Assembly (NCBI RefSeq): GCF_002930645.1
Contig: NZ_PSNW01000004.1
Location: 124,370 to 188,369, forward strand
DNA from: Solimonas fluminis
Lineage (GTDB): Bacteria; Pseudomonadota; Gammaproteobacteria; Nevskiales; Nevskiaceae
DNA length: 64,000 nucleotides
Reading direction: 5' to 3'
Both the position numbers and the translations under genes were made by a program. Each line of letters starts with the position of its first letter. The stretch's first letter is position 1. The notes under the pieces were generated by a model that worked only from the letters and a program-made list of their open reading frames with translations, was not told the DNA's origin and made no database searches. Positions 1-64,000 of this stretch are shown one piece after another.

Positions 1-1164
1 GCGCGGGTCGTCCACGCGGAACACGCGCGGCTTCATGTAGTCCTCGGGATCGCGCAGGTAATCCAGCTCCGGCGGGTTCGGAAGGGTGGCCAGGGCGTTG
101 CGCCACTGCGCCTCGTAGGCCGCCGCGCCGCCGCCCAGCACCGGCGCCCAGGCGTCGTGGTGGCTGGGCAGGAACAGTTGCGGATGGGCGCTGGCGACGT
201 ACTGCGTGGAGTCGCGCAGGCCGCTGGTGACCATGCCGAAGCCGACGATGGCACCCACCTGCACGTCGACGCAGCCGGGGAAGCCGCCGAGCGCGGCCTG
301 GACCGCCGGCCCCTGGGGCTCCTCGTCGCCGATGGGCCCGGTGGAGTCGTGCCACAAGAGGCTGAAGTCGCCCACCCGCAGGTGGTAGGCCCAGGTGCCG
401 CCCTCGGGCTGGCCCAGCAGGCCGTCGTCGGTCAGGGCCTGCAGGAAGCCGGCGATCTCGCGGGGGTCGGTGTTGAGGTGCTCCAGGTAGCTCAGCACCT
501 GCGGCACGAAGATCAGCGGCAGGCCGCCGGTCAGCAGGTCCGAGGGATCGACCGCGGAGTGGATGTGCTGCAGCACCTGCAGCGGCGGCAGGTCGCTCCA
601 CAGGCGCAGTGACTGCAGGCCGCCCGGGCCGGGCGACTCGCGGCTGCCCAGCACCACGCAGGGGAAGGCCGCCATCGCACCCAGCTGGGCCGCGCGCTCG
701 CGCGCGGTGTTGCAGACCGTCTGCCCGGCCACCAGCGCGGCGCCGGTATGGCCGGCGACATAGCCGGCATCCGCGGCGTGGTCGAAATGGCCGTGGCCGA
801 TCAGGATCGCCTCCGGCCGGATCGCCGCCAACTCCTCGCGGCCGATCGGCACGTAGTCCTCCTGCAGGCCCACCGACTCCCAGGCATCGAACAGGAACAG
901 GTGGCCGCCGGCCGAGGCGATGAAGCTCGAGACGCCGTACCACCACAGCTTCACCGTGGCCGGGTCGGTGGCATCGGGTCCCAGGATGCGGTCGCGCGCG
1001 GCCTGCACCTCGGCGCCGACCGCCGGCGCCGGCGGCAGCGGCCGCCACTGCGCCGCCGGCACGTCGCCGACATTGCCGCCGGAGACGGCTTCATCCACTT
1101 CCGCCGAACGCGAACAGGCCGCCAGCACGGCGAGCAGCAGCAAGGACAGGACGCGCAGCGTCAT
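1..1164 (-). CDS. MBL-fold metallo-hydrolase-like lipoprotein (3' end off the left edge)
   Basis: The frame opens with ATG at 1164 and runs off the left edge without a stop, so 388 codons are visible and the C-terminus is missing. Residues 1-17 are a lipoprotein signal peptide ending in the lipobox LAAC, so Cys17 would be lipidated and the protein anchored in the envelope. GHGHFDH at 123-129 carries the HxHxDH metal-binding signature of metallo-beta-lactamase-fold hydrolases. A later SHHDAW stretch near the visible end resembles the second metal site of UlaG-like members. Substrate unknown; family knowledge only supports a hydrolase, perhaps of esters or lactones. It is followed on its 5' side by a co-directional enoyl-CoA hydratase gene. 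Confidence 0.75.
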   Translation of the reverse strand, partial: MTLRVLSLLLLAVLAACSRSAEVDEAVSGGNVGDVPAAQWRPLPPAPAVGAEVQAARDRILGPDATDPATVKLWWYGVSSFIASAGGHLFLFDAWESVGLQEDYVPIGREELAAIRPEAILIGHGHFDHAADAGYVAGHTGAALVAGQTVCNTARERAAQLGAMAAFPCVVLGSRESPGPGGLQSLRLWSDLPPLQVLQHIHSAVDPSDLLTGGLPLIFVPQVLSYLEHLNTDPREIAGFLQALTDDGLLGQPEGGTWAYHLRVGDFSLLWHDSTGPIGDEEPQGPAVQAALGGFPGCVDVQVGAIVGFGMVTSGLRDSTQYVASAHPQLFLPSHHDAWAPVLGGGAAAYEAQWRNALATLPNPPELDYLRDPEDYMKPRVFRVDDPR

Positions 1165-1241
1165 CAGGATCCCCCCGGATCGAAAGTCGTGAAGCCTAGC
1201 AGGGCCGCAGGCCGCCGCCTTGTACGGAACGCGCGCCGCGG

Positions 1242-2183
1242 CTACTCGCCGTTGAAATCGATGAAGGTGCCGTCCACCAGCCGGTCGCGCATCGCCGGAT
1301 TGGCCGCGGCCACGTCGCCGCTGGCGTTCATCTCGGCGATGTAGGCCTCCATGGCACGCTGCGTGGACTTGTGCCCCAGCGAGCTCACGAAGGCGGCCTG
1401 TTCCATCTTCAGGCCCATCTCCAGCGGCAGGTTGCCGCCTTCCAGCACCGCGCGCTTGCAGGCCGCGACCACCGGCTTGGAGCGCCGCGCCAGGCGCTCG
1501 GCGGTGGCCAGCGCCTCGTCCAGCAGCGTCGCCCGCGGCAGTACGCGGTGGACCAGCCCGATGCGCTCGGCTTCCCCGGCCGGCACCGGCCGCCCCTCCA
1601 GCACCAGCTCCAGGGCGCGGCCGCGCCCGATCAGGCGTGCCAGGCGCTGCGTACCGCCGCCCCCCGGCGTGATGCCGATCAGGATCTCCGGCTGGCCGAT
1701 CAGGCCGTCGTCGCTGATCAGGCGCAGGTCGCAGGCCAGCGACAGCTCGCAACCGCCTCCCAGGGCCACGCCGTTGATCGCCGCGATGAACACTGCGCCG
1801 CTGCGGCCGATGCTCGTCATGGTGTCGTGGAAACCCCGCAGCTGCGACAGGCCGGCCGCGGGCGTGCGCTCCAGCACCGCGCCGCTGCCCGGGATGCGCT
1901 CCAGCGCGCCGATGGCGCCGATGCTGGCCTTGGCCAGGGATTCCGGCAGCGAGGGCGCGCTGCGCGCCAGCGCCAGCAGCTCGCGGATGTCGTAGTGGGC
2001 GATGAAGCGCTCGGGGTGCGCGCCGGTGAGCACCACGGCACCGACACTGTCGTCATCGGTCGCGCGGCCGACGAGCTGGTCCAGCTCCGCGACCATGCCG
2101 GCGCCCATCAGGGCATGCGGCGGATGGTCCAGCCGGGCCAGCAGCACGCGGCCGCGCTGCTCGACGTGGATCTGCTCGGACAT
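1242..2183 (-). CDS. Enoyl-CoA hydratase/isomerase (crotonase family) with an internal insertion
   Basis: A 313-residue crotonase-fold protein expected to hydrate or isomerise enoyl-CoA thioesters in the cytoplasm during fatty-acid or side-chain beta-oxidation. GGGCEL at 142-147 and QPEI at 164-167 hold both glutamates (Glu146, Glu166) that catalyse hydration in classical enoyl-CoA hydratases, and PGGGGTQRL follows. The first oxyanion-hole segment is unusual: HYDI at 63-66 in place of the common GAD-type sequence. The protein is about 50 residues longer than typical hydratases. The extra length lies between residues about 70 and 120, rich in Ala/Gly/Pro. The substrate cannot be read from sequence; nearby acyl-CoA and steroid-type enzymes fit a catabolic role. 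Confidence 0.82.
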   Translation of the reverse strand: MSEQIHVEQRGRVLLARLDHPPHALMGAGMVAELDQLVGRATDDDSVGAVVLTGAHPERFIAHYDIRELLALARSAPSLPESLAKASIGAIGALERIPGSGAVLERTPAAGLSQLRGFHDTMTSIGRSGAVFIAAINGVALGGGCELSLACDLRLISDDGLIGQPEILIGITPGGGGTQRLARLIGRGRALELVLEGRPVPAGEAERIGLVHRVLPRATLLDEALATAERLARRSKPVVAACKRAVLEGGNLPLEMGLKMEQAAFVSSLGHKSTQRAMEAYIAEMNASGDVAAANPAMRDRLVDGTFIDFNGE

Positions 2184-2293
2184 GGCGCACTCCCCTGGGG
2201 CAGGCCCACAGCCTAGCAGCCCCGGGCGGCAGCGCGCAGTATCCGCCCCTGCCGGGCGACGGGGATGTCCCGCAACAGGGCGGCGCGGGCGCG

Positions 2294-2626
2294 CTACCGG
2301 TACGGCGAGCGGCTCAGCTCCATGCCCTCCCGGATGCGGCAGCTGATCGTCAGGCTGCCGTCACCGGCCCAGATCTTGGTGCTGCGCAGCCCGGGGGCAT
2401 CCACCAGCCGCAGGGCCGGCGACTTGGCGGAGGCGGCCAGATTGTCGGAGCGCGTCAGGCACTCGCTCCAGCTCATGCTGAAGACTTCCCTCTTGCTCAC
2501 CGGCCCCTCGGCCGGATAGCGGCCCAGCGGGATCATCAGCTGCAGCTGCTCCGGGGTGTAGGTCGCGCCGGCCTGCGCCGACAGCGCCACCAGCAGCAGC
2601 AGGGAGGGAAGACCGGCCAGTTTCAT
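2294..2626 (-). CDS. Small exported protein of unknown function
   Basis: A 110-residue protein with a clear signal peptide (MKLAGLPSLLLLVALSAQAGA), so it is probably periplasmic. Two cysteines, one near residue 56 and one near 96, could form a disulphide. I do not recognise a domain with certainty; its size and exported character recall DUF3617-like small periplasmic proteins. It lies between the crotonase gene and the kstD-like gene on the same strand, but a terminator-like hairpin separates it from the latter, so it is probably transcribed separately. Function unknown. Confidence 0.55.
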   Translation of the reverse strand: MKLAGLPSLLLLVALSAQAGATYTPEQLQLMIPLGRYPAEGPVSKREVFSMSWSECLTRSDNLAASAKSPALRLVDAPGLRSTKIWAGDGSLTISCRIREGMELSRSPYR

Positions 2627-2700
2627 GGGATGTCCGTTTTCCGGAGGAAGGAGACCGGGGCAAGATTAAGTCCGGGCCCGCGGCGAGTGAAGCGGGCAGC

Positions 2701-2735
2701 AAAAAGCCCGGCCTCCTCGCGGAAGCCGGGCCTTT
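2701..2735 (-). terminator. Terminator-like hairpin after the kstD-like gene
   Basis: GCCCGGC (2706-2712) pairs with GCCGGGC (2725-2731). On the minus strand the stem is followed directly by TTTTT (complement of 2701-2705), the usual pattern of an intrinsic terminator. It lies 12 bases beyond the stop codon of the flavoprotein gene. A shorter T-run on the other side (2733-2735) makes weak activity in the plus direction possible. Confidence 0.7.
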
Positions 2736-2746
2736 CAGGCAAGCCC

Positions 2747-4474
2747 TCAGGCCGCAGCCGCGATCCTGGGTTGCTCGGCCTTGGCCGACTCCGCGATGTC
2801 GCGGGCGGCGATGTAGCCGAAGGTCATCGCCGGACCCAGCGTGGAGCCGGCGCCCGGGTAGGTGCTGCCCATCACCGCCGCGGAGGTGTTGCCGATGGCA
2901 TAGAGGCCGGCGATGACGCTGCCATCCTCGCGCAGCACGCGCGCCCTCGGATCCACGTCCAGGCCACCCTTGGTGCCGATCTCGCCGGGGTACATCGGTA
3001 CGGCATAGAACGGCGGCTTCACGATGGGACCGAGGCAGGTATTGGGTTTCACGCTCGGATCGCTGTAGTAGCGGTCGATCGGGATGCTGCCCTTGCCGAA
3101 CTCCGGGTCGACGCCGGTCTTGGCGTACTCGTTCATGCGCGCCACGGTCTCGGCCAGGCCCTTGCGGTCCACGCCGATCTTGCCGGCGAGCGCATCGATG
3201 CTGTCGGCGCGGAAGTAGACCTTGTCCAGCCAGTCGGCCGGCAGCCGCGCATCCGGCTCGATCTGGCCCGGCAGGAAGATGCCCATCGGGTACTTGTAGC
3301 GGAACGTGGCGTCGAACACGAGCCAGGCCGGCACGCAGCCGTTGCCCTTGGCGTGGTCGGCGTACATCGCGTCACGGAAGTCCGGATACGCTGCCGCCTC
3401 GTTGGCGAAGCGCTTGCCCTTGGCGTTGACGGCCACGCAGCCCGGCATGCCTCGCTCGATGAACAGCGTGATCTGCTGGTCGGCGCCGGGCTTGCGCACG
3501 GTGGGCGAGCCCCAGACCTTGTCCATCAGCTTGGTCGCGGCACCCAGCGCCTGGCCGGCGCGGATGCCGTCGCCCTGGTTGATCGGCGGAGCGGCGGTCC
3601 ATTCCACCTTGGTCGGTTGCGCCAGATACTTTTCGCGCATCGCCTGGTTGGACTCGAAGCCGCCGCAGGCCAGGATCACGCCGCGGCGGGCGCCGTAGCG
3701 CTGCTTGCGGCCGCGATGCACGACGTTGACGCCGACGACGCGGCCGTTCTCCTCGATCAGCGAGTCCATGCCGCATTCCAGCACCAGCGGCACGTTCTTC
3801 TGCAGCATGGCGTAGCGCAGGGCCGACACCATGCCCTGGCCCAGCACCTGGCGGCGGTCACGGTGCGTGCGGCGGCGCCAGCCGAGGTCGAGCCAGTACT
3901 TGAGCAGCATCTTCAGCGTCAGCCAGATCCAGCCCGGGCCGCGCGAGAACAGCGTATGCGCCTCCACCTGGCTCATGGCGATGCGGCCCATCAGCAGCGT
4001 GCCCTTGAAGGACTCGCGCTGGCGGTCGAACTCGGGACCGAGCAGCGAAGCATCGAAGTCCACCGGCTCCATCGAACGCCAGCCGTCCTTGCCGCCCGGA
4101 CGGTTGGAGTAGTAGTCCGGGTACTTCGGCACGTTGCGGTATTTCACGCCGAAGGTCTTGGCCATGTAGCGCACCATCTCCGGCGCGTTCTTCAGGTAGG
4201 CCTCGATGCGCTCCTGCGGAACCTCGCTGCCGACGATCTCCTTGAGGTAGGTCAGGCCTTCCTCGTAGGAATCGCTGCCGCCGGTGCGGGCGATGTCGTC
4301 ATTGTTGGGAATCCAGATGCCGCCGCCGGATACCGCGGAGGTGCCGCCGTACTTGTCGGATTTCTCGATCACCACGGCCGACAGGCCCAGCGACTGGGCG
4401 CACAGCGCGGCGGTCATGCCGCCGCCGCCGGAGCCGACGACGACGACGTCGAACTGCTGGTCGAAGTTGCTCAT
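2747..4474 (-). CDS. FAD-dependent oxidoreductase, 3-ketosteroid delta1-dehydrogenase-like
   Basis: A 575-residue flavoprotein of the fumarate reductase/KstD superfamily. The FAD dinucleotide-binding motif is VVVGSGGGG at 11-19, followed by EKSDKYGGTSAVSGGG around 37-52. Near the C-terminus PFYAVPMYPGEIGTKGGL (488-505) and STYPGAGSTLGPAMTFGY close the flavin site. Family knowledge: KstD enzymes introduce a 1,2 double bond into 3-oxosteroid ring A. The close match in length and architecture favours that over a succinate-type enzyme, but other 3-oxo-cyclohexyl substrates are possible. It starts 3 bases after the stop of the upstream hsaA-like gene, so the two are surely co-transcribed. Confidence is high for the superfamily and moderate for steroid specificity. 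Confidence 0.75.
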   Translation of the reverse strand: MSNFDQQFDVVVVGSGGGGMTAALCAQSLGLSAVVIEKSDKYGGTSAVSGGGIWIPNNDDIARTGGSDSYEEGLTYLKEIVGSEVPQERIEAYLKNAPEMVRYMAKTFGVKYRNVPKYPDYYSNRPGGKDGWRSMEPVDFDASLLGPEFDRQRESFKGTLLMGRIAMSQVEAHTLFSRGPGWIWLTLKMLLKYWLDLGWRRRTHRDRRQVLGQGMVSALRYAMLQKNVPLVLECGMDSLIEENGRVVGVNVVHRGRKQRYGARRGVILACGGFESNQAMREKYLAQPTKVEWTAAPPINQGDGIRAGQALGAATKLMDKVWGSPTVRKPGADQQITLFIERGMPGCVAVNAKGKRFANEAAAYPDFRDAMYADHAKGNGCVPAWLVFDATFRYKYPMGIFLPGQIEPDARLPADWLDKVYFRADSIDALAGKIGVDRKGLAETVARMNEYAKTGVDPEFGKGSIPIDRYYSDPSVKPNTCLGPIVKPPFYAVPMYPGEIGTKGGLDVDPRARVLREDGSVIAGLYAIGNTSAAVMGSTYPGAGSTLGPAMTFGYIAARDIAESAKAEQPRIAAAA

Positions 4475-4477
4475 GGC

Positions 4478-5668
4478 TTACAGGAAGAAGTCGGTGTTGT
4501 CGCGGCCCAGCAGCACGCCGCCGTAGTTGCGGCCGAAGATGTCCGGGTTGTTGGCGTAGTGCGCGCGCGCCGCGTGGATGTCGAGGAAGAAGCGCACCAG
4601 CGGGAAGTCGCTGAAGATGCCGCGGCCGCCGCAGGCCGAGAACAGCTGGTAGGCGTGACGCGCGCTGCGCTCCACCACCTGGGCCGCCTGGTAGCGGTAG
4701 TGCAGGCGTTCGTTGAGGTCCAGCGGCTGGCCGCTGCGGATCTTGCCCAGCAGCGTGTCGAAGTTGCGGCGCAGGATCAGCTTCATCTCGTCCACGGCCA
4801 GCATGGCGTCGGCCACGGCGAGCTGGGCCGGACCCTGTTCGGCGGTCTTGGAACCCATGTTGCCGGTCCAGGCCTTGCCCCAGTCCACGAAGCTGTTGAC
4901 CGCGCCCTGCAGGCCGCCGATCGCGGCGCTGGACACCGCGCGCACGAAGATCTGGCCGAACGGCAGGTCATACAGCGTCGAGGTGAAGGTCTCGCCGCCG
5001 GGGTTGGTGCCCATGAAGCCGTCGCTGGCCTTGTGCGTGCGGTACTCCGGCACGAAGCAGCCCTTGACCACGATGTCCTTGGAACCGGTGCCCTTGAGGC
5101 CCATGGTGTGCCAGGTGTCGATGACCTCGAAGTCCGAGCGCGGCACCAGGAAGGTGCGGTACTCCGGAGCGCCCTTGCCGTCTTCCGGGAAGATCAGGCC
5201 GCCGAGGAACACCCACTGGCAGTGGTCGATGCCGCTGGAGAAGCCCCAGCGGCCGCTGAACTGGAAGCCGCCCTCGACGCGCTTGACCTGGCCCTTGGGC
5301 ATGTAGGTCGAGGCGATGAGCACGGAAGTATCGCCGCCGCCCCAGACATCGGCCGCGGCGCGGGGGTCGAACAGCGCGATCTGCCAGTTGTGCACGCCGA
5401 TCACGCCGTAGATCCAGGCGGTGGACATGCAACCCTCGGCCAGCGTGGTGCAGACGTCGTAGAACACCTGCGGGTCCATCTCGTAGCCGCCGTACATCTT
5501 CGGCTTGAGCACGTCGAACAGGCCGGCGGCCTGCATGTCGGCCACGGTCTCCTTGGGCACGCAGCGGTCGGCCTCGGCCTTGGCGGCGCGTTCCGCCAGC
5601 ACCGGCACCAGGTCGCGGGCGCGCTGGACCAGGATCTCGGGGGTGACGGTCTGGGGCTTGGATTGCAT
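4478..5668 (-). CDS. Flavin-dependent monooxygenase / acyl-CoA dehydrogenase type 2 family, HsaA-like
   Basis: A 396-residue protein resembling the oxygenase subunit of two-component flavin monooxygenases (HsaA/HpaB-like, acyl-CoA dehydrogenase fold). These hydroxylate a phenol using FMNH2 or FADH2 supplied by a reductase. I chose the ATG at 5668 because AAGGAG (5677-5682) lies 8 bases upstream; the frame stays open further but without such a site. Visible family features are the N-terminal helical region (APPxA-like acid/basic helices, 10-60), the GRWGFSSGIDH segment and a C-terminal helical bundle ending NTDFFL. HsaA acts on 3-HSA in steroid ring degradation. Pairing with a kstD-like gene 3 bases downstream fits that pathway. 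The reductase HsaB is not seen here. Confidence 0.72.
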   Translation of the reverse strand: MQSKPQTVTPEILVQRARDLVPVLAERAAKAEADRCVPKETVADMQAAGLFDVLKPKMYGGYEMDPQVFYDVCTTLAEGCMSTAWIYGVIGVHNWQIALFDPRAAADVWGGGDTSVLIASTYMPKGQVKRVEGGFQFSGRWGFSSGIDHCQWVFLGGLIFPEDGKGAPEYRTFLVPRSDFEVIDTWHTMGLKGTGSKDIVVKGCFVPEYRTHKASDGFMGTNPGGETFTSTLYDLPFGQIFVRAVSSAAIGGLQGAVNSFVDWGKAWTGNMGSKTAEQGPAQLAVADAMLAVDEMKLILRRNFDTLLGKIRSGQPLDLNERLHYRYQAAQVVERSARHAYQLFSACGGRGIFSDFPLVRFFLDIHAARAHYANNPDIFGRNYGGVLLGRDNTDFFL

Positions 5669-5686
5669 CGTTGAATCTCCTTGACG

Positions 5687-5706
5687 GGCCCCGTCCGGCG
5701 GGGGCC
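5687..5706 (-). promoter_or_regulatory. Hairpin in the leader just upstream of the hsaA-like ribosome-binding site
   Basis: GGCCCC (5687-5692) faces GGGGCC (5701-5706) across a short loop. On the minus strand the hairpin ends five bases before the AAGGAG of the hsaA-like gene. In the plus direction it is followed by TTTT, but no plus-strand gene precedes it, so terminator use is unlikely. It could modulate translation initiation of the operon; no function is shown. Confidence 0.35.
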
Positions 5707-5807
5707 TTTTCGTAGTGGCGCCAAGGCTCACACAGGGGCGCAAGCCGAGCATCGTCCAAAATGACTAGAGCTCGGACAGGCCCCTCCGCCCCCGCAAAAA
5801 CAGGATC

Positions 5808-8456
5808 TTAGCGCCGACCGGCCGCCGGCATCAGGAAGCGGCACAGGGCCGGGCCCAGCAGCACCGCGCCGAGCATGTTGGCGGTGAACATGAAGGCCAG
5901 CAGCAGGCCCATGTCGCGCTGGAACTGCAGTGCCGAGAACAGCCAGGAAACCACGCCGCCGGCCAGGCACAGGCCGGTGAACAGCACCGCCTTGCCGGTC
6001 TGGCGCAGCGTGGCGACATAGGCCTCGCGCAGGTCCAGGCCCTCGTCCAGCACCTTGTGCCGCAACAGGTCGTAGACGTAGATGCCGTAGTCCACGCCGA
6101 TGCCCACGGCCAGCGTGATCACCGGCAGGGTGGCCACCTTCAGTCCGATGCCGAACACGGCCATCAGGGCGTTGGCGAAGATCGATACCAGGAACAGCGG
6201 TATGCCGATCACCAGCAGGCCGGTGAAGGAGCGGTAGGACAGCAGCACCAGGGCCCCGATCACCACGTAGACCCACAGCACGGTCTTGAGCTCGCTGGCC
6301 TCCACCACCTCGTTGGTGGCCGCCATCACGCCGACGTTGCCCGAGGCCAGCGCGAAGTGCACCGGACAGGGCGAGGGGCCGGGCTCCGCGCGGGCCTCGG
6401 GGCTGCGCCGGCCCGCCTCGCAGGCGGCCGGGTCGAGCTGCGGATGGTCGGCGAAGAAGTCGCGCGCATTGTCGCGGTTGAAGCGCTCGACGGCGTCGGT
6501 GATGCGGTGGATGGTGGTGGCCTTGTGGTCCGAGGTGAAGACATAGACCGGGATCGCGCTGCAGTCCGCGTTGAGCAGGCCGGTGGAGGTCTCCACCGGC
6601 TTGGTGGAAAGCACCAGGGAATCGTGGTTGCGCGGCAGCACGCGGAACTTGACGTGGCCCTCCCAGAAGCCGGAGTAGATCGCCCTGGCGATGTCCGGCA
6701 GCGCGCGCGTGGAGGCCACGCCCTCGACGTTGCGCAGGTGCCAGGCGAAGCGGTCCACCTGCTCCAGGGGATCGTGCTCGATGCAGTCCCAGGAATCCGC
6801 CTCCGCCACCACGGTGAGGATGTCGGTGGCGATGCTGAAATTCTCGGCGATGATCCGCGAGTCGCGGTTGTAGGCCGAATCCGGCCGCAGCTCCGGCACG
6901 CCGGCCTGGGCGTCGCCGATGATGCGCTGGCCCTGCAGGTACCCGCTCACGCCCAGCACCACGGCCGCCAGCAGCAGCAGCCCCGCCGCCACCGGGGCGG
7001 TGGTGACCGCCGCCATGCGCTGCCACAGCGCCTCGCCGCTGCGCGCCAGCTGCGCGCGGCGCGCGCGGAAGGCTTCCAGGTCCTTCACCCTCAGGCGCGA
7101 CAGCCAGATCGGCATCATGACCTTGTTGGTGACGATCACCGCGAACATGCCCAGGCAGGCATTGGCCGCCATCTCGCGGATCACGCCGATCGGCACCAGG
7201 GCGATGGTCAGGAAGCCGGCGACGTTGGTGATCAGCGCGATGCTGCCCGGGATGAACAGGCGCCGGAAGGTGGAGCGCGAGGCCTCGAAGGGCGCCTCGC
7301 CCTGCACTACCTGGTCGGCCCAGGTGTTGACGTACTGCACGCCGTGGCTGGTGGAGATCGCCAGCACCAGGAAGGGCACCATGATCGCGAAGGGGTCCAG
7401 GCCGTAGCCGAAGCTGTGCAGCAGGCCCATCTCCCAGATCACCGCCACCACCGAGCAGGCCAGCGGCAGCCAGGCCAGGCGCAGGTCGCGCAGGTACAGC
7501 AGCAGCGCCAGGAAAGTGCCGAGCACGGTCAGGGCGAAGAAGAACACCACGCTGCGGGTGGCGTCGGTGACGTCGCCGATGACCTTGGCGAAGCCGACGA
7601 TGTGCACCGAGAGGCGCGGGTTGTACTGCGGGTTGGCGACGCGCTCGGCCTGCAGCAGGCGGCCGGGGACCTGCACGACCACCGGCTGGCCGTTCTCGTC
7701 CTGCCCGGCCGTGTCGATGGCGCGGAACCGCAGCTGCCAGCCAGGATCGGCGAAGCGCTCCGCCACCACCTGCCCGGCCTTGAAGGCGCCATAGTCGGTC
7801 TTGAGCCTGAGCAGGTACTTGTCCGTGCTGGTGAAGCGGCCGCGGACATCGCTTTCCAGGCCATGGGCCACGCGCTGGTAGTCGGTGCGGGCATTGGTGC
7901 TGGGATTGCGCTCCAGTACCTCGGCGTAGACCATCGCGCCGCGCTGGTCCTGGCTGACCAGGCGCCCGATCACGCCGGCCTTGCCCACCGCCACGCGGAT
8001 GCCGGCCAGCATCTCCGGGGTCGGCGTGTAGTTGGCCGGGATCACGTCCTCGGCGCGGAAGCCGCCGTCCACCACCTCCAGGTAGCGCACGTTGCGCGTG
8101 AAGATCGACGACAGTCGCGCGCGGTCGATGCCGGGAATGAATTCCACTTCCTCGGTCGCGGCCTTGAGGCTGGCCATGAACTCCGGGTTGTAGATGTCGC
8201 CGTCCTTCTGCACCAGCGCCACCAGCACCGCGTTGGCGCCGCCGCCCAGGTCTTCCTGGTAGCGCTGCAGCACCTGCATGTAGGGGTGCTCCAGCGGCAC
8301 GGTCTTGTCGAAGCTGGCGTCCGGCTTGAGCTGCAGGGCCTGCCACAGCATGGCCAGGGTCATCAGCACGAGCAGGGCCACGCTGAAGCGGCGGCCGCGC
8401 GGCGCGTAGAGCGCCGGTTCGACGAAGCGGACGATGGACTGCGCGGTCAAGGCCAT
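5808..8456 (-). CDS. RND-superfamily (MMPL/HpnN-like) membrane transporter
   Basis: An 882-residue inner-membrane protein with the duplicated RND layout: TM1 at about 26-42, a large periplasmic loop to about 300, a block of helices starting SVVFFFALTVLGTFLALLL (302-320), a second periplasmic loop, and a final helix block after about 720 with GIGVDYGIYVYDLLRH. The second halves of both blocks have the sterol-sensing-like pattern of MMPL/patched-family exporters. Relatives move lipids, hopanoids or other hydrophobics across or within the envelope, driven by the proton motive force. It has no adaptor or TolC gene beside it, typical for this subfamily. It precedes the hsaA/kstD pair by 139 bases on the same strand. 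DUF1302/DUF1329 proteins, common companions of this transporter type, lie 40 kb away. Confidence 0.85.
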   Translation of the reverse strand: MALTAQSIVRFVEPALYAPRGRRFSVALLVLMTLAMLWQALQLKPDASFDKTVPLEHPYMQVLQRYQEDLGGGANAVLVALVQKDGDIYNPEFMASLKAATEEVEFIPGIDRARLSSIFTRNVRYLEVVDGGFRAEDVIPANYTPTPEMLAGIRVAVGKAGVIGRLVSQDQRGAMVYAEVLERNPSTNARTDYQRVAHGLESDVRGRFTSTDKYLLRLKTDYGAFKAGQVVAERFADPGWQLRFRAIDTAGQDENGQPVVVQVPGRLLQAERVANPQYNPRLSVHIVGFAKVIGDVTDATRSVVFFFALTVLGTFLALLLYLRDLRLAWLPLACSVVAVIWEMGLLHSFGYGLDPFAIMVPFLVLAISTSHGVQYVNTWADQVVQGEAPFEASRSTFRRLFIPGSIALITNVAGFLTIALVPIGVIREMAANACLGMFAVIVTNKVMMPIWLSRLRVKDLEAFRARRAQLARSGEALWQRMAAVTTAPVAAGLLLLAAVVLGVSGYLQGQRIIGDAQAGVPELRPDSAYNRDSRIIAENFSIATDILTVVAEADSWDCIEHDPLEQVDRFAWHLRNVEGVASTRALPDIARAIYSGFWEGHVKFRVLPRNHDSLVLSTKPVETSTGLLNADCSAIPVYVFTSDHKATTIHRITDAVERFNRDNARDFFADHPQLDPAACEAGRRSPEARAEPGPSPCPVHFALASGNVGVMAATNEVVEASELKTVLWVYVVIGALVLLSYRSFTGLLVIGIPLFLVSIFANALMAVFGIGLKVATLPVITLAVGIGVDYGIYVYDLLRHKVLDEGLDLREAYVATLRQTGKAVLFTGLCLAGGVVSWLFSALQFQRDMGLLLAFMFTANMLGAVLLGPALCRFLMPAAGRR

Positions 8457-8525
8457 GGCGGGGTTTCCCTGGTTTTCCCTACGCTAACCATCGGGCCGGA
8501 GCCCCGCCCCGTTCGTTTGCAGTAT

Positions 8526-8557
8526 CAAAAGCAAGAAGGGCGGCTTGCGCCGCCCTT
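8526..8557 (-). terminator. Terminator hairpin after secA
   Basis: AAGGGCGGC (8536-8544) pairs perfectly with GCCGCCCTT (8549-8557) around a TTGC loop. On the minus strand it is followed by CTTGCTTTTG, an interrupted U-tract. It lies about 75 bases past the secA stop and 80 bases before the RND gene start, so it probably separates the two units. Confidence 0.6.
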
Positions 8558-8579
8558 AGGGAACTGCCCGCGCGCTCCA

Positions 8580-8612
8580 CCGTTCACCCGTCGACGGGCT
8601 CAGGGCGAACGG
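8580..8612. repeat. Dispersed palindromic repeat, copy 1
   Basis: CCGTTC (8580-8585) and GAACGG (8607-8612) flank a core with GTCGACGGGCTCAGGGCG. The same end arms and a similar GAGCCTGTCGA core recur at 35692-35717 and 53823-53855. This is a small REP-like family found only between genes in this window. Confidence 0.6.
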
Positions 8613-8632
8613 CCGAGGCGTCTTGCATCAGT

Positions 8633-11407
<2,775 letters not shown>

Positions 11408-11542
11408 ATGTTTTCTTGAGGAAAAGCCGGAGTCGCGAGGCGCTGCGGCGGGGTCGGGCGGGATTCGGGAAACGGACGTTTATTATGCCTGACTGGGGCC
11501 GGGGGAGGCCTTTTCAAGCCCCCGCCCGGTCCCGTCCGGGCT

Positions 11543-11574
11543 AAAAAAAAGGCGCAGACCCGGGGGTCTGCGCC
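11543..11574 (-). terminator. Intrinsic terminator after the M23 peptidase gene
   Basis: GGCGCAGACC (11551-11560) pairs with GGTCTGCGCC (11565-11574) around a CGGG loop. On the minus strand eight T residues follow (complement of 11543-11550). It is a strong, textbook terminator 28 bases beyond the peptidase stop codon, isolating that gene from secA. Confidence 0.9.
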
Positions 11575-11601
11575 TGTGTACGGGTACTACGCGCCGGGCG
11601 C

Positions 11602-12522
11602 TCAGCGCGCAGCCTGGATGTACTCCTGGGGGTTCACCACGGCGCCGTTGAACAGCACCTCGAAGTGGACGTGCGGCGCGGTCGAGCGGCCGGTGGAGCC
11701 GACCAGGGCGATGCGCTGGCCCTTGAGGACGCGGTCGCCGACATTGACCAGGATGCGGCTGTTGTGGCCGTAGCGGGTCACGTAGCCGTTGCCGTGGTTG
11801 ATCTCCACCAGGTTGCCGTAGCCGGCATGCGCGCCGGCCTGGCTGACGATACCCGCGGCGGCGGACATGACGTCGGCACCGGCACGCGCGGCGAAGTCGA
11901 TGCCCGAATGCATCGTGGTGCGGCCGGTGAACGGGTCGGAACGCCAGCCGAACAGCGAGGAAATCCAGCCGTTCTCCACCGGCCAGCCGGAGGGACGGGT
12001 CTGCTTCTGCAGGCGGCTGGCCAGCAGCAGGTCCTCCAGCACGCGCAGCTGGCGCTCGCGGTCGGTCAGCTGCTGCTCGAAGTCGTCCAGGGACACCAGC
12101 ACGCTCGACAGGCCGCTACCCTCGATCTCGGACTCCTCGGGACCGCCGATGGGCGGCGGCTGGGAGAAATCGAACTCGCCCTGCTCCAGGCCCGCAACCT
12201 CGGTCAGGCGCTGGCCGGCGGCATCCAGGCGCAGCACATGGGCCTGCAGCAGCGCGATGCGGCGCGCCAGGGCGTTGGCGTCTTCCTCGGCGGCGGCGCG
12301 GGCCTGCTTGAGTTCGGCGCGCTGGGCCTGCACCTCATTGGCCCAGTCGGCCACCAGGCGCTCGGGCAATACCCCGCCCTGGCCGCGGCTGGCATAGCCG
12401 GCAAAGAACACCGCCGTGGAGAACAGGCCGACCACCAGGGCCACCGGAATCCAGAGCAAGACATTGCGACGGTCGAGCTTCAGGCGCGTCGTGCGCCCGC
12501 GGTTGACGACTATAATGTCCAT
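11602..12522 (-). CDS. M23-family peptidase (LytM-like), membrane-anchored
   Basis: A 306-residue protein with a short cytoplasmic N-terminus, one transmembrane helix at about 23-46, a coiled coil at about 65-115 rich in Ala/Glu/Arg, and a C-terminal M23 domain. The M23 metal ligands are visible as HSGIDFA and HVHFE. It therefore probably cleaves peptidoglycan cross-links in the periplasm, or acts as an activator if degenerate; the ligands look intact. Neighbouring lpxC, dciA and secA match the arrangement in pseudomonads. Its start codon lies only 8 bases from the divergent dciA start, so its promoter must overlap the dciA coding sequence. Confidence 0.88.
   Translation of the reverse strand: MDIIVVNRGRTTRLKLDRRNVLLWIPVALVVGLFSTAVFFAGYASRGQGGVLPERLVADWANEVQAQRAELKQARAAAEEDANALARRIALLQAHVLRLDAAGQRLTEVAGLEQGEFDFSQPPPIGGPEESEIEGSGLSSVLVSLDDFEQQLTDRERQLRVLEDLLLASRLQKQTRPSGWPVENGWISSLFGWRSDPFTGRTTMHSGIDFAARAGADVMSAAAGIVSQAGAHAGYGNLVEINHGNGYVTRYGHNSRILVNVGDRVLKGQRIALVGSTGRSTAPHVHFEVLFNGAVVNPQEYIQAAR
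12511..12516 (+). promoter_or_regulatory. Perfect -10 box (TATAAT) ahead of dciA
   Basis: TATAAT lies 14 bases before the dciA ATG and inside the first codons of the divergent M23 peptidase gene. A transcript would start near 12523, giving a leader of about 8 bases with no Shine-Dalgarno site. No good -35 is seen at the 16-18-base spacing (GTCGTG region). Confidence 0.5.
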
Positions 12523-12530
12523 GAATCCGT

Positions 12531-12851
12531 ATGAACCCCCAAAAATTCGACGGCAAACCCATCGGCGACTGGCTGCGGCAACAACCTTCCGAGCTGCGCG
12601 GCCTGCTCGACCGCGCGCGCCTGCTTGCCGATATCAACCGCGCTCTCCCTTCCTGGTCCGCGGAACCCTGGGTGGCCCTGATCCGGGTCGCCAATGTCCG
12701 CGGCGAGACGCTGGTCATCCATGCGCGAACCGCCGCGGCGCTGGTGCCGCTGCGTTACCGCAGCACCGCGCTGCTGGCGTGGCTGAACCAGCGATTCTGT
12801 CTCGGATGCACGAAAACAGAAGCAAAAGTTAAGCCTGAACCCGCACGTTGA
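12531..12851 (+). CDS. dciA: DciA-like DUF721 protein (DnaB helicase operator)
   Basis: A 106-residue DUF721 protein. DciA is the ancestral partner that loads or activates the replicative helicase DnaB in bacteria without DnaC/DnaI. The compact N-terminal part (residues 1-85) has the KH-like pattern ending in LNQRFCLGC, and a short basic tail follows. It is shorter than most DciA proteins (about 140-150 residues), lacking an extended C-terminal tail. It is identified as much by synteny (between lpxC and secA, divergent from the M23 gene) as by sequence. The ATG at 12531 is preferred over an out-of-frame ATG at 12521. Confidence 0.72.
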   Translation: MNPQKFDGKPIGDWLRQQPSELRGLLDRARLLADINRALPSWSAEPWVALIRVANVRGETLVIHARTAAALVPLRYRSTALLAWLNQRFCLGCTKTEAKVKPEPAR

Positions 12852-12991
12852 TGTGACCGAGTGTACGTGCCGTGTGACGGAAGCCGCAAGTCTGCGGGCC
12901 GACATATGGTAGTTCCCCGGGGGAATAGCGTGGGGAATGAGGCAGAATTACTAGGCTTGGCCGTTTCCGGCCCCTATTTTATGTTTATTTA

Positions 12992-13014
12992 GATAAATAT
13001 CGGCGATATTTATC
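12992..13014. repeat. AT-rich perfect palindrome between dciA and lpxC
   Basis: GATAAATATC (12992-13001) and GATATTTATC (13005-13014) form a 10-bp inverted repeat with a GGC loop in an AT-rich island (about 12975-13022), just past the lpxC stop. The two genes converge here. It lacks a clean U-tract on either side, so it may be a weak bidirectional terminator, a protein-binding site, or both. Confidence 0.45.
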
Positions 13015-13031
13015 GATAAAATGTCACGCCC

Positions 13032-13955
13032 TCAGGCCGCCGGCGCCAGGCTGCCGCGGGCAAAGGCGATGGGCGGCGGGGTCTGCTCGTTGTCGTAGGT
13101 GACGATGTCCCAGGCCGCCTGGTCATCCAGCACCGCACGCACGAGCTTGTTGTTGAGCGCGTGGCCGGACTTGTAGGCGGTGTAGGCGCCCAGTACCGGG
13201 TAGCCCAGCAGGTAGAGATCGCCCACCGCGTCCAGGATCTTGTGGCGCACGAACTCGTCGTCGTAGCGCAGGCCGTCGTGGTTCACCACGCGGTACTCGT
13301 CCAGGGCCACGACATTGTCCAGGCTGGCGCCCAGGCCCAGATTGTTGGAGCGCAGCTGGTCCAGCTCGCGCATGAACCCGAAGGTGCGTGCCCGGCTGAC
13401 TTCCTTGATGTAGGCCGCGGTGGAGAAATCGATCACCGAGGACTGGCTGCTGGTCTTGAACACCGGGTGCTTGAACTCGATGCCGAAGCTCAGGCGGTAG
13501 CCCTCGTAGGGCTCGAAGCGGGCGAACTTGTCGCCCTCCTGCACCTGTACCGGCTGGCGGATGCGCAGGAAGCGCTTGGGCTTGTCCTGCTCGTGGATGC
13601 CGGCGCTCTGGATCAGGAACACGAAGGGACCGGCGCTGCCATCCATGATGGGCACTTCCGGCGACGACAGCTCGACGATGCAGTTGTCGATGCCCAGGCC
13701 CGCCAGGGCCGACATCAGGTGCTCGATCGTCATGATCTTCGCGCCGGTATCGTTGACCAGCGTGCTGCACATGACGGCCTCGCGCAGCAGCTCGGCGCGG
13801 GCGGGGACTTCCACCACGGGATTCAGGTCGGTGCGGCGGAACACGATCCCGGTGTCCGGGCCGGCCGGCAGCAGGGACATGTAGACCTTGCGGCCCGAAT
13901 GCAGGCCGATGCCGCTGGCGCGGACCGACTGGCGGAGTGTGCGTTGACGAACCAT
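13032..13955 (-). CDS. lpxC: UDP-3-O-acyl-N-acetylglucosamine deacetylase LpxC
   Basis: A 307-residue zinc deacetylase that performs the committed step of lipid A synthesis in the cytoplasm. The zinc ligands His79 ([10 protein letters not shown]), His238 and Asp242 (HKILDAVGD), and the general acid His265 (SGHALNN), sit at exactly the canonical positions. The length is typical. It lies downstream of ftsZ in the same direction, as in enterobacteria and pseudomonads, but a strong terminator after ftsZ suggests its own promoter in the 237-base gap. Confidence 0.98.
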
Positions 13956-14120
13956 GTGCGGCTGGAATCCCGTCTCTTAGCCTTTTGGGGGCTTATTGAC
14001 CGGCCAGTCTACCATGGGGTTCTGTCCGCTTCCTGAACCAGGGGTAGATAAAAACCGGGGCCCTGCCGGCCGCGGCCGGGAGCGATCGGCGGCAGGGTGC
14101 ACCGGCACGGCACGCAAGCA

Positions 14121-14145
14121 AAAGGGCGGCCCCTTGGGGCCGCCC
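14121..14145 (-). terminator. Intrinsic terminator after ftsZ
   Basis: GGGCGGCCCC (14124-14133) pairs with GGGGCCGCCC (14136-14145) around TT. On the minus strand it is followed by TTTTGCTTGCG. It ends the dcw operon about 48 bases past the ftsZ stop and before lpxC. Confidence 0.85.
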
Positions 14146-14192
14146 TTGTCTTGCACCGCCATGGCTCTCGCCGCCGGCTGCGCCTGCCGGCC

Positions 14193-15425
14193 TCAGTCGG
14201 CCTGGTTGCGCAGGAAGGCGGGGATGCTGAGGATGTCGTCGTCCAGCAGAGGGAAGGACGAACCGCCGCCCACCGCCACCTTCTGCTGCTGGCGCGGATA
14301 GCCCAGCTCGGGCTGCATGCGGCCCTGCGGCACTTGCGGCATCTGCGGCTGCACCGGCTGCTCCACCGGCTTGATGAACTGCGCCACCTTGGGGTTCAGC
14401 ACCGGCATCGGCTGCTGCTGCGCCGGCGCCGCCATCGATACCGCCTTGCCGCCGGCCAGGCCGGTGGCAACCACGGTCACGCGCAGCTCGCCGTTGAGGT
14501 TCGGGTTGACCGACATGCCGCACTTGGCGTCGGCCTCGTCCGAGGCGATCTCGTAGACGCGGGAATTGACGTACTCCCACTCCTCCATCGTCAGGCTCTC
14601 GTCGCAGGTGACGTTGACCAGCAGGCCGCGGGCGCCATGCAGCTCGATGTCGTCCAGCAGCGGGCTGGACAGGGCCATCTCGACGGCCTTCTGGGCGCGA
14701 CCCTCGCCGGAGGCATAGCCGATGCCCATCATCGACATGCCGCGGTTGGACATGACGGTCTTGACGTCGGCGAAGTCGACGTTCATGTGGCCCGGGCGGG
14801 TGATCAGTTCGGAGATGCCCTGCACGGCGTTCTGCAGCACGTCGTTGGCCGACTTGAAGCAGTTCAGCACGGTGATCTTGGTGCCGAGCACCAGGCCGAG
14901 CTTCTCGTTGGGGATCAGGATCAGCGAGTCGGTGAACTGGCGCAGCTCGTCGATGCCCTTGATCGCCGTGGCCATGCGCTTCTTGCCCTCATGGACGAAC
15001 GGCTTGGTCACCACGGCAACGGTCAGGATGCCGAGTTCCTTGGCCACCTGGGCGATCACCGGCGCGGCGCCGGTGCCGGTGCCGCCGCCCATGCCGGCGG
15101 TGATGAACAGCAGGTCCGTGCCTTCGATCAGGTCCTTGATGCGGTCGCGGTCTTCCTCGGCGGCCTGGCGGCCCACCTGGGGATCGGAGCCGGCGCCGAG
15201 GCCGCGGGTGATGCCCGCGCCCAGCTGCAGCTGGCTGGTGGGCACGCAGCGCTCGAGGTGGTCGCGGTCGGTGTTGGCGACGATGAACTCGACGCCGTCG
15301 ATGCCGCCCTGGGCCATCTGGTTGACGGTGTTGCAGCCGCCGCCGCCGACGCCCACCACGCGGATGACCGCACGCTTCTTCTGGCCATCCATCAGTTCAA
15401 AAATTTCCCGCGTCTGTGCGCCCAT
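14193..15425 (-). CDS. ftsZ: Cell division GTPase FtsZ
   Basis: A 410-residue tubulin homologue that polymerises into the Z-ring. The GTP-binding signature GGGTGTGAAP starts at 113, with a glycine-rich VGVGGGGCN at 24-32. The variable linker is Gln/Pro/Met-rich (about 320-385). The conserved C-terminal peptide DDILSIPAFLRNQ, which binds FtsA and ZipA, ends the protein. The ATG at 15425 follows an AGGAG site. A 213-base, partly AT-rich gap with a 13-bp inverted repeat separates it from ftsA, so it probably has extra promoters there. Confidence 0.99.
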   Translation of the reverse strand: MGAQTREIFELMDGQKKRAVIRVVGVGGGGCNTVNQMAQGGIDGVEFIVANTDRDHLERCVPTSQLQLGAGITRGLGAGSDPQVGRQAAEEDRDRIKDLIEGTDLLFITAGMGGGTGTGAAPVIAQVAKELGILTVAVVTKPFVHEGKKRMATAIKGIDELRQFTDSLILIPNEKLGLVLGTKITVLNCFKSANDVLQNAVQGISELITRPGHMNVDFADVKTVMSNRGMSMMGIGYASGEGRAQKAVEMALSSPLLDDIELHGARGLLVNVTCDESLTMEEWEYVNSRVYEIASDEADAKCGMSVNPNLNGELRVTVVATGLAGGKAVSMAAPAQQQPMPVLNPKVAQFIKPVEQPVQPQMPQVPQGRMQPELGYPRQQQKVAVGGGSSFPLLDDDILSIPAFLRNQAD

Positions 15426-15510
15426 ATCGTGCTCCTGCGTCTTGCGACGCTGCTGACCGTTGCCCTATCCGAAAAACGCCGCGCCGATCATGGCTGCCGA
15501 CACCGCAAGG

Positions 15511-15561
15511 ACTGTGTTGAATTTGTTCTTTTTACTAAAAATGAAAATAATTCAACACAGT
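15511..15561. repeat. 13-bp perfect inverted repeat between ftsA and ftsZ
   Basis: ACTGTGTTGAATT (15511-15523) and AATTCAACACAGT (15549-15561) are exact reverse complements separated by 25 AT-rich bases containing TTCTTTTTACTAAAAATG. The arms lie about 86-136 bases upstream of the ftsZ start. TTGAAT in one arm could act as a -35 for ftsZ transcription (minus strand), with A/T-rich -10 candidates in the spacer. It may be an operator for a dimeric regulator or a long hairpin in the ftsZ leader. Confidence 0.65.
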
Positions 15562-15638
15562 GCCAATGTCAACAACAATCTTGCGCGATCCTCATCAAAA
15601 TCACTGCCGGCCCGTGACCGGCTTCACTGCCTTCCGCT

Positions 15639-16868
15639 CTAGAAGTTGCCCTTGAGCCACTCGCCGATGCGCTGCAGCGCAAAGCCCGCGCCGCCGCTGT
15701 TGCGGGCCGCGTCGTTGCGGGGCTGCGCATGGCGTCCGTACAGCAGCAGTCCGGCCGCCGTCGCATAGGCCGGGCTGCCCACCACTTCGTCGATACCGGT
15801 GACCTGCTGCGGCACGCCGATGCGCACCGGCAGCTCGAACACCTCCTCGGCCAGGTCCGCCACGCCGGGCATCTGCACCGCCGCGCCGCTCAGCACCACG
15901 CCGGCCGGGATCGCCTCGTACCAGCCGCTGCGCTGGAGCTCCTTGCGCACGAAGCGGAACAGCTCCTCATAGCGGGGGCGCACCACCTCGGCCAGGGTCA
16001 GGCGCGACAGGCGGCGCGAGCCCTCGCCAACGCCGCGGATCTCGATCTCCTCGTGCGCCGCCGCCAGTTGCGGCAGAGCGCAGCCGAACTGGATCTTGAT
16101 CTCCTCGGCCTGCTGCGCCGGGATGCGGAAGGCCATGGCGACGTCGTTGGTGACATGGTTGCCGGCCACCGGCAGCACCGCCGTATGGCGGATCGCGCCG
16201 CCCTTGAACACCGCGATGTCGCTGGTGCCGCCGCCGATGTCGAGCGACACCACGCCGGCTTCGCGCTCGTCGGGCAGCAGCACAGCCTCGGCAGCCGCCA
16301 GGTGCTGCAGGATCAGGCGGTCCACGCGCAGGCCGCAGGCCTCGACGCACTTGGACAGGTTCTGGATCGAGCTGGAGCTGCCGTGGATCACGTGCACGTT
16401 GGCTTCCAGACGGACGCCGTACTGGCCCACCGGGTCCTGGATGCCGCGCTGGCCGTCGATCACGAATTCCTGGGGAATGACGTGCAGGATGCGGCGATCG
16501 GCGGGCATCGGGATCGCCTTGGCGGTCTCGATCGCGGCATCGACGTCGCGGTCGGTGACCTCGCGCTGGCGGATCGCCGCCAGGCCCAGCGAGTTGCCGG
16601 ACTGGATGTGCTGGCCCGACAGGCCGACGTAGACCGACTGCGCGCGGCAGTTGGCCATGTGCTCGGCATTCTCCACGGCGCGGCGGATCGCCTGCACGGT
16701 GGCGTCGATGTTCACGACCTCGCCGCGGTTGAGGCCGCGCGAGGCATGCTCGCCGTGGCCGACGATATCGACACCGCCCTCGGGCATCACCTGCCCGATG
16801 ACGGCGACGCACTTGGTCGTTCCGATGTCCAGGCCGACCAGCAGATTGCGCACTTCGCGCTTAGCCAT
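15639..16868 (-). CDS. ftsA: Cell division protein FtsA
   Basis: A 409-residue actin-like ATPase that tethers FtsZ to the membrane. The start is the ATG at 16868 (MAKREVRNLLVGLDIGTTK): it matches the family N-terminus and overlaps the ftsQ stop by 8 bases, while the upstream open frame is merely non-stop sequence. The phosphate-binding LDIGTTK and SLDIGGGTSD motifs and the C-terminal amphipathic helix (LQRIGEWLKGNF) are present. A normal-length member of the dcw operon. Confidence 0.98.
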   Translation of the reverse strand: MAKREVRNLLVGLDIGTTKCVAVIGQVMPEGGVDIVGHGEHASRGLNRGEVVNIDATVQAIRRAVENAEHMANCRAQSVYVGLSGQHIQSGNSLGLAAIRQREVTDRDVDAAIETAKAIPMPADRRILHVIPQEFVIDGQRGIQDPVGQYGVRLEANVHVIHGSSSSIQNLSKCVEACGLRVDRLILQHLAAAEAVLLPDEREAGVVSLDIGGGTSDIAVFKGGAIRHTAVLPVAGNHVTNDVAMAFRIPAQQAEEIKIQFGCALPQLAAAHEEIEIRGVGEGSRRLSRLTLAEVVRPRYEELFRFVRKELQRSGWYEAIPAGVVLSGAAVQMPGVADLAEEVFELPVRIGVPQQVTGIDEVVGSPAYATAAGLLLYGRHAQPRNDAARNSGGAGFALQRIGEWLKGNF

Positions 16869-17637
16869 TCTTTTCGCTCCCGCCCGTGGCGGGCTGCGGC
16901 TGGGGCTGCGACCGCCAGCCCACCGCAAACCCGTTGGTGTAGCGCAGGTCGATGTGGTCGACCTGCGGCAATTCGTCCGCCAGCTTGTGCAGTACCGCAC
17001 CCAGCAGCATGTCGAGCTTCTCGTCCGGCGTGCCGCGGCCCAGGCGCAGCTCGATGCCGTCACGGGTGCGCGCGGTCCACTCGCCGCGCGCATCCTGGGT
17101 CAGCGCCGCCAGCACGAAGGGACTGCTGCGCAGCCGCTCCGCCAGCCGCTGGTAGGTTTCCATGACCTCGCGCTCGTGCCCCTCGATGCCGCCCAGCTGC
17201 GGCAGCTTCGGCGGGATCTCCTCGGCCTTGGGGGCGAAGACCTGCGACTCGGTGTCGAGCAGCTGGCCGTCGTTCCAGCGGGCGAAGGGCTCTCGCTCCC
17301 AGACGCGCACGCGCAGCGTGCCGGGCCAGATGCGTTCCACCCGCGAGCGCGCCACCCACGGCATCGCCGCGAGACGGTCGCGGGCGCCGGCCAGCGGCAG
17401 CGCCAGGAAGCCCTGGTCGAGCTCCGGCCGCAGCACCGCCTCGACATCCGCCGCCGCCACCCGCTCGAACGGCCCCTCGATCTGCAGCTCCGCCACCTGC
17501 GGGCTGCTGGTGGCGCGCAGCATCATCCAGCCGCAGACGCCCACCGCGAGCAGGCCCAGCAGGCCCAGCAGCAAGGGCCTGAAGTTCCTGAGGCTGATCT
17601 CGGGGAGGCGCAGGTCGCCCATGGTCATGACCGTCAT
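16861..17637 (-). CDS. ftsQ: Cell division protein FtsQ
   Basis: A 258-residue bitopic membrane protein linking early and late divisome proteins. A short cytoplasmic tail is followed by a TM helix (about 21-40), a POTRA domain (about 50-120; ATSSPQVAELQIEGPFERV) and the FtsQ/DivIB domain, with a Pro/Gln-rich end. The start at 17637 overlaps the ddl stop by 4 bases (ATGA); an internal ATG six codons on is an alternative. Identification rests on position and architecture, as FtsQ sequences diverge widely. Confidence 0.93.
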   Translation of the reverse strand: MTVMTMGDLRLPEISLRNFRPLLLGLLGLLAVGVCGWMMLRATSSPQVAELQIEGPFERVAAADVEAVLRPELDQGFLALPLAGARDRLAAMPWVARSRVERIWPGTLRVRVWEREPFARWNDGQLLDTESQVFAPKAEEIPPKLPQLGGIEGHEREVMETYQRLAERLRSSPFVLAALTQDARGEWTARTRDGIELRLGRGTPDEKLDMLLGAVLHKLADELPQVDHIDLRYTNGFAVGWRSQPQPQPATGGSEKNG

Positions 17638-18568
17638 GGCCTGCGCCCCAGGGTGGACTCGAGCAGGCGCCAGCAGAGTTCGTCGAACTCGATGCCCCGG
17701 GCCCGCGCCGCCATCGGCACCAGGCTGTGGGAGGTCATGCCCGGCAGCATGTTGATCTCCAGCAGCCAGGGATTGCCCTGCTCATCCATCATGAAATCCA
17801 CGCGGCCCCAGTCACGGCCGCCGACCAGCTCGAAGGCTCGCCGGCAGATGTCCTGGCAGCGCTTCTCGTGCTCGGGAGCCAGCCCCGCCGGGCAGTGGTA
17901 CTTGGTGTTGTCCGAGATGTATTTGGCGTGGTAGTCGTAGAACTCGCCGTCCGGCTCGATGCGGATCACCGGCAGCGCCTCGCCTGCCAGCATCGCGCAG
18001 GTGTATTCGCCGCCGTCGATGAACTGCTCGGCGATCACCACGCGGCCCGGACCGAGTGCCTCGTTGAAGGCCTTCTCGACCTGGTCGGCCGACTTGACCT
18101 TGCTGACGCCGACGCTGGAACCGTCCGCCGCCGGCTTGATGATCAGCGGGTAGCCGAAGCGCTCGGCGGCGAAGCGCGCGTCGCCCACGGTCTGCAGCAC
18201 GGCGAAGTCCGGGGTCGGCAGCCCCTCCGCCTTCCAGATGCGCTTGGTGCGCAGCTTGTCCATGGCCAGGGCGGAAGCCAGCACGCCACTGCCCGGATAG
18301 GGAATCTCCAGCAGGTCCAGTACCGCCTGCACCGTGCCGTCCTCGCCGCCGGTGCCGTGCATGATGTTGAACACGCGGTCGTAGCCCTTGTCGCCCAGGC
18401 CCAGAAGGATGCTGCGGTCGGTCACGTCCACGCCGGTCACGTCGATGCCGCGGCGCTGCATCGCCTCGACCACGTTCTTGCCGCTCCACAGCGAGACCTC
18501 GCGCTCGGCGGACCAGCCGCCGAGGAGGACGGCAACGCGGCCGAAGGCCTTGGGATCGGTAACGCGGG

Positions 18569-18572
<4 letters not shown>
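17634..18572 (-). CDS. ddl: D-alanine--D-alanine ligase
   Basis: A 312-residue ATP-grasp enzyme that makes D-Ala-D-Ala for peptidoglycan. LLGGWSAEREVSLWSGK near the N-terminus, DGSSVGVSK in the ATP-grasp loop and the C-terminal LLEINMLPGMTSHS metal/phosphate-binding segment are diagnostic. The ATG at 18572 overlaps the murB stop by 4 bases; its own stop overlaps ftsQ by 4. DdlB type by genomic position. Confidence 0.98.
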
Positions 18573-19444
<872 letters not shown>

Positions 19445-19446
19445 GC

Positions 19447-20871
19447 TCAGCCCCCGCTCCGGTAGCGCGCCAGCAGGGCCGGGGCGCTGCCGATGTCGCC
19501 GGCGCCCAGGGTCAGGATCAGGTCGTTGTCGCGGACGATCGACTCCAGCGAGCCCGGCAGTTCCTGAACGCCGCGGATCAGCACCGGCTCGACCTTGCCG
19601 CGGGCACGGATGCCGCGCGCCAGGGCGCGGCCATCGGCGCCTTCGATGGGCGCCTCGCCGGCGGCGTAGACGTCGGTCAGCAGCAGCGCGTCGGCGCTGC
19701 TGAGGATGTCGCAGAAATCGTCGAACAGGTCGCGGGTACGCGAGTAGCGGTGCGGCTGGAACGCCACCACCAGCCGGCGCTCAGGATGCGCCGCGCGCAT
19801 CGCCTGGAAGGTGGCGGCGATCTCGCGCGGATGATGGCCGTAGTCGTCCACCAGCAGCGCCCGGCCCTGCGGGAACTGCAGTTCGCCATGCGGCTCGCAG
19901 CGGCGGCCCACGCCCTGGAAGCCGCTGAGGGCGCGCCGGATGGCCTCGACGCCCACGCCCAGCTCGCGGCCGATGGCCACGGCCACCAGGGCGTTCTGGA
20001 CGTTGTGGCGGCCCGGCAGGTTGAGATGGAACTCCTCGGTACCGCCGTCGCGGAAATGCACCGTGAAATGCGCCCCGGCACCTTCCGGGCGCACGTCGCT
20101 GGCGCGCACGTCGGCATCATCGGAGAAGCCGTAGGTCAGCAGCGGGCGGCCGATGTCGTTGATGGTCTCGCGGATCACCGGGTCGTCGATGCACATCACG
20201 GCCAGGCCGTAGAACGGCAGCCGGTGCAGGAACTCGACGAAGGTGGCGCGCAGGCGGCGGAAGTCGCCGCCGTAGGTTTCCAGGTGGTCGGCGTCGATGT
20301 TGGTGACGGCCGAGATCATCGGCGACAGGTGCAGGAAGGAGGCATCGCTCTCGTCGGCCTCGGCCACCAGGTACTTGCCCTCGCCCAGGCGCGCGTTGGC
20401 GCCGGCCGACTTGAGCTTGCCGCCGATCACGTAGGTCGGGTCCAGCCCGCCCTCGGCCAGCACGCTGGACACCAGGCTGGTGGTGGTGGTCTTGCCGTGC
20501 GTGCCGGCGATGGCGACGCCGTAGCGGAAGCGCATCAGCTCCGCCAGCATTTCCGCGCGGCGCACCACCGGGATGTGGTGCTCGTGGGCGTACTCCAGCT
20601 CCGGATTGCCGGCCTTGACCGCCGTGGACACGACGATGGCGTCGGCGCCGATCGCATTCTCGCGCTGGTGGCCGAGGAAGATCCTCGCGCCGGCCGCGGC
20701 CAGCCGCTGGGTCGAGGCGCTTTCCTTCAGGTCGGTTCCGCTGACCTCGTAGCCGAGGTTGAGCAGCACCTCGGCGATGCCGGCCATGCCGGAGCCGCCG
20801 ATGCCGAGCATGTGGATGCGGCGCACGCGGCGCATCGGGGTATCCATCATCGAACTGGCGGTCTTGTTCAT
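19447..20871 (-). CDS. murC: UDP-N-acetylmuramate--L-alanine ligase MurC
   Basis: A 474-residue Mur ligase adding L-Ala to UDP-MurNAc. [15 protein letters not shown] binds the UDP moiety and GTHGKTTT at 123-130 binds ATP. I place the start at ATG 20871, where it overlaps the murG stop by 4 bases in keeping with neighbouring junctions. The frame remains open nine codons upstream. Confidence 0.98.
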
Positions 20872-21932
20872 GCCCTGGCACTCCCCTGCGCGAGACATTC
20901 AGCGACGATGCGCTCGGTGGCGTCGGTCCAGGCGGCGCGGCGCGCCGCCTCGCCCATGCGGGCCAGCGCGGCACGGTCGGACAGCATCGTGCGGAGCAGT
21001 TCCGCCAGCAGCTCCGGGCTGAGGTCGCGCTCCTGCACCAGCTGCGCGGCACCGGCGGCCACCAGGTACTCGCCGTTGCGGGTCTGGTGGTCGTCCACCG
21101 CCGCCGGGAACGGCACCAGCAGCGCGGCGCAGCCGGCCGCGGCCAGTTCGGCCACGGTGGAGGCGCCGGCGCGGCAGATCACCAGGTCCGCCCAGGCGTA
21201 GGCCGCCGGCATGTCGTCGATGAAGGCTTCGACCGAGGCGGCGACGCCGGTGCCGGCATAGCTCTGCTGCGCGCGCTCCAGCGTACGGCCAGCCTGGTGG
21301 CGGACCTGCGGACGCTGGGCTTCCGGCATCAGCGCCAGCGCCTTGGGGACCAGCGTGTTGAGCGCCAGCGCACCCTGGCTGCCGCCCACCACCAGCACGC
21401 GCATCGCGCCGTCGCGGGCCAGGCGCTGCGCCGGGGCCGGCAGTTCGGCGAAACCGGCACGCACGGGGTTGCCCACGGTCAATGCATGACGGAAGGTGTT
21501 CGGAAAAGCCTCGAGCACGCCGGAGGCGATGCGCGCCAGCAAGCGGTTGGTCATGCCGGCCGCGGCATTCTGCTCGTGGATCAGCAGGGGGCGGCGGGTC
21601 AGCCAGGCAGCGACGCCGCCAGGGCCGGCGGCGAAGCCGCCCATGCCCAGCACCAGCTGGGGCTGCTGGCGGCGCAGTGCCGCCAGGGCGTCGCGCAGTG
21701 CGCGCAGCAGCACCAGCGGCGCCGTCAGCAGCTTGGCGACGCCCTTGCCGCGCAGGCCGCTGACGCGGATGAACTCCATGGCGATGCCGTGCTTCGGAAC
21801 CGCGCGCGATTCGAAGCTGTCGGGCGTGCCCATCCACACCACCTCGTGTCCCCGCTGGCGCAGCGCGTCGGCGATGGCGAGCGCAGGGTAGACGTGGCCT
21901 CCGGTTCCCCCAGCCATGATCATGACTTTCAT
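20868..21932 (-). CDS. murG: Lipid II synthase (GlcNAc transferase) MurG
   Basis: A 354-residue peripheral inner-membrane glycosyltransferase (GT28) that converts lipid I to lipid II. GGTGGH at 8-13 is the N-terminal G-loop, and [12 protein letters not shown] is the second glycine-rich loop. The C-terminal [16 protein letters not shown] segment binds UDP-GlcNAc. The ATG at 21932 gives the family N-terminus ([13 protein letters not shown]) and overlaps the ftsW stop by 4 bases. Confidence 0.98.
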
Positions 21933-23191
21933 GATCCGCTCTCCACGAGCCACGGCATTTCCGGGTTCTTGCGCCGCGGACGCGGCGCAGCAGCCGTCTC
22001 GCGCTGCGAGGCCTTGGGCTCCTTCGGCAGCGGCTCGGGCTCGACATCGCCGGCCAGCGCCGCACGGTTCTCGTAGTCCACGCGCAGGATCAGGCCCAGC
22101 ATCGCGCAGACGATGATCAGCGAGGAGCCGCCGTAGCTCAGCAGCGGCAGCGTCAGGCCCTTGGTCGGCAGGATGCCCATGTTCACGGCCATGTTGATCA
22201 GCGCCTGCAGGCCCAGCCAGCTCGACAGGCCGTAGCAGAGGAAGCCCGGGAACAACCGGCCGCCGGCCTCCGCCTCTCGGCCGATGACGAAGCCGCGCCA
22301 GACCAGCACGCCGAACAGCAGCACCAGCGCCAGCACGCCCGTCAGGCCGAACTCCTCGGCCAGGATCGCGAAGATGAAGTCGGTATGCATTTCCGGCAGG
22401 TACAGCAGCTTCTGCACGCTGTTGCCCAGGCCCACGCCGGCCCATTCGCCGCGGCCCACCGCGATCAGCGACTGCGCCAGCTGCCAGCCGCCGTTCTCGA
22501 CGTCGGCCCAGGGATTGGTGAAGTTCAGCAGGCGGCGCATGCGGTAGGGCTCGGCCACCGCCAGCAGGGCGACCGCGCCGCTGGCCAGCAGGCCGGCCGC
22601 GCCGAAGTAGACGACGCGCGCGCCGCCCAGGAACAGCATCAGGAAGGCCACCGCCATCAGGATCACGGTGGCGCCGAAGTCCGGCTCCAGCAGCAGCAGG
22701 AAGCAGGGCAGCAGCAGCAGCGCGATCGGCTTGGCCAACCCGCGGAAGCCATGCTGCAGCTCGGCCTGCCGGCGCGTGATGTAGCCGGCCAGGAACAGGA
22801 TCAGCGCCAGGCGCGCGGGCTCCGAGGCCTGCAGGCGGAACAGCTCCAGGTCGATCCAGCGGCGCGCATAGTTGACCTTCACGCCGATGCCGGGGATCAG
22901 CACGACGATCAGCAGGAAGATCGCGAAACCCACCAGCACCAGCCCGCTGCGTTCCCATTGCCGCGTCGGCACGCAGTACATGACGAAGCCGGCGGCGAAG
23001 CCCATGGCGATGAACAGCAGCTGGCGGTAGAAGAAGTAGAACGGCTCGCCGGTCAGCTTCTCGGCCTGCGCCACCGAGGCGGAGGCCACCATCACCACGC
23101 CCCAGGTCAGCAGGATCGCGGCGGCCAGGCTGAGCCAGACGTCCATGCCATAGCGCGCCCGAGGCATCGAGAGCTTCAGGGAAAAGCTCAT
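21929..23191 (-). CDS. ftsW: Peptidoglycan polymerase / divisome SEDS protein FtsW
   Basis: A 420-residue polytopic SEDS protein that polymerises lipid II together with FtsI at the septum. About ten hydrophobic segments are visible. Family-typical stretches include GPPxRRWIxL-like NYARRWIDLELF, QSLIAVGRGEWAGVGLGNS and LPLLSYGGSSLI. A charged, Pro-rich cytoplasmic tail (about 380-420) extends past the last helix. It overlaps murD by 4 bases at its start and murG by 4 at its stop. Confidence 0.97.
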   Translation of the reverse strand: MSFSLKLSMPRARYGMDVWLSLAAAILLTWGVVMVASASVAQAEKLTGEPFYFFYRQLLFIAMGFAAGFVMYCVPTRQWERSGLVLVGFAIFLLIVVLIPGIGVKVNYARRWIDLELFRLQASEPARLALILFLAGYITRRQAELQHGFRGLAKPIALLLLPCFLLLLEPDFGATVILMAVAFLMLFLGGARVVYFGAAGLLASGAVALLAVAEPYRMRRLLNFTNPWADVENGGWQLAQSLIAVGRGEWAGVGLGNSVQKLLYLPEMHTDFIFAILAEEFGLTGVLALVLLFGVLVWRGFVIGREAEAGGRLFPGFLCYGLSSWLGLQALINMAVNMGILPTKGLTLPLLSYGGSSLIIVCAMLGLILRVDYENRAALAGDVEPEPLPKEPKASQRETAAAPRPRRKNPEMPWLVESGS

Positions 23192-24516
23192 TTCATCGCC
23201 TCCACCGCCGCGCGGAACCGGTTGCCCCGGTCGACGTAGCTCTTGAACTGGTCGAAGCTGGCGCAGGCCGGCGACAGCAGCACGCGGTCGCCGCGCTGCG
23301 CCAGGCCGCGGGCGCGGGCCAGCGCCGCCAGCATGTCCGGCTCGCGGTAGACCGGCAGCGCGCCGTAGATATCATTCTCGATGCGGCCCGCATCCTCGCC
23401 GAACAGGATCGCGGCACGGCCCTTGGCCGCCAGCGCCCCGCGCAGTTCGGTGAAGCTCTGCCCCTTGCCCTGCCCGCCCGCCAGCCAGACGATGCCCTCG
23501 GGCAAGCCGTTGAGGGCCGCCAGCGTCGAGCCGACGTTGGTGCCCTTGGAATCGTTGAAGTACTGCACGCCGTCGATCTCGGCGACGAACTGGCAGCGGT
23601 GCGCCAGGCCGCCGAAGGCGCGCAGCGCGCGCAGCGAAGCCTCGCGAGGGATGCCGGCGGCATCGGCCAGGGCCAGCGCCGCGAGGGCGTTGGCGGCATT
23701 GTGCAGGCCGTAGATCTTCAGCTCGGACAGCTTCAGCAGGCGCTCGTCGCCCACCGACAGCCAGGTCTCGCCGTCGTCCAGGACCAGGCCGTAGTGGCCG
23801 GCCAGCGGCGGATTGGCGCCGAAGCTGACCGCGCCCTCCGGCGACAGCGCCATCACCGCGGCATCCTCGCGGTTGGTCACGGCGATGCCGCAGCGCTCGA
23901 AGATGCGGGCCTTGATGGCGCCGTAGTGCTCCATCGTGCCGTGGCGGTCCAGATGATCCTGGGACAGGTTCAGGATGGTGGCAGCGACGCAGGCCAGGCT
24001 GCGGGTGGTCTCGAGCTGGAAGCTGGACAACTCCAGCACGTAGAGCTGGGCATCGTCGCGCAGCAGGTCCAGGGCCGGCGTACCGAGATTGCCGCCGATG
24101 CCGGTACGCAGGCCGGCCGCCAGCGCCATTTCGCCGACCAGGGTGGTGGTGGTGCTCTTGCCGTTGGAGCCGGTGATGCCGACTACGGGCGCCTGGGCGG
24201 CCCGGGCGAACAGCTCGACGTCGCCGGCCAGCGGTACGCCGGCGGCGGCGAGTTCGCGCACGAAGGGTTCGTCCAGCGCCACGCCGGGCGACAGCACGGC
24301 CTCGGCGTACTGCGACAGCGGCGCCGGCGCAGCGAAGGCGCCACAATGGAAGGCCACGTCCGGGAACTGCTGCTGCAGCTCGGCCAGTCCGGCAGGGGCG
24401 GCACGGCTGTCGGTGGCCGTCACGCGGGCGCCCTGGCGCACGAGGTAGCGCAGCGCCGAGGCGCCGCTCGCCCCGAGCCCCACCACCAGCATGTGCTTTC
24501 CGGCGTAGCGGTTCAT
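23188..24516 (-). CDS. murD: UDP-N-acetylmuramoyl-L-alanine--D-glutamate ligase MurD
   Basis: A 442-residue Mur ligase adding D-Glu. VVGLGASGASALRYL at the N-terminus binds UDP, and GSNGKSTT at 116-123 is the ATP loop. YFNDSKGTN in the central domain and ILFGEDAGRI in the C-terminal domain are typical. It starts 4 bases past the mraY stop and overlaps ftsW by 4 bases. Confidence 0.98.
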   Translation of the reverse strand: MNRYAGKHMLVVGLGASGASALRYLVRQGARVTATDSRAAPAGLAELQQQFPDVAFHCGAFAAPAPLSQYAEAVLSPGVALDEPFVRELAAAGVPLAGDVELFARAAQAPVVGITGSNGKSTTTTLVGEMALAAGLRTGIGGNLGTPALDLLRDDAQLYVLELSSFQLETTRSLACVAATILNLSQDHLDRHGTMEHYGAIKARIFERCGIAVTNREDAAVMALSPEGAVSFGANPPLAGHYGLVLDDGETWLSVGDERLLKLSELKIYGLHNAANALAALALADAAGIPREASLRALRAFGGLAHRCQFVAEIDGVQYFNDSKGTNVGSTLAALNGLPEGIVWLAGGQGKGQSFTELRGALAAKGRAAILFGEDAGRIENDIYGALPVYREPDMLAALARARGLAQRGDRVLLSPACASFDQFKSYVDRGNRFRAAVEAMK

Positions 24517-24520
24517 GTTC

Positions 24521-25606
24521 CTATCGGATCTTCAGCGTGGACAGGCCGATCAGCACCAGGATCAGGGTGATGATCCAGAAGCGCACGATGATCTTGGGCT
24601 CGGGCCAGCCCTTCAGTTCGTAGTGATGGTGCAGCGGCGCCATGCGGAAGATGCGCTTGCCGCCGCTGTACTTGAAGTACAGGACCTGCAGCGCCACCGA
24701 CACCGTCTCGGCGACGAAGACGCCGCCCATGATCGCCAGCACCAGTTCCTGGCGCACCATCACGGCCACCACGCCCAGCGCGGCGCCCAGCGCCAGCGCG
24801 CCGACATCGCCCATGAAGACCTGCGCCGGATAGGCGTTGAACCACAGGAAGCCCAGGCCCGCGCCGGCGATGGCGGTGCAGAAGATCGCTATCTCGCCGA
24901 CGCCGGCGATGTAGGGAATGCCCAGGTACTCGGCGAACTTGACGTTGCCGCTGGCGTAGGCGAACACCGCCAGCGCCGAGGCCACCAGCACGGTCGGCAG
25001 GATCGCCAGGCCATCGAGGCCATCGGTGAGGTTGACGGCGTTGCTGCTGCCGACGATCACCAGGTAGGCCCAGGGGATGAAGAAGATGCCCAGGCTGATC
25101 GTCACGTCCTTCAGAAAGGGGAAGAACAGCGTGGTCTCCACCGGCGCCTTGTGGGTGGCGAACAGCAGCGTCGCCACGCCGAAGCCCGCCAGCGACAGCC
25201 AGAAGTACTTCTTGCGGGCGGGCAGACCCTTGGGATCCTTGTACTTGATCTTGATGAAGTCGTCGGCGAAGCCCACGGCACCGAAGGCCAGCGTCACCAG
25301 CAGCGCGCACCAGACGAAGCGGTTGGTCAGGTTGGCCCAGAGCAGGGTCGCCACCGTGATCGCGCAGAGGATCAGCACGCCGCCCATGGTCGGTGTTCCG
25401 GTCTTCTTCAGGTGCGTCTGCGGACCGTCGCTGCGCACCGGCTGCCCGAACTTGAAGCGGTACAGCCGTTCGATCATCCAGGGACCGAAGGCGAAGGAGA
25501 ACACCAGCGCCGTGAGGATGCCGAGGACCGCGCGGATCGTCAGGTAGTTGAACAGGTTGAAGCCGCTGATGTGCGGCTGCAGGTATTGGGCAAGGTGATA
25601 GAGCAT
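24521..25606 (-). CDS. mraY: Phospho-N-acetylmuramoyl-pentapeptide transferase MraY
   Basis: A 361-residue polytopic membrane enzyme that makes lipid [21 protein letters not shown] (Asp-Asp pair), [13 protein letters not shown] and [10 protein letters not shown] carry the conserved catalytic aspartates, and [13 protein letters not shown] has the His triad. The start overlaps the murF stop by one base (TAATG), implying translational coupling. Confidence 0.99.
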
Positions 25607-26976
25607 TAGTGTGATTCCCCCGCGGACGCTTCTCCGGTGAGGGCCGCCACCACGCGCTCCATGCGCGAGGACCGCGAACCCTTCACCAGCACCACTGTCT
25701 GCGCATCGAGTTGTTGATGGGTGGCTGCGACCAGCGCCTCGACGCTGTCATAGGCCTCGGCGCCGGGACCGAAGGCTTCGGCGGCGTGGCGCGCCAGCGG
25801 CCCCAGTGTCAGCAGGCGGTCGATTCCCAGCTCACGCGCCGCACGGCCGGCGTCGGCGTGCAGCTGCTCCGCGTCGGGCCCCAGTTCCGCCATGCCGCCC
25901 AGCACCGCCCAGCGGCGGCCGGTCATGCCGGCCAGCAGTTCCAGGCCGGCCTTCAGCGAGCTGGGGTTGGCGTTGTAGCTGTCGTCGAGCAGGCGCGCGC
26001 CCTGCGTCGTCGTCTTCCAGGACAGGCGCCCGGAAGGGGCATCGACCGAGGCCAGGCCCTGCGCGATCTGCTGCACGTCGAGCCCCAGTGCGACGCCGCA
26101 GGCGGCGGCAGCCAGCGCATTGGCCACCATGTGGCGGCCCGGCAGCGGCAGGCGCACGCTCTGCTTGCCGTTGGGAGCGCGCAGCTCGAACAGCATGGCG
26201 GCTGGCGCTTCGGGCGGCTCGGCATGCACATGCAGCGCACGCACATCGGCGTCTTCGCCGAAGCCGAAACTGATGACCGACGCATGCCGCGCCAGGTCGC
26301 GCCACAGGGGGGCGTAGCGGTCGTCGGCATTGATCACGGCAACACCGCCGGACAAAGCGGCGAACAGCTCGCCCTTGCCGCGGGCCACGCCCTCGCGCGA
26401 GCCGAAGCCTTCCAGGTGCGCGTCGCCGGCCTGCGTGACGACGCCGACATCCGGCTTGGCCAAGCTCGCCAGCAGGGCGATCTCGCCGCCATGGTTGGCG
26501 CCCATCTCGATCACCGCGGTGCGATGCCCGGGGCGCAGGCTCAGCAGCGTCAGCGGCACGCCGATGTGGTTGTTGAGGTTGCCGCGCGTGGCCAGCACCG
26601 GCCCGCGGGCGGCTAACACCGAGGCCAGCAATTGCTTGGTGGTGGTCTTGCCGTTGCTGCCGGTCACGGCGACCACCGGGATGTCGAAGCGCCGGCGCCA
26701 ATCGGCGGCATATTCCTGCAGGGCCTTGAGCGTATCGCCGACCACCACCTGCGGCAGCGGCAGCTCGACGCGCCGCGATACCAGCGCGCCGGCAGCGCCG
26801 GCCGCGGCCGCGGCTTCCAGGAAGTTGTGGCCGTCGAAGCGCTCGCCCTGCAGCGCCACGTAGAGATCGCCCGGCTGCAGCGTGCGCGTGTCGGTGCCGA
26901 CACGGGCAAAGCCGGCGTCGGCGCCGGCGAGTTCGCCGTTGAGCAGGCGCGCCAGCGTGGAGAGACGGTCCATCAT
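25606..26976 (-). CDS. murF: UDP-N-acetylmuramoyl-tripeptide--D-alanyl-D-alanine ligase MurF
   Basis: A 456-residue Mur ligase that adds D-Ala-D-Ala to the tripeptide. GSNGKTTT at 106-113 is the ATP-binding loop, [11 protein letters not shown] the following motif, and [12 protein letters not shown] the substrate motif. The start is the first of two ATG codons at 26976, overlapping the murE stop by 4 bases. The long open frame upstream belongs to murE read in another phase. Confidence 0.98.
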
Positions 26977-28457
26977 GCGGCGGCCCCGAGCAGTTGTGCG
27001 ACGTAGGCGCGGTCGCTGTAGTGGCGGCGCTCGGCACCGTAGATCTGGTAGTCCTCGTGGCCCTTGCCGGCCACCAGCACGGTATCCCCCGGCCCGGCGC
27101 CCTGCACCGCCGCCGCGATGGCCTCGGTGCGGCTGTGGATCACGCGCACCGCGGCCGCACCGGACATGCCGGCGCGGATCTCGGCGACGATGGCGGCGGG
27201 GTCCTCGCTGCGCGGATTGTCGTCGGTGACGATCACCCGGTCGGCGCCCTCGGCGGCAGCCCTGCCCATCAGCGGGCGCTTGCCGCGATCGCGGTCGCCA
27301 CCGCAGCCGAACACGCACCACAGTGCCTGGGCGGTGTGCGCGCGCGCCGCGCTCAGCGCCGCCGCCAGCGCGCCCGGCGTGTGGGCATAGTCCACCACCA
27401 CCAGGGCCGGAGAAGCGGGGCCGCGGAAGGCCTCCATGCGGCCCGGCACGGTGCTGGCCTCGCCCAGCGCGGCCACGGCCTGCTGCAGCGTGAAGCCGCC
27501 ATGCAGCACCGCGGCCAGCGCCGCCAGCAGGTTGTAGGCATTGAAGCGGCCCAGCAGGCGGCTGTGCAGCGTCGCCTGGCCCCAGCTGCTGTCGATCTGC
27601 AGCTCGATGCCGCGCTCGTGCAGGCGCAGGCCGCGGCCGATGACGTAGGCGCCTTCGCGCGGCACCCCGCCGTCCAGGCCGTAGCGCGTGATGCCCGGGT
27701 GGCCGGCGAGTTCGTCGGCCCAGGCGGCGCCGCGGACGTCGTCGCGGTTCAGCACCAGGGCGCGCAGGCCCTCGCGCTCGAACAGCCGGCGCTTGGCGGC
27801 GGCGTAGTGCTCCACCGTGCCGTGGTAGTCCAGGTGATCGCGGGTGATGTTGGTCAGTACCGCGACGTCGAACTCGACGCCGGAGACGCGAGCCTGGTCC
27901 AGCGCATGCGAGGAGACCTCCATGGCGCAGGCCACCGCCCCGAGTTCGTGCTGGTGCGCCAGCAGGCGCTGCAGGCTGACCGGGTCCGGCGTGGTGTGGT
28001 CGCCGCTGGCGATGCTGCCGGCGCGGCCGGTGCCCAGCGTGCCGACGTAGACGCAGTCACGGCCGAGTCGGTCCAGCGCCTGCGCCACCAGGTGCGCGGT
28101 GGACGTCTTGCCGTCGGTACCGGTGACGCCCACGGTGTAGAGATGCCGCGAGCCATGGCCGTAGAAGCGGGCCGCGATCTCGCCGACCCGGGCCGACAGC
28201 CCCGGTACCGCCACCACCGGCACGCCGGCCTGCGGCGCGGACCAGCCCTCGGCGGGCTCCCAGGCGATCGCGGCGGCACCCTGTTCCAGGGCCTGCTCGG
28301 CATAGGACAGGCCATGCTGGCCGCGGCCACGGCAAGCCAGGAACAGGTCGCCGTGGCCGACGCGACGGCTGTCCATCTCCACGCCGCCGATCTCGGCGTC
28401 GGGAGCATCGGCCAGGCCTTCGAGCAGGCTGCGCAGCGAACGCGCGTGGCGGCTCAT
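26973..28457 (-). CDS. murE: UDP-N-acetylmuramoyl-tripeptide synthetase MurE (meso-DAP type)
   Basis: A 494-residue Mur ligase adding the third amino acid. GTDGKTST at 113-120 is the ATP loop. DDNPRSEDP carries the DNPR signature of enzymes using meso-diaminopimelate rather than lysine, as expected for a gram-negative. Its ATG at 28457 overlaps the ftsI stop by 4 bases. Nothing in length or motifs is unusual. Confidence 0.98.
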   Translation of the reverse strand: MSRHARSLRSLLEGLADAPDAEIGGVEMDSRRVGHGDLFLACRGRGQHGLSYAEQALEQGAAAIAWEPAEGWSAPQAGVPVVAVPGLSARVGEIAARFYGHGSRHLYTVGVTGTDGKTSTAHLVAQALDRLGRDCVYVGTLGTGRAGSIASGDHTTPDPVSLQRLLAHQHELGAVACAMEVSSHALDQARVSGVEFDVAVLTNITRDHLDYHGTVEHYAAAKRRLFEREGLRALVLNRDDVRGAAWADELAGHPGITRYGLDGGVPREGAYVIGRGLRLHERGIELQIDSSWGQATLHSRLLGRFNAYNLLAALAAVLHGGFTLQQAVAALGEASTVPGRMEAFRGPASPALVVVDYAHTPGALAAALSAARAHTAQALWCVFGCGGDRDRGKRPLMGRAAAEGADRVIVTDDNPRSEDPAAIVAEIRAGMSGAAAVRVIHSRTEAIAAAVQGAGPGDTVLVAGKGHEDYQIYGAERRHYSDRAYVAQLLGAAA

Positions 28458-30241
28458 CGGGCCTGCTCCGGCGAGGGCGGCGGCAGCGTGCCGTGCTGGG
28501 CCAGCTGCACCGGCGAGGCGGTGCCGGGCTGGGCCATGGTGCGCGGCGGCGGAGGCGGCATGTCGTCCGGCGGAATCTGAAGCTGGCGCGCGGCGCCCTG
28601 CATCACGCGCGAGAACACCGGGCCCGCCACCAGGCCGCCGTAGTAGGCGCCGGCTCCGGGCTCGTCGATCATCACCAGACCCACCAGGCGCGGATGCTCC
28701 GCCGGCACCATGCCGATGAACACCGACTGGTGCTTGTCGCCGTGGTAGCCGCCGGTCTCCGAAACCTTGCGCACGGTGCCGGTCTTGGCGGACACGCGGT
28801 AGCCCGGGATCGCGGCACGGATGCCGGTGCCGTCCGGCGACACCACGCCCTCCAGCATCTTGCGCACGTTGCGCGCGGTCTGCGCGGACACGGCGCGCTG
28901 CGGCGGCGTGGCCTGCTCGTTCTGCACCAGGCGCAGATGCGGCATCAGGCCGTCGTTGGCCAGCGCCGCATAGGCGCGCACCAGGTGCAGCGCGTTGACC
29001 GACAGGCCGTAGCCGTAGGACGCCGTGGCGGTAGCGATCTGGCCCCACTCGCTGTAATGGCGGAGCAGCGGATTGCTCTCGCCGGGAAAGCCGGAGTACA
29101 CCGGCTCGCCCAGGCCGAAGCGCTGGTAGCCGCTCCATACCGACTCGGCGCCGATCGTCAGGCCGACCTTGGCGGCACCGACGTTGCTCGACTTGGCCAG
29201 CATCTTGGCCAGGTCCACCACGCCCTGCGGATGCACGTCGCGCACGGTCAACGCGCCGACCTTGTAGGTGCCCGGCGTGGTGTCGATCATGCTGGTGGGC
29301 TGGTACACGCCCAGTTCCAGCGCCTGCGCCACCAGCAGCGGCTTGACCGTGGAGCCGGGCTCGAAGCTGTCGACGATGGCGCGGTTGCGCGTGCCGCTGG
29401 AACGGCGCTCGGGCGGGTTGTTGGGATTGAAGCCGGGCTGCGAGGCCACCGCCAGGATCTCGCCGGTGGTGCTGTCGGCCACCACGATCAGGCCGCCCTT
29501 GGCCTTGTTCTCGGCCACCGCGGCCTTCAGCTCGCGATAGGCCAGGTACTGGATGCGCAGGTCGATGGTGAGCTGCACGTCCTTGCCGGAGGCCGCCGCC
29601 ACCGATTCCAGCGTGTCGTCCACCACGCGGCCCTGGCGGTCGCGGATCACGCGGCGCGAACCGGCCTTGCCGCTGAGCAGGGTTTCCTGGGCTTTCTCGA
29701 TGCCCTCCAGGCCGTCGCCGTCGCGGCCGGTGAAGCCGACGATCTGGCCCGCCACCTCGCCCGCCGGGTAGTAGCGCGCGTAGGCCGGCTCGGAGAACAC
29801 GCCCGGCGCCTTCAGCGACAGCGCGCGCTGCGCATCGGCCGGCGGCAGCGGATCGCTGATGTAGACGAACTTGCGGTCCTTGCGCTGGGCGAGGAACTTC
29901 TCGAAGGCACGCGGATTCTTGTTGAGCAGCTTGGCCAGGGCGGTGACATGCTGCGGCGAATCCAGCAGCGCCGAGGGCACGGCCCACAGCGACTCCACCG
30001 GCGCCGACAGCGCCAGCGGCTCGCCGCGGCGATCGGTGATGGCACCGCGATGCGCCGGGATCAGCATGGTGCGGATATGGCGCTTGTTGCCTTCCTGGCG
30101 CAGGAAGTCGCGCTCCAGGACCTGCAGCTGGAAGGCGCGGCCGACCACGGTCGCGGCGCCCAGGCTGAGCAGGCCCAGCACCAGCCAGCGGCGCCACTGC
30201 GCCACCGGCTCGGCCACGGGATTCGGGCGGGCGCCGCTCAT
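28454..30241 (-). CDS. ftsI: Septal transpeptidase FtsI (PBP3)
   Basis: A 595-residue class B penicillin-binding protein cross-linking septal peptidoglycan. A TM helix lies at about 17-38 and is followed by the pedestal domain (RGAITDRRGEPLA at 65-77). Catalytic motifs are STVK at 297-300 (Ser297 nucleophile), SSN at 351-353 and KTG at 486-488. A Pro-rich tail of about 40 residues (MPPPPPRTM region) ends the protein and is not part of the fold. It overlaps ftsL and murE by 4 bases each. Confidence 0.98.
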   Translation of the reverse strand: MSGARPNPVAEPVAQWRRWLVLGLLSLGAATVVGRAFQLQVLERDFLRQEGNKRHIRTMLIPAHRGAITDRRGEPLALSAPVESLWAVPSALLDSPQHVTALAKLLNKNPRAFEKFLAQRKDRKFVYISDPLPPADAQRALSLKAPGVFSEPAYARYYPAGEVAGQIVGFTGRDGDGLEGIEKAQETLLSGKAGSRRVIRDRQGRVVDDTLESVAAASGKDVQLTIDLRIQYLAYRELKAAVAENKAKGGLIVVADSTTGEILAVASQPGFNPNNPPERRSSGTRNRAIVDSFEPGSTVKPLLVAQALELGVYQPTSMIDTTPGTYKVGALTVRDVHPQGVVDLAKMLAKSSNVGAAKVGLTIGAESVWSGYQRFGLGEPVYSGFPGESNPLLRHYSEWGQIATATASYGYGLSVNALHLVRAYAALANDGLMPHLRLVQNEQATPPQRAVSAQTARNVRKMLEGVVSPDGTGIRAAIPGYRVSAKTGTVRKVSETGGYHGDKHQSVFIGMVPAEHPRLVGLVMIDEPGAGAYYGGLVAGPVFSRVMQGAARQLQIPPDDMPPPPPRTMAQPGTASPVQLAQHGTLPPPSPEQAR

Positions 30242-30510
30242 GGGCGGTCTCCGATGATCACGTAGTCGCGCGGCTCGGTCATGCCCAGCTGCTCGCGGGC
30301 GATGCGGTCCACGCGCGCGTTGTGCGACAGCGTGGCCTCTTCCAGCTGCAGCTGCGCCCACTCCATGTCCAGGCGGGTCTGCTCGCCGCGCAGCTTCTCC
30401 AGCTCGTTCACCAGCGCGCGGTTCTCGTGCTTGGTGCGGATCACCGCCAGCGCCGAGGTCACCACGGCGACGGACAGCATCATCGGCAGGAGCATGGCGC
30501 CGCGCTTCAT
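30238..30510 (-). CDS. ftsL: Cell division protein FtsL
   Basis: A 90-residue bitopic protein that forms the FtsQLB complex. The TM helix at about 5-24 is followed by a periplasmic coiled coil ([19 protein letters not shown] onward) with leucine/aliphatic heptads. A conserved end, [15 protein letters not shown], matches FtsL of gammaproteobacteria. It overlaps rsmH and ftsI by 4 bases each. The start at 30510 is fixed by the overlap and family length. Confidence 0.95.
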
Positions 30511-31451
30511 GCCGCCTTCTCCGCCACGCGCAGCACCGCGCTGCGGGCGCGCGGGTTTTCCGCACATTCGGCCTCCGAGGGGAAGTAGCGGCCGACCTTG
30601 TCCAGGCGCACGGCGGCTTCGTCCTCGGGGCGGCGCGCATCGCGCAGCGTGCGCTTGACGATGCGGTCTTCCAGCGAGTGGAAGCTGATCACCGCCAGGC
30701 GGCCGCCCGGAGCCAGCAGCTCGGCGGCCTGGGCCAGCGCCTGCGGCAGCACGTCCAGCTCGCGGTTGATGAAGATGCGGATCGCCTGGAAGCTGCGCGT
30801 GGCCGGGTGGATGTGGCGGCTGCGCGGGCCGGGCACCGCGGCGATCAGCGCGGCGAGCTGGGCCGTGGTGACCAGCGGCTCGGCCGCGCGCGTCTCGACG
30901 ATGCGGCGCGCGATGCGGCGGCTGTTGCGTTCCTCGCCGTACTGGTAGAGCACGTCGGCGATCTCGGTCTCGCCCGCGCGGGCCAGCCACTGTGCCGCGG
31001 ACTCGCCGGCCAGCGGGTTCATGCGCATGTCCAGCGGCCCGTCCTTGGAGAAGCTGAAACCGCGGCGCGCGTCATCCAGCTGCGGCGAGGACACGCCCAG
31101 GTCCAGCAGGATGCCGTCGATGCGGCCGGCGATGCCCGCGGACTCGGCCACCGCCCGCATCTGCGAGAAATTGGCGTGGTGGATATGGAAGTTGGCGACG
31201 GCACCGAAGCGTTCCTTCGCATGCGCGACCGCCTCGGGGTCCTGGTCCAGGGCGTGCAGCTCGCCGCGGCCCGCCAGCGCCTCCAGGATGGCGCCGGAAT
31301 GGCCGCCGCGGCCGAAGGTGCCGTCCAGGTAGATGCCTCCCGAACGGACGGCGAGGCCGGTGAGAGCCTCGTCGAGCATCACCGGCCTGTGCAAGGTCAT
31401 GGCGGCGTCAGTCCCCGGAGCGATGGCGGCTGGGGCGGCATCGAACGGCAT
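30507..31451 (-). CDS. rsmH: 16S rRNA (cytosine1402-N4)-methyltransferase RsmH
   Basis: A 314-residue SAM-dependent methyltransferase (MraW) modifying C1402 in the ribosomal P site. [22 protein letters not shown] (SAM loop) and [13 protein letters not shown] are diagnostic. Start 31451 is chosen because GGTGAGG, overlapping the mraZ stop, lies 5-6 bases upstream; it adds 17 residues before the conserved [12 protein letters not shown] 31400 is the alternative and would give the more usual family length. Confidence 0.97.
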
Positions 31452-31460
31452 GCGCGCGCC

Positions 31461-31904
31461 TCACCGGTTGAGAACCTGGAACGCCTCGGCCAGCGCGCCC
31501 AGCTTGCTGTCGGGGCCCTCGCTCCAGCGCGCGTTCCACAGGTCTTCGGCCCAGAGCTCGAAGTGGTCAATGTTGCCGACCAGCACCGCCGTGCCGTTGA
31601 GCCGGGCCTGGTTGCGCAGGAACTGGGACAGCTGCAGGCGGCCCTGCTTGTCGATCTCGCACTCCATGGCCAGGCCGATGAAGCGCTGGCGCAGCAGCGC
31701 GGCCGGGCCGCGTGGCGGCAGCTCCATGATCGACTTGACGATGTCCTGGAACTGCGGCGCGGGGTAGATCTCCAGGCAGGACTCCGGCCCCATGGTCACG
31801 ACCAGCTGCGATTCGCAGGTGTCCGCCAGTGTCTGGCGATAGCGCGCAGGGATCGCCAGGCGACCCTTGTCGTCAATCGTCAGTTGGTGCGATCCGGCAA
31901 ACAC
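31461..31904 (-). CDS. mraZ: Transcriptional regulator MraZ
   Basis: A 147-residue double-AbrB-fold DNA-binding protein that represses the mra/dcw operon by binding repeats at its own promoter. I place the start at a GTG (31904) because the product then begins VFAGSHQLTIDDKGRL, matching the family start (MF.G...LD.KGR) and length. The frame is open 12 more codons to a GTG inside the repeat array. Both DxxGR signatures are present (DDKGR at 10-14 and DKQGR in the second half). No strong Shine-Dalgarno site is seen ahead of the chosen start. Confidence 0.93.
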   Translation of the reverse strand: MFAGSHQLTIDDKGRLAIPARYRQTLADTCESQLVVTMGPESCLEIYPAPQFQDIVKSIMELPPRGPAALLRQRFIGLAMECEIDKQGRLQLSQFLRNQARLNGTAVLVGNIDHFELWAEDLWNARWSEGPDSKLGALAEAFQVLNR

Positions 31905-31926
31905 GTCGTTCAGGCGGTGGGTTTCC

Positions 31927-31971
31927 CCACTTTCCCCCACTTAGAGCCACTTATTAGCCACTATAAACCAC
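31927..31971 (-). promoter_or_regulatory. MraZ box: five GTGG repeats at 10-11-base spacing
   Basis: On the minus strand GTGG occurs at 31971-31968, 31961-31958, 31950-31947, 31940-31937 and 31930-31927, with spacings of 10, 11, 10 and 10 bases. The last two units read GTGGGGGAAA and GTGGGGAAAC. Tandem GTGGG-type repeats of one helical turn are the known MraZ operator. They overlap the -10 box and run into the mraZ leader, so occupancy would block transcription. Confidence 0.88.
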
Positions 31972-31988
31972 CCCTTGGCCCCCAGCAA
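31960..31988 (-). promoter_or_regulatory. Promoter of the mraZ/dcw operon
   Basis: TTGCTG (complement of 31983-31988) and TATAGT (complement of 31960-31965) are separated by exactly 17 bases. Transcription would begin near 31953, inside the GTGG array. This is the only good sigma-70 match immediately upstream of the 16-gene operon. Confidence 0.65.
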
Positions 31989-32270
31989 CAAAAATCGGAG
32001 CCAAAACCCGAGGCAAAACAAAAACTTAAGGCCACCTGAACGAGTGTTCTAAGACTCATATAAAACAACCAGTTACAACTGATACTTAAAGTTAGCGCCA
32101 AATTGGTGCGCGCCAAGTCCCTGATCCCGGCCGTTTGTTTTATTTAACTGCTTTTATTTAAAATAGTAAATAGAAAATCACAATGCTGCCCAAACGGCGA
32201 CGACGCGAGAGACCAGGGCGGAGGGACGGCGGGAGCAGAAGGGTGGCGGCGGCAGGTACGGCGACAAGCA
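31989..32270. other. AT-rich gap between the dcw promoter and the rnpB terminator
   Basis: No gene is apparent. Bases about 32040-32185 are markedly AT-rich against the surrounding composition. They hold a near-palindrome CAGTTACAACTG (about 32070-32081) and GCGCCAA twice (around 32096-32102 and 32111-32116) within AGCGCCAAATTGGTGCGCGC. These could be extra regulatory or upstream-promoter elements for the dcw operon. The GC-rich remainder (32186-32270) shows nothing I can interpret. Confidence 0.4.
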
Positions 32271-32276
32271 GGAAAG

Positions 32277-32304
32277 CCCATCGGGCCCTGGCGGGCCCGA
32301 TGGG
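32277..32304 (-). terminator. Terminator-like hairpin after RNase P RNA
   Basis: CCCATCGGGCCC (32277-32288) pairs perfectly with GGGCCCGATGGG (32293-32304) around a TGGC loop, 8 bases past the RNA 3' end on the minus strand. It is followed there by CTTTCC, only a short U-run. Stem strength makes termination likely. Confidence 0.7.
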
Positions 32305-32311
32305 GAAAAAT

Positions 32312-32692
32312 GGGGAGTCGGCCGATAAGCCGGGTTCTGTCCTGAGCCCTTGCGGGCCGAGGCAACCATTCCTCTACGCGACGCGTCACCGCGGCGCTTT
32401 AGCAGCCTACCCGGATGGCGCGCGGGCCGCGCGTCGCAGCCTTGCGGCTGCGCCCATCCCTATTTGGCCTTGCTTCCGGTGGGGTTTACCGTGCCGTTGC
32501 CGTTGCCGGCCCCGCGGTGCGCTCTTACCGCACCGTTTCACCCTTGCCTGATCCCTTGCGGGCCATCGGCGGTCTGTTCTCTGTGGCACTTTCCGTCGGC
32601 TCGCGCCGCCCAGGCATTACCTGGCACCTTGCCCTGTGAAGCCCGGACTTTCCTCCCCCGCTTTCGCGGCGGCGATTGCCTGGCCGGCTCCC
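32312..32692 (-). ncRNA. rnpB: RNase P RNA (M1-type, bacterial class A)
   Basis: On the minus strand the hallmark blocks appear in order. GAGGAAAGTCCGGGC follows the 5' stem, then AGGGCAAGGTGCCAGGTAA, then AGAGGAATGGTTGCC, then ACAGAACCCGGCTTATCG near the 3' end. These are universally conserved in bacterial RNase P RNA (P4, J-regions and P1 closure). The 5' GGAGCCGGCC pairs with the 3' GGCCGACTCC to form P1 with a single mismatch, which sets the ends to within a few bases. The RNA is the catalytic part of tRNA 5' processing. Length of about 381 nt is normal. Confidence 0.96.
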
Positions 32693-32698
32693 GCAGGC

Positions 32699-32704
32699 AT
32701 TATC
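32699..32704 (-). promoter_or_regulatory. -10 box of rnpB
   Basis: GATAAT on the minus strand ends 7 bases before the inferred RNA 5' end, which supports that end. It is preceded by a short inverted repeat ATCCGCC/GGCGGAT. No good -35 box is visible. Confidence 0.5.
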
Positions 32705-32785
32705 CGCCTTGGGGGCGGATTTGCACATGACTCCAGCGCCAGCCGGCGCCAGAATGCCGCTCTTTGCCTTCCAGGGAATACCGAC

Positions 32786-33217
32786 ATGCCCCGCTATGAA
32801 GTCCGCCTGGCTGCCACCGTGCGCGCGCCGGTCGCCGAGGTCTTCGCGTTCTTTGCCGACCACGAGCGCTTCACGACCCTGTTCGGCAGCAAGGGCGAAC
32901 GCATCCGCGCGGGCGAGCTGGAGCCCAACGGCATCGGCTCGGTGCGCCGCATCGGGTCCGGCCGCAACAGCTTCGACGAGACCATCGTGGCCTTCGAGCC
33001 CAACCGCCGCATCGACTATCAGGTCACCCGCGGCAGTCCCATCAGGAACCACCTGGGCCAGATCCGGTTCAGCTCCGGGGATGGCGCGACGGAGATCGAC
33101 TACCTGATCCGCTTCGACCCGAAGATTCCCTGCACCGGCAAGCTGCTGGTGCTGGGGCTGCAGATGATGTGGCGGCGCAATGCGCCGAAGATACTCAAGG
33201 GCCTGGAGCGCGCTTGA
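32786..33217 (+). CDS. SRPBCC-family (polyketide cyclase/START-like) protein
   Basis: A 143-residue cytoplasmic protein with the SRPBCC fold pattern: an N-terminal strand (YEVRLAATVRAPVAEVFAFFADHERF), a central beta-sheet and a long C-terminal helix. Such proteins bind hydrophobic ligands, but this one has no residues that define a specific reaction. The ATG at 32786 is preceded by AGGGA. The gene is divergent from rnpB, and its stop lies 5 bases before the next ATG, so it is likely co-transcribed with the following binding-protein gene. Ligand unknown. Confidence 0.75.
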   Translation: MPRYEVRLAATVRAPVAEVFAFFADHERFTTLFGSKGERIRAGELEPNGIGSVRRIGSGRNSFDETIVAFEPNRRIDYQVTRGSPIRNHLGQIRFSSGDGATEIDYLIRFDPKIPCTGKLLVLGLQMMWRRNAPKILKGLERA

Positions 33218-33222
33218 ACACC

Positions 33223-33984
33223 ATGCCGCGGCGGGTGCTGTCGCATACCTGCTCCAACACCGAGATCGTCTGCGCCCTGGGCTGCGCCGACCGCATCGTC
33301 GCCATCGATACCGACTCGGACTATCCGCCGGAGGTCGTCGCAGCGATCCCCAAGCTCGGCCGCGACCTGGACCTGGACGTGGAGGCGGCCATTGCCTTGG
33401 GGCCCGACCTGGTGCTGACCTCGCTGACCGTGCCCGGGCACGAGCGCATCGTCGCCGCCCTGCAGGCCGCCGGGCTGCGCTGCATCGTGATCGACCCCCT
33501 GGGTCTCGACGACGTCTTCGATAGCATCCGCGTCATCGCCGAAGCCCTCGGCGTGCCGGAGCGCGGCCAGGCCCTGGTGGCGGAGATGCAGGCCGCGATG
33601 CCGGCCGTGGCGCCCGCCGCCGATGCGCCGCGCGTGCTGGTGGAGTGGTGGCCCAAGCCGGTGATCGGCGCCGCGCGCCGCTCCTGGGTGCACGATCTGA
33701 TCGAGCGCGCCGGCGGCCGCAATCTGCTGGCGGACCACGAACTCAAGAGCGCCACACTGGAAGTACCCGAGGCGCAGCGGCTGGCGCCGGACATCGTGGT
33801 GATGTCCTGGTGCGGCGTGAAGCCGGAGAAGTACCGCGCCGACGTGGTGCTGCGGCGCGAAGGCTGGGAACACGTACCGGCGGTGCGGGACGAGCGCGTG
33901 CACCCCATCACCGAAGCCTTCCTCGGCCGCCCCGGGCCGCGCCTGGTGGAAGGCTACCGCGCGCTGCGCCAACTGATCGGCTGA
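33223..33984 (+). CDS. Periplasmic-binding-protein-fold protein, BtuF/cobalamin-binding-like, without a signal peptide
   Basis: A 253-residue protein of the TroA/BtuF (PeripBP_2) superfamily. The N-terminal lobe starts directly with RVLSHTCSNTEIVCALGCADRIVAIDTDSDYPPEV, followed by a long backbone helix (about 95-130) and a C-terminal lobe. Family knowledge: relatives bind vitamin B12 or metal chelates for ABC import. Unusually there is no signal peptide and no permease or ATPase gene nearby, so it may act in the cytoplasm. A TTG at 33214 would add three residues. It follows the SRPBCC gene by 5 bases. Confidence 0.72.
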   Translation: MPRRVLSHTCSNTEIVCALGCADRIVAIDTDSDYPPEVVAAIPKLGRDLDLDVEAAIALGPDLVLTSLTVPGHERIVAALQAAGLRCIVIDPLGLDDVFDSIRVIAEALGVPERGQALVAEMQAAMPAVAPAADAPRVLVEWWPKPVIGAARRSWVHDLIERAGGRNLLADHELKSATLEVPEAQRLAPDIVVMSWCGVKPEKYRADVVLRREGWEHVPAVRDERVHPITEAFLGRPGPRLVEGYRALRQLIG

Positions 33985-33991
33985 CAAGAAC

Positions 33992-35677
33992 ATGCGTACT
34001 CCCCTGGCGGTTTCCCTCGCCCTGCTGCTCTGCGCCTGCGGCAGTTCCTCCACGACCGGCGCGCCCTCCGGCGACGGCGACCTGCCTCCGGCGGAGCGCT
34101 CGCCCTCCATCCTGGAGACGCGATTCCCGGGCATCCGCACCGTGCCGAACCTGCTCTGCGCCGAGGACTATCTCGGCACCACCGGCCTGCTGGTCCCGAC
34201 GCTGCTCGACCCGGAACGCTTCAGCCCGGTGGACGGCGGCCCGGAAGCGCCGCCCGAGATCGCCGCGCAACTGCCGCGTGACGTGCATTTCCGCGGCCGG
34301 CAGGAATCCTTCGACGGCCATCACTACTACGCCGTTCGCGAGGGCCGCATCTGGATCAAGGCCAACCGCGACGCCACCGGCACCGACGAGCCCTGGCGCC
34401 AGTTGCGTATCCCCCGCTGCCTCGACGGCCAGGTCTCGGAAATCTCCGCCGACGGCACCGTGCTGATCGCCCTCAACGCGCAGCGCGACATCTACACGCT
34501 GGACTACGTCAACGGCGCCATCGGCAGCGGCGGCTGGACGCGGCGCTGGGGGCCCTTCTTCTGGACCGACCTGGGCGGCCGCATCTTCGACGACGTGCGC
34601 GACTGGGCCGCCACGCATTTCACCGGCAGCGATGAATACTTCGTGGACAGCGCCGGACGGCGGCAGGCACCCGCCGGCATCCTCAACGTCTTCCTGCTGC
34701 GCGGCGACGGCCTGCGCATCACCTACATCGACCCCTGGCTGCCGATGGACGAGAGCCGCGAGGTCTGCGGGCCCGAGCGCGGCACCGCCGTGATCGCCGG
34801 CCTCAGCGGCAGCGGCTCCACCGCCATGATCGTCACCGCCGCCGGCGATATCTACACCCGGCTCTATGAGTTCGACGTTTCCGGCGGCAATGCCGTGCTG
34901 CTCGATTACTCCTGGCAGGACCAGGCCGGCGTCGAGTCGCCGAAGATCCAGCTGCCGGCGCCGGAATGGATCCGCCACCCGCGCATCCCGGGCCGCATCA
35001 CCGACCGCATCAGCCTGCGCAAGCTGCCGCCCGGTTCCGAGCACCGCCTGATGCGCGTGGAGGGCCAGGACGGCAGTGGCCGCAGCGGCTACTGGGAGCG
35101 CGACATCGCCGGCGGCGGCTGGCGCTTCGTCTTCACCGGCGAAGCCCTGCAGGGCCGCGCCCTGCCCCTGGACGGCCCGCAGCACGGCCTGCCCGAGGAT
35201 TTCGCCTACAGCGGCCGCATCGGCGGCCATGACGCACAGCTGCTGGACTTCAACCCCTACTGCTCGCCGGCGACGCTACGCATCGACCTGAACGGCCAGC
35301 CGCTGGACCTGGAACTGCACAGCACCGACGGCCTGCGCCAGGAACGCCGCGCTCGCGGGCTCGACATCTATCCGCGCTACTACCGCGCCGCGGTGAAGGT
35401 GCCCGCCGCGCTGTGGCAGCAGCGCGCCCGCCAGCCGGCCGCCGTGCAGGAATTCCTGGCGCAGCATTTCGGCGAGCGGCCGGTGCTGGAAACGGAGCTG
35501 TATGCCACCCGGGGCCGTATCGACATCGCACAGGCCTGCTGGACGCTGCGGCGCGACGGCGGCGGCCTGCTGGAGGACCTTACCCAGCCGCCGCTGCCGG
35601 ATGCCGGGACACTGCTGGCGATCCTGCTGGCACAGCAGGAGGATGGGCGGCTGCCGAGGGTTTGCCTGGCGGGGTGA
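33992..35677 (+). CDS. Lipoprotein of unknown function
   Basis: A 561-residue protein with a lipoprotein signal peptide: MRTPLAVSLALLLCAC, with Cys16 the likely acylated residue. It is followed by a Ser/Gly/Pro linker. The mature part is rich in aromatic residues and short beta-type segments (for example GDIYTRLYEFDV and WRFVFTGEALQG), suggesting a beta-propeller or beta-sandwich, but I recognise no family. Three cysteines lie in the region of residues 55-300. The gene starts 7 bases after the binding-protein gene, so the three genes from 32.8 to 35.7 kb probably form one unit. Function unknown. Confidence 0.7.
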   Translation: MRTPLAVSLALLLCACGSSSTTGAPSGDGDLPPAERSPSILETRFPGIRTVPNLLCAEDYLGTTGLLVPTLLDPERFSPVDGGPEAPPEIAAQLPRDVHFRGRQESFDGHHYYAVREGRIWIKANRDATGTDEPWRQLRIPRCLDGQVSEISADGTVLIALNAQRDIYTLDYVNGAIGSGGWTRRWGPFFWTDLGGRIFDDVRDWAATHFTGSDEYFVDSAGRRQAPAGILNVFLLRGDGLRITYIDPWLPMDESREVCGPERGTAVIAGLSGSGSTAMIVTAAGDIYTRLYEFDVSGGNAVLLDYSWQDQAGVESPKIQLPAPEWIRHPRIPGRITDRISLRKLPPGSEHRLMRVEGQDGSGRSGYWERDIAGGGWRFVFTGEALQGRALPLDGPQHGLPEDFAYSGRIGGHDAQLLDFNPYCSPATLRIDLNGQPLDLELHSTDGLRQERRARGLDIYPRYYRAAVKVPAALWQQRARQPAAVQEFLAQHFGERPVLETELYATRGRIDIAQACWTLRRDGGGLLEDLTQPPLPDAGTLLAILLAQQEDGRLPRVCLAG

Positions 35678-35691
35678 CCCGAACGCCTTTG

Positions 35692-35717
35692 CCCTTCGAC
35701 AGGCTCGGGGCGAACGG
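35692..35717. repeat. Dispersed palindromic repeat, copy 2
   Basis: CCCTTCGACAGGCTCGGGGC followed by GAACGG. This matches the reverse complement of the core at 53823-53855 and the layout at 8580-8612. It lies 15 bases beyond the lipoprotein stop, in the gap between two convergent genes. Confidence 0.6.
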
Positions 35718-35798
35718 TTGGGCTAGTCACTTCACGACTCACAGCCCCCTCGGCAACTGCTCCTGCGTTGCCACCTCGGGCATCCATGCGCCCGCCAA

Positions 35799-35822
35799 CC
35801 CTCTCCCGCAAGCGGGAGAGGG
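35799..35822. terminator. Perfect 11-bp hairpin between convergent genes
   Basis: CCCTCTCCCGC (35799-35809) pairs with GCGGGAGAGGG (35812-35822) with a two-base loop. It sits between the lipoprotein gene and the mgtE stop, placed to terminate both, but has no U-tract on either side. A related CCCCTCTCCC hairpin lies at 48001-48023, also between convergent genes. Confidence 0.45.
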
Positions 35823-35835
35823 GGCCTGCGGGAAG

Positions 35836-37188
35836 TCAGTGAATGAGGATCAGCGTCCCCAGCCCCAGGAACAGGAAGAAGCCCATCACGTCGGTGAAGG
35901 TCGTCACCACCACGCTGCCGGCCAGCGCCGGGTCCAGCCTGAGGCGGCGCAGCAGCAGCGGCACGAACACGCCGGCCGTGGCCGCGCAGCCCAGGTTCAT
36001 CACCAGCGCCAGGCCGATCACCAGCGACAGCGCCGGACTCTTGAACCAGAACAGCACCACCAGCGCGATCACCAGGCCCCAGAGCAGGCCGTTGATCAGC
36101 GCCACCGCGATCTCCTTCTTGAACAGCGCACCGGTGTTGCCGCTGCCGACCTGGCCCAGCGCCAGGCCGCGCACCATCAGGGCCACGATCTGGTTGGCGG
36201 TGATGCCGCCCATGCTGGCGACGATCGGCATCAGTACCGCCAGCGCCACCACCTGGCTGATGGTGGCCTCGAACATGCCGACCACGCGGGCGGCGATGCA
36301 GGCGGTGAACAGGTTGACGCCCAGCCACAGCGCGCGGCGTCGCGCGGCCTTGCGCACCGGCGCGAACAGGTCCTCGTCCTCGTCCAGGCCGGCCATGGCC
36401 ATCAGGTTGTGGTCCGCCTCGGCGCGGATGACGTCGACCACGTCGTCCACCGTGATGCGGCCGAGCAGGATGCCCTTCTCGTTGACCACCGGCGCCGATA
36501 CGAGGTCCGCGTTCTCGAAGCGCTGCGCCACCTCGCGGTCCGACAGGGTGTCGAGGAAGGGCTCGCGCTCGTGCTCCATCACCGCCTGCACCAGCGAGTC
36601 CGGGTCCCGGGTCAGGATCTTGTCCAGCGGCAGCGTGCCCAGGTAGGCGCCGTAGCGGTCCACCACGAACAGCGCGTCGGTATGCGGCGGCAAGTCGCCG
36701 CGCAGGCGCAGGTAGCGCTGCACCACGTCCAGCGACACGTCCGGACGCACCGTGACGGTGTCGGTGTTCATCAGGCCGCCGGCGGTGTCCGGCTCGTAGG
36801 CCAGCACCGACTCCAGGCGCGCGCGGTCGTCGGCGTCCAGGGCCTTGAGCACCTGCTGCGTCACGGTCTCCGGCAGGTGCTCGATGAAGTCGGCGAGGTC
36901 GTCAATATCAAGCTCTTCGGCCGCCGCCACCAGCTCGGCGGTATCCATTTCCCGCATCAGGCCCTCGCGCACCTCGTCGGCCAGATGCAGCAGCACCTCG
37001 CCGTCGTCCTCCCGGTCCACCATCTCCCAGACGACGTTGCGTTCCTGCGGCGGCAGCGACTCCAGCAGGCCGGCGATCTCGGCGGGGTTGAGCGCCTGCA
37101 GCGAGCGCTTCACCGGCAGCAGGCGGCCACCTTCCAGCGCCTCGCGCAGGCGCGTCAGGTGGGCCTGGTTGCGGGTCTGCTCGGACAT
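35836..37188 (-). CDS. mgtE: Magnesium transporter MgtE
   Basis: A 450-residue MgtE-type Mg2+ channel. The N-terminal MgtE_N superhelical domain (about 1-130; VDREDDGEVLLHLADEV) and a tandem CBS pair (about 135-260) form the magnesium sensor. Five TM helices (about 285-450) follow, with the family motif PIVASMGGITANQIVALMVRG. It lies 3 bases past the ptsI stop and so is co-transcribed with the PTS genes. The length is typical of MgtE. Confidence 0.95.
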   Translation of the reverse strand: MSEQTRNQAHLTRLREALEGGRLLPVKRSLQALNPAEIAGLLESLPPQERNVVWEMVDREDDGEVLLHLADEVREGLMREMDTAELVAAAEELDIDDLADFIEHLPETVTQQVLKALDADDRARLESVLAYEPDTAGGLMNTDTVTVRPDVSLDVVQRYLRLRGDLPPHTDALFVVDRYGAYLGTLPLDKILTRDPDSLVQAVMEHEREPFLDTLSDREVAQRFENADLVSAPVVNEKGILLGRITVDDVVDVIRAEADHNLMAMAGLDEDEDLFAPVRKAARRRALWLGVNLFTACIAARVVGMFEATISQVVALAVLMPIVASMGGITANQIVALMVRGLALGQVGSGNTGALFKKEIAVALINGLLWGLVIALVVLFWFKSPALSLVIGLALVMNLGCAATAGVFVPLLLRRLRLDPALAGSVVVTTFTDVMGFFLFLGLGTLILIH

Positions 37189-37191
37189 GGA

Positions 37192-38937
37192 TCAGGACCT
37201 GCCGTCGCCCTGATCGAGGGCGGCGATCAGTTCGCGCATCTCGTGCAGGTCGGTGGAGGCCAGCAGGCGCGCCGTGGTGCGGCGCAACGCCCCGATGTCC
37301 GAGTCCATGATGATGCGCTTGACCTCCAGCACCGAGGCCGGATGCATCGAGAAGTCGGTCAGGCCCAGGCCCAGCAGCAGGCGGGTGTAGCGCACGTCGC
37401 CGGCCATTTCGCCGCACATCGCCACCGGGATGCCGGCCTGGGCCCCTGACTCGATGGTGTGGCGGATCAGCTGCAGCACGGCCGGGTGCAGCGGGTCGTA
37501 GAGGTAGTTCACCTCGTCGTCGACGCGGTCGATCGCCAGGGTGTACTGGATCAGGTCGTTGGTGCCGATCGAGAAGAAGCGCGCATGGCGCGCCAGCATC
37601 GGCGCGGCGATGGCCGCGGCCGGCACCTCGATCATGGCACCCACCGGCACCTCGGCAGCCATCTTCCGGCCCTCGCGCTCCAGCTCCGCGCGAGCCAGGT
37701 CGATCAGGCCGATCGACTGCCGGTATTCCTGCAGGTTGGAAATCATCGGCAGCATGATCTGCACGCGGCCGAGGGCCGAAGCGCGCAGCAGCGCGCGCAC
37801 CTGCACGCGGAACAGCTCCGGCTCCTTCAGGCACAGGCGGATCGCGCGCAGCCCCAGCGCCGGGTTGTTCGGCGTGGGGCCGAGCTGGCGTCCGGAATCC
37901 ACTTGCTTGTCGGCGCCCAGGTCCAGCGTGCGGATCGTGATCGGCCCCTGGACCGAGGACACGATGCGCGCGTAGGCCTCGTACTGCTCGTCCTCGGACG
38001 GCAGCGTCTTGCGGTTCATGTACAGGAACTCGGTGCGGTACAGGCCTACGCCTTCCGCACCGTTGGCAGCCGCCTCGCGGGCGTCCTCCGGCAACTCGAT
38101 GTTGGCCAGCAGGCGGATCTTCACGCCGTCGCGCGAGACCGCGGCCTTGCCGCGCAGCTTGACCAGGTTGCGGCGGTACTCGGCCTGCTCGGCCTGGCGG
38201 TTGCGGTAGAACGCCAGCGCCTGCCCGTCCGGGTCGGCCAGTACATGGCCGGGTTCGCCGTCCACCACGATGAGTTCGCCGTCGCGCAGCAGGCGGCGCG
38301 CATCGCGCAGGCCCACCACGGCGGGAATGCCCAGGCTGCGCGCGAGGATCGCGGTATGCGACAGCGGGCCGCCGTACTCGGTGACGAAGGCGGCGACGTT
38401 CTGCTGCGACAGCAGGATGATGTCGGCCGGGGTGATGTCGTCGGCGACGATGATCAGCGGCTCGGCGCCCGCCTCCACCTTCGGCAGCGCCTTCTCGGAC
38501 TTGAGCAGCGACCGGAGGATGCGCGCCACGACGTGTTCCACGTCGTCCTTGCGCGTCTTCAGGTAGGGGTCGTCCATCTGCTCGAACACCGCCACCAGCG
38601 CGTCGCGGGTCTTGCGCAGCGCCGCCTCGGCATTGATGCCCAGGTTGCGGATGTGCGAAACCGTGGCCTCGGTGATGGAGCGGTCGTCCATCATCAGCAG
38701 GTGGGTGTCGATGAACGCAGCGATGTCGCCCGGCGTGCCGGGCGGAATCTGGTTGCGCACATCGCGCAGTTGCTCGTGCGCGCGCGCGTGGGCTTCACCG
38801 AAACGCCTGACCTCACCCTCGACCTCGGCCGGCTCCAGCCGGTACTCGGGCGCATCGAGGTCGCCGGCGTGCATCTTCTGCACGCGCGCGATCGCGATTC
38901 CGCGCGAGACGCCGATGCCGGTGAGCCAGAGCGACAT
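37192..38937 (-). CDS. ptsI: PTS enzyme I (phosphoenolpyruvate-protein phosphotransferase)
   Basis: A 581-residue enzyme I that takes phosphate from PEP and gives it to HPr. The phospho-histidine is His194 in GGPLSHTAILARSLGIPAVV. The C-terminal PEP-binding TIM barrel has YRTEFLYMNR and SIGTNDLIQYTLAIDR. It has no N-terminal GAF domain, so it is a PtsI-type rather than PtsP-type protein. It follows HPr by 9 bases. No sugar-specific EIIB/EIIC is present, so the relay is probably regulatory. Confidence 0.97.
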   Translation of the reverse strand: MSLWLTGIGVSRGIAIARVQKMHAGDLDAPEYRLEPAEVEGEVRRFGEAHARAHEQLRDVRNQIPPGTPGDIAAFIDTHLLMMDDRSITEATVSHIRNLGINAEAALRKTRDALVAVFEQMDDPYLKTRKDDVEHVVARILRSLLKSEKALPKVEAGAEPLIIVADDITPADIILLSQQNVAAFVTEYGGPLSHTAILARSLGIPAVVGLRDARRLLRDGELIVVDGEPGHVLADPDGQALAFYRNRQAEQAEYRRNLVKLRGKAAVSRDGVKIRLLANIELPEDAREAAANGAEGVGLYRTEFLYMNRKTLPSEDEQYEAYARIVSSVQGPITIRTLDLGADKQVDSGRQLGPTPNNPALGLRAIRLCLKEPELFRVQVRALLRASALGRVQIMLPMISNLQEYRQSIGLIDLARAELEREGRKMAAEVPVGAMIEVPAAAIAAPMLARHARFFSIGTNDLIQYTLAIDRVDDEVNYLYDPLHPAVLQLIRHTIESGAQAGIPVAMCGEMAGDVRYTRLLLGLGLTDFSMHPASVLEVKRIIMDSDIGALRRTTARLLASTDLHEMRELIAALDQGDGRS

Positions 38938-38946
38938 GGCTCGTCC

Positions 38947-39213
38947 CTAGGCCTCTTCGCCGAAGCGGTCCGCGACCAGTGCCGCCAGCTCGTCCAGGGC
39001 CTGCTGGGCGTCCTCGCCTTCGGCGATCAGCGTGACCTGGGAGCCCTTGGCGGCGGCCAGCATCATCACGCCCATGATCGACTTGCCGCTGACCTCGCGG
39101 CCCTCCTTGCGCACCCGCACGTCGGACTCGAACTTGGATGCCAGCGTCACCAGCCTGGCGGCAGCGCGAGCATGCAGGCCGAGCTTGTTGACGATGTCGA
39201 CGGTCTTTTCCAC
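38947..39213 (-). CDS. ptsH: Phosphocarrier protein HPr
   Basis: An 88-residue HPr with the EI-phosphorylated His14 in NKLGLHARAAARLV and a candidate regulatory serine, Ser45, in GKSIMGVMML, equivalent to Ser46 of firmicute HPr. The presence of hprK four genes upstream makes Ser45 phosphorylation plausible. The gene follows the EIIA gene by 10 bases. Confidence 0.97.
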   Translation of the reverse strand: MEKTVDIVNKLGLHARAAARLVTLASKFESDVRVRKEGREVSGKSIMGVMMLAAAKGSQVTLIAEGEDAQQALDELAALVADRFGEEA

Positions 39214-39223
39214 CGGACTCCCC

Positions 39224-39628
39224 TTAATCCTGATTGTCTTTGCGGGGACAGGCGATGATGCCGCGCTGCCCCCCTTCCACTGCGCACTGCGCCATCTCGG
39301 GCAGCGCCAGCCTGGGATAGTTGAAGATGCGCACCAGCATCGGCAGGTTGATGCCCGACACCACGCGCACGCTGCGCCCCGCCGACAGCTTGTTGGCGAT
39401 GTTGCTCGGCGTCGAGCCGAAGGCGTCGGTCAGCACCAGCACGCCGTCGCCGTCGTCCAGCCGGTCGGCCAACTTCTGTCCCTGCAGGATCAGACCCTCG
39501 TGGTTCTGCACCAGATGCACTTCCAGCGCGTCATGGCGCAGCGGCAGATCGCCCAGCATGTGGCGCATGGTCTCGAGCAGGTTCTGGCCAAGCTTGCCGT
39601 GGGTAACCAGCAGGATGCCGACGCTCAC
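39224..39628 (-). CDS. PTS EIIA component, mannose/ManX-type
   Basis: A 134-residue PTS EIIA of the mannose family. Its N-terminus MSVGILLVTHGKLGQNL holds the phospho-acceptor His10. The start is a GTG (39628) overlapping the rapZ stop by 4 bases (GTGA); no ATG is available nearby. Stand-alone EIIA(Man) proteins beside HPr, EI and HprK occur in many proteobacteria without sugar permeases and are thought to be regulatory. Confidence 0.93.
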   Translation of the reverse strand: MSVGILLVTHGKLGQNLLETMRHMLGDLPLRHDALEVHLVQNHEGLILQGQKLADRLDDGDGVLVLTDAFGSTPSNIANKLSAGRSVRVVSGINLPMLVRIFNYPRLALPEMAQCAVEGGQRGIIACPRKDNQD

Positions 39629-40554
39629 GGCGCCACCTTCTGTGCGCGGCGCTCCGTCGTCTCCCAGATTTCGCGATGGCGCACCGCGACGCTGTCGTAG
39701 CGCTCGCGCAGGCTGGCGCCGAGCCGCTCCACCAGGAAGACGCTGCGGTGCTGGCCGCCGGTGCAGCCGATGGCCACCGTGACGTAGCTGCGGTCCTGGC
39801 GCTCGTACTCGGGCAGCCAGTGATCGAGGAACTGGCGGATGTCGCCGAGCATGCGGTTGACCTGCGGGAAACGCTCCAGCCAGGCCGCCACGGCCGCATC
39901 GCGGCCGGTCATCTTGCGCAGTGTCGGCTCCCAGTGCGGGTTCGGCAGGCAGCGCACGTCGAAGACGTAGTCCGCGGCCTCCGGCAGTCCGTTCTTGAAG
40001 CCGAAGGACATGACCAGCAGCGACAGCTTTCCGGCGCCGCCGCCCGGCACCTGCGCCAGGATTTCCTCGCGCAGCTCGTGCAGGTTCTTGTTGGTGGTCT
40101 CGATGGTGGCGTCGGCGACGTTGGCCACCGGCGCCAGCAGGCGGCGCTCCAGCGCGATGGCCTCGGGCAACGAGACCTGCTCGCTGGCCAGTGGATGGCG
40201 GCGACGGGTCTCGGAATAGCGCTTGAGCAGGGTGGGGTCGTCGGCGCGCAGGAACAGCACGCGGGTTTCCACGCCCTGCTCGCGCAGGTATTCCAGGTAG
40301 CGCGGGAACTTCTCGATTTCCTTGGGGCTCTCGCGGGCGTCGATGCCGATGGCCAGGCGGTCGAAGCGCTGGTCCAGCCGCCGGATTGCGCGCCTTGCCA
40401 TCGGCCCCACCAGGGCCAGCGGCAGGTTGTCGATGCAGTAGTAGCCCAGGTCCTCGTACTGCTTGAGGGCCACGGTCTTGCCCGCGCCGGACAGCCCGCT
40501 GACGATCACCAGCTTCATGCCGGCAGCTCCGTCTGGCTGGTCTGGGCGCTTCAT
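39625..40554 (-). CDS. rapZ: RNase adapter protein RapZ
   Basis: A 309-residue RapZ/YvcJ-family P-loop protein. Walker A is GLSGAGKT at 20-27, and the C-terminal domain carries SYVTVAIGCTGGQHRSVFLVE. In enterobacteria it directs RNase E to the sRNA GlmZ to control glucosamine-6-phosphate synthase; here that role is inferred only. ATG 40554 overlaps the hprK stop by 4 bases; an ATG 12 codons further (MKLVIVSGLSG) matches the usual family N-terminus and remains possible. Confidence 0.95.
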   Translation of the reverse strand: MKRPDQPDGAAGMKLVIVSGLSGAGKTVALKQYEDLGYYCIDNLPLALVGPMARRAIRRLDQRFDRLAIGIDARESPKEIEKFPRYLEYLREQGVETRVLFLRADDPTLLKRYSETRRRHPLASEQVSLPEAIALERRLLAPVANVADATIETTNKNLHELREEILAQVPGGGAGKLSLLVMSFGFKNGLPEAADYVFDVRCLPNPHWEPTLRKMTGRDAAVAAWLERFPQVNRMLGDIRQFLDHWLPEYERQDRSYVTVAIGCTGGQHRSVFLVERLGASLRERYDSVAVRHREIWETTERRAQKVAP

Positions 40555-41186
40555 GCGGGTGGCTCGGCCTTGGTTCCGGGACGTCTCTTGAGGGGCCCTC
40601 GCCGCCCGGCGCGGCGGATCGCGTCGAGCTGGCGTCGGCTGAAATCCTCGTCGGCGCGGTAGCCCTGGCGGCGCAGCTTGAGGTCGCGGCAGGCGGCTTC
40701 GACGAGAACGGCGAGATTATGCCCGAGGCGGATGGGAATGGAGATTTCGGCGACGCCGATGCCGAGGATTTCGCGGCGTCCGCGATGCCCCGACAGGCGC
40801 TCCATGCCGCTGACGGGCGCCGTCGGCGCATCCAGCTCGATCACCAGGTCCAGTGCTGCCGACTTGCGCAGCGCCCGCGGACCGTAGAGGCGGCGGATGT
40901 TGAGCACCCCCAGGCTGCGGGCCTCCAGGAAGCCCTCCAGCAGCGGGGGGCAGCGGCCCTTGAGGGTATCGCCATGGCGCTCGAACTCCACCGCGTCGTC
41001 GGCCACCAGCCGATGGCCACGGGCCAGCAGTTCCAACGCCAGCTCGCTCTTGCCCAGGCCGGAACGGCCGGTGATCAGCACGCCCTCGCCGCATACCTCC
41101 AGGAAGACGCCGTGCAGGGTGACGGCATCCCGGGGTTCGCGGGGAAGCTTGCGGGTGGCGGCCAAACGGGACCGCCCGCGGGTCAC
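40551..41186 (-). CDS. hprK: HPr kinase/phosphorylase, N-terminal domain absent
   Basis: A 211-residue HPr(Ser) kinase/phosphorylase. Walker A GRSGLGKS is at 40-47, followed by HRLVADDAVEF and the signature region LNIRRLYG. Full-length HprK of firmicutes and beta-proteobacteria is about 310 residues. Here only the catalytic C-terminal domain is encoded, as in alphaproteobacteria. There is no room for the missing domain, because the start overlaps the ptsN stop by 4 bases. About 20 basic residues precede the domain, and a basic tail RRAGRRGPLKRRPGTK ends it. It should act on HPr Ser45. Confidence 0.9.
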   Translation of the reverse strand: MTRGRSRLAATRKLPREPRDAVTLHGVFLEVCGEGVLITGRSGLGKSELALELLARGHRLVADDAVEFERHGDTLKGRCPPLLEGFLEARSLGVLNIRRLYGPRALRKSAALDLVIELDAPTAPVSGMERLSGHRGRREILGIGVAEISIPIRLGHNLAVLVEAACRDLKLRRQGYRADEDFSRRQLDAIRRAGRRGPLKRRPGTKAEPPA

Positions 41187-41656
41187 GCCGGCTTGAAGTT
41201 GGCCAGCAGCGCGTGCAGGGCCTGGTCGTCGGCGGCCTCGCGGGCCGCGCGGCAGAAGTTTTCGTCGGAGAACATCTCGGCGATGGCAGCCAGGTGCTTC
41301 AGGTGCGCCTCGGTGGCGTTCTGCGGCACCAGCAGGCCAAACACCAGGTCCACGCCGTTGCCGTCATGCGCTTCGTAGTCCAGCGGGTGCTTGAGGCGCA
41401 TGAAGGCGCCGACACTCTCGTTGACGCCCGGCATGCGGCCGTGCGGGATGGCCACGCCATGTCCCAGGCCGGTGCTGCCGAGCTTCTCGCGCGCCGACAG
41501 GCTGTTGAGGATATCGCCGCTGCCCACGTCCGGAGCCCCCTTGGACAGCAGCTTGCTCAGCTCTTCCAGTGCCTTCTTCTTGCTGGTGAACGTATGTCCG
41601 CTGCTGACGCGGTCCACGGACAGGATATCGGCGAGTTTCATGGTCTGATTATGCAT
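41183..41656 (-). CDS. ptsN: Nitrogen-regulatory PTS EIIA (PtsN)
   Basis: A 157-residue EIIA(Ntr), a phosphoryl-accepting regulator of potassium transport and sigma-54-linked functions. The phospho-histidine is His72 in HGVAIPHGRM. ATG 41656 is used; an ATG five codons later (MKLADILSV) is equally plausible because neither has a clear Shine-Dalgarno site. A strong hairpin terminator separates it from hpf upstream, so it heads the ptsN-hprK-rapZ-EIIA-HPr-EI-mgtE unit unless read-through occurs. Confidence 0.95.
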   Translation of the reverse strand: MHNQTMKLADILSVDRVSSGHTFTSKKKALEELSKLLSKGAPDVGSGDILNSLSAREKLGSTGLGHGVAIPHGRMPGVNESVGAFMRLKHPLDYEAHDGNGVDLVFGLLVPQNATEAHLKHLAAIAEMFSDENFCRAAREAADDQALHALLANFKPA

Positions 41657-41662
41657 TCAAAC

Positions 41663-41697
41663 AAAAGGGCCGTCCCCACCCGCGTGGGAACGGCCCT
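41663..41697 (-). terminator. Terminator between hpf and ptsN
   Basis: AGGGCCGT (41666-41673) pairs with ACGGCCCT (41690-41697), extended after one mismatch by CCCAC/GTGGG. On the minus strand the stem is followed by TTTTGTTT. It lies 55 bases beyond the hpf stop. Confidence 0.8.
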
Positions 41698-41751
41698 CAC
41701 TTTACCGCATCGGCACCGCGGGCGGGCTGATGCGTCCGGACGAAGGACGGC

Positions 41752-42075
41752 CTACTGCAGCGTCATGCGCTTGATGGCGTCCTTGTGATGGTGGTTGCGC
41801 AGCTTTTCCTTGTGCTTGCGGGTCTGCTGGTCGAGCTTGTCCATCAGCAGATCGATGGCGGCGTACATGTCGCCGTTGACCGCCTCGGCATGCAGGTTGG
41901 CCCCGCTGGCATGGACCGTGGCTTCCGCCTTCTGCTGGAGCTTGTCTACCGTGAGGATCACTTCCGCGCTGATCAGATGATCGAAGTGGCGTTCCACCCG
42001 CTTGAGCTTCGCCAGTACGTATTCGCGCAGCGGCGGGGTGACTTCGACGTGGTGACCAGAAATGTTCAGGTTCAT
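41752..42075 (-). CDS. hpf: Ribosome hibernation promoting factor (short form)
   Basis: A 107-residue HPF/YfiA-family protein with the S30AE fold (MNLNISGHHVEVTPPLREYVLAKLKRV at the N-terminus, basic C-terminal helix HKEKLRNHHHKDAIKRM). It binds the 30S decoding site to form inactive 100S ribosomes in stationary phase. Its length marks the short form, without the dimerisation domain. Its place directly after rpoN is conserved. Confidence 0.95.
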   Translation of the reverse strand: MNLNISGHHVEVTPPLREYVLAKLKRVERHFDHLISAEVILTVDKLQQKAEATVHASGANLHAEAVNGDMYAAIDLLMDKLDQQTRKHKEKLRNHHHKDAIKRMTLQ

Positions 42076-42107
42076 CTAAAACGCTCCTCTGGTAGACCGT
42101 CCTGCCT

Positions 42108-43577
42108 TCAGGACGGCGGTTTGCGCTCGTGCGAGGGCGGGATGCCGAGACCCTCGCGGTACTTCGCTACGGTTCTGCGTGCAACTTGTATGCCTTCCTT
42201 CAGAAGCATTTCCGACAGCGTGGAGTCGGACAGCGGGCGTGCCGGGTCCTCGGCGGTGATCAGTCGCTTGATCATGGCCTGGATCGCGGTGGCGGAGCAG
42301 ACCCCGCCCTGGGTGGTCTGCACATGGCTGGAAAAGAAGAACTTGAGCTCGTAAAGCCCACGTGGCGTGAGCATGTACTTGTTCGCGGTTGCGCGTGAAA
42401 CCGTCGATTCATGGATCCCGAGCTGTTCGGCGATGTCCCTCAGGACGAGGGGCCTCATCGCTTCCTCCCCATATTCCAGAAAAGCGCGCTGTTCTTCAAC
42501 TATGCATTGTGCGACGCGCAAAAGCGTCTCGTTGCGCGCTTCCAAGCTATTGATGAAATAGCGGGCTTCCTGCAAATGCTGCTTCAGGGTGAGCTGGTCG
42601 CGGGAACTGTCCGCGCGGCGAATCATGGATTGGTAGAACCCGTTGATGCGCAGCCGGGGGGCGTGCTCGGGGTTCAGCGAGACCTTCCAGCGCCCCTCCT
42701 TCTTGGCCACGAACACGTCCGGGGCCACGTAATCGGATTCGTGTGCCTGGAAGGGCCGCCCCGGGTGCGGCTGCAGCGACTGGATCAGCGCCAGGGCCAG
42801 CTCCACCTGGGGCTGCGGCAGGCCGCTGCCCTTGGCGATCAGCGCCGGGTCCTTGCGGGCCAGCAGGCCGATATGGTGGTCCACCAGGGTCAGCGCGGCC
42901 TGGATGCCCGGCTCGCGCGCCGGAAACTGCAGCAGCTGCAGGCGCAGGCACTCGGCCAGGTCGCGGGCCGCCACGCCGTTGGGGTCGAACTCCTGCACGG
43001 TCTTGAGGACCGTATCGACCTGGTCGTAGCTCACGCCCAGGGCCTCCTGCAGGCGCTGGGCGATATCCTCCCAGTTCTCCAGGTAGCCGTCGTCGTTGAT
43101 GGCGTCGATCAGGTGGGCGGCGATCTCGGATTCGGTGGGCGTGAACGGCGCCAGCCCGGCCTGCCAGTTGAGGTGGTCGCGCAGGCTGGCCTGGCCGTGG
43201 AGGTTGGCCTGGAGGTAGTCCTGCAGGTCATCGTCGTCGCCGCTCTTGCCGGACGTGCTGCCGGTGCCGGCGCCGTCGTAGACGTCGCCCCAGTCGGCAT
43301 CCACCGGCATTTCCTGGGGGATATCGGCGTCACTGCTGACCTCCACCGCCGCCACCTCGGGAGCGCCGGAAGCCTCGTCGGCCTCGCCCGCCGAGGCCTC
43401 GGCCTCGGGTTCCGCCGGCGCGTCGGCGTCCATCTCCAGCATGACGTTGGATTCCAGCACCTGCTGGATCTCCTGCTGCAGGTCGAGGCTGGACAGTTGC
43501 AGCAGCTTGATCGCCTGCTGCAGTGCCGGGGTCATGGTCAGGGACTGCCCCAGCCGGAGGCCCAGGGAGGTCTTCAT
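42108..43577 (-). CDS. rpoN: RNA polymerase sigma-54 factor RpoN
   Basis: A 489-residue sigma-54. Region I (LGLRLGQSLTMTPALQQAIK, followed by a Leu/Gln-rich stretch) receives activator signals. An acidic region II spans about 50-130. The core-binding domain follows, then the HTH and the RpoN box ARRTVAKYRE at 466-475. A possible -10 TAGAAT (complement of 43611-43616) lies 34 bases upstream of the start, so it may be transcribed apart from lptB. Confidence 0.97.
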   Translation of the reverse strand: MKTSLGLRLGQSLTMTPALQQAIKLLQLSSLDLQQEIQQVLESNVMLEMDADAPAEPEAEASAGEADEASGAPEVAAVEVSSDADIPQEMPVDADWGDVYDGAGTGSTSGKSGDDDDLQDYLQANLHGQASLRDHLNWQAGLAPFTPTESEIAAHLIDAINDDGYLENWEDIAQRLQEALGVSYDQVDTVLKTVQEFDPNGVAARDLAECLRLQLLQFPAREPGIQAALTLVDHHIGLLARKDPALIAKGSGLPQPQVELALALIQSLQPHPGRPFQAHESDYVAPDVFVAKKEGRWKVSLNPEHAPRLRINGFYQSMIRRADSSRDQLTLKQHLQEARYFINSLEARNETLLRVAQCIVEEQRAFLEYGEEAMRPLVLRDIAEQLGIHESTVSRATANKYMLTPRGLYELKFFFSSHVQTTQGGVCSATAIQAMIKRLITAEDPARPLSDSTLSEMLLKEGIQVARRTVAKYREGLGIPPSHERKPPS

Positions 43578-43773
43578 GCGGAGAAAGCTGCGGCGTGAAT
43601 CATGTCTCTCATTCTACGCCTGAAACGGTACGAAAGTTGCTTCACTTTTGATGCATTCCGTCCTTGGAATGGGAGGGCTCCGCAGGAGCCCCAGCGGGCG
43701 GGTCTTGCCGCCGGAGGCCGGGAAGAGTCCCGGCCGGAAGCCGTCGCGCCAGGGCGCTGCGGCTCCTGCAAGC

Positions 43774-44508
43774 TTACAGCTTGAACTGCTCGCCGAGGTA
43801 CACCCGGCGCACCGTTTCGTTCTCCAGCAGCGTCGCCGGGGCACCCTCGGCGATCACCGCGCCCTCCGCAAGGATGTAGGCACGCTCGCAGAGCGACAGC
43901 GTCTCGCGCACGTTGTGATCGGTGATCAGTACGCCGATGCCGCGCTGCTTGAGGTGGTGGACGATATGCTGGATATCACCCACCGCGATCGGATCCACGC
44001 CGGCGAAGGGTTCGTCGAGCAGGATGAAACGCGGATTGGCCGCCAGCGCGCGGGCGATCTCGACGCGGCGGCGCTCGCCGCCGGACAGGGACTGTCCTTC
44101 GCCGTCACGGATATGCGCGATATGCAGTTCCCCGAGCAGCCGCTCCAGCTCCCGCTGGCGGCCGGCCTTGTCCAGGTCCTCGCGCGTTTCCAGGATCGCT
44201 AGGATGTTCTCCGCCACGGTCAGCTTGCGGAACACGCTGGCCTCCTGCGGCAGGTAGCCGATGCCGCGCCGAGCGCGGGTATGCATGGGAGAGCGGGTCA
44301 GGTCCTCGCCGTCCAGCTCGATACGGCCGCCGTCGGCGGCCACCAGCCCCACGATCATGTAGAACGAGGTGGTCTTGCCGGCGCCATTGGGGCCAAGCAG
44401 GCCCACGATCTCGCCGGCCCGCACGTTGACCGAAACGTCGCGCACCACGGTGCGCTTCTTGTAGCGCTTGACCAGGTGGTGCGCGCTCAGCACGGAGGAG
44501 GCGCTCAC
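43774..44508 (-). CDS. lptB: LPS export ABC transporter ATPase LptB
   Basis: A 244-residue ABC ATPase that powers LPS extraction with LptFG and LptC. Walker A is GPNGAGKT at 39-46, with signature LSGGERRR and Walker [14 protein letters not shown]. The start is a GTG (44508) overlapping the lptA stop by 4 bases (GTGA) and gives the usual length; no ATG is available at that position. LptF/LptG are not in this window. Confidence 0.97.
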
Positions 44509-45104
44509 GGCTGGGCTCCGGTTTCGGCGGCAGGCGGCGGCGGGGCCTTGGGTCCGCCGCTGGCGGGGGCCGCCTTGGGCGGCGGCTGGATCACGATCTT
44601 GACCTGGCCGCCCTCGCCGCCGGCCGCCTTGATACGGCGGGCGGCGGCATCGTAGCCGATATTGTCGCCGTCGATCTGGTCCTTGCCGCGCGTCAGGTGC
44701 GCGTTGCCGAGGATGTCCACCATGCTGGTGCGGCTGTCGTAGTTGAGCGTGCGCGCCTCGGCGCTGACCGGAGGGCCGGCCTGGCCGTTCTTTTCCTTGA
44801 GCCCGGGGTGATCCAGCCGCGCCGGCTTGCCGGTGACGCTGGCGGTGAACTGTCCGTCCGCCAGCTGGCGCAGTTCCAGCCGGTCGCCCTTGAGGCGGAG
44901 CGTGTCGGAGCTGAGCTGCACGTTGCCGCTGTAGATCATCGCGCCGTTCTGTTCCCATTCGGCGCGGTCGGCCGTGACCGTGACCGGGCCGGTGGGACGC
45001 AGTGCATCCACCGCCGTCTCGCGCTTCTGCTGCGCCGACGCCAGGCCCGCGGCCAGGCCCAGCATCAGTACCAGGGCCGCCTTAGCCGCGGGGCTGCGGA
45101 ACAT
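44505..45104 (-). CDS. lptA: LPS transport periplasmic protein LptA
   Basis: A 199-residue periplasmic bridge protein of LPS export. A signal peptide ends at about LASA-Q. The OstA/LptA beta-jellyroll follows ([20 protein letters not shown]), and a Pro/Ala-rich tail of about 35 residues ends it. I chose ATG 45104 because GAGGT lies 5-9 bases upstream; ATG 45122 lacks such a site. It overlaps the end of lptC by 23 bases. Confidence 0.95.
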
Positions 45105-45645
45105 AATCCACCTCGACTTCATTGAGCAGCTGCACCCGTGTCCCGCTCCAGTCGGCGCGCAGGCCTCGGGCCCGCGCGGCGCGGTTGTCGCCGCTCAGGC
45201 GCACGCGGTCTTCCGTGGCGATCTCCTTGCGCTCCAGGTCCACCCACAGGGAATCGGTATCCACGCGCACGTTTTCGCCGCTCTTCATGCGGCCGACCAT
45301 CTCCACCGGCTTGTCCAGCCGGATACGCTGCTCGCCGGCCGGCATGCGCCCGCTGGGCGATTGCAGGTTCCAGGGTCCGCCCTCGCCCAGGCGCTGCACC
45401 CGCAGCGTCTCGAAGCGGGCCGAGCGGTCGTCGTAGTACTGCGCGGCGGCCGCCGTCGCCAGGATCAGCGGCTGGCCCTGCGCATCCAGGCGCGTCCATT
45501 CCACGCCCTCGAGCTGGTAGCGCGGCGGCGCCTCGCCGCCGTCCGCCTGCTCCGTGCCCGCCGGCTGGAAGCCGCGCAGCATGGTCAGCGCTGCCAGGCC
45601 CGCCAGCACCGCCGCCACGCCCAGGAACAGGGAGCCGCGCGCCAT
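45082..45645 (-). CDS. lptC: LPS export protein LptC
   Basis: A 187-residue bitopic inner-membrane protein that passes LPS from LptBFG to LptA. A single N-terminal TM helix (about 5-24) is followed by a periplasmic jellyroll with YQLEGVEWTRLDAQGQP and [16 protein letters not shown] at the end. It shares one base with the kdsC stop (TGATG). Assigned by architecture and the kdsC-lptC-lptA-lptB order. Confidence 0.93.
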   Translation of the reverse strand: MARGSLFLGVAAVLAGLAALTMLRGFQPAGTEQADGGEAPPRYQLEGVEWTRLDAQGQPLILATAAAAQYYDDRSARFETLRVQRLGEGGPWNLQSPSGRMPAGEQRIRLDKPVEMVGRMKSGENVRVDTDSLWVDLERKEIATEDRVRLSGDNRAARARGLRADWSGTRVQLLNEVEVDYVPQPRG

Positions 45646-46157
45646 CAGATCCGGCCCTGCGCTTCCAGCACCAGGTCGATCGCCTCGCGCACCGCGCCAT
45701 GGCCGCCGCTGTAGCGGCTGGTCCAGTGGGCCAGGGCCAGGGCCTTGGGGTGGGCGTCGGCCACGGTGCAGGCCAGGCCCACGCGCCTGAACAGCGGCAG
45801 GTCCGGAACGTCGTCACCGACGTGGGCGCACTGTTCGTCGCTCAGCCCCATCTCCGCGCACATGCGCAGGTAGGCCGGCTCCTTGTCCTCGGTATCCAGG
45901 GCGATGTGCTTCACGCCCAGCCACTCCAGGCGGCGGCGCATGGACTCGGAAGGCCGGCCGCTGATCACCGCGACCTGCAGGCCGAGCTTGAGCGCCAGCT
46001 TGATGCCGTAGCCGTCGCGCACGTAGTTGGTCTTGGTTTCCTCGCTGTTGGGGCCGATGTAGAGCTTGCCGTCAGTGAGGACGCCGTCGATATCGAGGAA
46101 CACGCAGCGGATCTTGGCCGCGCGCCGCTGAACTTCGGCTGAAGGCAGGGCCGCCAT
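45645..46157 (-). CDS. kdsC: KDO-8-phosphate phosphatase KdsC
   Basis: A 170-residue HAD phosphatase without a cap domain. It removes phosphate from Kdo-8-P for LPS core synthesis. The nucleophile is Asp22 in FLDIDGVLTDG, with Asp24 as acid/base. CAHVGDDVPDLPLFRRVG holds the metal-binding Asp pair. ATG 46157 shares a base with the kdsD stop (TGATG); a GTG one codon upstream would give a 4-base overlap. Confidence 0.96.
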   Translation of the reverse strand: MAALPSAEVQRRAAKIRCVFLDIDGVLTDGKLYIGPNSEETKTNYVRDGYGIKLALKLGLQVAVISGRPSESMRRRLEWLGVKHIALDTEDKEPAYLRMCAEMGLSDEQCAHVGDDVPDLPLFRRVGLACTVADAHPKALALAHWTSRYSGGHGAVREAIDLVLEAQGRI

Positions 46158-47128
46158 CACACCACCCCCGCGCGCAGCAGGTCCTGCATGTGCACGATGC
46201 CTTCCAGCCGGCCGGCCTCGTCCAGCACCAGCAGGGCGGTGATCTTGTGCTTCTCCATCATCTGCACCGCCTCGGCGGCGAGCTGATCGGCGCGCACCGA
46301 CTTGCCGCCGGCGGTCATCACCTCGCGGATCTTCGCGCTGCGCACGTCGATGCCCTTGTCCAGCGTGCGGCGCAGGTCGCCGTCGGTGTAGACGCCCAGG
46401 ACGCGATCGTCCGGGCCGACGATGGCGGTCACGCCCAGGCCCTTGCGGGTCATCTCCAGCAGGGCCTCGGTCAGCAGGGCGTCGGGGCCCACCTTGGGCA
46501 GCTCGGCGCCGCCGTGCATGACGTCGGCGATCTTCAGCAGCAGGCGCCGCCCCAGCGAGCCGCCGGGGTGCGACATGGCGAAGTCCTCCGGCGTGAAGCC
46601 GCGGGCTTCCAGCAGGGCCACCGCCAGGGCGTCGCCCATGGCCAGGGTGGCCGTGGTGCTGGAGGTGGGGGCCAGGTTCAGCGGGCAGGCTTCCTGGGCC
46701 ACCGACACGTCCAGATGGACGTTGGAGGCCTTGGCCAGCGTGGAGCCGGGCTTGCCGGTCATGGAGACCAGCGGCACGCCCAGGCGCTTGATCAAGGGCA
46801 GGATCGTGACGATCTCGCCGGTCTCGCCGGAATAGCTGATCGCCAGGACCACGTCCTGGCGGGTGATCATGCCCAGGTCGCCATGGCTGGCCTCGCCCGG
46901 GTGCACGTAGAAGGCCGGCGTACCGGTGCTGGCCAGGGTGGCCGCCAGCTTGCCGCCGATATGGCCGGACTTGCCCATGCCGGTCACGACGATGCGGCCG
47001 GTGCAGCCCAGCATCAGGCGGCAGGCCGCCGCAAAGGCGTCATCGACGCGAGGCAGGAGGGCACTGAGGGCGTCGCGCTCGATTTCCAGTGCGCGCCGGC
47101 CCATGGCTTTGAGTTTTTCGGCATCCAT
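46157..47128 (-). CDS. kdsD: Arabinose-5-phosphate isomerase KdsD
   Basis: A 323-residue enzyme converting ribulose-5-P to arabinose-5-P, the first Kdo precursor. The SIS domain (about 30-190; GKSGHIGGKLAATLASTGTPA) is followed by two CBS motifs. ATG 47128 is chosen because the only -10-like box (TATACT, complement of 47138-47143) lies just upstream; the longer frame to a TTG at 47152 would put the promoter inside the gene. The transcript would carry a leader of only about 3 bases. Confidence 0.95.
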   Translation of the reverse strand: MDAEKLKAMGRRALEIERDALSALLPRVDDAFAAACRLMLGCTGRIVVTGMGKSGHIGGKLAATLASTGTPAFYVHPGEASHGDLGMITRQDVVLAISYSGETGEIVTILPLIKRLGVPLVSMTGKPGSTLAKASNVHLDVSVAQEACPLNLAPTSSTTATLAMGDALAVALLEARGFTPEDFAMSHPGGSLGRRLLLKIADVMHGGAELPKVGPDALLTEALLEMTRKGLGVTAIVGPDDRVLGVYTDGDLRRTLDKGIDVRSAKIREVMTAGGKSVRADQLAAEAVQMMEKHKITALLVLDEAGRLEGIVHMQDLLRAGVV

Positions 47129-47137
47129 AGGGGCGTA

Positions 47138-47145
47138 AGTATAAG
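47138..47145. promoter_or_regulatory. Overlapping divergent -10 boxes of kdsD and the sirtuin gene
   Basis: AGTATAAG reads TATAAG on the plus strand (47140-47145), about 9 bases before the sirtuin ATG. It reads TATACT on the minus strand (47143-47138), about 9 bases before the kdsD ATG. Both transcripts would be leaderless or nearly so. No convincing -35 box is seen for either direction. Confidence 0.5.
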
Positions 47146-47154
47146 CTGACAACC

Positions 47155-47880
47155 ATGACGGAACCTGTGATCCCGACCTTCGATCCGGCTGCCTTCGGCT
47201 CCATCCTGTTCTTCACCGGAGCCGGGCTGTCGGCCGAATCCGGGGTGCCGACCTACCGGGGACATGGGGGCATCTGGGCGCAATACAACTACGAGGACTA
47301 CGCCTGCCAGCGCGCCTTCGAGCGCGACCCGGCGCGGGTGCTGGATTTCCACGAGGTCCGCAGGACACATGTCCTGCGATGCCCGCCCCATGCCGGGCAT
47401 CGCCACCTGGCGCGGCTGCAGGCGGCGTTTCCCCAGGTCCGGGTGGTGACCCAGAACATCGACGGCCTGCTGCAGCGGGCCGGCATCCGGGTGGACGCCG
47501 AGCTGCACGGCTCGCTGTGGCGCCAGCGCTGCCCGCGCCACGGCCTGCGGCAGGACCTGGACGCCGGTCCCTACCGCCACCGCCGCTGCCCGGACTGCGG
47601 CGCTTGGTTGCGGCCGGACATCACCTGGTTCGAGGACATGGTCAACGAGGCCGTGTTCGACACGGCGCGCCGGCTGGTGGCCGGCTGCGGGCTGTTCGTG
47701 TCCGTGGGCACTTCGGGCGTGGTCTGGCCGGCGGCGGGCTTCGCCCGGCTGGCACAGGAGAGCGGCGCCCTGATGGTGGAGATCAACCCCGAGGACAACG
47801 AGGCCAGCCCGCTCTACCGGCACCGGCTGCGGGGCAAGGCCGGGGAGCTGATTCCGGCGGCGTTTCCGCTGCCCGGGTGA
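47155..47880 (+). CDS. NAD-dependent protein deacylase (sirtuin, CobB-like)
   Basis: A 241-residue class III sirtuin removing acyl groups from lysines with NAD+. FFTGAGLSAESGVPTYRG (19-36) and TQNIDGLLQRAG (99-110) bind NAD, and the catalytic base is His118 in ELHGS. The zinc site looks like C126-x2-H129 with C145-x2-C148. CobB/SIRT5-type enzymes read succinyl groups with a Tyr-x-x-Arg pair; here the pair is His66-x-x-Arg69. So Arg is kept and Tyr replaced, and acyl preference may differ. Divergent from kdsD. Confidence 0.92.
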   Translation: MTEPVIPTFDPAAFGSILFFTGAGLSAESGVPTYRGHGGIWAQYNYEDYACQRAFERDPARVLDFHEVRRTHVLRCPPHAGHRHLARLQAAFPQVRVVTQNIDGLLQRAGIRVDAELHGSLWRQRCPRHGLRQDLDAGPYRHRRCPDCGAWLRPDITWFEDMVNEAVFDTARRLVAGCGLFVSVGTSGVVWPAAGFARLAQESGALMVEINPEDNEASPLYRHRLRGKAGELIPAAFPLPG

Positions 47881-48000
47881 CCGGATCCCCAAGGCTTCTT
47901 GCCTCTGCCTCCGGGAGAGGCCGGCGCGACAGCGGCGGCTGAGGGACGCGCCTGCCGACCCTGCGGTGTCCGATCTCCGGCCGAGTCCCTCACCCCCAAC

Positions 48001-48023
48001 CCCCTCTCCCACAGGCAGAGGGG
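48001..48023. repeat. CCCCTCTCCC hairpin between convergent genes
   Basis: CCCCTCT (48001-48007) pairs with AGAGGGG (48017-48023). A second, smaller inverted repeat GCCTCT/AGAGGC lies at 47901-47921. Both sit in the gap between the sirtuin and DUF1329 stops and resemble the hairpin at 35799-35822. Possibly a factor-dependent terminator; no U-tract. Confidence 0.4.
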
Positions 48024-48033
48024 AACAGCAGGA

Positions 48034-49377
48034 CTATCGCAGCCCGCTCCTGCGCATCGCCGCCGGCGTGAAGAAGCCGTCCTCGCCCTGCCAGCGGTAG
48101 TTGGTCGGCTTCTCCAGGTTGTCGAGGCCGCCCACCACGTAGCGACCGTTGACGAAGTCGTAGCCCGCCTCCACCGCCGCCACCACCGCAGGCAGGTCGT
48201 AGGCCGTCATCAGGTGTCCCTCCTGCACACGCCAGAGCTGGTCGCGCTGGTCGTAGCAGTCGACATAGCTGATGTACCAGCTGTCCTCGTCCAGGTAGAA
48301 GGTCCGGCGCTTGTAGAGGTGCGAGGTGCCCTCGCGCACCGAGGCCTCCACCACCCAGACGCGGTGCAATTCGTAGCGCGCCAGGTCCTGGTTGAGATGC
48401 GCCGGGCGGATCACGTCCTTCGGCGGCAGGCCGCGGGCCTCCAGCGCGTAGCTGTTGTAGGGGATGTAGATCTCGCGCTTGCCCATCAGCTTCCAGTCGT
48501 AGCGGTCGATGGCGCCGTTGTAGATGTCGATCTGGTCGTGGGTACCGAGCGAGTCGGTGGCCAGCGTCGGGTTGTCGTAACCCAGTTCCGGCGCGCGGCG
48601 CACGCGGCGCTGGCCCGGGTTGTAGGACCAGGCCATGTTCGGCTCGCGCAGCTGGTCGATGGTCTGGTGCACCAGCACGATGTTGCCGGCCAGCCTCGGC
48701 GGCGACAGCACGTAGGTGAGGTAGTACAGGAAGATATTGTCCTTCAGGTCCGCCGGCTCGATGCCGATCTGGTTGTACTTGAGCTTGACGTAGCGCAGCA
48801 CGCGCGTGACCTCGAAGTCGCCGCTGCGGGTGACGACGGCGGCGTTGTAGTAGCCCTCCAGCGCCGGCGCCACGTACTTGGTCTTGTGGTTCCAGATCGC
48901 CTCGGCGCCGGTCTTCGGTATCGGGAAGGCCGGCCCGGTGACCGCGTCATGCAGCGAGTCGGTGCCCTCCAGCGTGGCGCGCAGGGCGTTCTTCTTCACC
49001 GCCTCGTAGACGCCCTGTGGGTAGGCCGCGCTGCGCCGCGTGGGATAGACCTTCATCGTGTAGGTCTTGTAGCGGCGGAAGCTGTCGAGCTGGCCCGCGG
49101 TCAGGCGGGCCTTGTGCTGCAGGTAGTTGGCCGAGCTGATCGTGAACAGCGGCTTGTCGGCGGCATAGGGGTCGGCATAGCCCTTCTGCGGGTCGATGGG
49201 CTTCTGCACCAGGCCGCCGGTCCACTCCGGGATGCTGCCGTCGGCATTGCCGGCGCGCTGCGCGCCCATCGGCGTCAGGTCCTTGCCCAGGCGGTCTGCC
49301 TCCTGCGGCGAAACCTTGGCCAGCAGCGGCGGCGACAGCAGCGCGAGGGACAATGCGGCAAGCGTGATGGCTTTCAT
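48034..49377 (-). CDS. DUF1329 periplasmic protein
   Basis: A 447-residue exported protein of the DUF1329 family. The signal peptide MKAITLAALSLALLSPPLLA precedes KVSPQEADRLGKDLTPMG, the typical start of the mature family. YPTRRSAAYPQGVYEA and DRYDWKLMGKREIYIPYN are further family-like stretches. The ATG at 49377 follows GAGGTG at good spacing; a GTG at 49386 is less likely. The fold is thought to be LolA/LolB-like, which would suit lipid or hydrophobe carriage. It starts 10 bases after the DUF1302 stop and ends the operon. Confidence 0.85.
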   Translation of the reverse strand: MKAITLAALSLALLSPPLLAKVSPQEADRLGKDLTPMGAQRAGNADGSIPEWTGGLVQKPIDPQKGYADPYAADKPLFTISSANYLQHKARLTAGQLDSFRRYKTYTMKVYPTRRSAAYPQGVYEAVKKNALRATLEGTDSLHDAVTGPAFPIPKTGAEAIWNHKTKYVAPALEGYYNAAVVTRSGDFEVTRVLRYVKLKYNQIGIEPADLKDNIFLYYLTYVLSPPRLAGNIVLVHQTIDQLREPNMAWSYNPGQRRVRRAPELGYDNPTLATDSLGTHDQIDIYNGAIDRYDWKLMGKREIYIPYNSYALEARGLPPKDVIRPAHLNQDLARYELHRVWVVEASVREGTSHLYKRRTFYLDEDSWYISYVDCYDQRDQLWRVQEGHLMTAYDLPAVVAAVEAGYDFVNGRYVVGGLDNLEKPTNYRWQGEDGFFTPAAMRRSGLR

Positions 49378-49387
49378 GCGGGACACC

Positions 49388-51274
49388 TCAGAACGCGTAC
49401 TTGACGCTGAACGCCGCGGAGTCGCGGTCGTGGATCAGGTTGGTGTTGCGGTAGTCGGGGCCGACACCGAAGAAGCTGATGTAGCTGAGATCGAAGGCCC
49501 AGCGGCCCAGATAGTCGAAGCGCAGCGACAGCTGCGCCTGCATGCTGTCCTCGATGAAGGAGCGCGCGGGGCCCGCCGGCGTGCCGTTGACGTCGTGGAA
49601 GAAGGTCAGCGTCGGGCTGAAGTTCCAGCTGCTGCCGAGGAAGTTGGAGTAGTTGAGGAATGTCAGCAAGCGGTAGCCCCAGCCGAAGTCCTCGGAGTAG
49701 TAGTCGTTGGACACGCCCTCGGTGCCGCCCTTCTGGAAGGTGCCCGGCCCCTCGAAACGCAGCTCGTCCTTGCCCGGCATGTCCAGGATCCGGGTGGCGC
49801 CGACTTCCAGCAGGATCGTCCACTGGTCGGCGAAGAAGGGGTTGTCCGGCCCCCAGAGGTAGGTGCCGGTGAGCTGCCATTGCAGCATGTCCATGCGGCG
49901 CCAGCCCTGGAAGTAGCTGCCGGGCGCCACGTCCTGGCCGAGCTGATTGTCGGGGAAGAACATCGAGAAAGCCGTGCCGCCCACCGGCCCGGCGAGCTGC
50001 GCCACCGGCGCCAGGCCGTGGTAGACCAGCTCGTAGTCATCGATCTGGAAGGGCTGTCCGTGGCGCCAGCTGAACTCGCCCTGCAGGGCCACGCCCAGCG
50101 GCGTGTCGGTGTTGAAGCTGATGCCGGTGACCTGGATGTCCTCCGGATACTCCAGGCGGTAGCCGCCGACGCCATGGATACCGCGCAGCTTCTCCACCTG
50201 ACCCGGCGTCAGCGACTGCGGCTCCAGCAGTCCGCGCACCAGCAGCACGCCGGTCAGGCCGGTCGGGTCCTGCAGGCCCGTGGCGCCGATCTCGTTGTAC
50301 TGCTGCCACTGGGCCTCGCTCAGCGCATAGCCGCTGGTCAGCGGCAGGCTGGAGTGGATGTTCATGAAGAACAGGCCGAACTCCATGCTGTTCCAGTCCG
50401 GCACGATGCGGGTCAGCGCGAAGCCGAACTGCCCGTCGGCACGCGCGTCCCTGTCCGGGCGGCGGAAGATCCGGTAGCCGTCGGGCAGGTCGTTCTGCTC
50501 GAAGAAGGCGCTCTCCAGGATCAGGAACTCGCCGCCGATCGACAGGCCATCCACCTGGCCGAACAGGCTGCCCTGCGGATCGGCCACCACCTTCTCGTTG
50601 CCGAGCTGGTAGAAGGCTTCCAGGCTGATCTCGTCGGTGATGCCGAGCTGCGCATAGGCCAGCGGCACCGGCACGAACACGTTCTTCAGCTCCGAGCCGG
50701 GGTAGCGCAGCTTGGTCAGGTCGTAGGTGTTGACCGAGTTGATGCCGAACTGGATGAAGGTGCTTTCACCCCAGCTGATCACCTGGTTGCCCAGGCGCAC
50801 CGTGAGCGGCATCTCCGCCACTTCGAAGTTGGCATAGCCGTACCAGTCGAGCAGCCGCAGGTCGGCGGCATAGGCTTCTACCACGTTATCCCCACGGCGG
50901 CGGCCGTTGAGAGCAGCCTCGTCGAATTCCGCGTTGACCGGATCGTAGTAGCCGTAGACCCGCAGGAAGGCGCCGGCGTCGCCCCAGTTCAGGTTCAGGT
51001 CCTGGTTGAACTGGATCGGTGCATAGCTGATATCGCCGCGGTCGTAGTTGAGGTTGCCGTCGTCGATGTTCGACGATAGCCCGGTGCCGCCGTTGCCGCG
51101 GCTCACCAAGCCGGGGTCGCGATCCTGCACGCGCACCGCCACGCCCGCTGTCAGCAGCGTGTCGACCTGCAGCGTGGCGTCGCCGAACCTGGCCTCGTAG
51201 GCCTGCGCCGGCGCGGCGGCGGTCGCCGCCGCGATCAGGGCGCAGGCGGCGCGGCGCTTGGACGGTTTGCGCAT
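49388..51274 (-). CDS. DUF1302 outer-membrane beta-barrel-like protein
   Basis: A 628-residue DUF1302 protein with signal peptide ending APAQA-Y. The mature part has alternating aromatic strands such as YGYANFEVAEMPLTVRLGNQ and a C-terminus ending in aromatic residues (SVKYAF), typical of outer-membrane beta-barrels recognised by BAM. DUF1302 and DUF1329 genes are commonly adjacent and often accompany RND/MMPL transporters; transported substrates are largely unknown. It overlaps the upstream multi-TM gene by 40 bases and precedes DUF1329 in a tight operon. Confidence 0.87.
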   Translation of the reverse strand: MRKPSKRRAACALIAAATAAAPAQAYEARFGDATLQVDTLLTAGVAVRVQDRDPGLVSRGNGGTGLSSNIDDGNLNYDRGDISYAPIQFNQDLNLNWGDAGAFLRVYGYYDPVNAEFDEAALNGRRRGDNVVEAYAADLRLLDWYGYANFEVAEMPLTVRLGNQVISWGESTFIQFGINSVNTYDLTKLRYPGSELKNVFVPVPLAYAQLGITDEISLEAFYQLGNEKVVADPQGSLFGQVDGLSIGGEFLILESAFFEQNDLPDGYRIFRRPDRDARADGQFGFALTRIVPDWNSMEFGLFFMNIHSSLPLTSGYALSEAQWQQYNEIGATGLQDPTGLTGVLLVRGLLEPQSLTPGQVEKLRGIHGVGGYRLEYPEDIQVTGISFNTDTPLGVALQGEFSWRHGQPFQIDDYELVYHGLAPVAQLAGPVGGTAFSMFFPDNQLGQDVAPGSYFQGWRRMDMLQWQLTGTYLWGPDNPFFADQWTILLEVGATRILDMPGKDELRFEGPGTFQKGGTEGVSNDYYSEDFGWGYRLLTFLNYSNFLGSSWNFSPTLTFFHDVNGTPAGPARSFIEDSMQAQLSLRFDYLGRWAFDLSYISFFGVGPDYRNTNLIHDRDSAAFSVKYAF

Positions 51275-51858
51275 GACTCCCCCGTGGACGCCACCTGCCT
51301 GGGCAGCGCCGTTGTGTTGTCCATCATCTCACGCCGCCGCAGTGCCGCACCGAAGCCGAGCTGTGCCAGAGCCAGTGCATAGTGCATGGAATCGACCTGC
51401 GGCCACCGCCCCCGCGGCGCGAAAGCACCCGCGGCCAGGGTGGCGACGATCCCCAGCCCGATCGGCACAACCAGCGGCGGCAGACGCCGCTCGCGCCACA
51501 GCAGCAGCGCCCAGCCCAGCAGCGTGGCCAACCCCACCAGCAGGCGGGCCTGGGGCTGTATCCAGGCGGCGGCGCTGAACAGCAGCAGTGCGCCGACCGC
51601 TGGCGCCGCGCGGCGCGCGCCCAGGCCGGCATAGGCCAGCAAGACCAGCGGCAGGCCGAGCGTCCCGGCCAGGAAGGACAGGCCCTGGTGCCACGGCTGC
51701 AGGGCCGGCACCGGGCCGTAGCGCAGGCTGCCCGCCGCCGCCGCCAGCGCGATCACCGCGAAGCCGGCCACGGCCAAGGGCCGCGAACGCGCCAGCGCCA
51801 TTGCCGCCAGCGCGGCGGCGCAGAGCGCGGCATCGGAGATCACGGTTTCGAGTTGCAT
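51235..51858 (-). CDS. Polytopic membrane protein of unknown function
   Basis: A 207-residue protein with about seven hydrophobic segments (roughly 7-23, 28-45, 59-80, 83-99, 104-121, 126-146, 157-173) and a short polar tail. I recognise no family. ATG 51858 follows the desaturase stop by one base (TGAGATG) and has GAGGG upstream; the longer frame to 51885 lies inside the desaturase gene. The stop lies 40 bases inside DUF1302, an unusually long overlap for this window. Its place between a desaturase and DUF1302 suggests a lipid- or sterol-related membrane role (inference). Confidence 0.65.
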   Translation of the reverse strand: MQLETVISDAALCAAALAAMALARSRPLAVAGFAVIALAAAAGSLRYGPVPALQPWHQGLSFLAGTLGLPLVLLAYAGLGARRAAPAVGALLLFSAAAWIQPQARLLVGLATLLGWALLLWRERRLPPLVVPIGLGIVATLAAGAFAPRGRWPQVDSMHYALALAQLGFGAALRRREMMDNTTALPRQVASTGESCANRPSAAPPAP

Positions 51859-51859
51859 C

Positions 51860-52708
51860 TCAGGGCACCCTCGCCGCAGCGGCATCGGGGGGCGGGGCCT
51901 CCTTGCCGAAGTCCGGCGGCAACCAGGGCCGGCGCAGCGCCTCGCGCAGCGTCGGCGCCGTGCGCATCTCCTGCCACAGCGCCTGCCAGTCGTGGAAGGC
52001 GATGCGCAGCGGGTGGTGGCTTCCGACGTTGTGCGTCAGGCCGTAGCGCACCTTCTCCCCTTCCGGCTCGAAGGTCCCGAACAGACGGTCCCAGACGATG
52101 AAGATGCCGCCGTAGTTGCGGTCGATGTACTGGGGGTTGGCGCCATGGTGCACGCGGTGGTGCGAGGGCGTGTTGAGGACCCATTCCAGCGGCCCGAGTC
52201 GGCCGATGGCCTCGGTGTGGATCCAGAACTGGTAGATCAGGCTGATGGCGCCGGCCGTGATCACGTGCGCCGGGCTGTAGCCGGCCAGCGCCAGCGGCAT
52301 GAAGAAGCCATAGGAATACAGCGGCGTGGTCCAGGACTGGCGCAGTGCCGTGGTCAGGTTGAAGGCCTGGCTGGAATGGTGGTTGACGTGCGCCGCCCAG
52401 CCGGCGCGCACGCGGTGGCTGAAGCGGTGGTACCAGTAGAAGCAGAAGTCATGCCCGAGGATCAGCAGCGGCCAGGCCCAGATGGCGCCCATGTCGATGT
52501 CCCACGGCCGGTGCTCGTAGAGCGCCACGTACACCGCCACCCAGAACAGCTTGCACAGCAGGCTGATGAAGACGTTGCCGACGCCCATCGCGAGGCTGGC
52601 AATGGCGTCCGGCCCATCGTAGGCTTGCCCGCGACGGATCAGCCACGCCGCCTCCATCGCGACCAGCGCGAGGAAGGCGGGAATGGCATAGAGCACCAAG
52701 TGTTCCAT
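51860..52708 (-). CDS. Fatty acid hydroxylase / sterol desaturase family membrane enzyme
   Basis: A 282-residue integral membrane di-iron oxygenase. The three histidine clusters are HDFCFYWYHRFSH, HVNHH and HHRVHHG, with several TM helices in between. Family members hydroxylate or desaturate sterols, fatty acids, carotenoids or other lipids; the substrate here cannot be told. It heads a four-gene operon with the multi-TM protein, DUF1302 and DUF1329. It is divergent from an AraC-type regulator that may control it. The start ATG 52708 is only 33 bases from the regulator start. Confidence 0.88.
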   Translation of the reverse strand: MEHLVLYAIPAFLALVAMEAAWLIRRGQAYDGPDAIASLAMGVGNVFISLLCKLFWVAVYVALYEHRPWDIDMGAIWAWPLLILGHDFCFYWYHRFSHRVRAGWAAHVNHHSSQAFNLTTALRQSWTTPLYSYGFFMPLALAGYSPAHVITAGAISLIYQFWIHTEAIGRLGPLEWVLNTPSHHRVHHGANPQYIDRNYGGIFIVWDRLFGTFEPEGEKVRYGLTHNVGSHHPLRIAFHDWQALWQEMRTAPTLREALRRPWLPPDFGKEAPPPDAAAARVP

Positions 52709-52741
52709 GACGCCATGGTGCCGCGAACCAGGGGAGGCGTA

Positions 52742-53800
52742 TTGACCGCAGGCACGAGCACATTGTCTTCAGGCGACAGCCTCGCGGGCACTGAACCGCA
52801 GCTCGTCTTCGTCGCCTATGCCCGCGGGCTGATCGACCACCTGCGCACCCGGCAGCTCGACATCGCTGCCCTGCTGGCGCTGGCCGGCCTGGACGAGGCG
52901 GCGCTGGACCAGCCGGCACGCACGATCTCCGCGGACACCTACGTGCGCCTGTGGGCGGAGGCCGAGCGCCTCAGCGGCGACCCGCAGTTGGGCCTGCATG
53001 TCGGCGAACTGGTGCGGCCCGGCAAGTACGGCGTGCTGGGCTACGTCATGATGAGCTGCGAGACCCTGGGCGAATCCCTGCTGCGGCAGCTCCGCTACCA
53101 GGACCTGGTCGGCAAGTCCGGCCGTTCGGAGCTGGTGCAGGGCGGCGACCGCTGCGAGCTACGCTGGCATTCGGCCATGGCGCGCGGCTCGCGCCACGTC
53201 GGCGAGGAGCACGTGGCGAGCTGGGTCGCCTTCGCGCGCTGGATGCTCGGCGCACCGGGCCGCGATCCGGTGGAGGTGCAGTTCGAGCACCCCGCCCCGA
53301 CCGACCTCGCGGAGCACCAGCGCCTGTTCCGCTGCCCGCTGCGCTTCGGTCAGCCCTATACCGCCGTGGCCTTCGAGCCCGGCCTGCTGAAGCTGCCGTT
53401 GCGCGACAAGAACCCCGAGATGCGCGCCCTGATGGACCGCCACGCCGAGATGCTGCTGGCGCAGCGGGTGCAGGGCGAAGCGGAACTGACCCAGGAAATC
53501 CGCGAAACCATTGCGAAGCAACTCGCCGACGGCGTGCCGGAGATCGAACTGGTGGCCGCGCAGCTCAAGGTGCAGCCGCGCACGCTGCAGCGCCGCCTGT
53601 CCCAGGCCGGCACCAGCTACAAGGACCTGGTCGATGACGTGCGGCGGCGGCAGGCACTGAAGTACATCGCCGATCCGCGCCTGAACCTGCCGGAGATCGC
53701 GTTCCTGCTGGGCTTCTCGGAGCAGAGCTCCTTCCAGCGGGCGTTCAAGCGCTGGACGGGGTTGCCGCCGGGGCAGTATCGGGAATGTGGCGGGGGCTGA
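52742..53800 (+). CDS. AraC-family transcriptional regulator (arabinose-binding-like N-domain)
   Basis: A 352-residue regulator. The N-terminal domain (about 15-210; VFVAYARGLIDHLRTRQLD, GKYGVLGYVMMSCETLGE) is the Arabinose_bd type found in OruR-like proteins. The C-terminal part (about 255-350) holds two HTH motifs ending in the AraC signature LNLPEIAFLLGFSEQSSFQRAF. I prefer the TTG at 52742 because GGGGAGG (52731-52737) precedes it; an ATG at 52715 would add nine residues. Divergence from the desaturase gene suggests control of that operon. The inducer is unknown. Confidence 0.85.
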   Translation: MTAGTSTLSSGDSLAGTEPQLVFVAYARGLIDHLRTRQLDIAALLALAGLDEAALDQPARTISADTYVRLWAEAERLSGDPQLGLHVGELVRPGKYGVLGYVMMSCETLGESLLRQLRYQDLVGKSGRSELVQGGDRCELRWHSAMARGSRHVGEEHVASWVAFARWMLGAPGRDPVEVQFEHPAPTDLAEHQRLFRCPLRFGQPYTAVAFEPGLLKLPLRDKNPEMRALMDRHAEMLLAQRVQGEAELTQEIRETIAKQLADGVPEIELVAAQLKVQPRTLQRRLSQAGTSYKDLVDDVRRRQALKYIADPRLNLPEIAFLLGFSEQSSFQRAFKRWTGLPPGQYRECGGG

Positions 53801-53822
53801 GCCACCCCTAGAGTTTTCCCGG

Positions 53823-53855
53823 CCGTTCGTGCCGAGCCTGTCGAAACATGAACGG
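53823..53855. repeat. Dispersed palindromic repeat, copy 3
   Basis: CCGTTC (53823-53828) and GAACGG (53850-53855) flank GTGCCGAGCCTGTCGAAACA, matching the arms and core of the copies at 8580 and 35692. It lies in the gap between the convergent AraC-family gene and the next minus-strand gene. Confidence 0.6.
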
Positions 53856-53900
53856 TCCGCGCACCGCGCCGCTCACCTTACGACGGGTCCAGGGCCATCG

Positions 53901-54311
53901 TCAGGTGAGACTCTCGATGGCGCGGGCCTCTCCGGCCTCGCAGCACGCACAGGAATACAGCATCACCGGCGGCCGATACGCCGCCTTGAACTGCGCCAGG
54001 CTCATCTCCCGACCGGCACTGAGTGCCGACTCGATGCGCAGCAGCCGGATCACCCGCAGGTCATCACGGCTCGTCTCCCGGGCGATGCGCTGCTCGGCCA
54101 GCGCTGCTCCGGCGCGGTCGAGATCCTTCCACTCTTCCGGCGTCGCCTCGAACACGAACACCTCGTCCGTCTTGCCGCTGCTGGCGGAAAACAGGCCGCC
54201 GCTTGCCGTCTCGCGCTCGCCGGAAAACTGGAAATGCGGGAACACGGCACCGCAGGCCTGGCAGCGCAGGCGCAGCACCGTGCCCGGAACCGAACGCAGA
54301 TCGGTGCTCAT
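53901..54311 (-). CDS. Uncharacterised Cys-rich (putative zinc-binding) protein downstream of photolyase
   Basis: A 136-residue soluble protein. An N-terminal CQAC (Cys17, Cys20) and a C-terminal CACC (Cys121, Cys123, Cys124) could bind a metal together. The middle holds alternating charged helices (about 58-115). I do not recognise the family. Its start overlaps the photolyase stop by 4 bases, so it is co-translated with the enzyme. A role linked to photolyase or DNA repair is only a guess from context. Confidence 0.6.
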   Translation of the reverse strand: MSTDLRSVPGTVLRLRCQACGAVFPHFQFSGERETASGGLFSASSGKTDEVFVFEATPEEWKDLDRAGAALAEQRIARETSRDDLRVIRLLRIESALSAGREMSLAQFKAAYRPPVMLYSCACCEAGEARAIESLT

Positions 54312-55711
54312 GCGCCCTTGATGCGGGCATAGGCATCCAGCGCGCGCTGCCGCGTTTCCGCCAGGTCCACGATCGCGGGCCGCTGCGCGCCCGGCATGTG
54401 CAGGCGATCCGTCGGCAGCGCCGCCAGTTCCGGCAGCCAGCGCCGCAGGTATTCACCCTGCGGATCGAACTTCTGCGACTGCAGCACCGGATTGAACACG
54501 CGGAAGTAGGGCGCAGCGTCCGCGCCACAGCCGGCGGTCCATTGCCAGCCCAGGGTGTTGTTGGCCAGGTCGGCGTCCACCAGCGTGTCCCAGAACCACT
54601 TCGCGCCCTCCTGCCAGGGGATCAGGAGGTTCTTGGTCAGGAAGGAGGCGACGATCATGCGCACACGGTTGTGCATGATGCCGGTGGTCCACAGCTCGCG
54701 CATGCCGGCATCGACGATGGGGACACCGGTGCGGCCGCGCTGCCAGGCGGCGAGGTCGGCGGCGTAGTCCTTGGGCTTGCGCCAGGGAAAGGCGGCGAAC
54801 TTGTCGTACAGCGGTTCCGTCGGCGTCCTGGGAAAGTGGAACAGCAGGTGGTGGGCGAATTCGCGCCAGCCGATCTCGCGCAGGAAGTGGTCGGTGGTGG
54901 CGATGCGGCCGCTGCCGCGGTCCTCGGCCAGGGCGCGCTGCATCCGCATCAGCACTTGACGCGGGCCGATATCACCGAAGTGCAGGTGCGGCGACAGGCC
55001 GGAGGTCGCATCCTGCGCCGGCTGGTCGCGCCGGGCGGAGTAGTCCAGCACGACGTCCTCGGCGAAGCGCTCCAGGCGCTGGCGGGCGCCGCCAGCACCG
55101 GGCTGCCAGCGGCCCGGAAACGCCGCGGCCCAGGCGATCCGGGGCAGCAGTTCCAGGGCCTCAAGCGGCAGGCTTTGCGGCGGTTCCGCGGCCGGCACCA
55201 GCGCGGCGGGCACCGGCTCCAGGCGGCCGGCCGGCAGCAGGGCCTGGGCCGCCTTCCAGTAGGGGGTGAAGACCCGGTAGGGATCGCCGCCACCGGTCCG
55301 GATCTGCCAGGGCTCGATCAGCAGGGCGCTATTGGCGCTCTGGGCTTCCAGGCCATCTTCCCGCAAGGCTTCCTTGATGCGGGTGTCGCGGGCGATGGCG
55401 GCCGGCTCGTAGAGGCGGTTCCAGAAGACCCCGCCGGCGCCGGTTTCCCTGGCCAGCCGGCGCAGTTCGGCCAGGCTGTCGCCGCGGCGGATCACCAGGG
55501 GGCAGCCGCGCTTCGCCAGCTCCCCGGCCAGGTCGGCCAGGCTGTGGTGCAGCCACCAGCGGGAGGCCCCGCCGGGCGCCCACTCCCCCTCCTCCTCCGG
55601 CGACCAGATGAAGACCGGGATCAGCCTTTCGGCTTCGCGCAGGGCCAGGTGCAGGGCGGGGTTGTCGGCCAGCCGCAGGTCACGGCGGAACCACAGGATG
55701 GCAGTGTTCAT
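54308..55711 (-). CDS. phrB: Deoxyribodipyrimidine photolyase (class I)
   Basis: A 467-residue cryptochrome/photolyase-family enzyme that repairs pyrimidine dimers with blue light. The N-terminal Rossmann domain starts TAILWFRRDLRLADNPALHLA. The C-terminal FAD domain contains TSGLSPHLHFGDIGPRQVL and TGVPIVDAGMRELWTTGIMHNRVRMI, the FAD/DNA-binding signature. GWQWTAGCGADAAPYFRVFNP follows, as in class I enzymes. It overlaps uncharacterised genes on both sides by 4 bases. Confidence 0.96.
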   Translation of the reverse strand: MNTAILWFRRDLRLADNPALHLALREAERLIPVFIWSPEEEGEWAPGGASRWWLHHSLADLAGELAKRGCPLVIRRGDSLAELRRLARETGAGGVFWNRLYEPAAIARDTRIKEALREDGLEAQSANSALLIEPWQIRTGGGDPYRVFTPYWKAAQALLPAGRLEPVPAALVPAAEPPQSLPLEALELLPRIAWAAAFPGRWQPGAGGARQRLERFAEDVVLDYSARRDQPAQDATSGLSPHLHFGDIGPRQVLMRMQRALAEDRGSGRIATTDHFLREIGWREFAHHLLFHFPRTPTEPLYDKFAAFPWRKPKDYAADLAAWQRGRTGVPIVDAGMRELWTTGIMHNRVRMIVASFLTKNLLIPWQEGAKWFWDTLVDADLANNTLGWQWTAGCGADAAPYFRVFNPVLQSQKFDPQGEYLRRWLPELAALPTDRLHMPGAQRPAIVDLAETRQRALDAYARIKGA

Positions 55712-56223
55712 GGCAGGGCAAAACGGAGGCGGTAACGGCCGCCGGCGGCGGCAAAAGTCACTTCTGTCGGCTCACCGGGGCGGACTTCCACCAGCTGGGC
55801 CGGCCCCAGGGACAGGTCATCGCCCAGCGCCCGGCACACCGCCAAGTCCATTTCCGACAGCAGCTGGGCGGCCAGGAACACCCGGGGCTGGTCCTGCAGG
55901 CTGGCGAACAGGCGCCGGACACTGTCCAGGGATTCCAGAACATGGTCCAGCCGCGGACCGGGGGCGAAATCCTCCTCGCCGTCGCGTTCCAGCAGGGCGG
56001 CCAGCACCAGGCTGTCCGGGCCCCAGTCCGGGTCCACTTCCAGCCGGCCGGGACGGCGCTGGCCCGGCCGCAGGCCCTGCCAGTCGGGGGCGGACAGGGT
56101 GAAGGCCCGCAGGCGGCAGCGCCCGGCCCGGCCGGCCACGGCCAGCAGCAGGTAGACCTCGTCCGGGGTCCATTCGGGGGTGTCCTGCAGGCAGTGCAGC
56201 TGGTCGACGGTCAGCGTCGGCAT
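55708..56223 (-). CDS. Uncharacterised protein upstream of photolyase
   Basis: A 171-residue soluble acidic protein without signal peptide or TM segment, and no family I can name. It has a Trp/Pro-rich start (TPEWTPDEVYLLLAVAG), a central stretch rich in Pro/Asp/Gly, helix-forming segments at about 85-135 and a beta-type end (EVTFAAAGGRYRLRFALP). The stop overlaps the phrB start by 4 bases, so it heads the three-gene unit. It is 44 bases from the divergent ABC transporter gene. Confidence 0.6.
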   Translation of the reverse strand: MPTLTVDQLHCLQDTPEWTPDEVYLLLAVAGRAGRCRLRAFTLSAPDWQGLRPGQRRPGRLEVDPDWGPDSLVLAALLERDGEEDFAPGPRLDHVLESLDSVRRLFASLQDQPRVFLAAQLLSEMDLAVCRALGDDLSLGPAQLVEVRPGEPTEVTFAAAGGRYRLRFALP

Positions 56224-56253
56224 GGCGAAAGACGGCGGATGGGAGGTGGGCAG

Positions 56254-56259
56254 TATAAT
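56254..56259 (+). promoter_or_regulatory. Perfect -10 box of the ABC transporter operon
   Basis: TATAAT lies 8 bases before the ATG at 56268, so the transcript should begin at or within two bases of the start codon. That would be a leaderless mRNA. No clear -35 is seen at 16-18 bases. Confidence 0.55.
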
Positions 56260-56267
56260 GAGCGTCT

Positions 56268-57194
56268 ATGTCCTCCTCCCCCATGCCCGCGGTCGCCATT
56301 TCCGGCGTCCGTAAGTCCTATGGCCCGCTCCAGGCCCTGCGCGGAATCGATTTCTCGATCCGCCAAGGGGAATTCTTTGGCCTGCTGGGCCCCAACGGCG
56401 CCGGCAAGTCCACGCTGATCAGCATCATCGCCGGCCTGGTCGGCGCCGATGCCGGTACGGTGGCGGTGATGGGCCACGACACGGTGTCCGATTTCCGCGC
56501 CGCCCGCCGCAAGCTCGGCGTAGTGCCGCAGGAACTGGTCTTCGACCCCTTCTTCAAGGTGCGCGACATGCTGCGCATCCAGGCCGGCTACTACGGCTGC
56601 GGCAAGGAATCCTGGCCCTGGATCGACGAGATGCTGGAGCGCCTGGACCTGGCCGACAAGGCCGGCTCGCCGATGCGCGCCCTCTCCGGCGGCATGAAGC
56701 GCCGCGTGCTGGTGGCCCAGGCCCTGGTGCACAAGCCGCCGGTGGTGATCCTGGACGAGCCCACTGCGGGCGTGGACGTGGAACTGCGCCGCACGCTCTG
56801 GTCCTTCATGACCGACCTGCACCGCAAGGGCACCACCGTGGTGCTGACCACCCACTACCTGGAAGAGGCGCAGGAGCTCTGCGAGCGCATCGCCATCCTC
56901 GACCACGGGCAGGTGCAGGTGATCGAGACCACGCAGCAGTTGCTGGCGCGCCACCCCTTCCGCTTCCTGCGGCTCAAGCTGGCGGCCGGCGCGGTGCTGC
57001 CGGAGAGCCTGCGCGCCCTGGTGTCGGGAGAACCCAACGGCTCGGTGGAACTGAAGCTGGAAACGGCCAGGCATCCCATTGCCTCGGTGCTGGAGACGCT
57101 GCGCCTGGCCGGCGTGGCGATCGAGGACGTGCACACCCGCGACCCCGACCTGGAGGACATCTTCGTGGAGCTGACCGGCGGAGACGACGCATGA
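56268..57194 (+). CDS. ABC transporter ATPase, YadG-like
   Basis: A 308-residue ABC-2-type ATPase. Walker A is GPNGAGKS at 41-48, signature LSGGMKRRVLVAQAL, and Walker B VVILDEPTAGVD. The C-terminal extension (about 225-308) is typical of drug/lipid exporters of the DrrA/YadG type. It overlaps the permease gene by 4 bases. Substrate unknown; E. coli YadGH is also uncharacterised. It heads a plus-strand run into ibaG, murA, hisG and hisD. Confidence 0.92.
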   Translation: MSSSPMPAVAISGVRKSYGPLQALRGIDFSIRQGEFFGLLGPNGAGKSTLISIIAGLVGADAGTVAVMGHDTVSDFRAARRKLGVVPQELVFDPFFKVRDMLRIQAGYYGCGKESWPWIDEMLERLDLADKAGSPMRALSGGMKRRVLVAQALVHKPPVVILDEPTAGVDVELRRTLWSFMTDLHRKGTTVVLTTHYLEEAQELCERIAILDHGQVQVIETTQQLLARHPFRFLRLKLAAGAVLPESLRALVSGEPNGSVELKLETARHPIASVLETLRLAGVAIEDVHTRDPDLEDIFVELTGGDDA

Positions 57195-57958
57195 GCCCGG
57201 ACCAGATCGGCTTCCAGACCTTGCTGAAGAAGGAGGTCATGAGGTTCTGGTCGGTGCTCGGCCAGACCGTCACCGCGCCCGTCATCACCGCACTGCTCTA
57301 CCTGCTGGTGTTCGCGCAGGCGATGCAGGGCCGCGCCTCGGTGTATCCGGGTGTCAGTTACACCGAATTCCTGCTGCCCGGCCTGATCATGATGACCGTG
57401 ATCCAGAACGCCTTCGCCAACACCTCGTCCTCCCTGATCCAGTCCAAGGTGATGGGCAACCTGGTGTTCCTGCAGATGGCGCCGCTGGGTCCCTGGGAAT
57501 GGTTCGGCGCCTACGTCACGGCGGCGCTGGTGCGCACCACGCTGGTGGCCGCGGCGATGCTGCTGGTGACGATTCCCTTCGTGCAGCTGCCGATCCGGGA
57601 ACCGCTGGCCCTGCTGGCGATGTTCCTGCTGTCCTCGGCGAGCTTGGCAGTGCTGGGCCTGATCGCCGGCATCGTGTCGCAGAAGTTCGACCACATCGCC
57701 GCCTTCACCAACTTCTTCATCACGCCGCTGAGCTTCCTGTCGGGCGTGTTCTACTCGGTGCACGCACTGCCGGCCTTCTGGTACCAGGCCTCGCACCTGA
57801 ACCCCTTCTTCTACATGATCGACGGCTTCCGCTACGGCTTCTTCGGCCAAGCGGACGTCCCCCTGCTGCAAAGCCTGCTGTGGAGCCTGGGATTCTTCCT
57901 GGTGGCCTCCGCGGTGTGCCTGTGGATGCTGATGACCGGCTACAAGCTCAAGAAGTGA
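57191..57958 (+). CDS. ABC-2-type permease, YadH-like
   Basis: A 255-residue permease with six predicted TM helices. The family motif region is FNFxxxPLxFLSGVFY-like FFITPLSFLSGVFYSVHALP, followed by HLNPFFYMIDGFRYGFFG. Partner of the preceding ATPase by 4-base overlap. Probably exports a lipid, polysaccharide or drug; the substrate cannot be read. The next gene starts 7 bases on. Confidence 0.92.
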   Translation: MSPDQIGFQTLLKKEVMRFWSVLGQTVTAPVITALLYLLVFAQAMQGRASVYPGVSYTEFLLPGLIMMTVIQNAFANTSSSLIQSKVMGNLVFLQMAPLGPWEWFGAYVTAALVRTTLVAAAMLLVTIPFVQLPIREPLALLAMFLLSSASLAVLGLIAGIVSQKFDHIAAFTNFFITPLSFLSGVFYSVHALPAFWYQASHLNPFFYMIDGFRYGFFGQADVPLLQSLLWSLGFFLVASAVCLWMLMTGYKLKK

Positions 57959-59443
<1,485 letters not shown>

Positions 59444-59448
59444 CTCAG

Positions 59449-60078
59449 ATGAGCCAGATCACCATTGCCCTCTCGAAGGGCCGCATCCTGGAAGAATCGC
59501 TGCCGCTGCTGGCCAAGCTGGGCCTGGAGCCGGCCGGCGACATCGACCGCCTGCTGCGCGTGCCCTCGCGCGACAAGAACGTCTCCTTCCTGATCATCCG
59601 TCCCACCGACGTGCCGACCTATGTCGAGTACGGCGCCGCCGACATGGGCATCACCGGCAAGGACGTGCTGATGGAGAACGGCAGCGACGCGCTCTACGAG
59701 CCGCTGGACCTCAACATCGCCCGCTGCCGCCTGAGCGTGGCCGCCCGCGTGGGCCACAAGCCCGGCAACGGCACGCGCCGCCTGCGCGTGGCCACCAAGT
59801 ACCCCGAGATCGCCCGCCGCCACTTCGCCGCCAAGGGCGAGCAGGTGGAGATCATCAAGCTCTACGGCTCCATGGAACTGGCGCCGCTGGTGGGACTGTC
59901 CGACGTGATCGTGGACCTGGTGGCCACCGGCAAGACGCTGAAGGCCAACGGCATGGAAGAGACCGAGATCATCTGCCAGGTCAGCTCGCGCATCGTGGTC
60001 AACAAGGCCGCGATGAAGATGAAGCACGCCGCGATCCAGGACCTGCTGGAGCGCATCGCCAAGGTGAGCGGGCCGTGA
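59449..60078 (+). CDS. hisG: ATP phosphoribosyltransferase, short form, HisG
   Basis: A 209-residue catalytic subunit for the first step of histidine biosynthesis. The start [20 protein letters not shown] matches short-form HisG, and [19 protein letters not shown] is the phosphate-binding segment. The C-terminal regulatory domain of long forms is absent, so HisZ, encoded elsewhere, is expected to be needed. A GTG three codons upstream (59440) overlaps the murA stop and is an alternative start. Confidence 0.96.
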
Positions 60079-61370
60079 TCGAGATCAATCGCCTCGATAC
60101 CCGCGACGCCGGCTTCGACGCCGCGCTGGGCCGCCTGCTGGACCGTGCGCCCGAACAGGACGGCGCCGTGCTGGCCGCGGTCGAGAAGATCGTGGCCGAC
60201 GTGCGCGCGCGCGGCGACGACGCCGTGCTGGAACTGACCAACCGCTTCGATCGTCGCAGCGCCGCCAGTATCGCGGAGCTGGAGATCGGCAAGGACCGCC
60301 TGCGCCAGGGTTGGGAAGCCCTGCCCGCCGACCTGCGCGCGGCCCTGGAAGAAGCCGCCGCGCGCATCCGCGCCTATGCCGAGCACCAGCGCATCGCCCC
60401 CTTCGAGTACACCGACGCCCACGGCAACCGCATGGGCCAGATGGTGACGCCGCTGGACCGCGCCGGCCTCTACGTGCCGGGCGGCAAGGCCGCCTACCCC
60501 TCCTCCGTGCTGATGAACGCCATCCCGGCCAAGGTCGCCGGCGTCGGCGAGGTCATCATGGTGGTGCCGGCGCCGGGCGGCGAACTCAACGACGCCGTGC
60601 TGGGCGCCGCGCACCTGGCCGGCGTGGATCGCGTGTTCACCGTCGGCGGCGCACAGGCCGTGGCCGCACTGGCCTACGGCACCGCGACGATTCCCGCCAT
60701 GGACAAGATCGTCGGTCCCGGCAACGCGTATGTCGCGGCCGCCAAGCGCATCGTCTTCGGCCAGGTCGGCATCGACTCCATCGCCGGCCCCTCCGAGATC
60801 GTCGTGATCGGCGACGGCCTCACCGATCCGCGCTGGATCGCGATGGACCTGTTCTCGCAGGCCGAGCATGGCGAGGACTCCGAGGCCATCCTGATCTCGC
60901 CGGACCGCGACTACCTGGACCGCGTGGCCCAGGCCATGGAAGAGCGCGTGAAGGAGCTGCCGCGCGAGAAGATCGTGCGCAGCTCGATCCGCGACCGCGG
61001 CGCGCTAATCGCCGTGCGCGACCTGGCCGAAGCCGCGGCGGTATCCAACCGCATCGCCCCCGAGCACCTGGAACTGTCGGTGGCCGAACCGCGCGAGCTG
61101 CTGAAGAAGATCCGCCACGCCGGCGCGGTATTCCTCGGCCGCCACGCGCCGGAATCCTTCGGCGACTACTGCGCCGGCCCCAACCACGTGCTGCCGACCT
61201 CGCGCGCCGCCCGCTTCTCCAACCCGCTGGGCGTCTACGAGTTCCAGAAGCGCAGCAGCCTGATCGACTGCACGCCGGAAGGCGCCAAGCCGCTGGCGAG
61301 GATCGCGGGGCGGATTGCCGATGCGGAAGGCCTGCAGGCGCACGCGCAGAGCGCGCGGGACCGCGGCTAG
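60075..61370 (+). CDS. hisD: Histidinol dehydrogenase HisD
   Basis: A 431-residue zinc enzyme that oxidises histidinol to histidine in two NAD-dependent steps. [15 protein letters not shown] holds the Gln/His zinc and substrate residues, and [15 protein letters not shown] is the C-terminal signature. The start is a GTG (60075) overlapping the hisG stop by 4 bases (GTGA). No terminator is evident after it; a palindromic repeat follows. Confidence 0.97.
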
Positions 61371-61700
61371 AAAAACGTCTTGCTGTAGGAGTGGGTGCTA
61401 GCCGCGAAGGTCAACCCACATGATGATCGGCTTTCGCGGCTAGCAGCTCCCACACCCGTTACCGGTTTCGGACATGAAAGTCGCAGCCCGGTTTCGCGAA
61501 GCGAAGCCGGGACGATGGCGGCGACGACGATCCCGGCTTGCCTGCGGCAAACGGCTGCGGGCTGAAGGGTTCCCCCACCCGTTCTTGCCGAGTAGCCTCG
61601 TGAGCGTGCGTATCGAGGCACGCCCCTGCGCATCCCGATAGGCGACGCTTCGCGGCGCTACTCGATGTGAACGGTTTGGTTGGAATTCCCGGGCAGGAAT
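61371..61700. other. Non-coding gap with several inverted repeats between hisD and an acyl-CoA dehydrogenase gene
   Basis: No gene is supported here. Three repeat structures are visible. One is a REP-like palindrome at 61391-61453. Another is a CCCGG/CCGGG-type set (about 61490-61545: CCCGGTTTCGCGAAGCGAAGCCGGG, then ATCCCGGC). The third is GAGTAGC (about 61600) facing GCTACTC (about 61660). The genes on either side converge, so this may act as a termination and repeat-accumulation spot. Confidence 0.5.
61391..61453. repeat. REP-like palindrome after hisD
   Basis: The arm GTGGGTGCTAGCCGCGAA (61391-61408) faces TTCGCGGCTAGCA followed by GCTCCCAC (61433-61453). The arms match over 13 bases and then again over CCCAC after a 3-base insertion. 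The flanking TGTAGGAG resembles REP elements common in pseudomonads and xanthomonads. Confidence 0.6.
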
Positions 61701-61732
61701 AAAAAAAGGCGGACCGGTCATCCCGGCCCGCC
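61701..61732 (-). terminator. Intrinsic terminator of the acyl-CoA dehydrogenase operon
   Basis: GGCGGACCGG (61708-61717) faces CCGGCCCGCC (61723-61732). The one mismatch becomes a G-U pair only in minus-strand RNA, and seven T residues follow on that strand (complement of 61701-61707). The terminator lies 54 bases beyond the dehydrogenase stop. Confidence 0.85.
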
Positions 61733-61786
61733 AGGTAAAGGAGGACTCGACGAGGAGAGCCTCCCAGTGCCTCGGTGGCAGAGCTG

Positions 61787-62995
61787 CTACTTCAGCTCCG
61801 CCGATGTCTTGCCCAGCAGGCGCCGCGCGATGATCAGCAGCTGGATCTGCTGCGTGCCCTCGAAGATGTCGAGGATCTTCGAGTCGCGCGCCCACTTCTC
61901 CAGCAGTTCGCCCTCGCCGTATCCCAGGCTGCCGCAGAGCTCCACGCACTTGAGCGCGATGTCCACGCAGCTTCTGCCGGCCTTGGCTTTCGCCATGGAG
62001 GCCTGCAGGGAATTCGGCTTGCGGTTGTCGGCCATCCAGGCTGCCTGCAGCGTCAGCAGGCGGGCGGCCTCGTAATCGGCCTCCATTGCCATGAACTGCG
62101 CCGCGGCGGCGGTCTGGACGGACGCCGGCCGGTTATAGTCCACGACGATACCCCCCGTTTCGAGGATTTTCCTCGTCTCTTCGAGGCAGGCGCGGGCCAG
62201 GCCGACGGCCATGGCCGCCACCAGGGGGCGGGTGTTGTCGAAGGTCTGCATGACCCCGGCAAAGCCCTTCTCGACGTTGATCTCGGGGTCGCCCAGCAGG
62301 TTGTCCTTGTGCACGCGGCAGTCGCGCAGGGCGAATTGCACGGTATCGGAGGCGCGGATGCCCAGCTTGTGCTCGAGCCGCACCAGCTCCAACCCCGGGG
62401 TGCCCTTCTCGACCACGAAGGACTTCACCGCGGCGCGGCCGATGTTGCGGTCCAGCGTGGCCCAGACCACCACCAGGTCGGCACGGTCGCCGCTGGTGAC
62501 GAAGATCTTGTCGCCGTTGAGCACGTAGTAGTCGCCGTCCCTGGTCGCCGTGGTGCGGATAGCGGCGGAGTCCGAGCCGCAGTGCGGCTCGGTGATGGCC
62601 ATGGCGGCCCAGCGGCCGGCGAAGCGCTTGAGCTGCTCGTCGTTGGCCACGGAGGCGATGGCGGAGTTGCCCAGGCCCTGGCGCGGCATGGTCAGCAGGA
62701 AGCCGACGTCGCCCCAGCACAGTTCCATGGTGCCCAGCGCGGTGGACATGTTGCTGCTGTTGCGGTTGCCCTGGTCCTGCACGGCGTCGCGGCGCACGCC
62801 GGCCGCGCCGGCACCCTCGCCGGCGCCGCTGGCATTCATGCCATCGAGCAGGGCGCCGAGGATGTCCAGCTCCTTGGGGTACTCGTGCTCGGCGAGATCG
62901 TACTTGCGCGAGTTGGGCCGGAAGATTTCGCGGGCCACCTGCTGGGCCTGGGACACCAGGCCGCGGAACTTCTTGGGGTTTTCGAGATTGATCAT
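61787..62995 (-). CDS. Acyl-CoA dehydrogenase
   Basis: A 402-residue flavoprotein oxidising an acyl-CoA thioester. The central MAITEPHCGSDSAAIRTTA binds FAD and substrate, LNGDKIFVTSGDRADL follows, and Glu379 in DIFEGTQQIQ is at the catalytic-base position. Length is normal. It starts 10 bases after the stop of a second dehydrogenase gene, so the two may form a heteromeric enzyme of the type seen in steroid side-chain oxidation (inference), or two separate isozymes. Electron acceptor presumably ETF. Confidence 0.92.
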   Translation of the reverse strand: MINLENPKKFRGLVSQAQQVAREIFRPNSRKYDLAEHEYPKELDILGALLDGMNASGAGEGAGAAGVRRDAVQDQGNRNSSNMSTALGTMELCWGDVGFLLTMPRQGLGNSAIASVANDEQLKRFAGRWAAMAITEPHCGSDSAAIRTTATRDGDYYVLNGDKIFVTSGDRADLVVVWATLDRNIGRAAVKSFVVEKGTPGLELVRLEHKLGIRASDTVQFALRDCRVHKDNLLGDPEINVEKGFAGVMQTFDNTRPLVAAMAVGLARACLEETRKILETGGIVVDYNRPASVQTAAAAQFMAMEADYEAARLLTLQAAWMADNRKPNSLQASMAKAKAGRSCVDIALKCVELCGSLGYGEGELLEKWARDSKILDIFEGTQQIQLLIIARRLLGKTSAELK

Positions 62996-63005
62996 TGCCG
63001 GGTTC

Positions 63006-64000
63006 TCAGAGCAGCAGGCCGCCTTCCATGATTCCCACCGCGCGCAGGTCGCGGTACCAGCGCTCCACCGGATGCTCCTTGACGAAGCCGTGGCCGCCCA
63101 GCAGCTGCACCGCGTCGGCGCCGATCACGGCACCCTTGTCGGCACAGAGGCGGCGCGCCAGCGCGGCCTGCTGCACGAAGGGCTTGCCGGCCGCGGCCAG
63201 CGCGGCGGCGCGCCAGGTCAGCAGGCGCATGCCCTCGGCCTCGATGGCGATGTTGGAAATGTTGAAGGCCACGGCTTGGCGGTGGCTGATCGGCTCGCCG
63301 AAGGCCACGCGCTCGTTGCAGTAGGGGATCAGGTAGTCCAGCGCCGCCTGGGCGGTGCCGACCGACAGCGCGCACCAGGCCAGGCGGCTGCGGGCGATGA
63401 AGTTCTCGTAGGAAAAATCGCCTTCGCCGGCTCCCAGCAGCGCCTGGGCGCTGAGTTGCACGTTGTCGAAGCGCACGCGCGCGGTGGAGGCGGCGCGCAG
63501 GCCCATGGCCGGCTCCGCGGTGATGTGGATGCCCTTGGCGCTGGACTCGACGATGAACAGTGCCGGGCCGTGCGGGGTGCTGGCGGCGACCAGGAACAGC
63601 TCGGCGCTGGCCGCCATCGGCACCAGCGACTTCTCGCCGCTCAGCACGTAGCCGCCGGCATCGGTGCGCTTGGCCGCGGTGGACAGCTTGAAGGGATCGA
63701 ACAGCGGGCGCGGCTCCAGCACGGCGATGGCCGAGACCGGCGCCTTCTCGTCGGTGAAGGCCGGCAGGTAGGTGGCCTGCTGCTGGGCGGTGCCCCATTC
63801 GGCCAGGGCCACCGCCACGCCCACCGGGGCGAGGCAGGCTACCGCCATGCCCAGGTCGCCGTGGGCCAGCGATTCGGCGATCAGCGCGTTGGTGACCACG
63901 GAACGCTCGCTGCCGGCGGCGCCGCCGAGCTGTTCCGGCACCTGCATGGAGCCGATGCCCAGTTCCGCCGCCGCGGCGAGCAGTTCCTTCGGGGTTCCGC
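63006..64000 (-). CDS. Acyl-CoA dehydrogenase (5' end off the right edge)
   Basis: Partial: the frame runs from the right edge to a stop at 63006, so 331 codons are visible and the N-terminus is missing. The stretch just before the first internal ATG (ELLAAAAELGIGSMQVPEQLGG) is typical acyl-CoA dehydrogenase sequence, so the true start lies beyond 64000. LGGHGFVKEHPVERWYRDLR and the Glu in GIMEGGLLL match the C-terminal domain. It has Gly-Gly in place of the usual Gly-Thr after the catalytic Glu, and ends shortly afterwards. First gene of the pair with the dehydrogenase at 61787. Confidence 0.9.
   Translation of the reverse strand, partial: GTPKELLAAAAELGIGSMQVPEQLGGAAGSERSVVTNALIAESLAHGDLGMAVACLAPVGVAVALAEWGTAQQQATYLPAFTDEKAPVSAIAVLEPRPLFDPFKLSTAAKRTDAGGYVLSGEKSLVPMAASAELFLVAASTPHGPALFIVESSAKGIHITAEPAMGLRAASTARVRFDNVQLSAQALLGAGEGDFSYENFIARSRLAWCALSVGTAQAALDYLIPYCNERVAFGEPISHRQAVAFNISNIAIEAEGMRLLTWRAAALAAAGKPFVQQAALARRLCADKGAVIGADAVQLLGGHGFVKEHPVERWYRDLRAVGIMEGGLLL

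Follow-up and report, generated by a model that had tools for sequence, protein, structure and literature searches.

A conserved operon joining an AGMO-like monooxygenase and a seven-transmembrane protein to a DUF1302/DUF1329 pair in Solimonas fluminis: a possible uptake-and-oxidation unit for an O-alkyl amphiphile

Introduction

Proteins of the DUF1302 and DUF1329 families, for which the Pfam entries still give the function as unknown, have been linked in print, as pairs, to the ability to grow on Tween 20 and monoterpenes. A DUF1302/DUF1329 pair of P. putida is reported to be essential for Tween 20 metabolism, with an RND protein showing a related phenotype, and the deletion of ameABCD, encoding DUF1302, DUF1329, YCF48-type and RND proteins, decreased monoterpene tolerance and increased Nile Red accumulation; the Ame system was read as an exporter in its publication. 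The same four families were named as possibly related to solvent stress in a study of aromatic regulons. The regulator GliR activates genes placed by its authors in glycerolipid and alkylglycerone-phosphate metabolism, and AGMO is described in two review abstracts as the only known enzyme for its ether-cleavage reaction. These comparisons draw on PMC8151288, PMC10866462, PMC6394551, PMC3110197, PMC3617469 and PMC7911779, and further on PMC3146951, PMC6449761, PMC5491041, PMC7299911 and PMC9131029. Among the titles and abstract openings listed by a literature search, with subscription papers mostly outside its scope, none connects an AGMO-like enzyme with DUF1302/DUF1329 proteins.

Results

The window analyzed in this study is a stretch of 64,000 nt from Solimonas fluminis (GCF_002930645.1, contig NZ_PSNW01000004.1, 124,370 to 188,369), in which four genes are packed on the minus strand. 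The first encodes an AGMO-like membrane monooxygenase of the FA_hydroxylase family (282 aa; 51860..52708; PF04116, E 9e-29), the second a 7-TM protein of 207 aa (51235..51858) with 7 helices in its AF2 model, the third a DUF1302 outer-membrane beta-barrel protein (49388..51274; PF06980, E 1.8e-145), and the fourth a DUF1329 periplasmic protein (48034..49377; PF07044, E 6.8e-133; PF17131 LolA_like, 9.5e-8). A divergent, GliR-like AraC-family regulator lies on the plus strand (52715..53800; PF12625, 2.7e-51; PF12833, 3.8e-20) and starts at ATG 52715 or at the alternative TTG 52742, 6 or 33 bases from the enzyme start. All five genes described in an earlier note on this DNA were confirmed as present, and its spacings (a 1-base gap, an overlap of 40 bases and a 10-base gap) were reproduced when ATG 51858 and ATG 49377 were taken as the probable starts of the 7-TM and DUF1329 genes, the last gap being that between the adjacent DUF1302 and DUF1329 genes. 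Neither a sigma-70-like promoter nor an intrinsic terminator was found by a scan of 47850-53000; from the spacing and conservation, we infer that the four genes form a single transcript.

The whole set, with order and orientation kept, was observed in the genome itself (G000), in a genome of the same genus (G002) and in one of another family of the order (G058), and divergent AraC counterparts are also present in the latter two. A survey of the order, covering 85 genomes, detected the 7-TM gene in four, three of which, own genome included, carry the full set. The copies of the three genomes form a DUF1302 clade and a DUF1329 clade with 100/100 support, in trees with 21 of the 23 own-genome DUF1302 copies and 17 of the 24 DUF1329 copies, the rest having been not fetched or not aligned. 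The DUF1329 protein of the window is 90% identical to that of G002 and 67% to that of G058, the next best listed in the order reaching 54%. As the layout is kept both within the genus and in another family, it is not a product of chance, and the gene unit itself is well supported.

A comparable arrangement was found in another family of the same class (G579), where an AraC gene, an AGMO-like gene, a 7-TM gene (gap of 1 base), DUF1302 and DUF1329 occur together. The AGMO-like enzyme of this genome has 413 aa and a Glu at the place of E137. Its DUF1329 protein clusters with other paralogues (96/92), and its DUF1302 protein is parted by a supported split (99/98) from 19 rows that include the one of the window. 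These data show that the G579 set is a separate second assembly, made from other DUF1302/DUF1329 lineages. The linkage in relatives, whose absence the earlier note named as a refutation, is thus seen in part of the order and in a distant genome. The rarity of the set, with three of 85 genomes of the order including its own, speaks for an explanation in which the four genes are mere neighbours sharing no pathway; this explanation is very improbable given the conserved order and overlaps and the second assembly from different DUF-pair lineages.

A related gene group was found on plasmid pPAMH19, in which an AGMO-like gene (408 aa) lies beside SDR, hypothetical, DUF1302, DUF1329, YCF48 and MMPL genes, the DUF1302 and DUF1329 proteins being 31% and 45% identical to those of the window. 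Among 80 AGMO-like loci of other genomes, with flanks of up to 10 kb, DUF1302/DUF1329 genes were found in none, and in one further genome of the order (L133) a DUF1302 piece lies 9.5 kb from an AGMO-like gene. The coupling of the enzyme to DUF1302/DUF1329 is a minority state. A plasmid search with the enzyme matched 56 records, of which 15 were listed and eight were inspected (H1, H3-H7, H10 and H12). The 7-TM gene adjoins the enzyme gene in H3 and H4, the DUF cluster is present in H5, a divergent AraC gene in H12 and an upstream GntR gene in H1, while H7 carries no 7-TM, DUF cluster, AraC or GntR gene. For H6 and H10, whose stretches have no annotated genes, a frame scan with the study queries matched the enzyme only. 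One of the enzyme-bearing plasmids came from wastewater effluent.

The enzyme, labelled a desaturase in the heading of the earlier note, looks more like an AGMO-like monooxygenase by sequence. It has all 15 residues reported as essential for human AGMO, by the positions given in PMC7911779, which are what the comparison with the animal protein covers. The nine histidines of AGMO, comprising the eight-histidine motif and the H201 equivalent, are matched by H94, H98, H107, H110, H111, H164, H184, H187 and H188, and Q124, D196, N198, Y199, W206 and D207 are the equivalents of AGMO Q162, D233, N235, Y236, W243 and D244, with matching spacing apart from one one-residue shift. In 30 loci of four genomes, the Q162 equivalent was present in 10 of 11 AGMO-like proteins. 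Among the other PF04116 proteins of these loci it was found in 1 of the 16 that carry the motif, which is missing from three more. The D233 and N235 equivalents were common among other FA_hydroxylases of the same 30 loci, and the residue pattern is not exclusive, since L276, outside the AGMO-like group, also has Q, D, N and Y.

The tetrahydrobiopterin-binding E137 of AGMO is absent from the enzyme, which has R99 at that place; in 115 aligned rows, one of them the window's own gene, this position is R in 65 and E in 27. The AGMO C-terminal domain (AGMP_C, PF24858) gave no match in the enzyme, for which PF04116 was the only match at E <= 0.001; three longer relatives from bacteria did match it, with scores under its cut-off. 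Because both E137 and this domain are missing, the enzyme was not assigned as AGMO. Its AF2 model has a pLDDT of 88. A Foldseek search of the PDB with this model gave no match with E under 0.001, and no credible match came from PDB searches by sequence or profile; the active site is therefore read from the sequence. With the NF052566 family of the ornithine lipid hydroxylase OlsE the enzyme scored 52 bits, below the cut-off of 475.

The best NCBIfam match of the AraC protein is GliR (NF050186), with 260.8 bits, below the cut-off of 570. Of 30 AGMO-like loci, 13 have a GliR-like AraC gene (E <= 1e-10) within about 1.5 kb; when four other regulators were scored, QhpR ranked above GliR in two. 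A scan for GliR motif A gave 103 matches in the 64 kb versus a shuffle mean of 39, which is uninformative with two mismatches in a GC-rich window. In seven genomes of one genus, gpsA (glycerol-3-phosphate dehydrogenase) is followed by an enzyme 51-55% identical to that of the window, and these gpsA-linked enzymes belong to one clade (100/100; tree without the G002 row).

An alternative that we consider somewhat unlikely is the same unit with another substrate. Here the DUF1302 and DUF1329 proteins would import a sterol or other steroid, a hopanoid or a fatty acyl chain, to be hydroxylated by the enzyme. The bacterium has steroid-degradation genes, with KstD-like and HsaA-like genes in the window itself, and its 23 DUF1302 and 24 DUF1329 matches are as expected for a user of many hydrophobic substrates; moreover, the plasmid relatives of the enzyme are mostly annotated as 'sterol desaturase family protein'. 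However, some 42 kb separate the steroid genes from the operon, the residues fit AGMO better, though not exclusively, and the gene neighbours and the regulator in relatives suggest glycerolipids, links that were sought on the AGMO-like side only.

The 7-TM protein had been called unrecognised. No Pfam match was listed for it at E <= 10, under filters that discard most weak hits, and NCBIfam gave none at E <= 0.1. The homologue in G002 hit EccD with an E of 0.003, under the family cut-off. Seven helices were predicted by AF2 (4-row alignment, pLDDT 78.5), and H57 and H159 are invariant in eight sequences. Homologues lie directly 3' of AGMO-like genes in G002, G058, G048, G101, G579, G715, pF076 and pKV29. 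This succession is seen in nine places, but the protein occurs elsewhere too; the counts vary with the profile, G101 being missed by one and found by another. A tblastn search of plasmids with the window protein gave no match, and a plasmid homologue as query matched four plasmid records. The co-occurrence of the enzyme and the 7-TM gene gave P values of 3.5e-4 (order) and 4.4e-5 (class sample), with enzyme cut-offs picked after the lists were seen and kinship between genomes ignored.

In a phylum sample of 398 genomes, 3 of 13 7-TM matches adjoin an AGMO-like gene and 10 have none within 1.5 kb. Among six inspected 7-TM loci without an AGMO-like gene, two have the gene between a presumably hemL-like and a presumably miaB-like gene, and in two others a gene that we take to be gloB-like is adjacent, the names being read off the protein starts. 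The homologue in G195 is unlinked, although this genome has AGMO-like genes. The phylum-sample loci and G195 count against a tight partnership of the enzyme and the 7-TM protein.

The AF2 model of the 7-TM protein matched Myomaker (Z 14.5, with an rmsd of 3.3 over 174 residues) and ACER3 and AdipoR2 (TM-score 0.57). As rhodopsins and GPCRs, at Z about 13-14, tie with these CREST proteins, the fold neither assigns nor excludes a family. The candidate of a CREST hydrolase, which would show SxxxH, Asp and HxxxH motifs over seven TM segments, was rejected, the SxxxH and HxxxH motifs being absent, with no HxxxH in the last helix. A detached AGMO C-terminal part was likewise rejected, as a profile comparison gave no match (weak evidence, from thin alignments) and the 7-TM gene follows longer AGMO-like proteins too.

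The DUF1302 protein, which falls in one clade with its G002 and G058 counterparts, has a signal-like N-terminus and a C-terminal Phe in its translation, and PDB sequence searches with the DUF1302 and DUF1329 proteins gave nothing credible. A YCF48-type protein was not matched in the window at E <= 1e-5, and the operon has no MMPL/RND gene. The RND gene of the window (5808-8456), 40 kb away, had been proposed in the earlier note as a possible inner-membrane part. It sits between SecA and HsaA-like/KstD-like steroid genes. In G058 an RND gene lies 5.4 kb from the operon, and its sister in the tree is another RND gene of the own genome (G000:C33), adjacent to a DUF1329 gene; on tree and context, the window gene is not supported as a partner.

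Transport in the outward direction, in which a solvent or membrane lipid would be modified or detoxified by the enzyme and then exported by DUF1302/DUF1329 with an RND pump, is decidedly unlikely. It accords with the phenotypes of the ameABCD deletion and with the solvent-stress listing in the study of aromatic regulons, but the operon lacks an RND gene, and the reported need for the P. putida pair in Tween 20 metabolism fits import.

Discussion

The present data support the core of the earlier note, one unit by which a hydrophobic compound would be modified and moved across the envelope, since the set recurs and DUF pairs are tied in print to Tween 20 and monoterpenes; the desaturase label and the RND partner did not stand. 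We tentatively propose, as a quite possible reading, that the operon serves the uptake and oxidation of an O-alkyl amphiphile, with oxidative ether cleavage. The substrate would have an alkyl chain attached through an ether oxygen and would most likely be an O-alkyl glycerolipid. The DUF1302 protein in the outer membrane and the LolA-like DUF1329 protein in the periplasm may bring it inward, with a YCF48/MMPL-type inner-membrane partner that would be shared and encoded elsewhere in the genome. The putative AGMO-like di-iron enzyme in the inner membrane would hydroxylate the carbon beside the ether oxygen, and the resulting hemiacetal would give a fatty aldehyde together with a glycerol derivative. 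The 7-TM protein may partner the enzyme, perhaps by helping substrate to reach it or by acting as an accessory enzyme, and the GliR-like activator would turn the operon on.

The uptake and ether-cleavage reading is favoured by the conserved order and DUF clades in the three genomes, the G579 assembly and the pPAMH19 gene group, the 15 AGMO residues with the distribution of Q162, the glycerolipid context given by the GliR match, the GliR-like AraC neighbours and the gpsA linkage, and the role of the P. putida pair in Tween 20 metabolism. Against it are the non-exclusive residue pattern, the missing E137 and C-terminal domain, the minority coupling, the restriction of the gpsA link to one genus, the higher QhpR scores, the exporter reading of Ame, and the few phylum-sample 7-TM homologues that adjoin AGMO-like genes.

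DUF1302 and DUF1329 proteins are abundant in this bacterium, and here one pair is associated with a particular kind of enzyme. This association, and the separate origin of a similar one on at least one other occasion, allow the cargo to be guessed and the guess to be tested. If the cargo is an alkyl ether, the operon would provide bacterial genes for the AGMO reaction and a natural variant lacking the pterin-binding residue. Attention is also drawn to an unnamed 7-TM family found 3' of AGMO-like genes in several lineages. It seems unlikely, if worth considering, that bacteria possess a dedicated and partly mobile alkyl-ether catabolic system, in which an AGMO-type enzyme and the 7-TM protein are joined to a DUF1302/DUF1329 envelope conveyor; a xenobiotic substrate would fit the enzyme copies on plasmids, including that from wastewater effluent.

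Concerning known systems, the 7-TM protein has seven predicted helices, like the CREST superfamily (alkaline ceramidase, PAQR, Myomaker), whose structural matches tie with rhodopsins and GPCRs, but has only two single invariant histidines in place of SxxxH and HxxxH. The enzyme resembles AGMO/TMEM195 (EC 1.14.16.5) in its FA_hydroxylase family, nine histidines and Q/D/N/Y/W/D equivalents, whereas it has 282 aa versus 445, an Arg for E137 and no PF24858 match. As in GliR (PA3027) with its operon PA3026-PA3024, an AraC protein of the same type diverges from a lipid operon, but the window regulator is under the family cut-off and the operon contents differ. Finally, the DUF1302 outer-membrane and DUF1329 periplasmic proteins are shared with AmeABCD and with PP_0765/PP_0766 and PP_2018/PP_2019, whereas the operon of S. 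fluminis lacks YCF48-type and RND genes and has a monooxygenase and a 7-TM protein built in instead.

Results

The region at 48034–53800 of the window comprises four genes on the minus strand (48034–52708) and one divergent AraC gene on the plus strand (52715–53800). Family searches assigned FA_hydroxylase, an unnamed membrane protein (7-TM), DUF1302, DUF1329, and AraC, with an N-terminal domain of the arabinose-binding type in the AraC protein; the 7-TM protein had no family match in these searches. The spacings reported by an earlier note on this DNA (1 base, a 40-base overlap, and 10 bases) were recovered with likely start codons. The operon consists of four genes, since SIR2, which follows it downstream, has a convergent orientation. 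The 4.67 Mb genome has 23 DUF1302 and 24 DUF1329 matches, and this large paralogue set is apt for work on substrate specificity. Elsewhere in the window, a bacterial RNase P class A RNA was observed at 32310–32691 on the minus strand (284.5 bits).

The gene set with its divergent AraC gene was present in G002, a genome of the same genus in which the flanking genes also matched, and in G058, from a different family of the same order. The DUF1329 proteins of G002 and G058 were 90% and 67% identical to that of the window, the next best among the listed matches reaching 54% (85 genomes of the order, E ≤ 1e-145), and the three copies formed one clade with full support in both the DUF1329 and DUF1302 trees. 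Since two further genomes of the genus had only an enzyme relative at 43%, the operon seems to have been gained or lost as one block. In G014 (L196, 4039–13641), a genome from the same family, 0.7 kb separates the photolyase-like gene from the kdsD-like gene, with no copy of the operon there; a different DUF1329–DUF1302 pair follows another 2.7 kb on, close to the operon's position in the window.

A second assembly was found in G579 (same class, different family), where genes for AraC, an AGMO-like protein (resembling alkylglycerol monooxygenase) of 413 aa, 7-TM (1-base gap), DUF1302, and DUF1329 share one strand. Its DUF1329 grouped with other paralogues (96/92), and its DUF1302 was set apart by a supported split (99/98) from 19 rows including the window's. 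On the plasmid pPAMH19, an AGMO-like gene is divergent to SDR, hypothetical, DUF1302, DUF1329, YCF48, and MMPL genes; identity to the window and G579 proteins was 31% and 29% for DUF1302, and 45% and 49% for DUF1329. This plasmid cluster (L318, 5962–17142) is a single block adjoining a mercury-resistance cluster. As DUF1302/DUF1329 genes occurred at none of 80 AGMO-like loci from other genomes, coupling of the enzyme to them is a minority state, with at least two separate origins.

The 7-TM gene was present in 4 of the 85 genomes of the order, adjoining an AGMO-like gene in all four (in G048 without DUF genes), and also follows an AGMO-like gene in G101, G579, G715, and the plasmids pF076 and pKV29, which brings the total to nine when the window's locus is counted. 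The plasmid proteins matched the first profile weakly (E 3e-4 and 3e-3 at Z 1000), and the G101 copy, adjoining its enzyme gene, was recovered by an enlarged profile. Eight sequences share two invariant histidines, located where helices 3 and 7 begin, and have Asp or Glu at position 9. Because 10 of 13 matches in a phylum sample were not adjacent to an AGMO-like gene, the family is wider than its AGMO-linked role. Homologues at L313, L316, L312, and L317 lie between what we take, from protein starts, to be hemL-like and miaB-like genes, or adjoin presumably gloB-like genes, which hints at such a wider role.

The earlier note had proposed a shared pathway modifying and moving a hydrophobic compound, with the MMPL/RND gene at 5.8–8.5 kb as a possible partner. 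That gene, of MMPL type, adjoins HsaA-like and KstD-like genes; its G002 orthologue (92% identity) lies about 103 kb from the operon; and the G058 RND gene situated 5.4 kb away from the operon is sister (100/98) to an RND gene on another contig of the window's genome (C33) and its G002 orthologue, each of which adjoins DUF1329. Given this steroid-gene context, distance, and kinship, the RND link is without support. The stretch at 1245–8456 carries, on a single strand, enoyl-CoA hydratase-like, KstD-like (3-ketosteroid dehydrogenase), HsaA-like monooxygenase, and MMPL/RND genes, and is likely a steroid-degradation and transport cluster.

Discussion

The operon is a real unit that was put together more than once. 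The AGMO-like type of its enzyme is fairly well supported by residue comparison: counterparts were found for all 15 positions essential in human AGMO, as listed in a figure legend of PMC7911779 and a passage of PMC3617469, with a shift of one residue past the first block. In an alignment of 115 rows, the window's own gene among them, these positions were almost invariant except Y236 (Y 76, H 33, F 6) and W243 (W 108, F 7). Among 38 PF04116 matches in four genomes, with a locus for 30, Q162 was present in 10 of 11 AGMO-like proteins versus 1 of 16 other motif-bearing proteins, three others being without the motif; D233 and N235 failed to discriminate. A tree of 71 rows set six other PF04116 proteins apart from the AGMO-like group (100/99) and left the closest kin of the window enzyme without resolution. 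One PF04116 protein outside the AGMO-like group (L276, genome G195) has Q162, D233, N235, and Y236, with Glu at the E137 place.

Unlike AGMO, the window enzyme has Arg99 in place of the tetrahydrobiopterin-binding glutamate (Arg in 65 and Glu in 27 of the 115 rows) and is without the C-terminal domain, which three longer bacterial relatives matched with scores under its cut-off. The enzyme thus most likely acts like AGMO but, by the glutamate and C-terminal domain, is not a member of it.

Concerning the regulator, the closest named family is GliR, which, according to PMC8151288, activates an operon assigned by its authors to glycerolipid and alkylglycerone-phosphate metabolism. GliR-like AraC genes, defined by a match to the window's AraC at E ≤ 1e-10 and a distance of about 1.5 kb or less, were found at 13 of 30 AGMO-like loci of the order, and one is divergent to the AGMO-like gene on the plasmid QKH54. 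In seven genomes, all of one genus, gpsA is followed by an AGMO-like gene, probably a single evolutionary event, and G058 has one GDPD gene and one phosphodiesterase-type gene less than 8 kb away. The substrate of the operon is probable only.

For transport, a passage of PMC10866462 reports that PP_0765 (DUF1302) and PP_0766 (DUF1329) are essential for Tween 20 metabolism in P. putida, as are PP_2018 and the RND protein PP_2019, whereas AmeABCD, built of like parts, is interpreted as an exporter in a passage of PMC6394551. Of the two directions, import by the operon's DUF1302/DUF1329 is favoured because the operon has an oxidising enzyme gene and no pump gene. YCF48-like genes adjoin other DUF1302/DUF1329/RND clusters of the same genome, and they could serve the operon in trans. 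A report of an AGMO-like enzyme combined with DUF1302/DUF1329 was not found in the literature searched; the transport proteins and the enzyme type are each already known.
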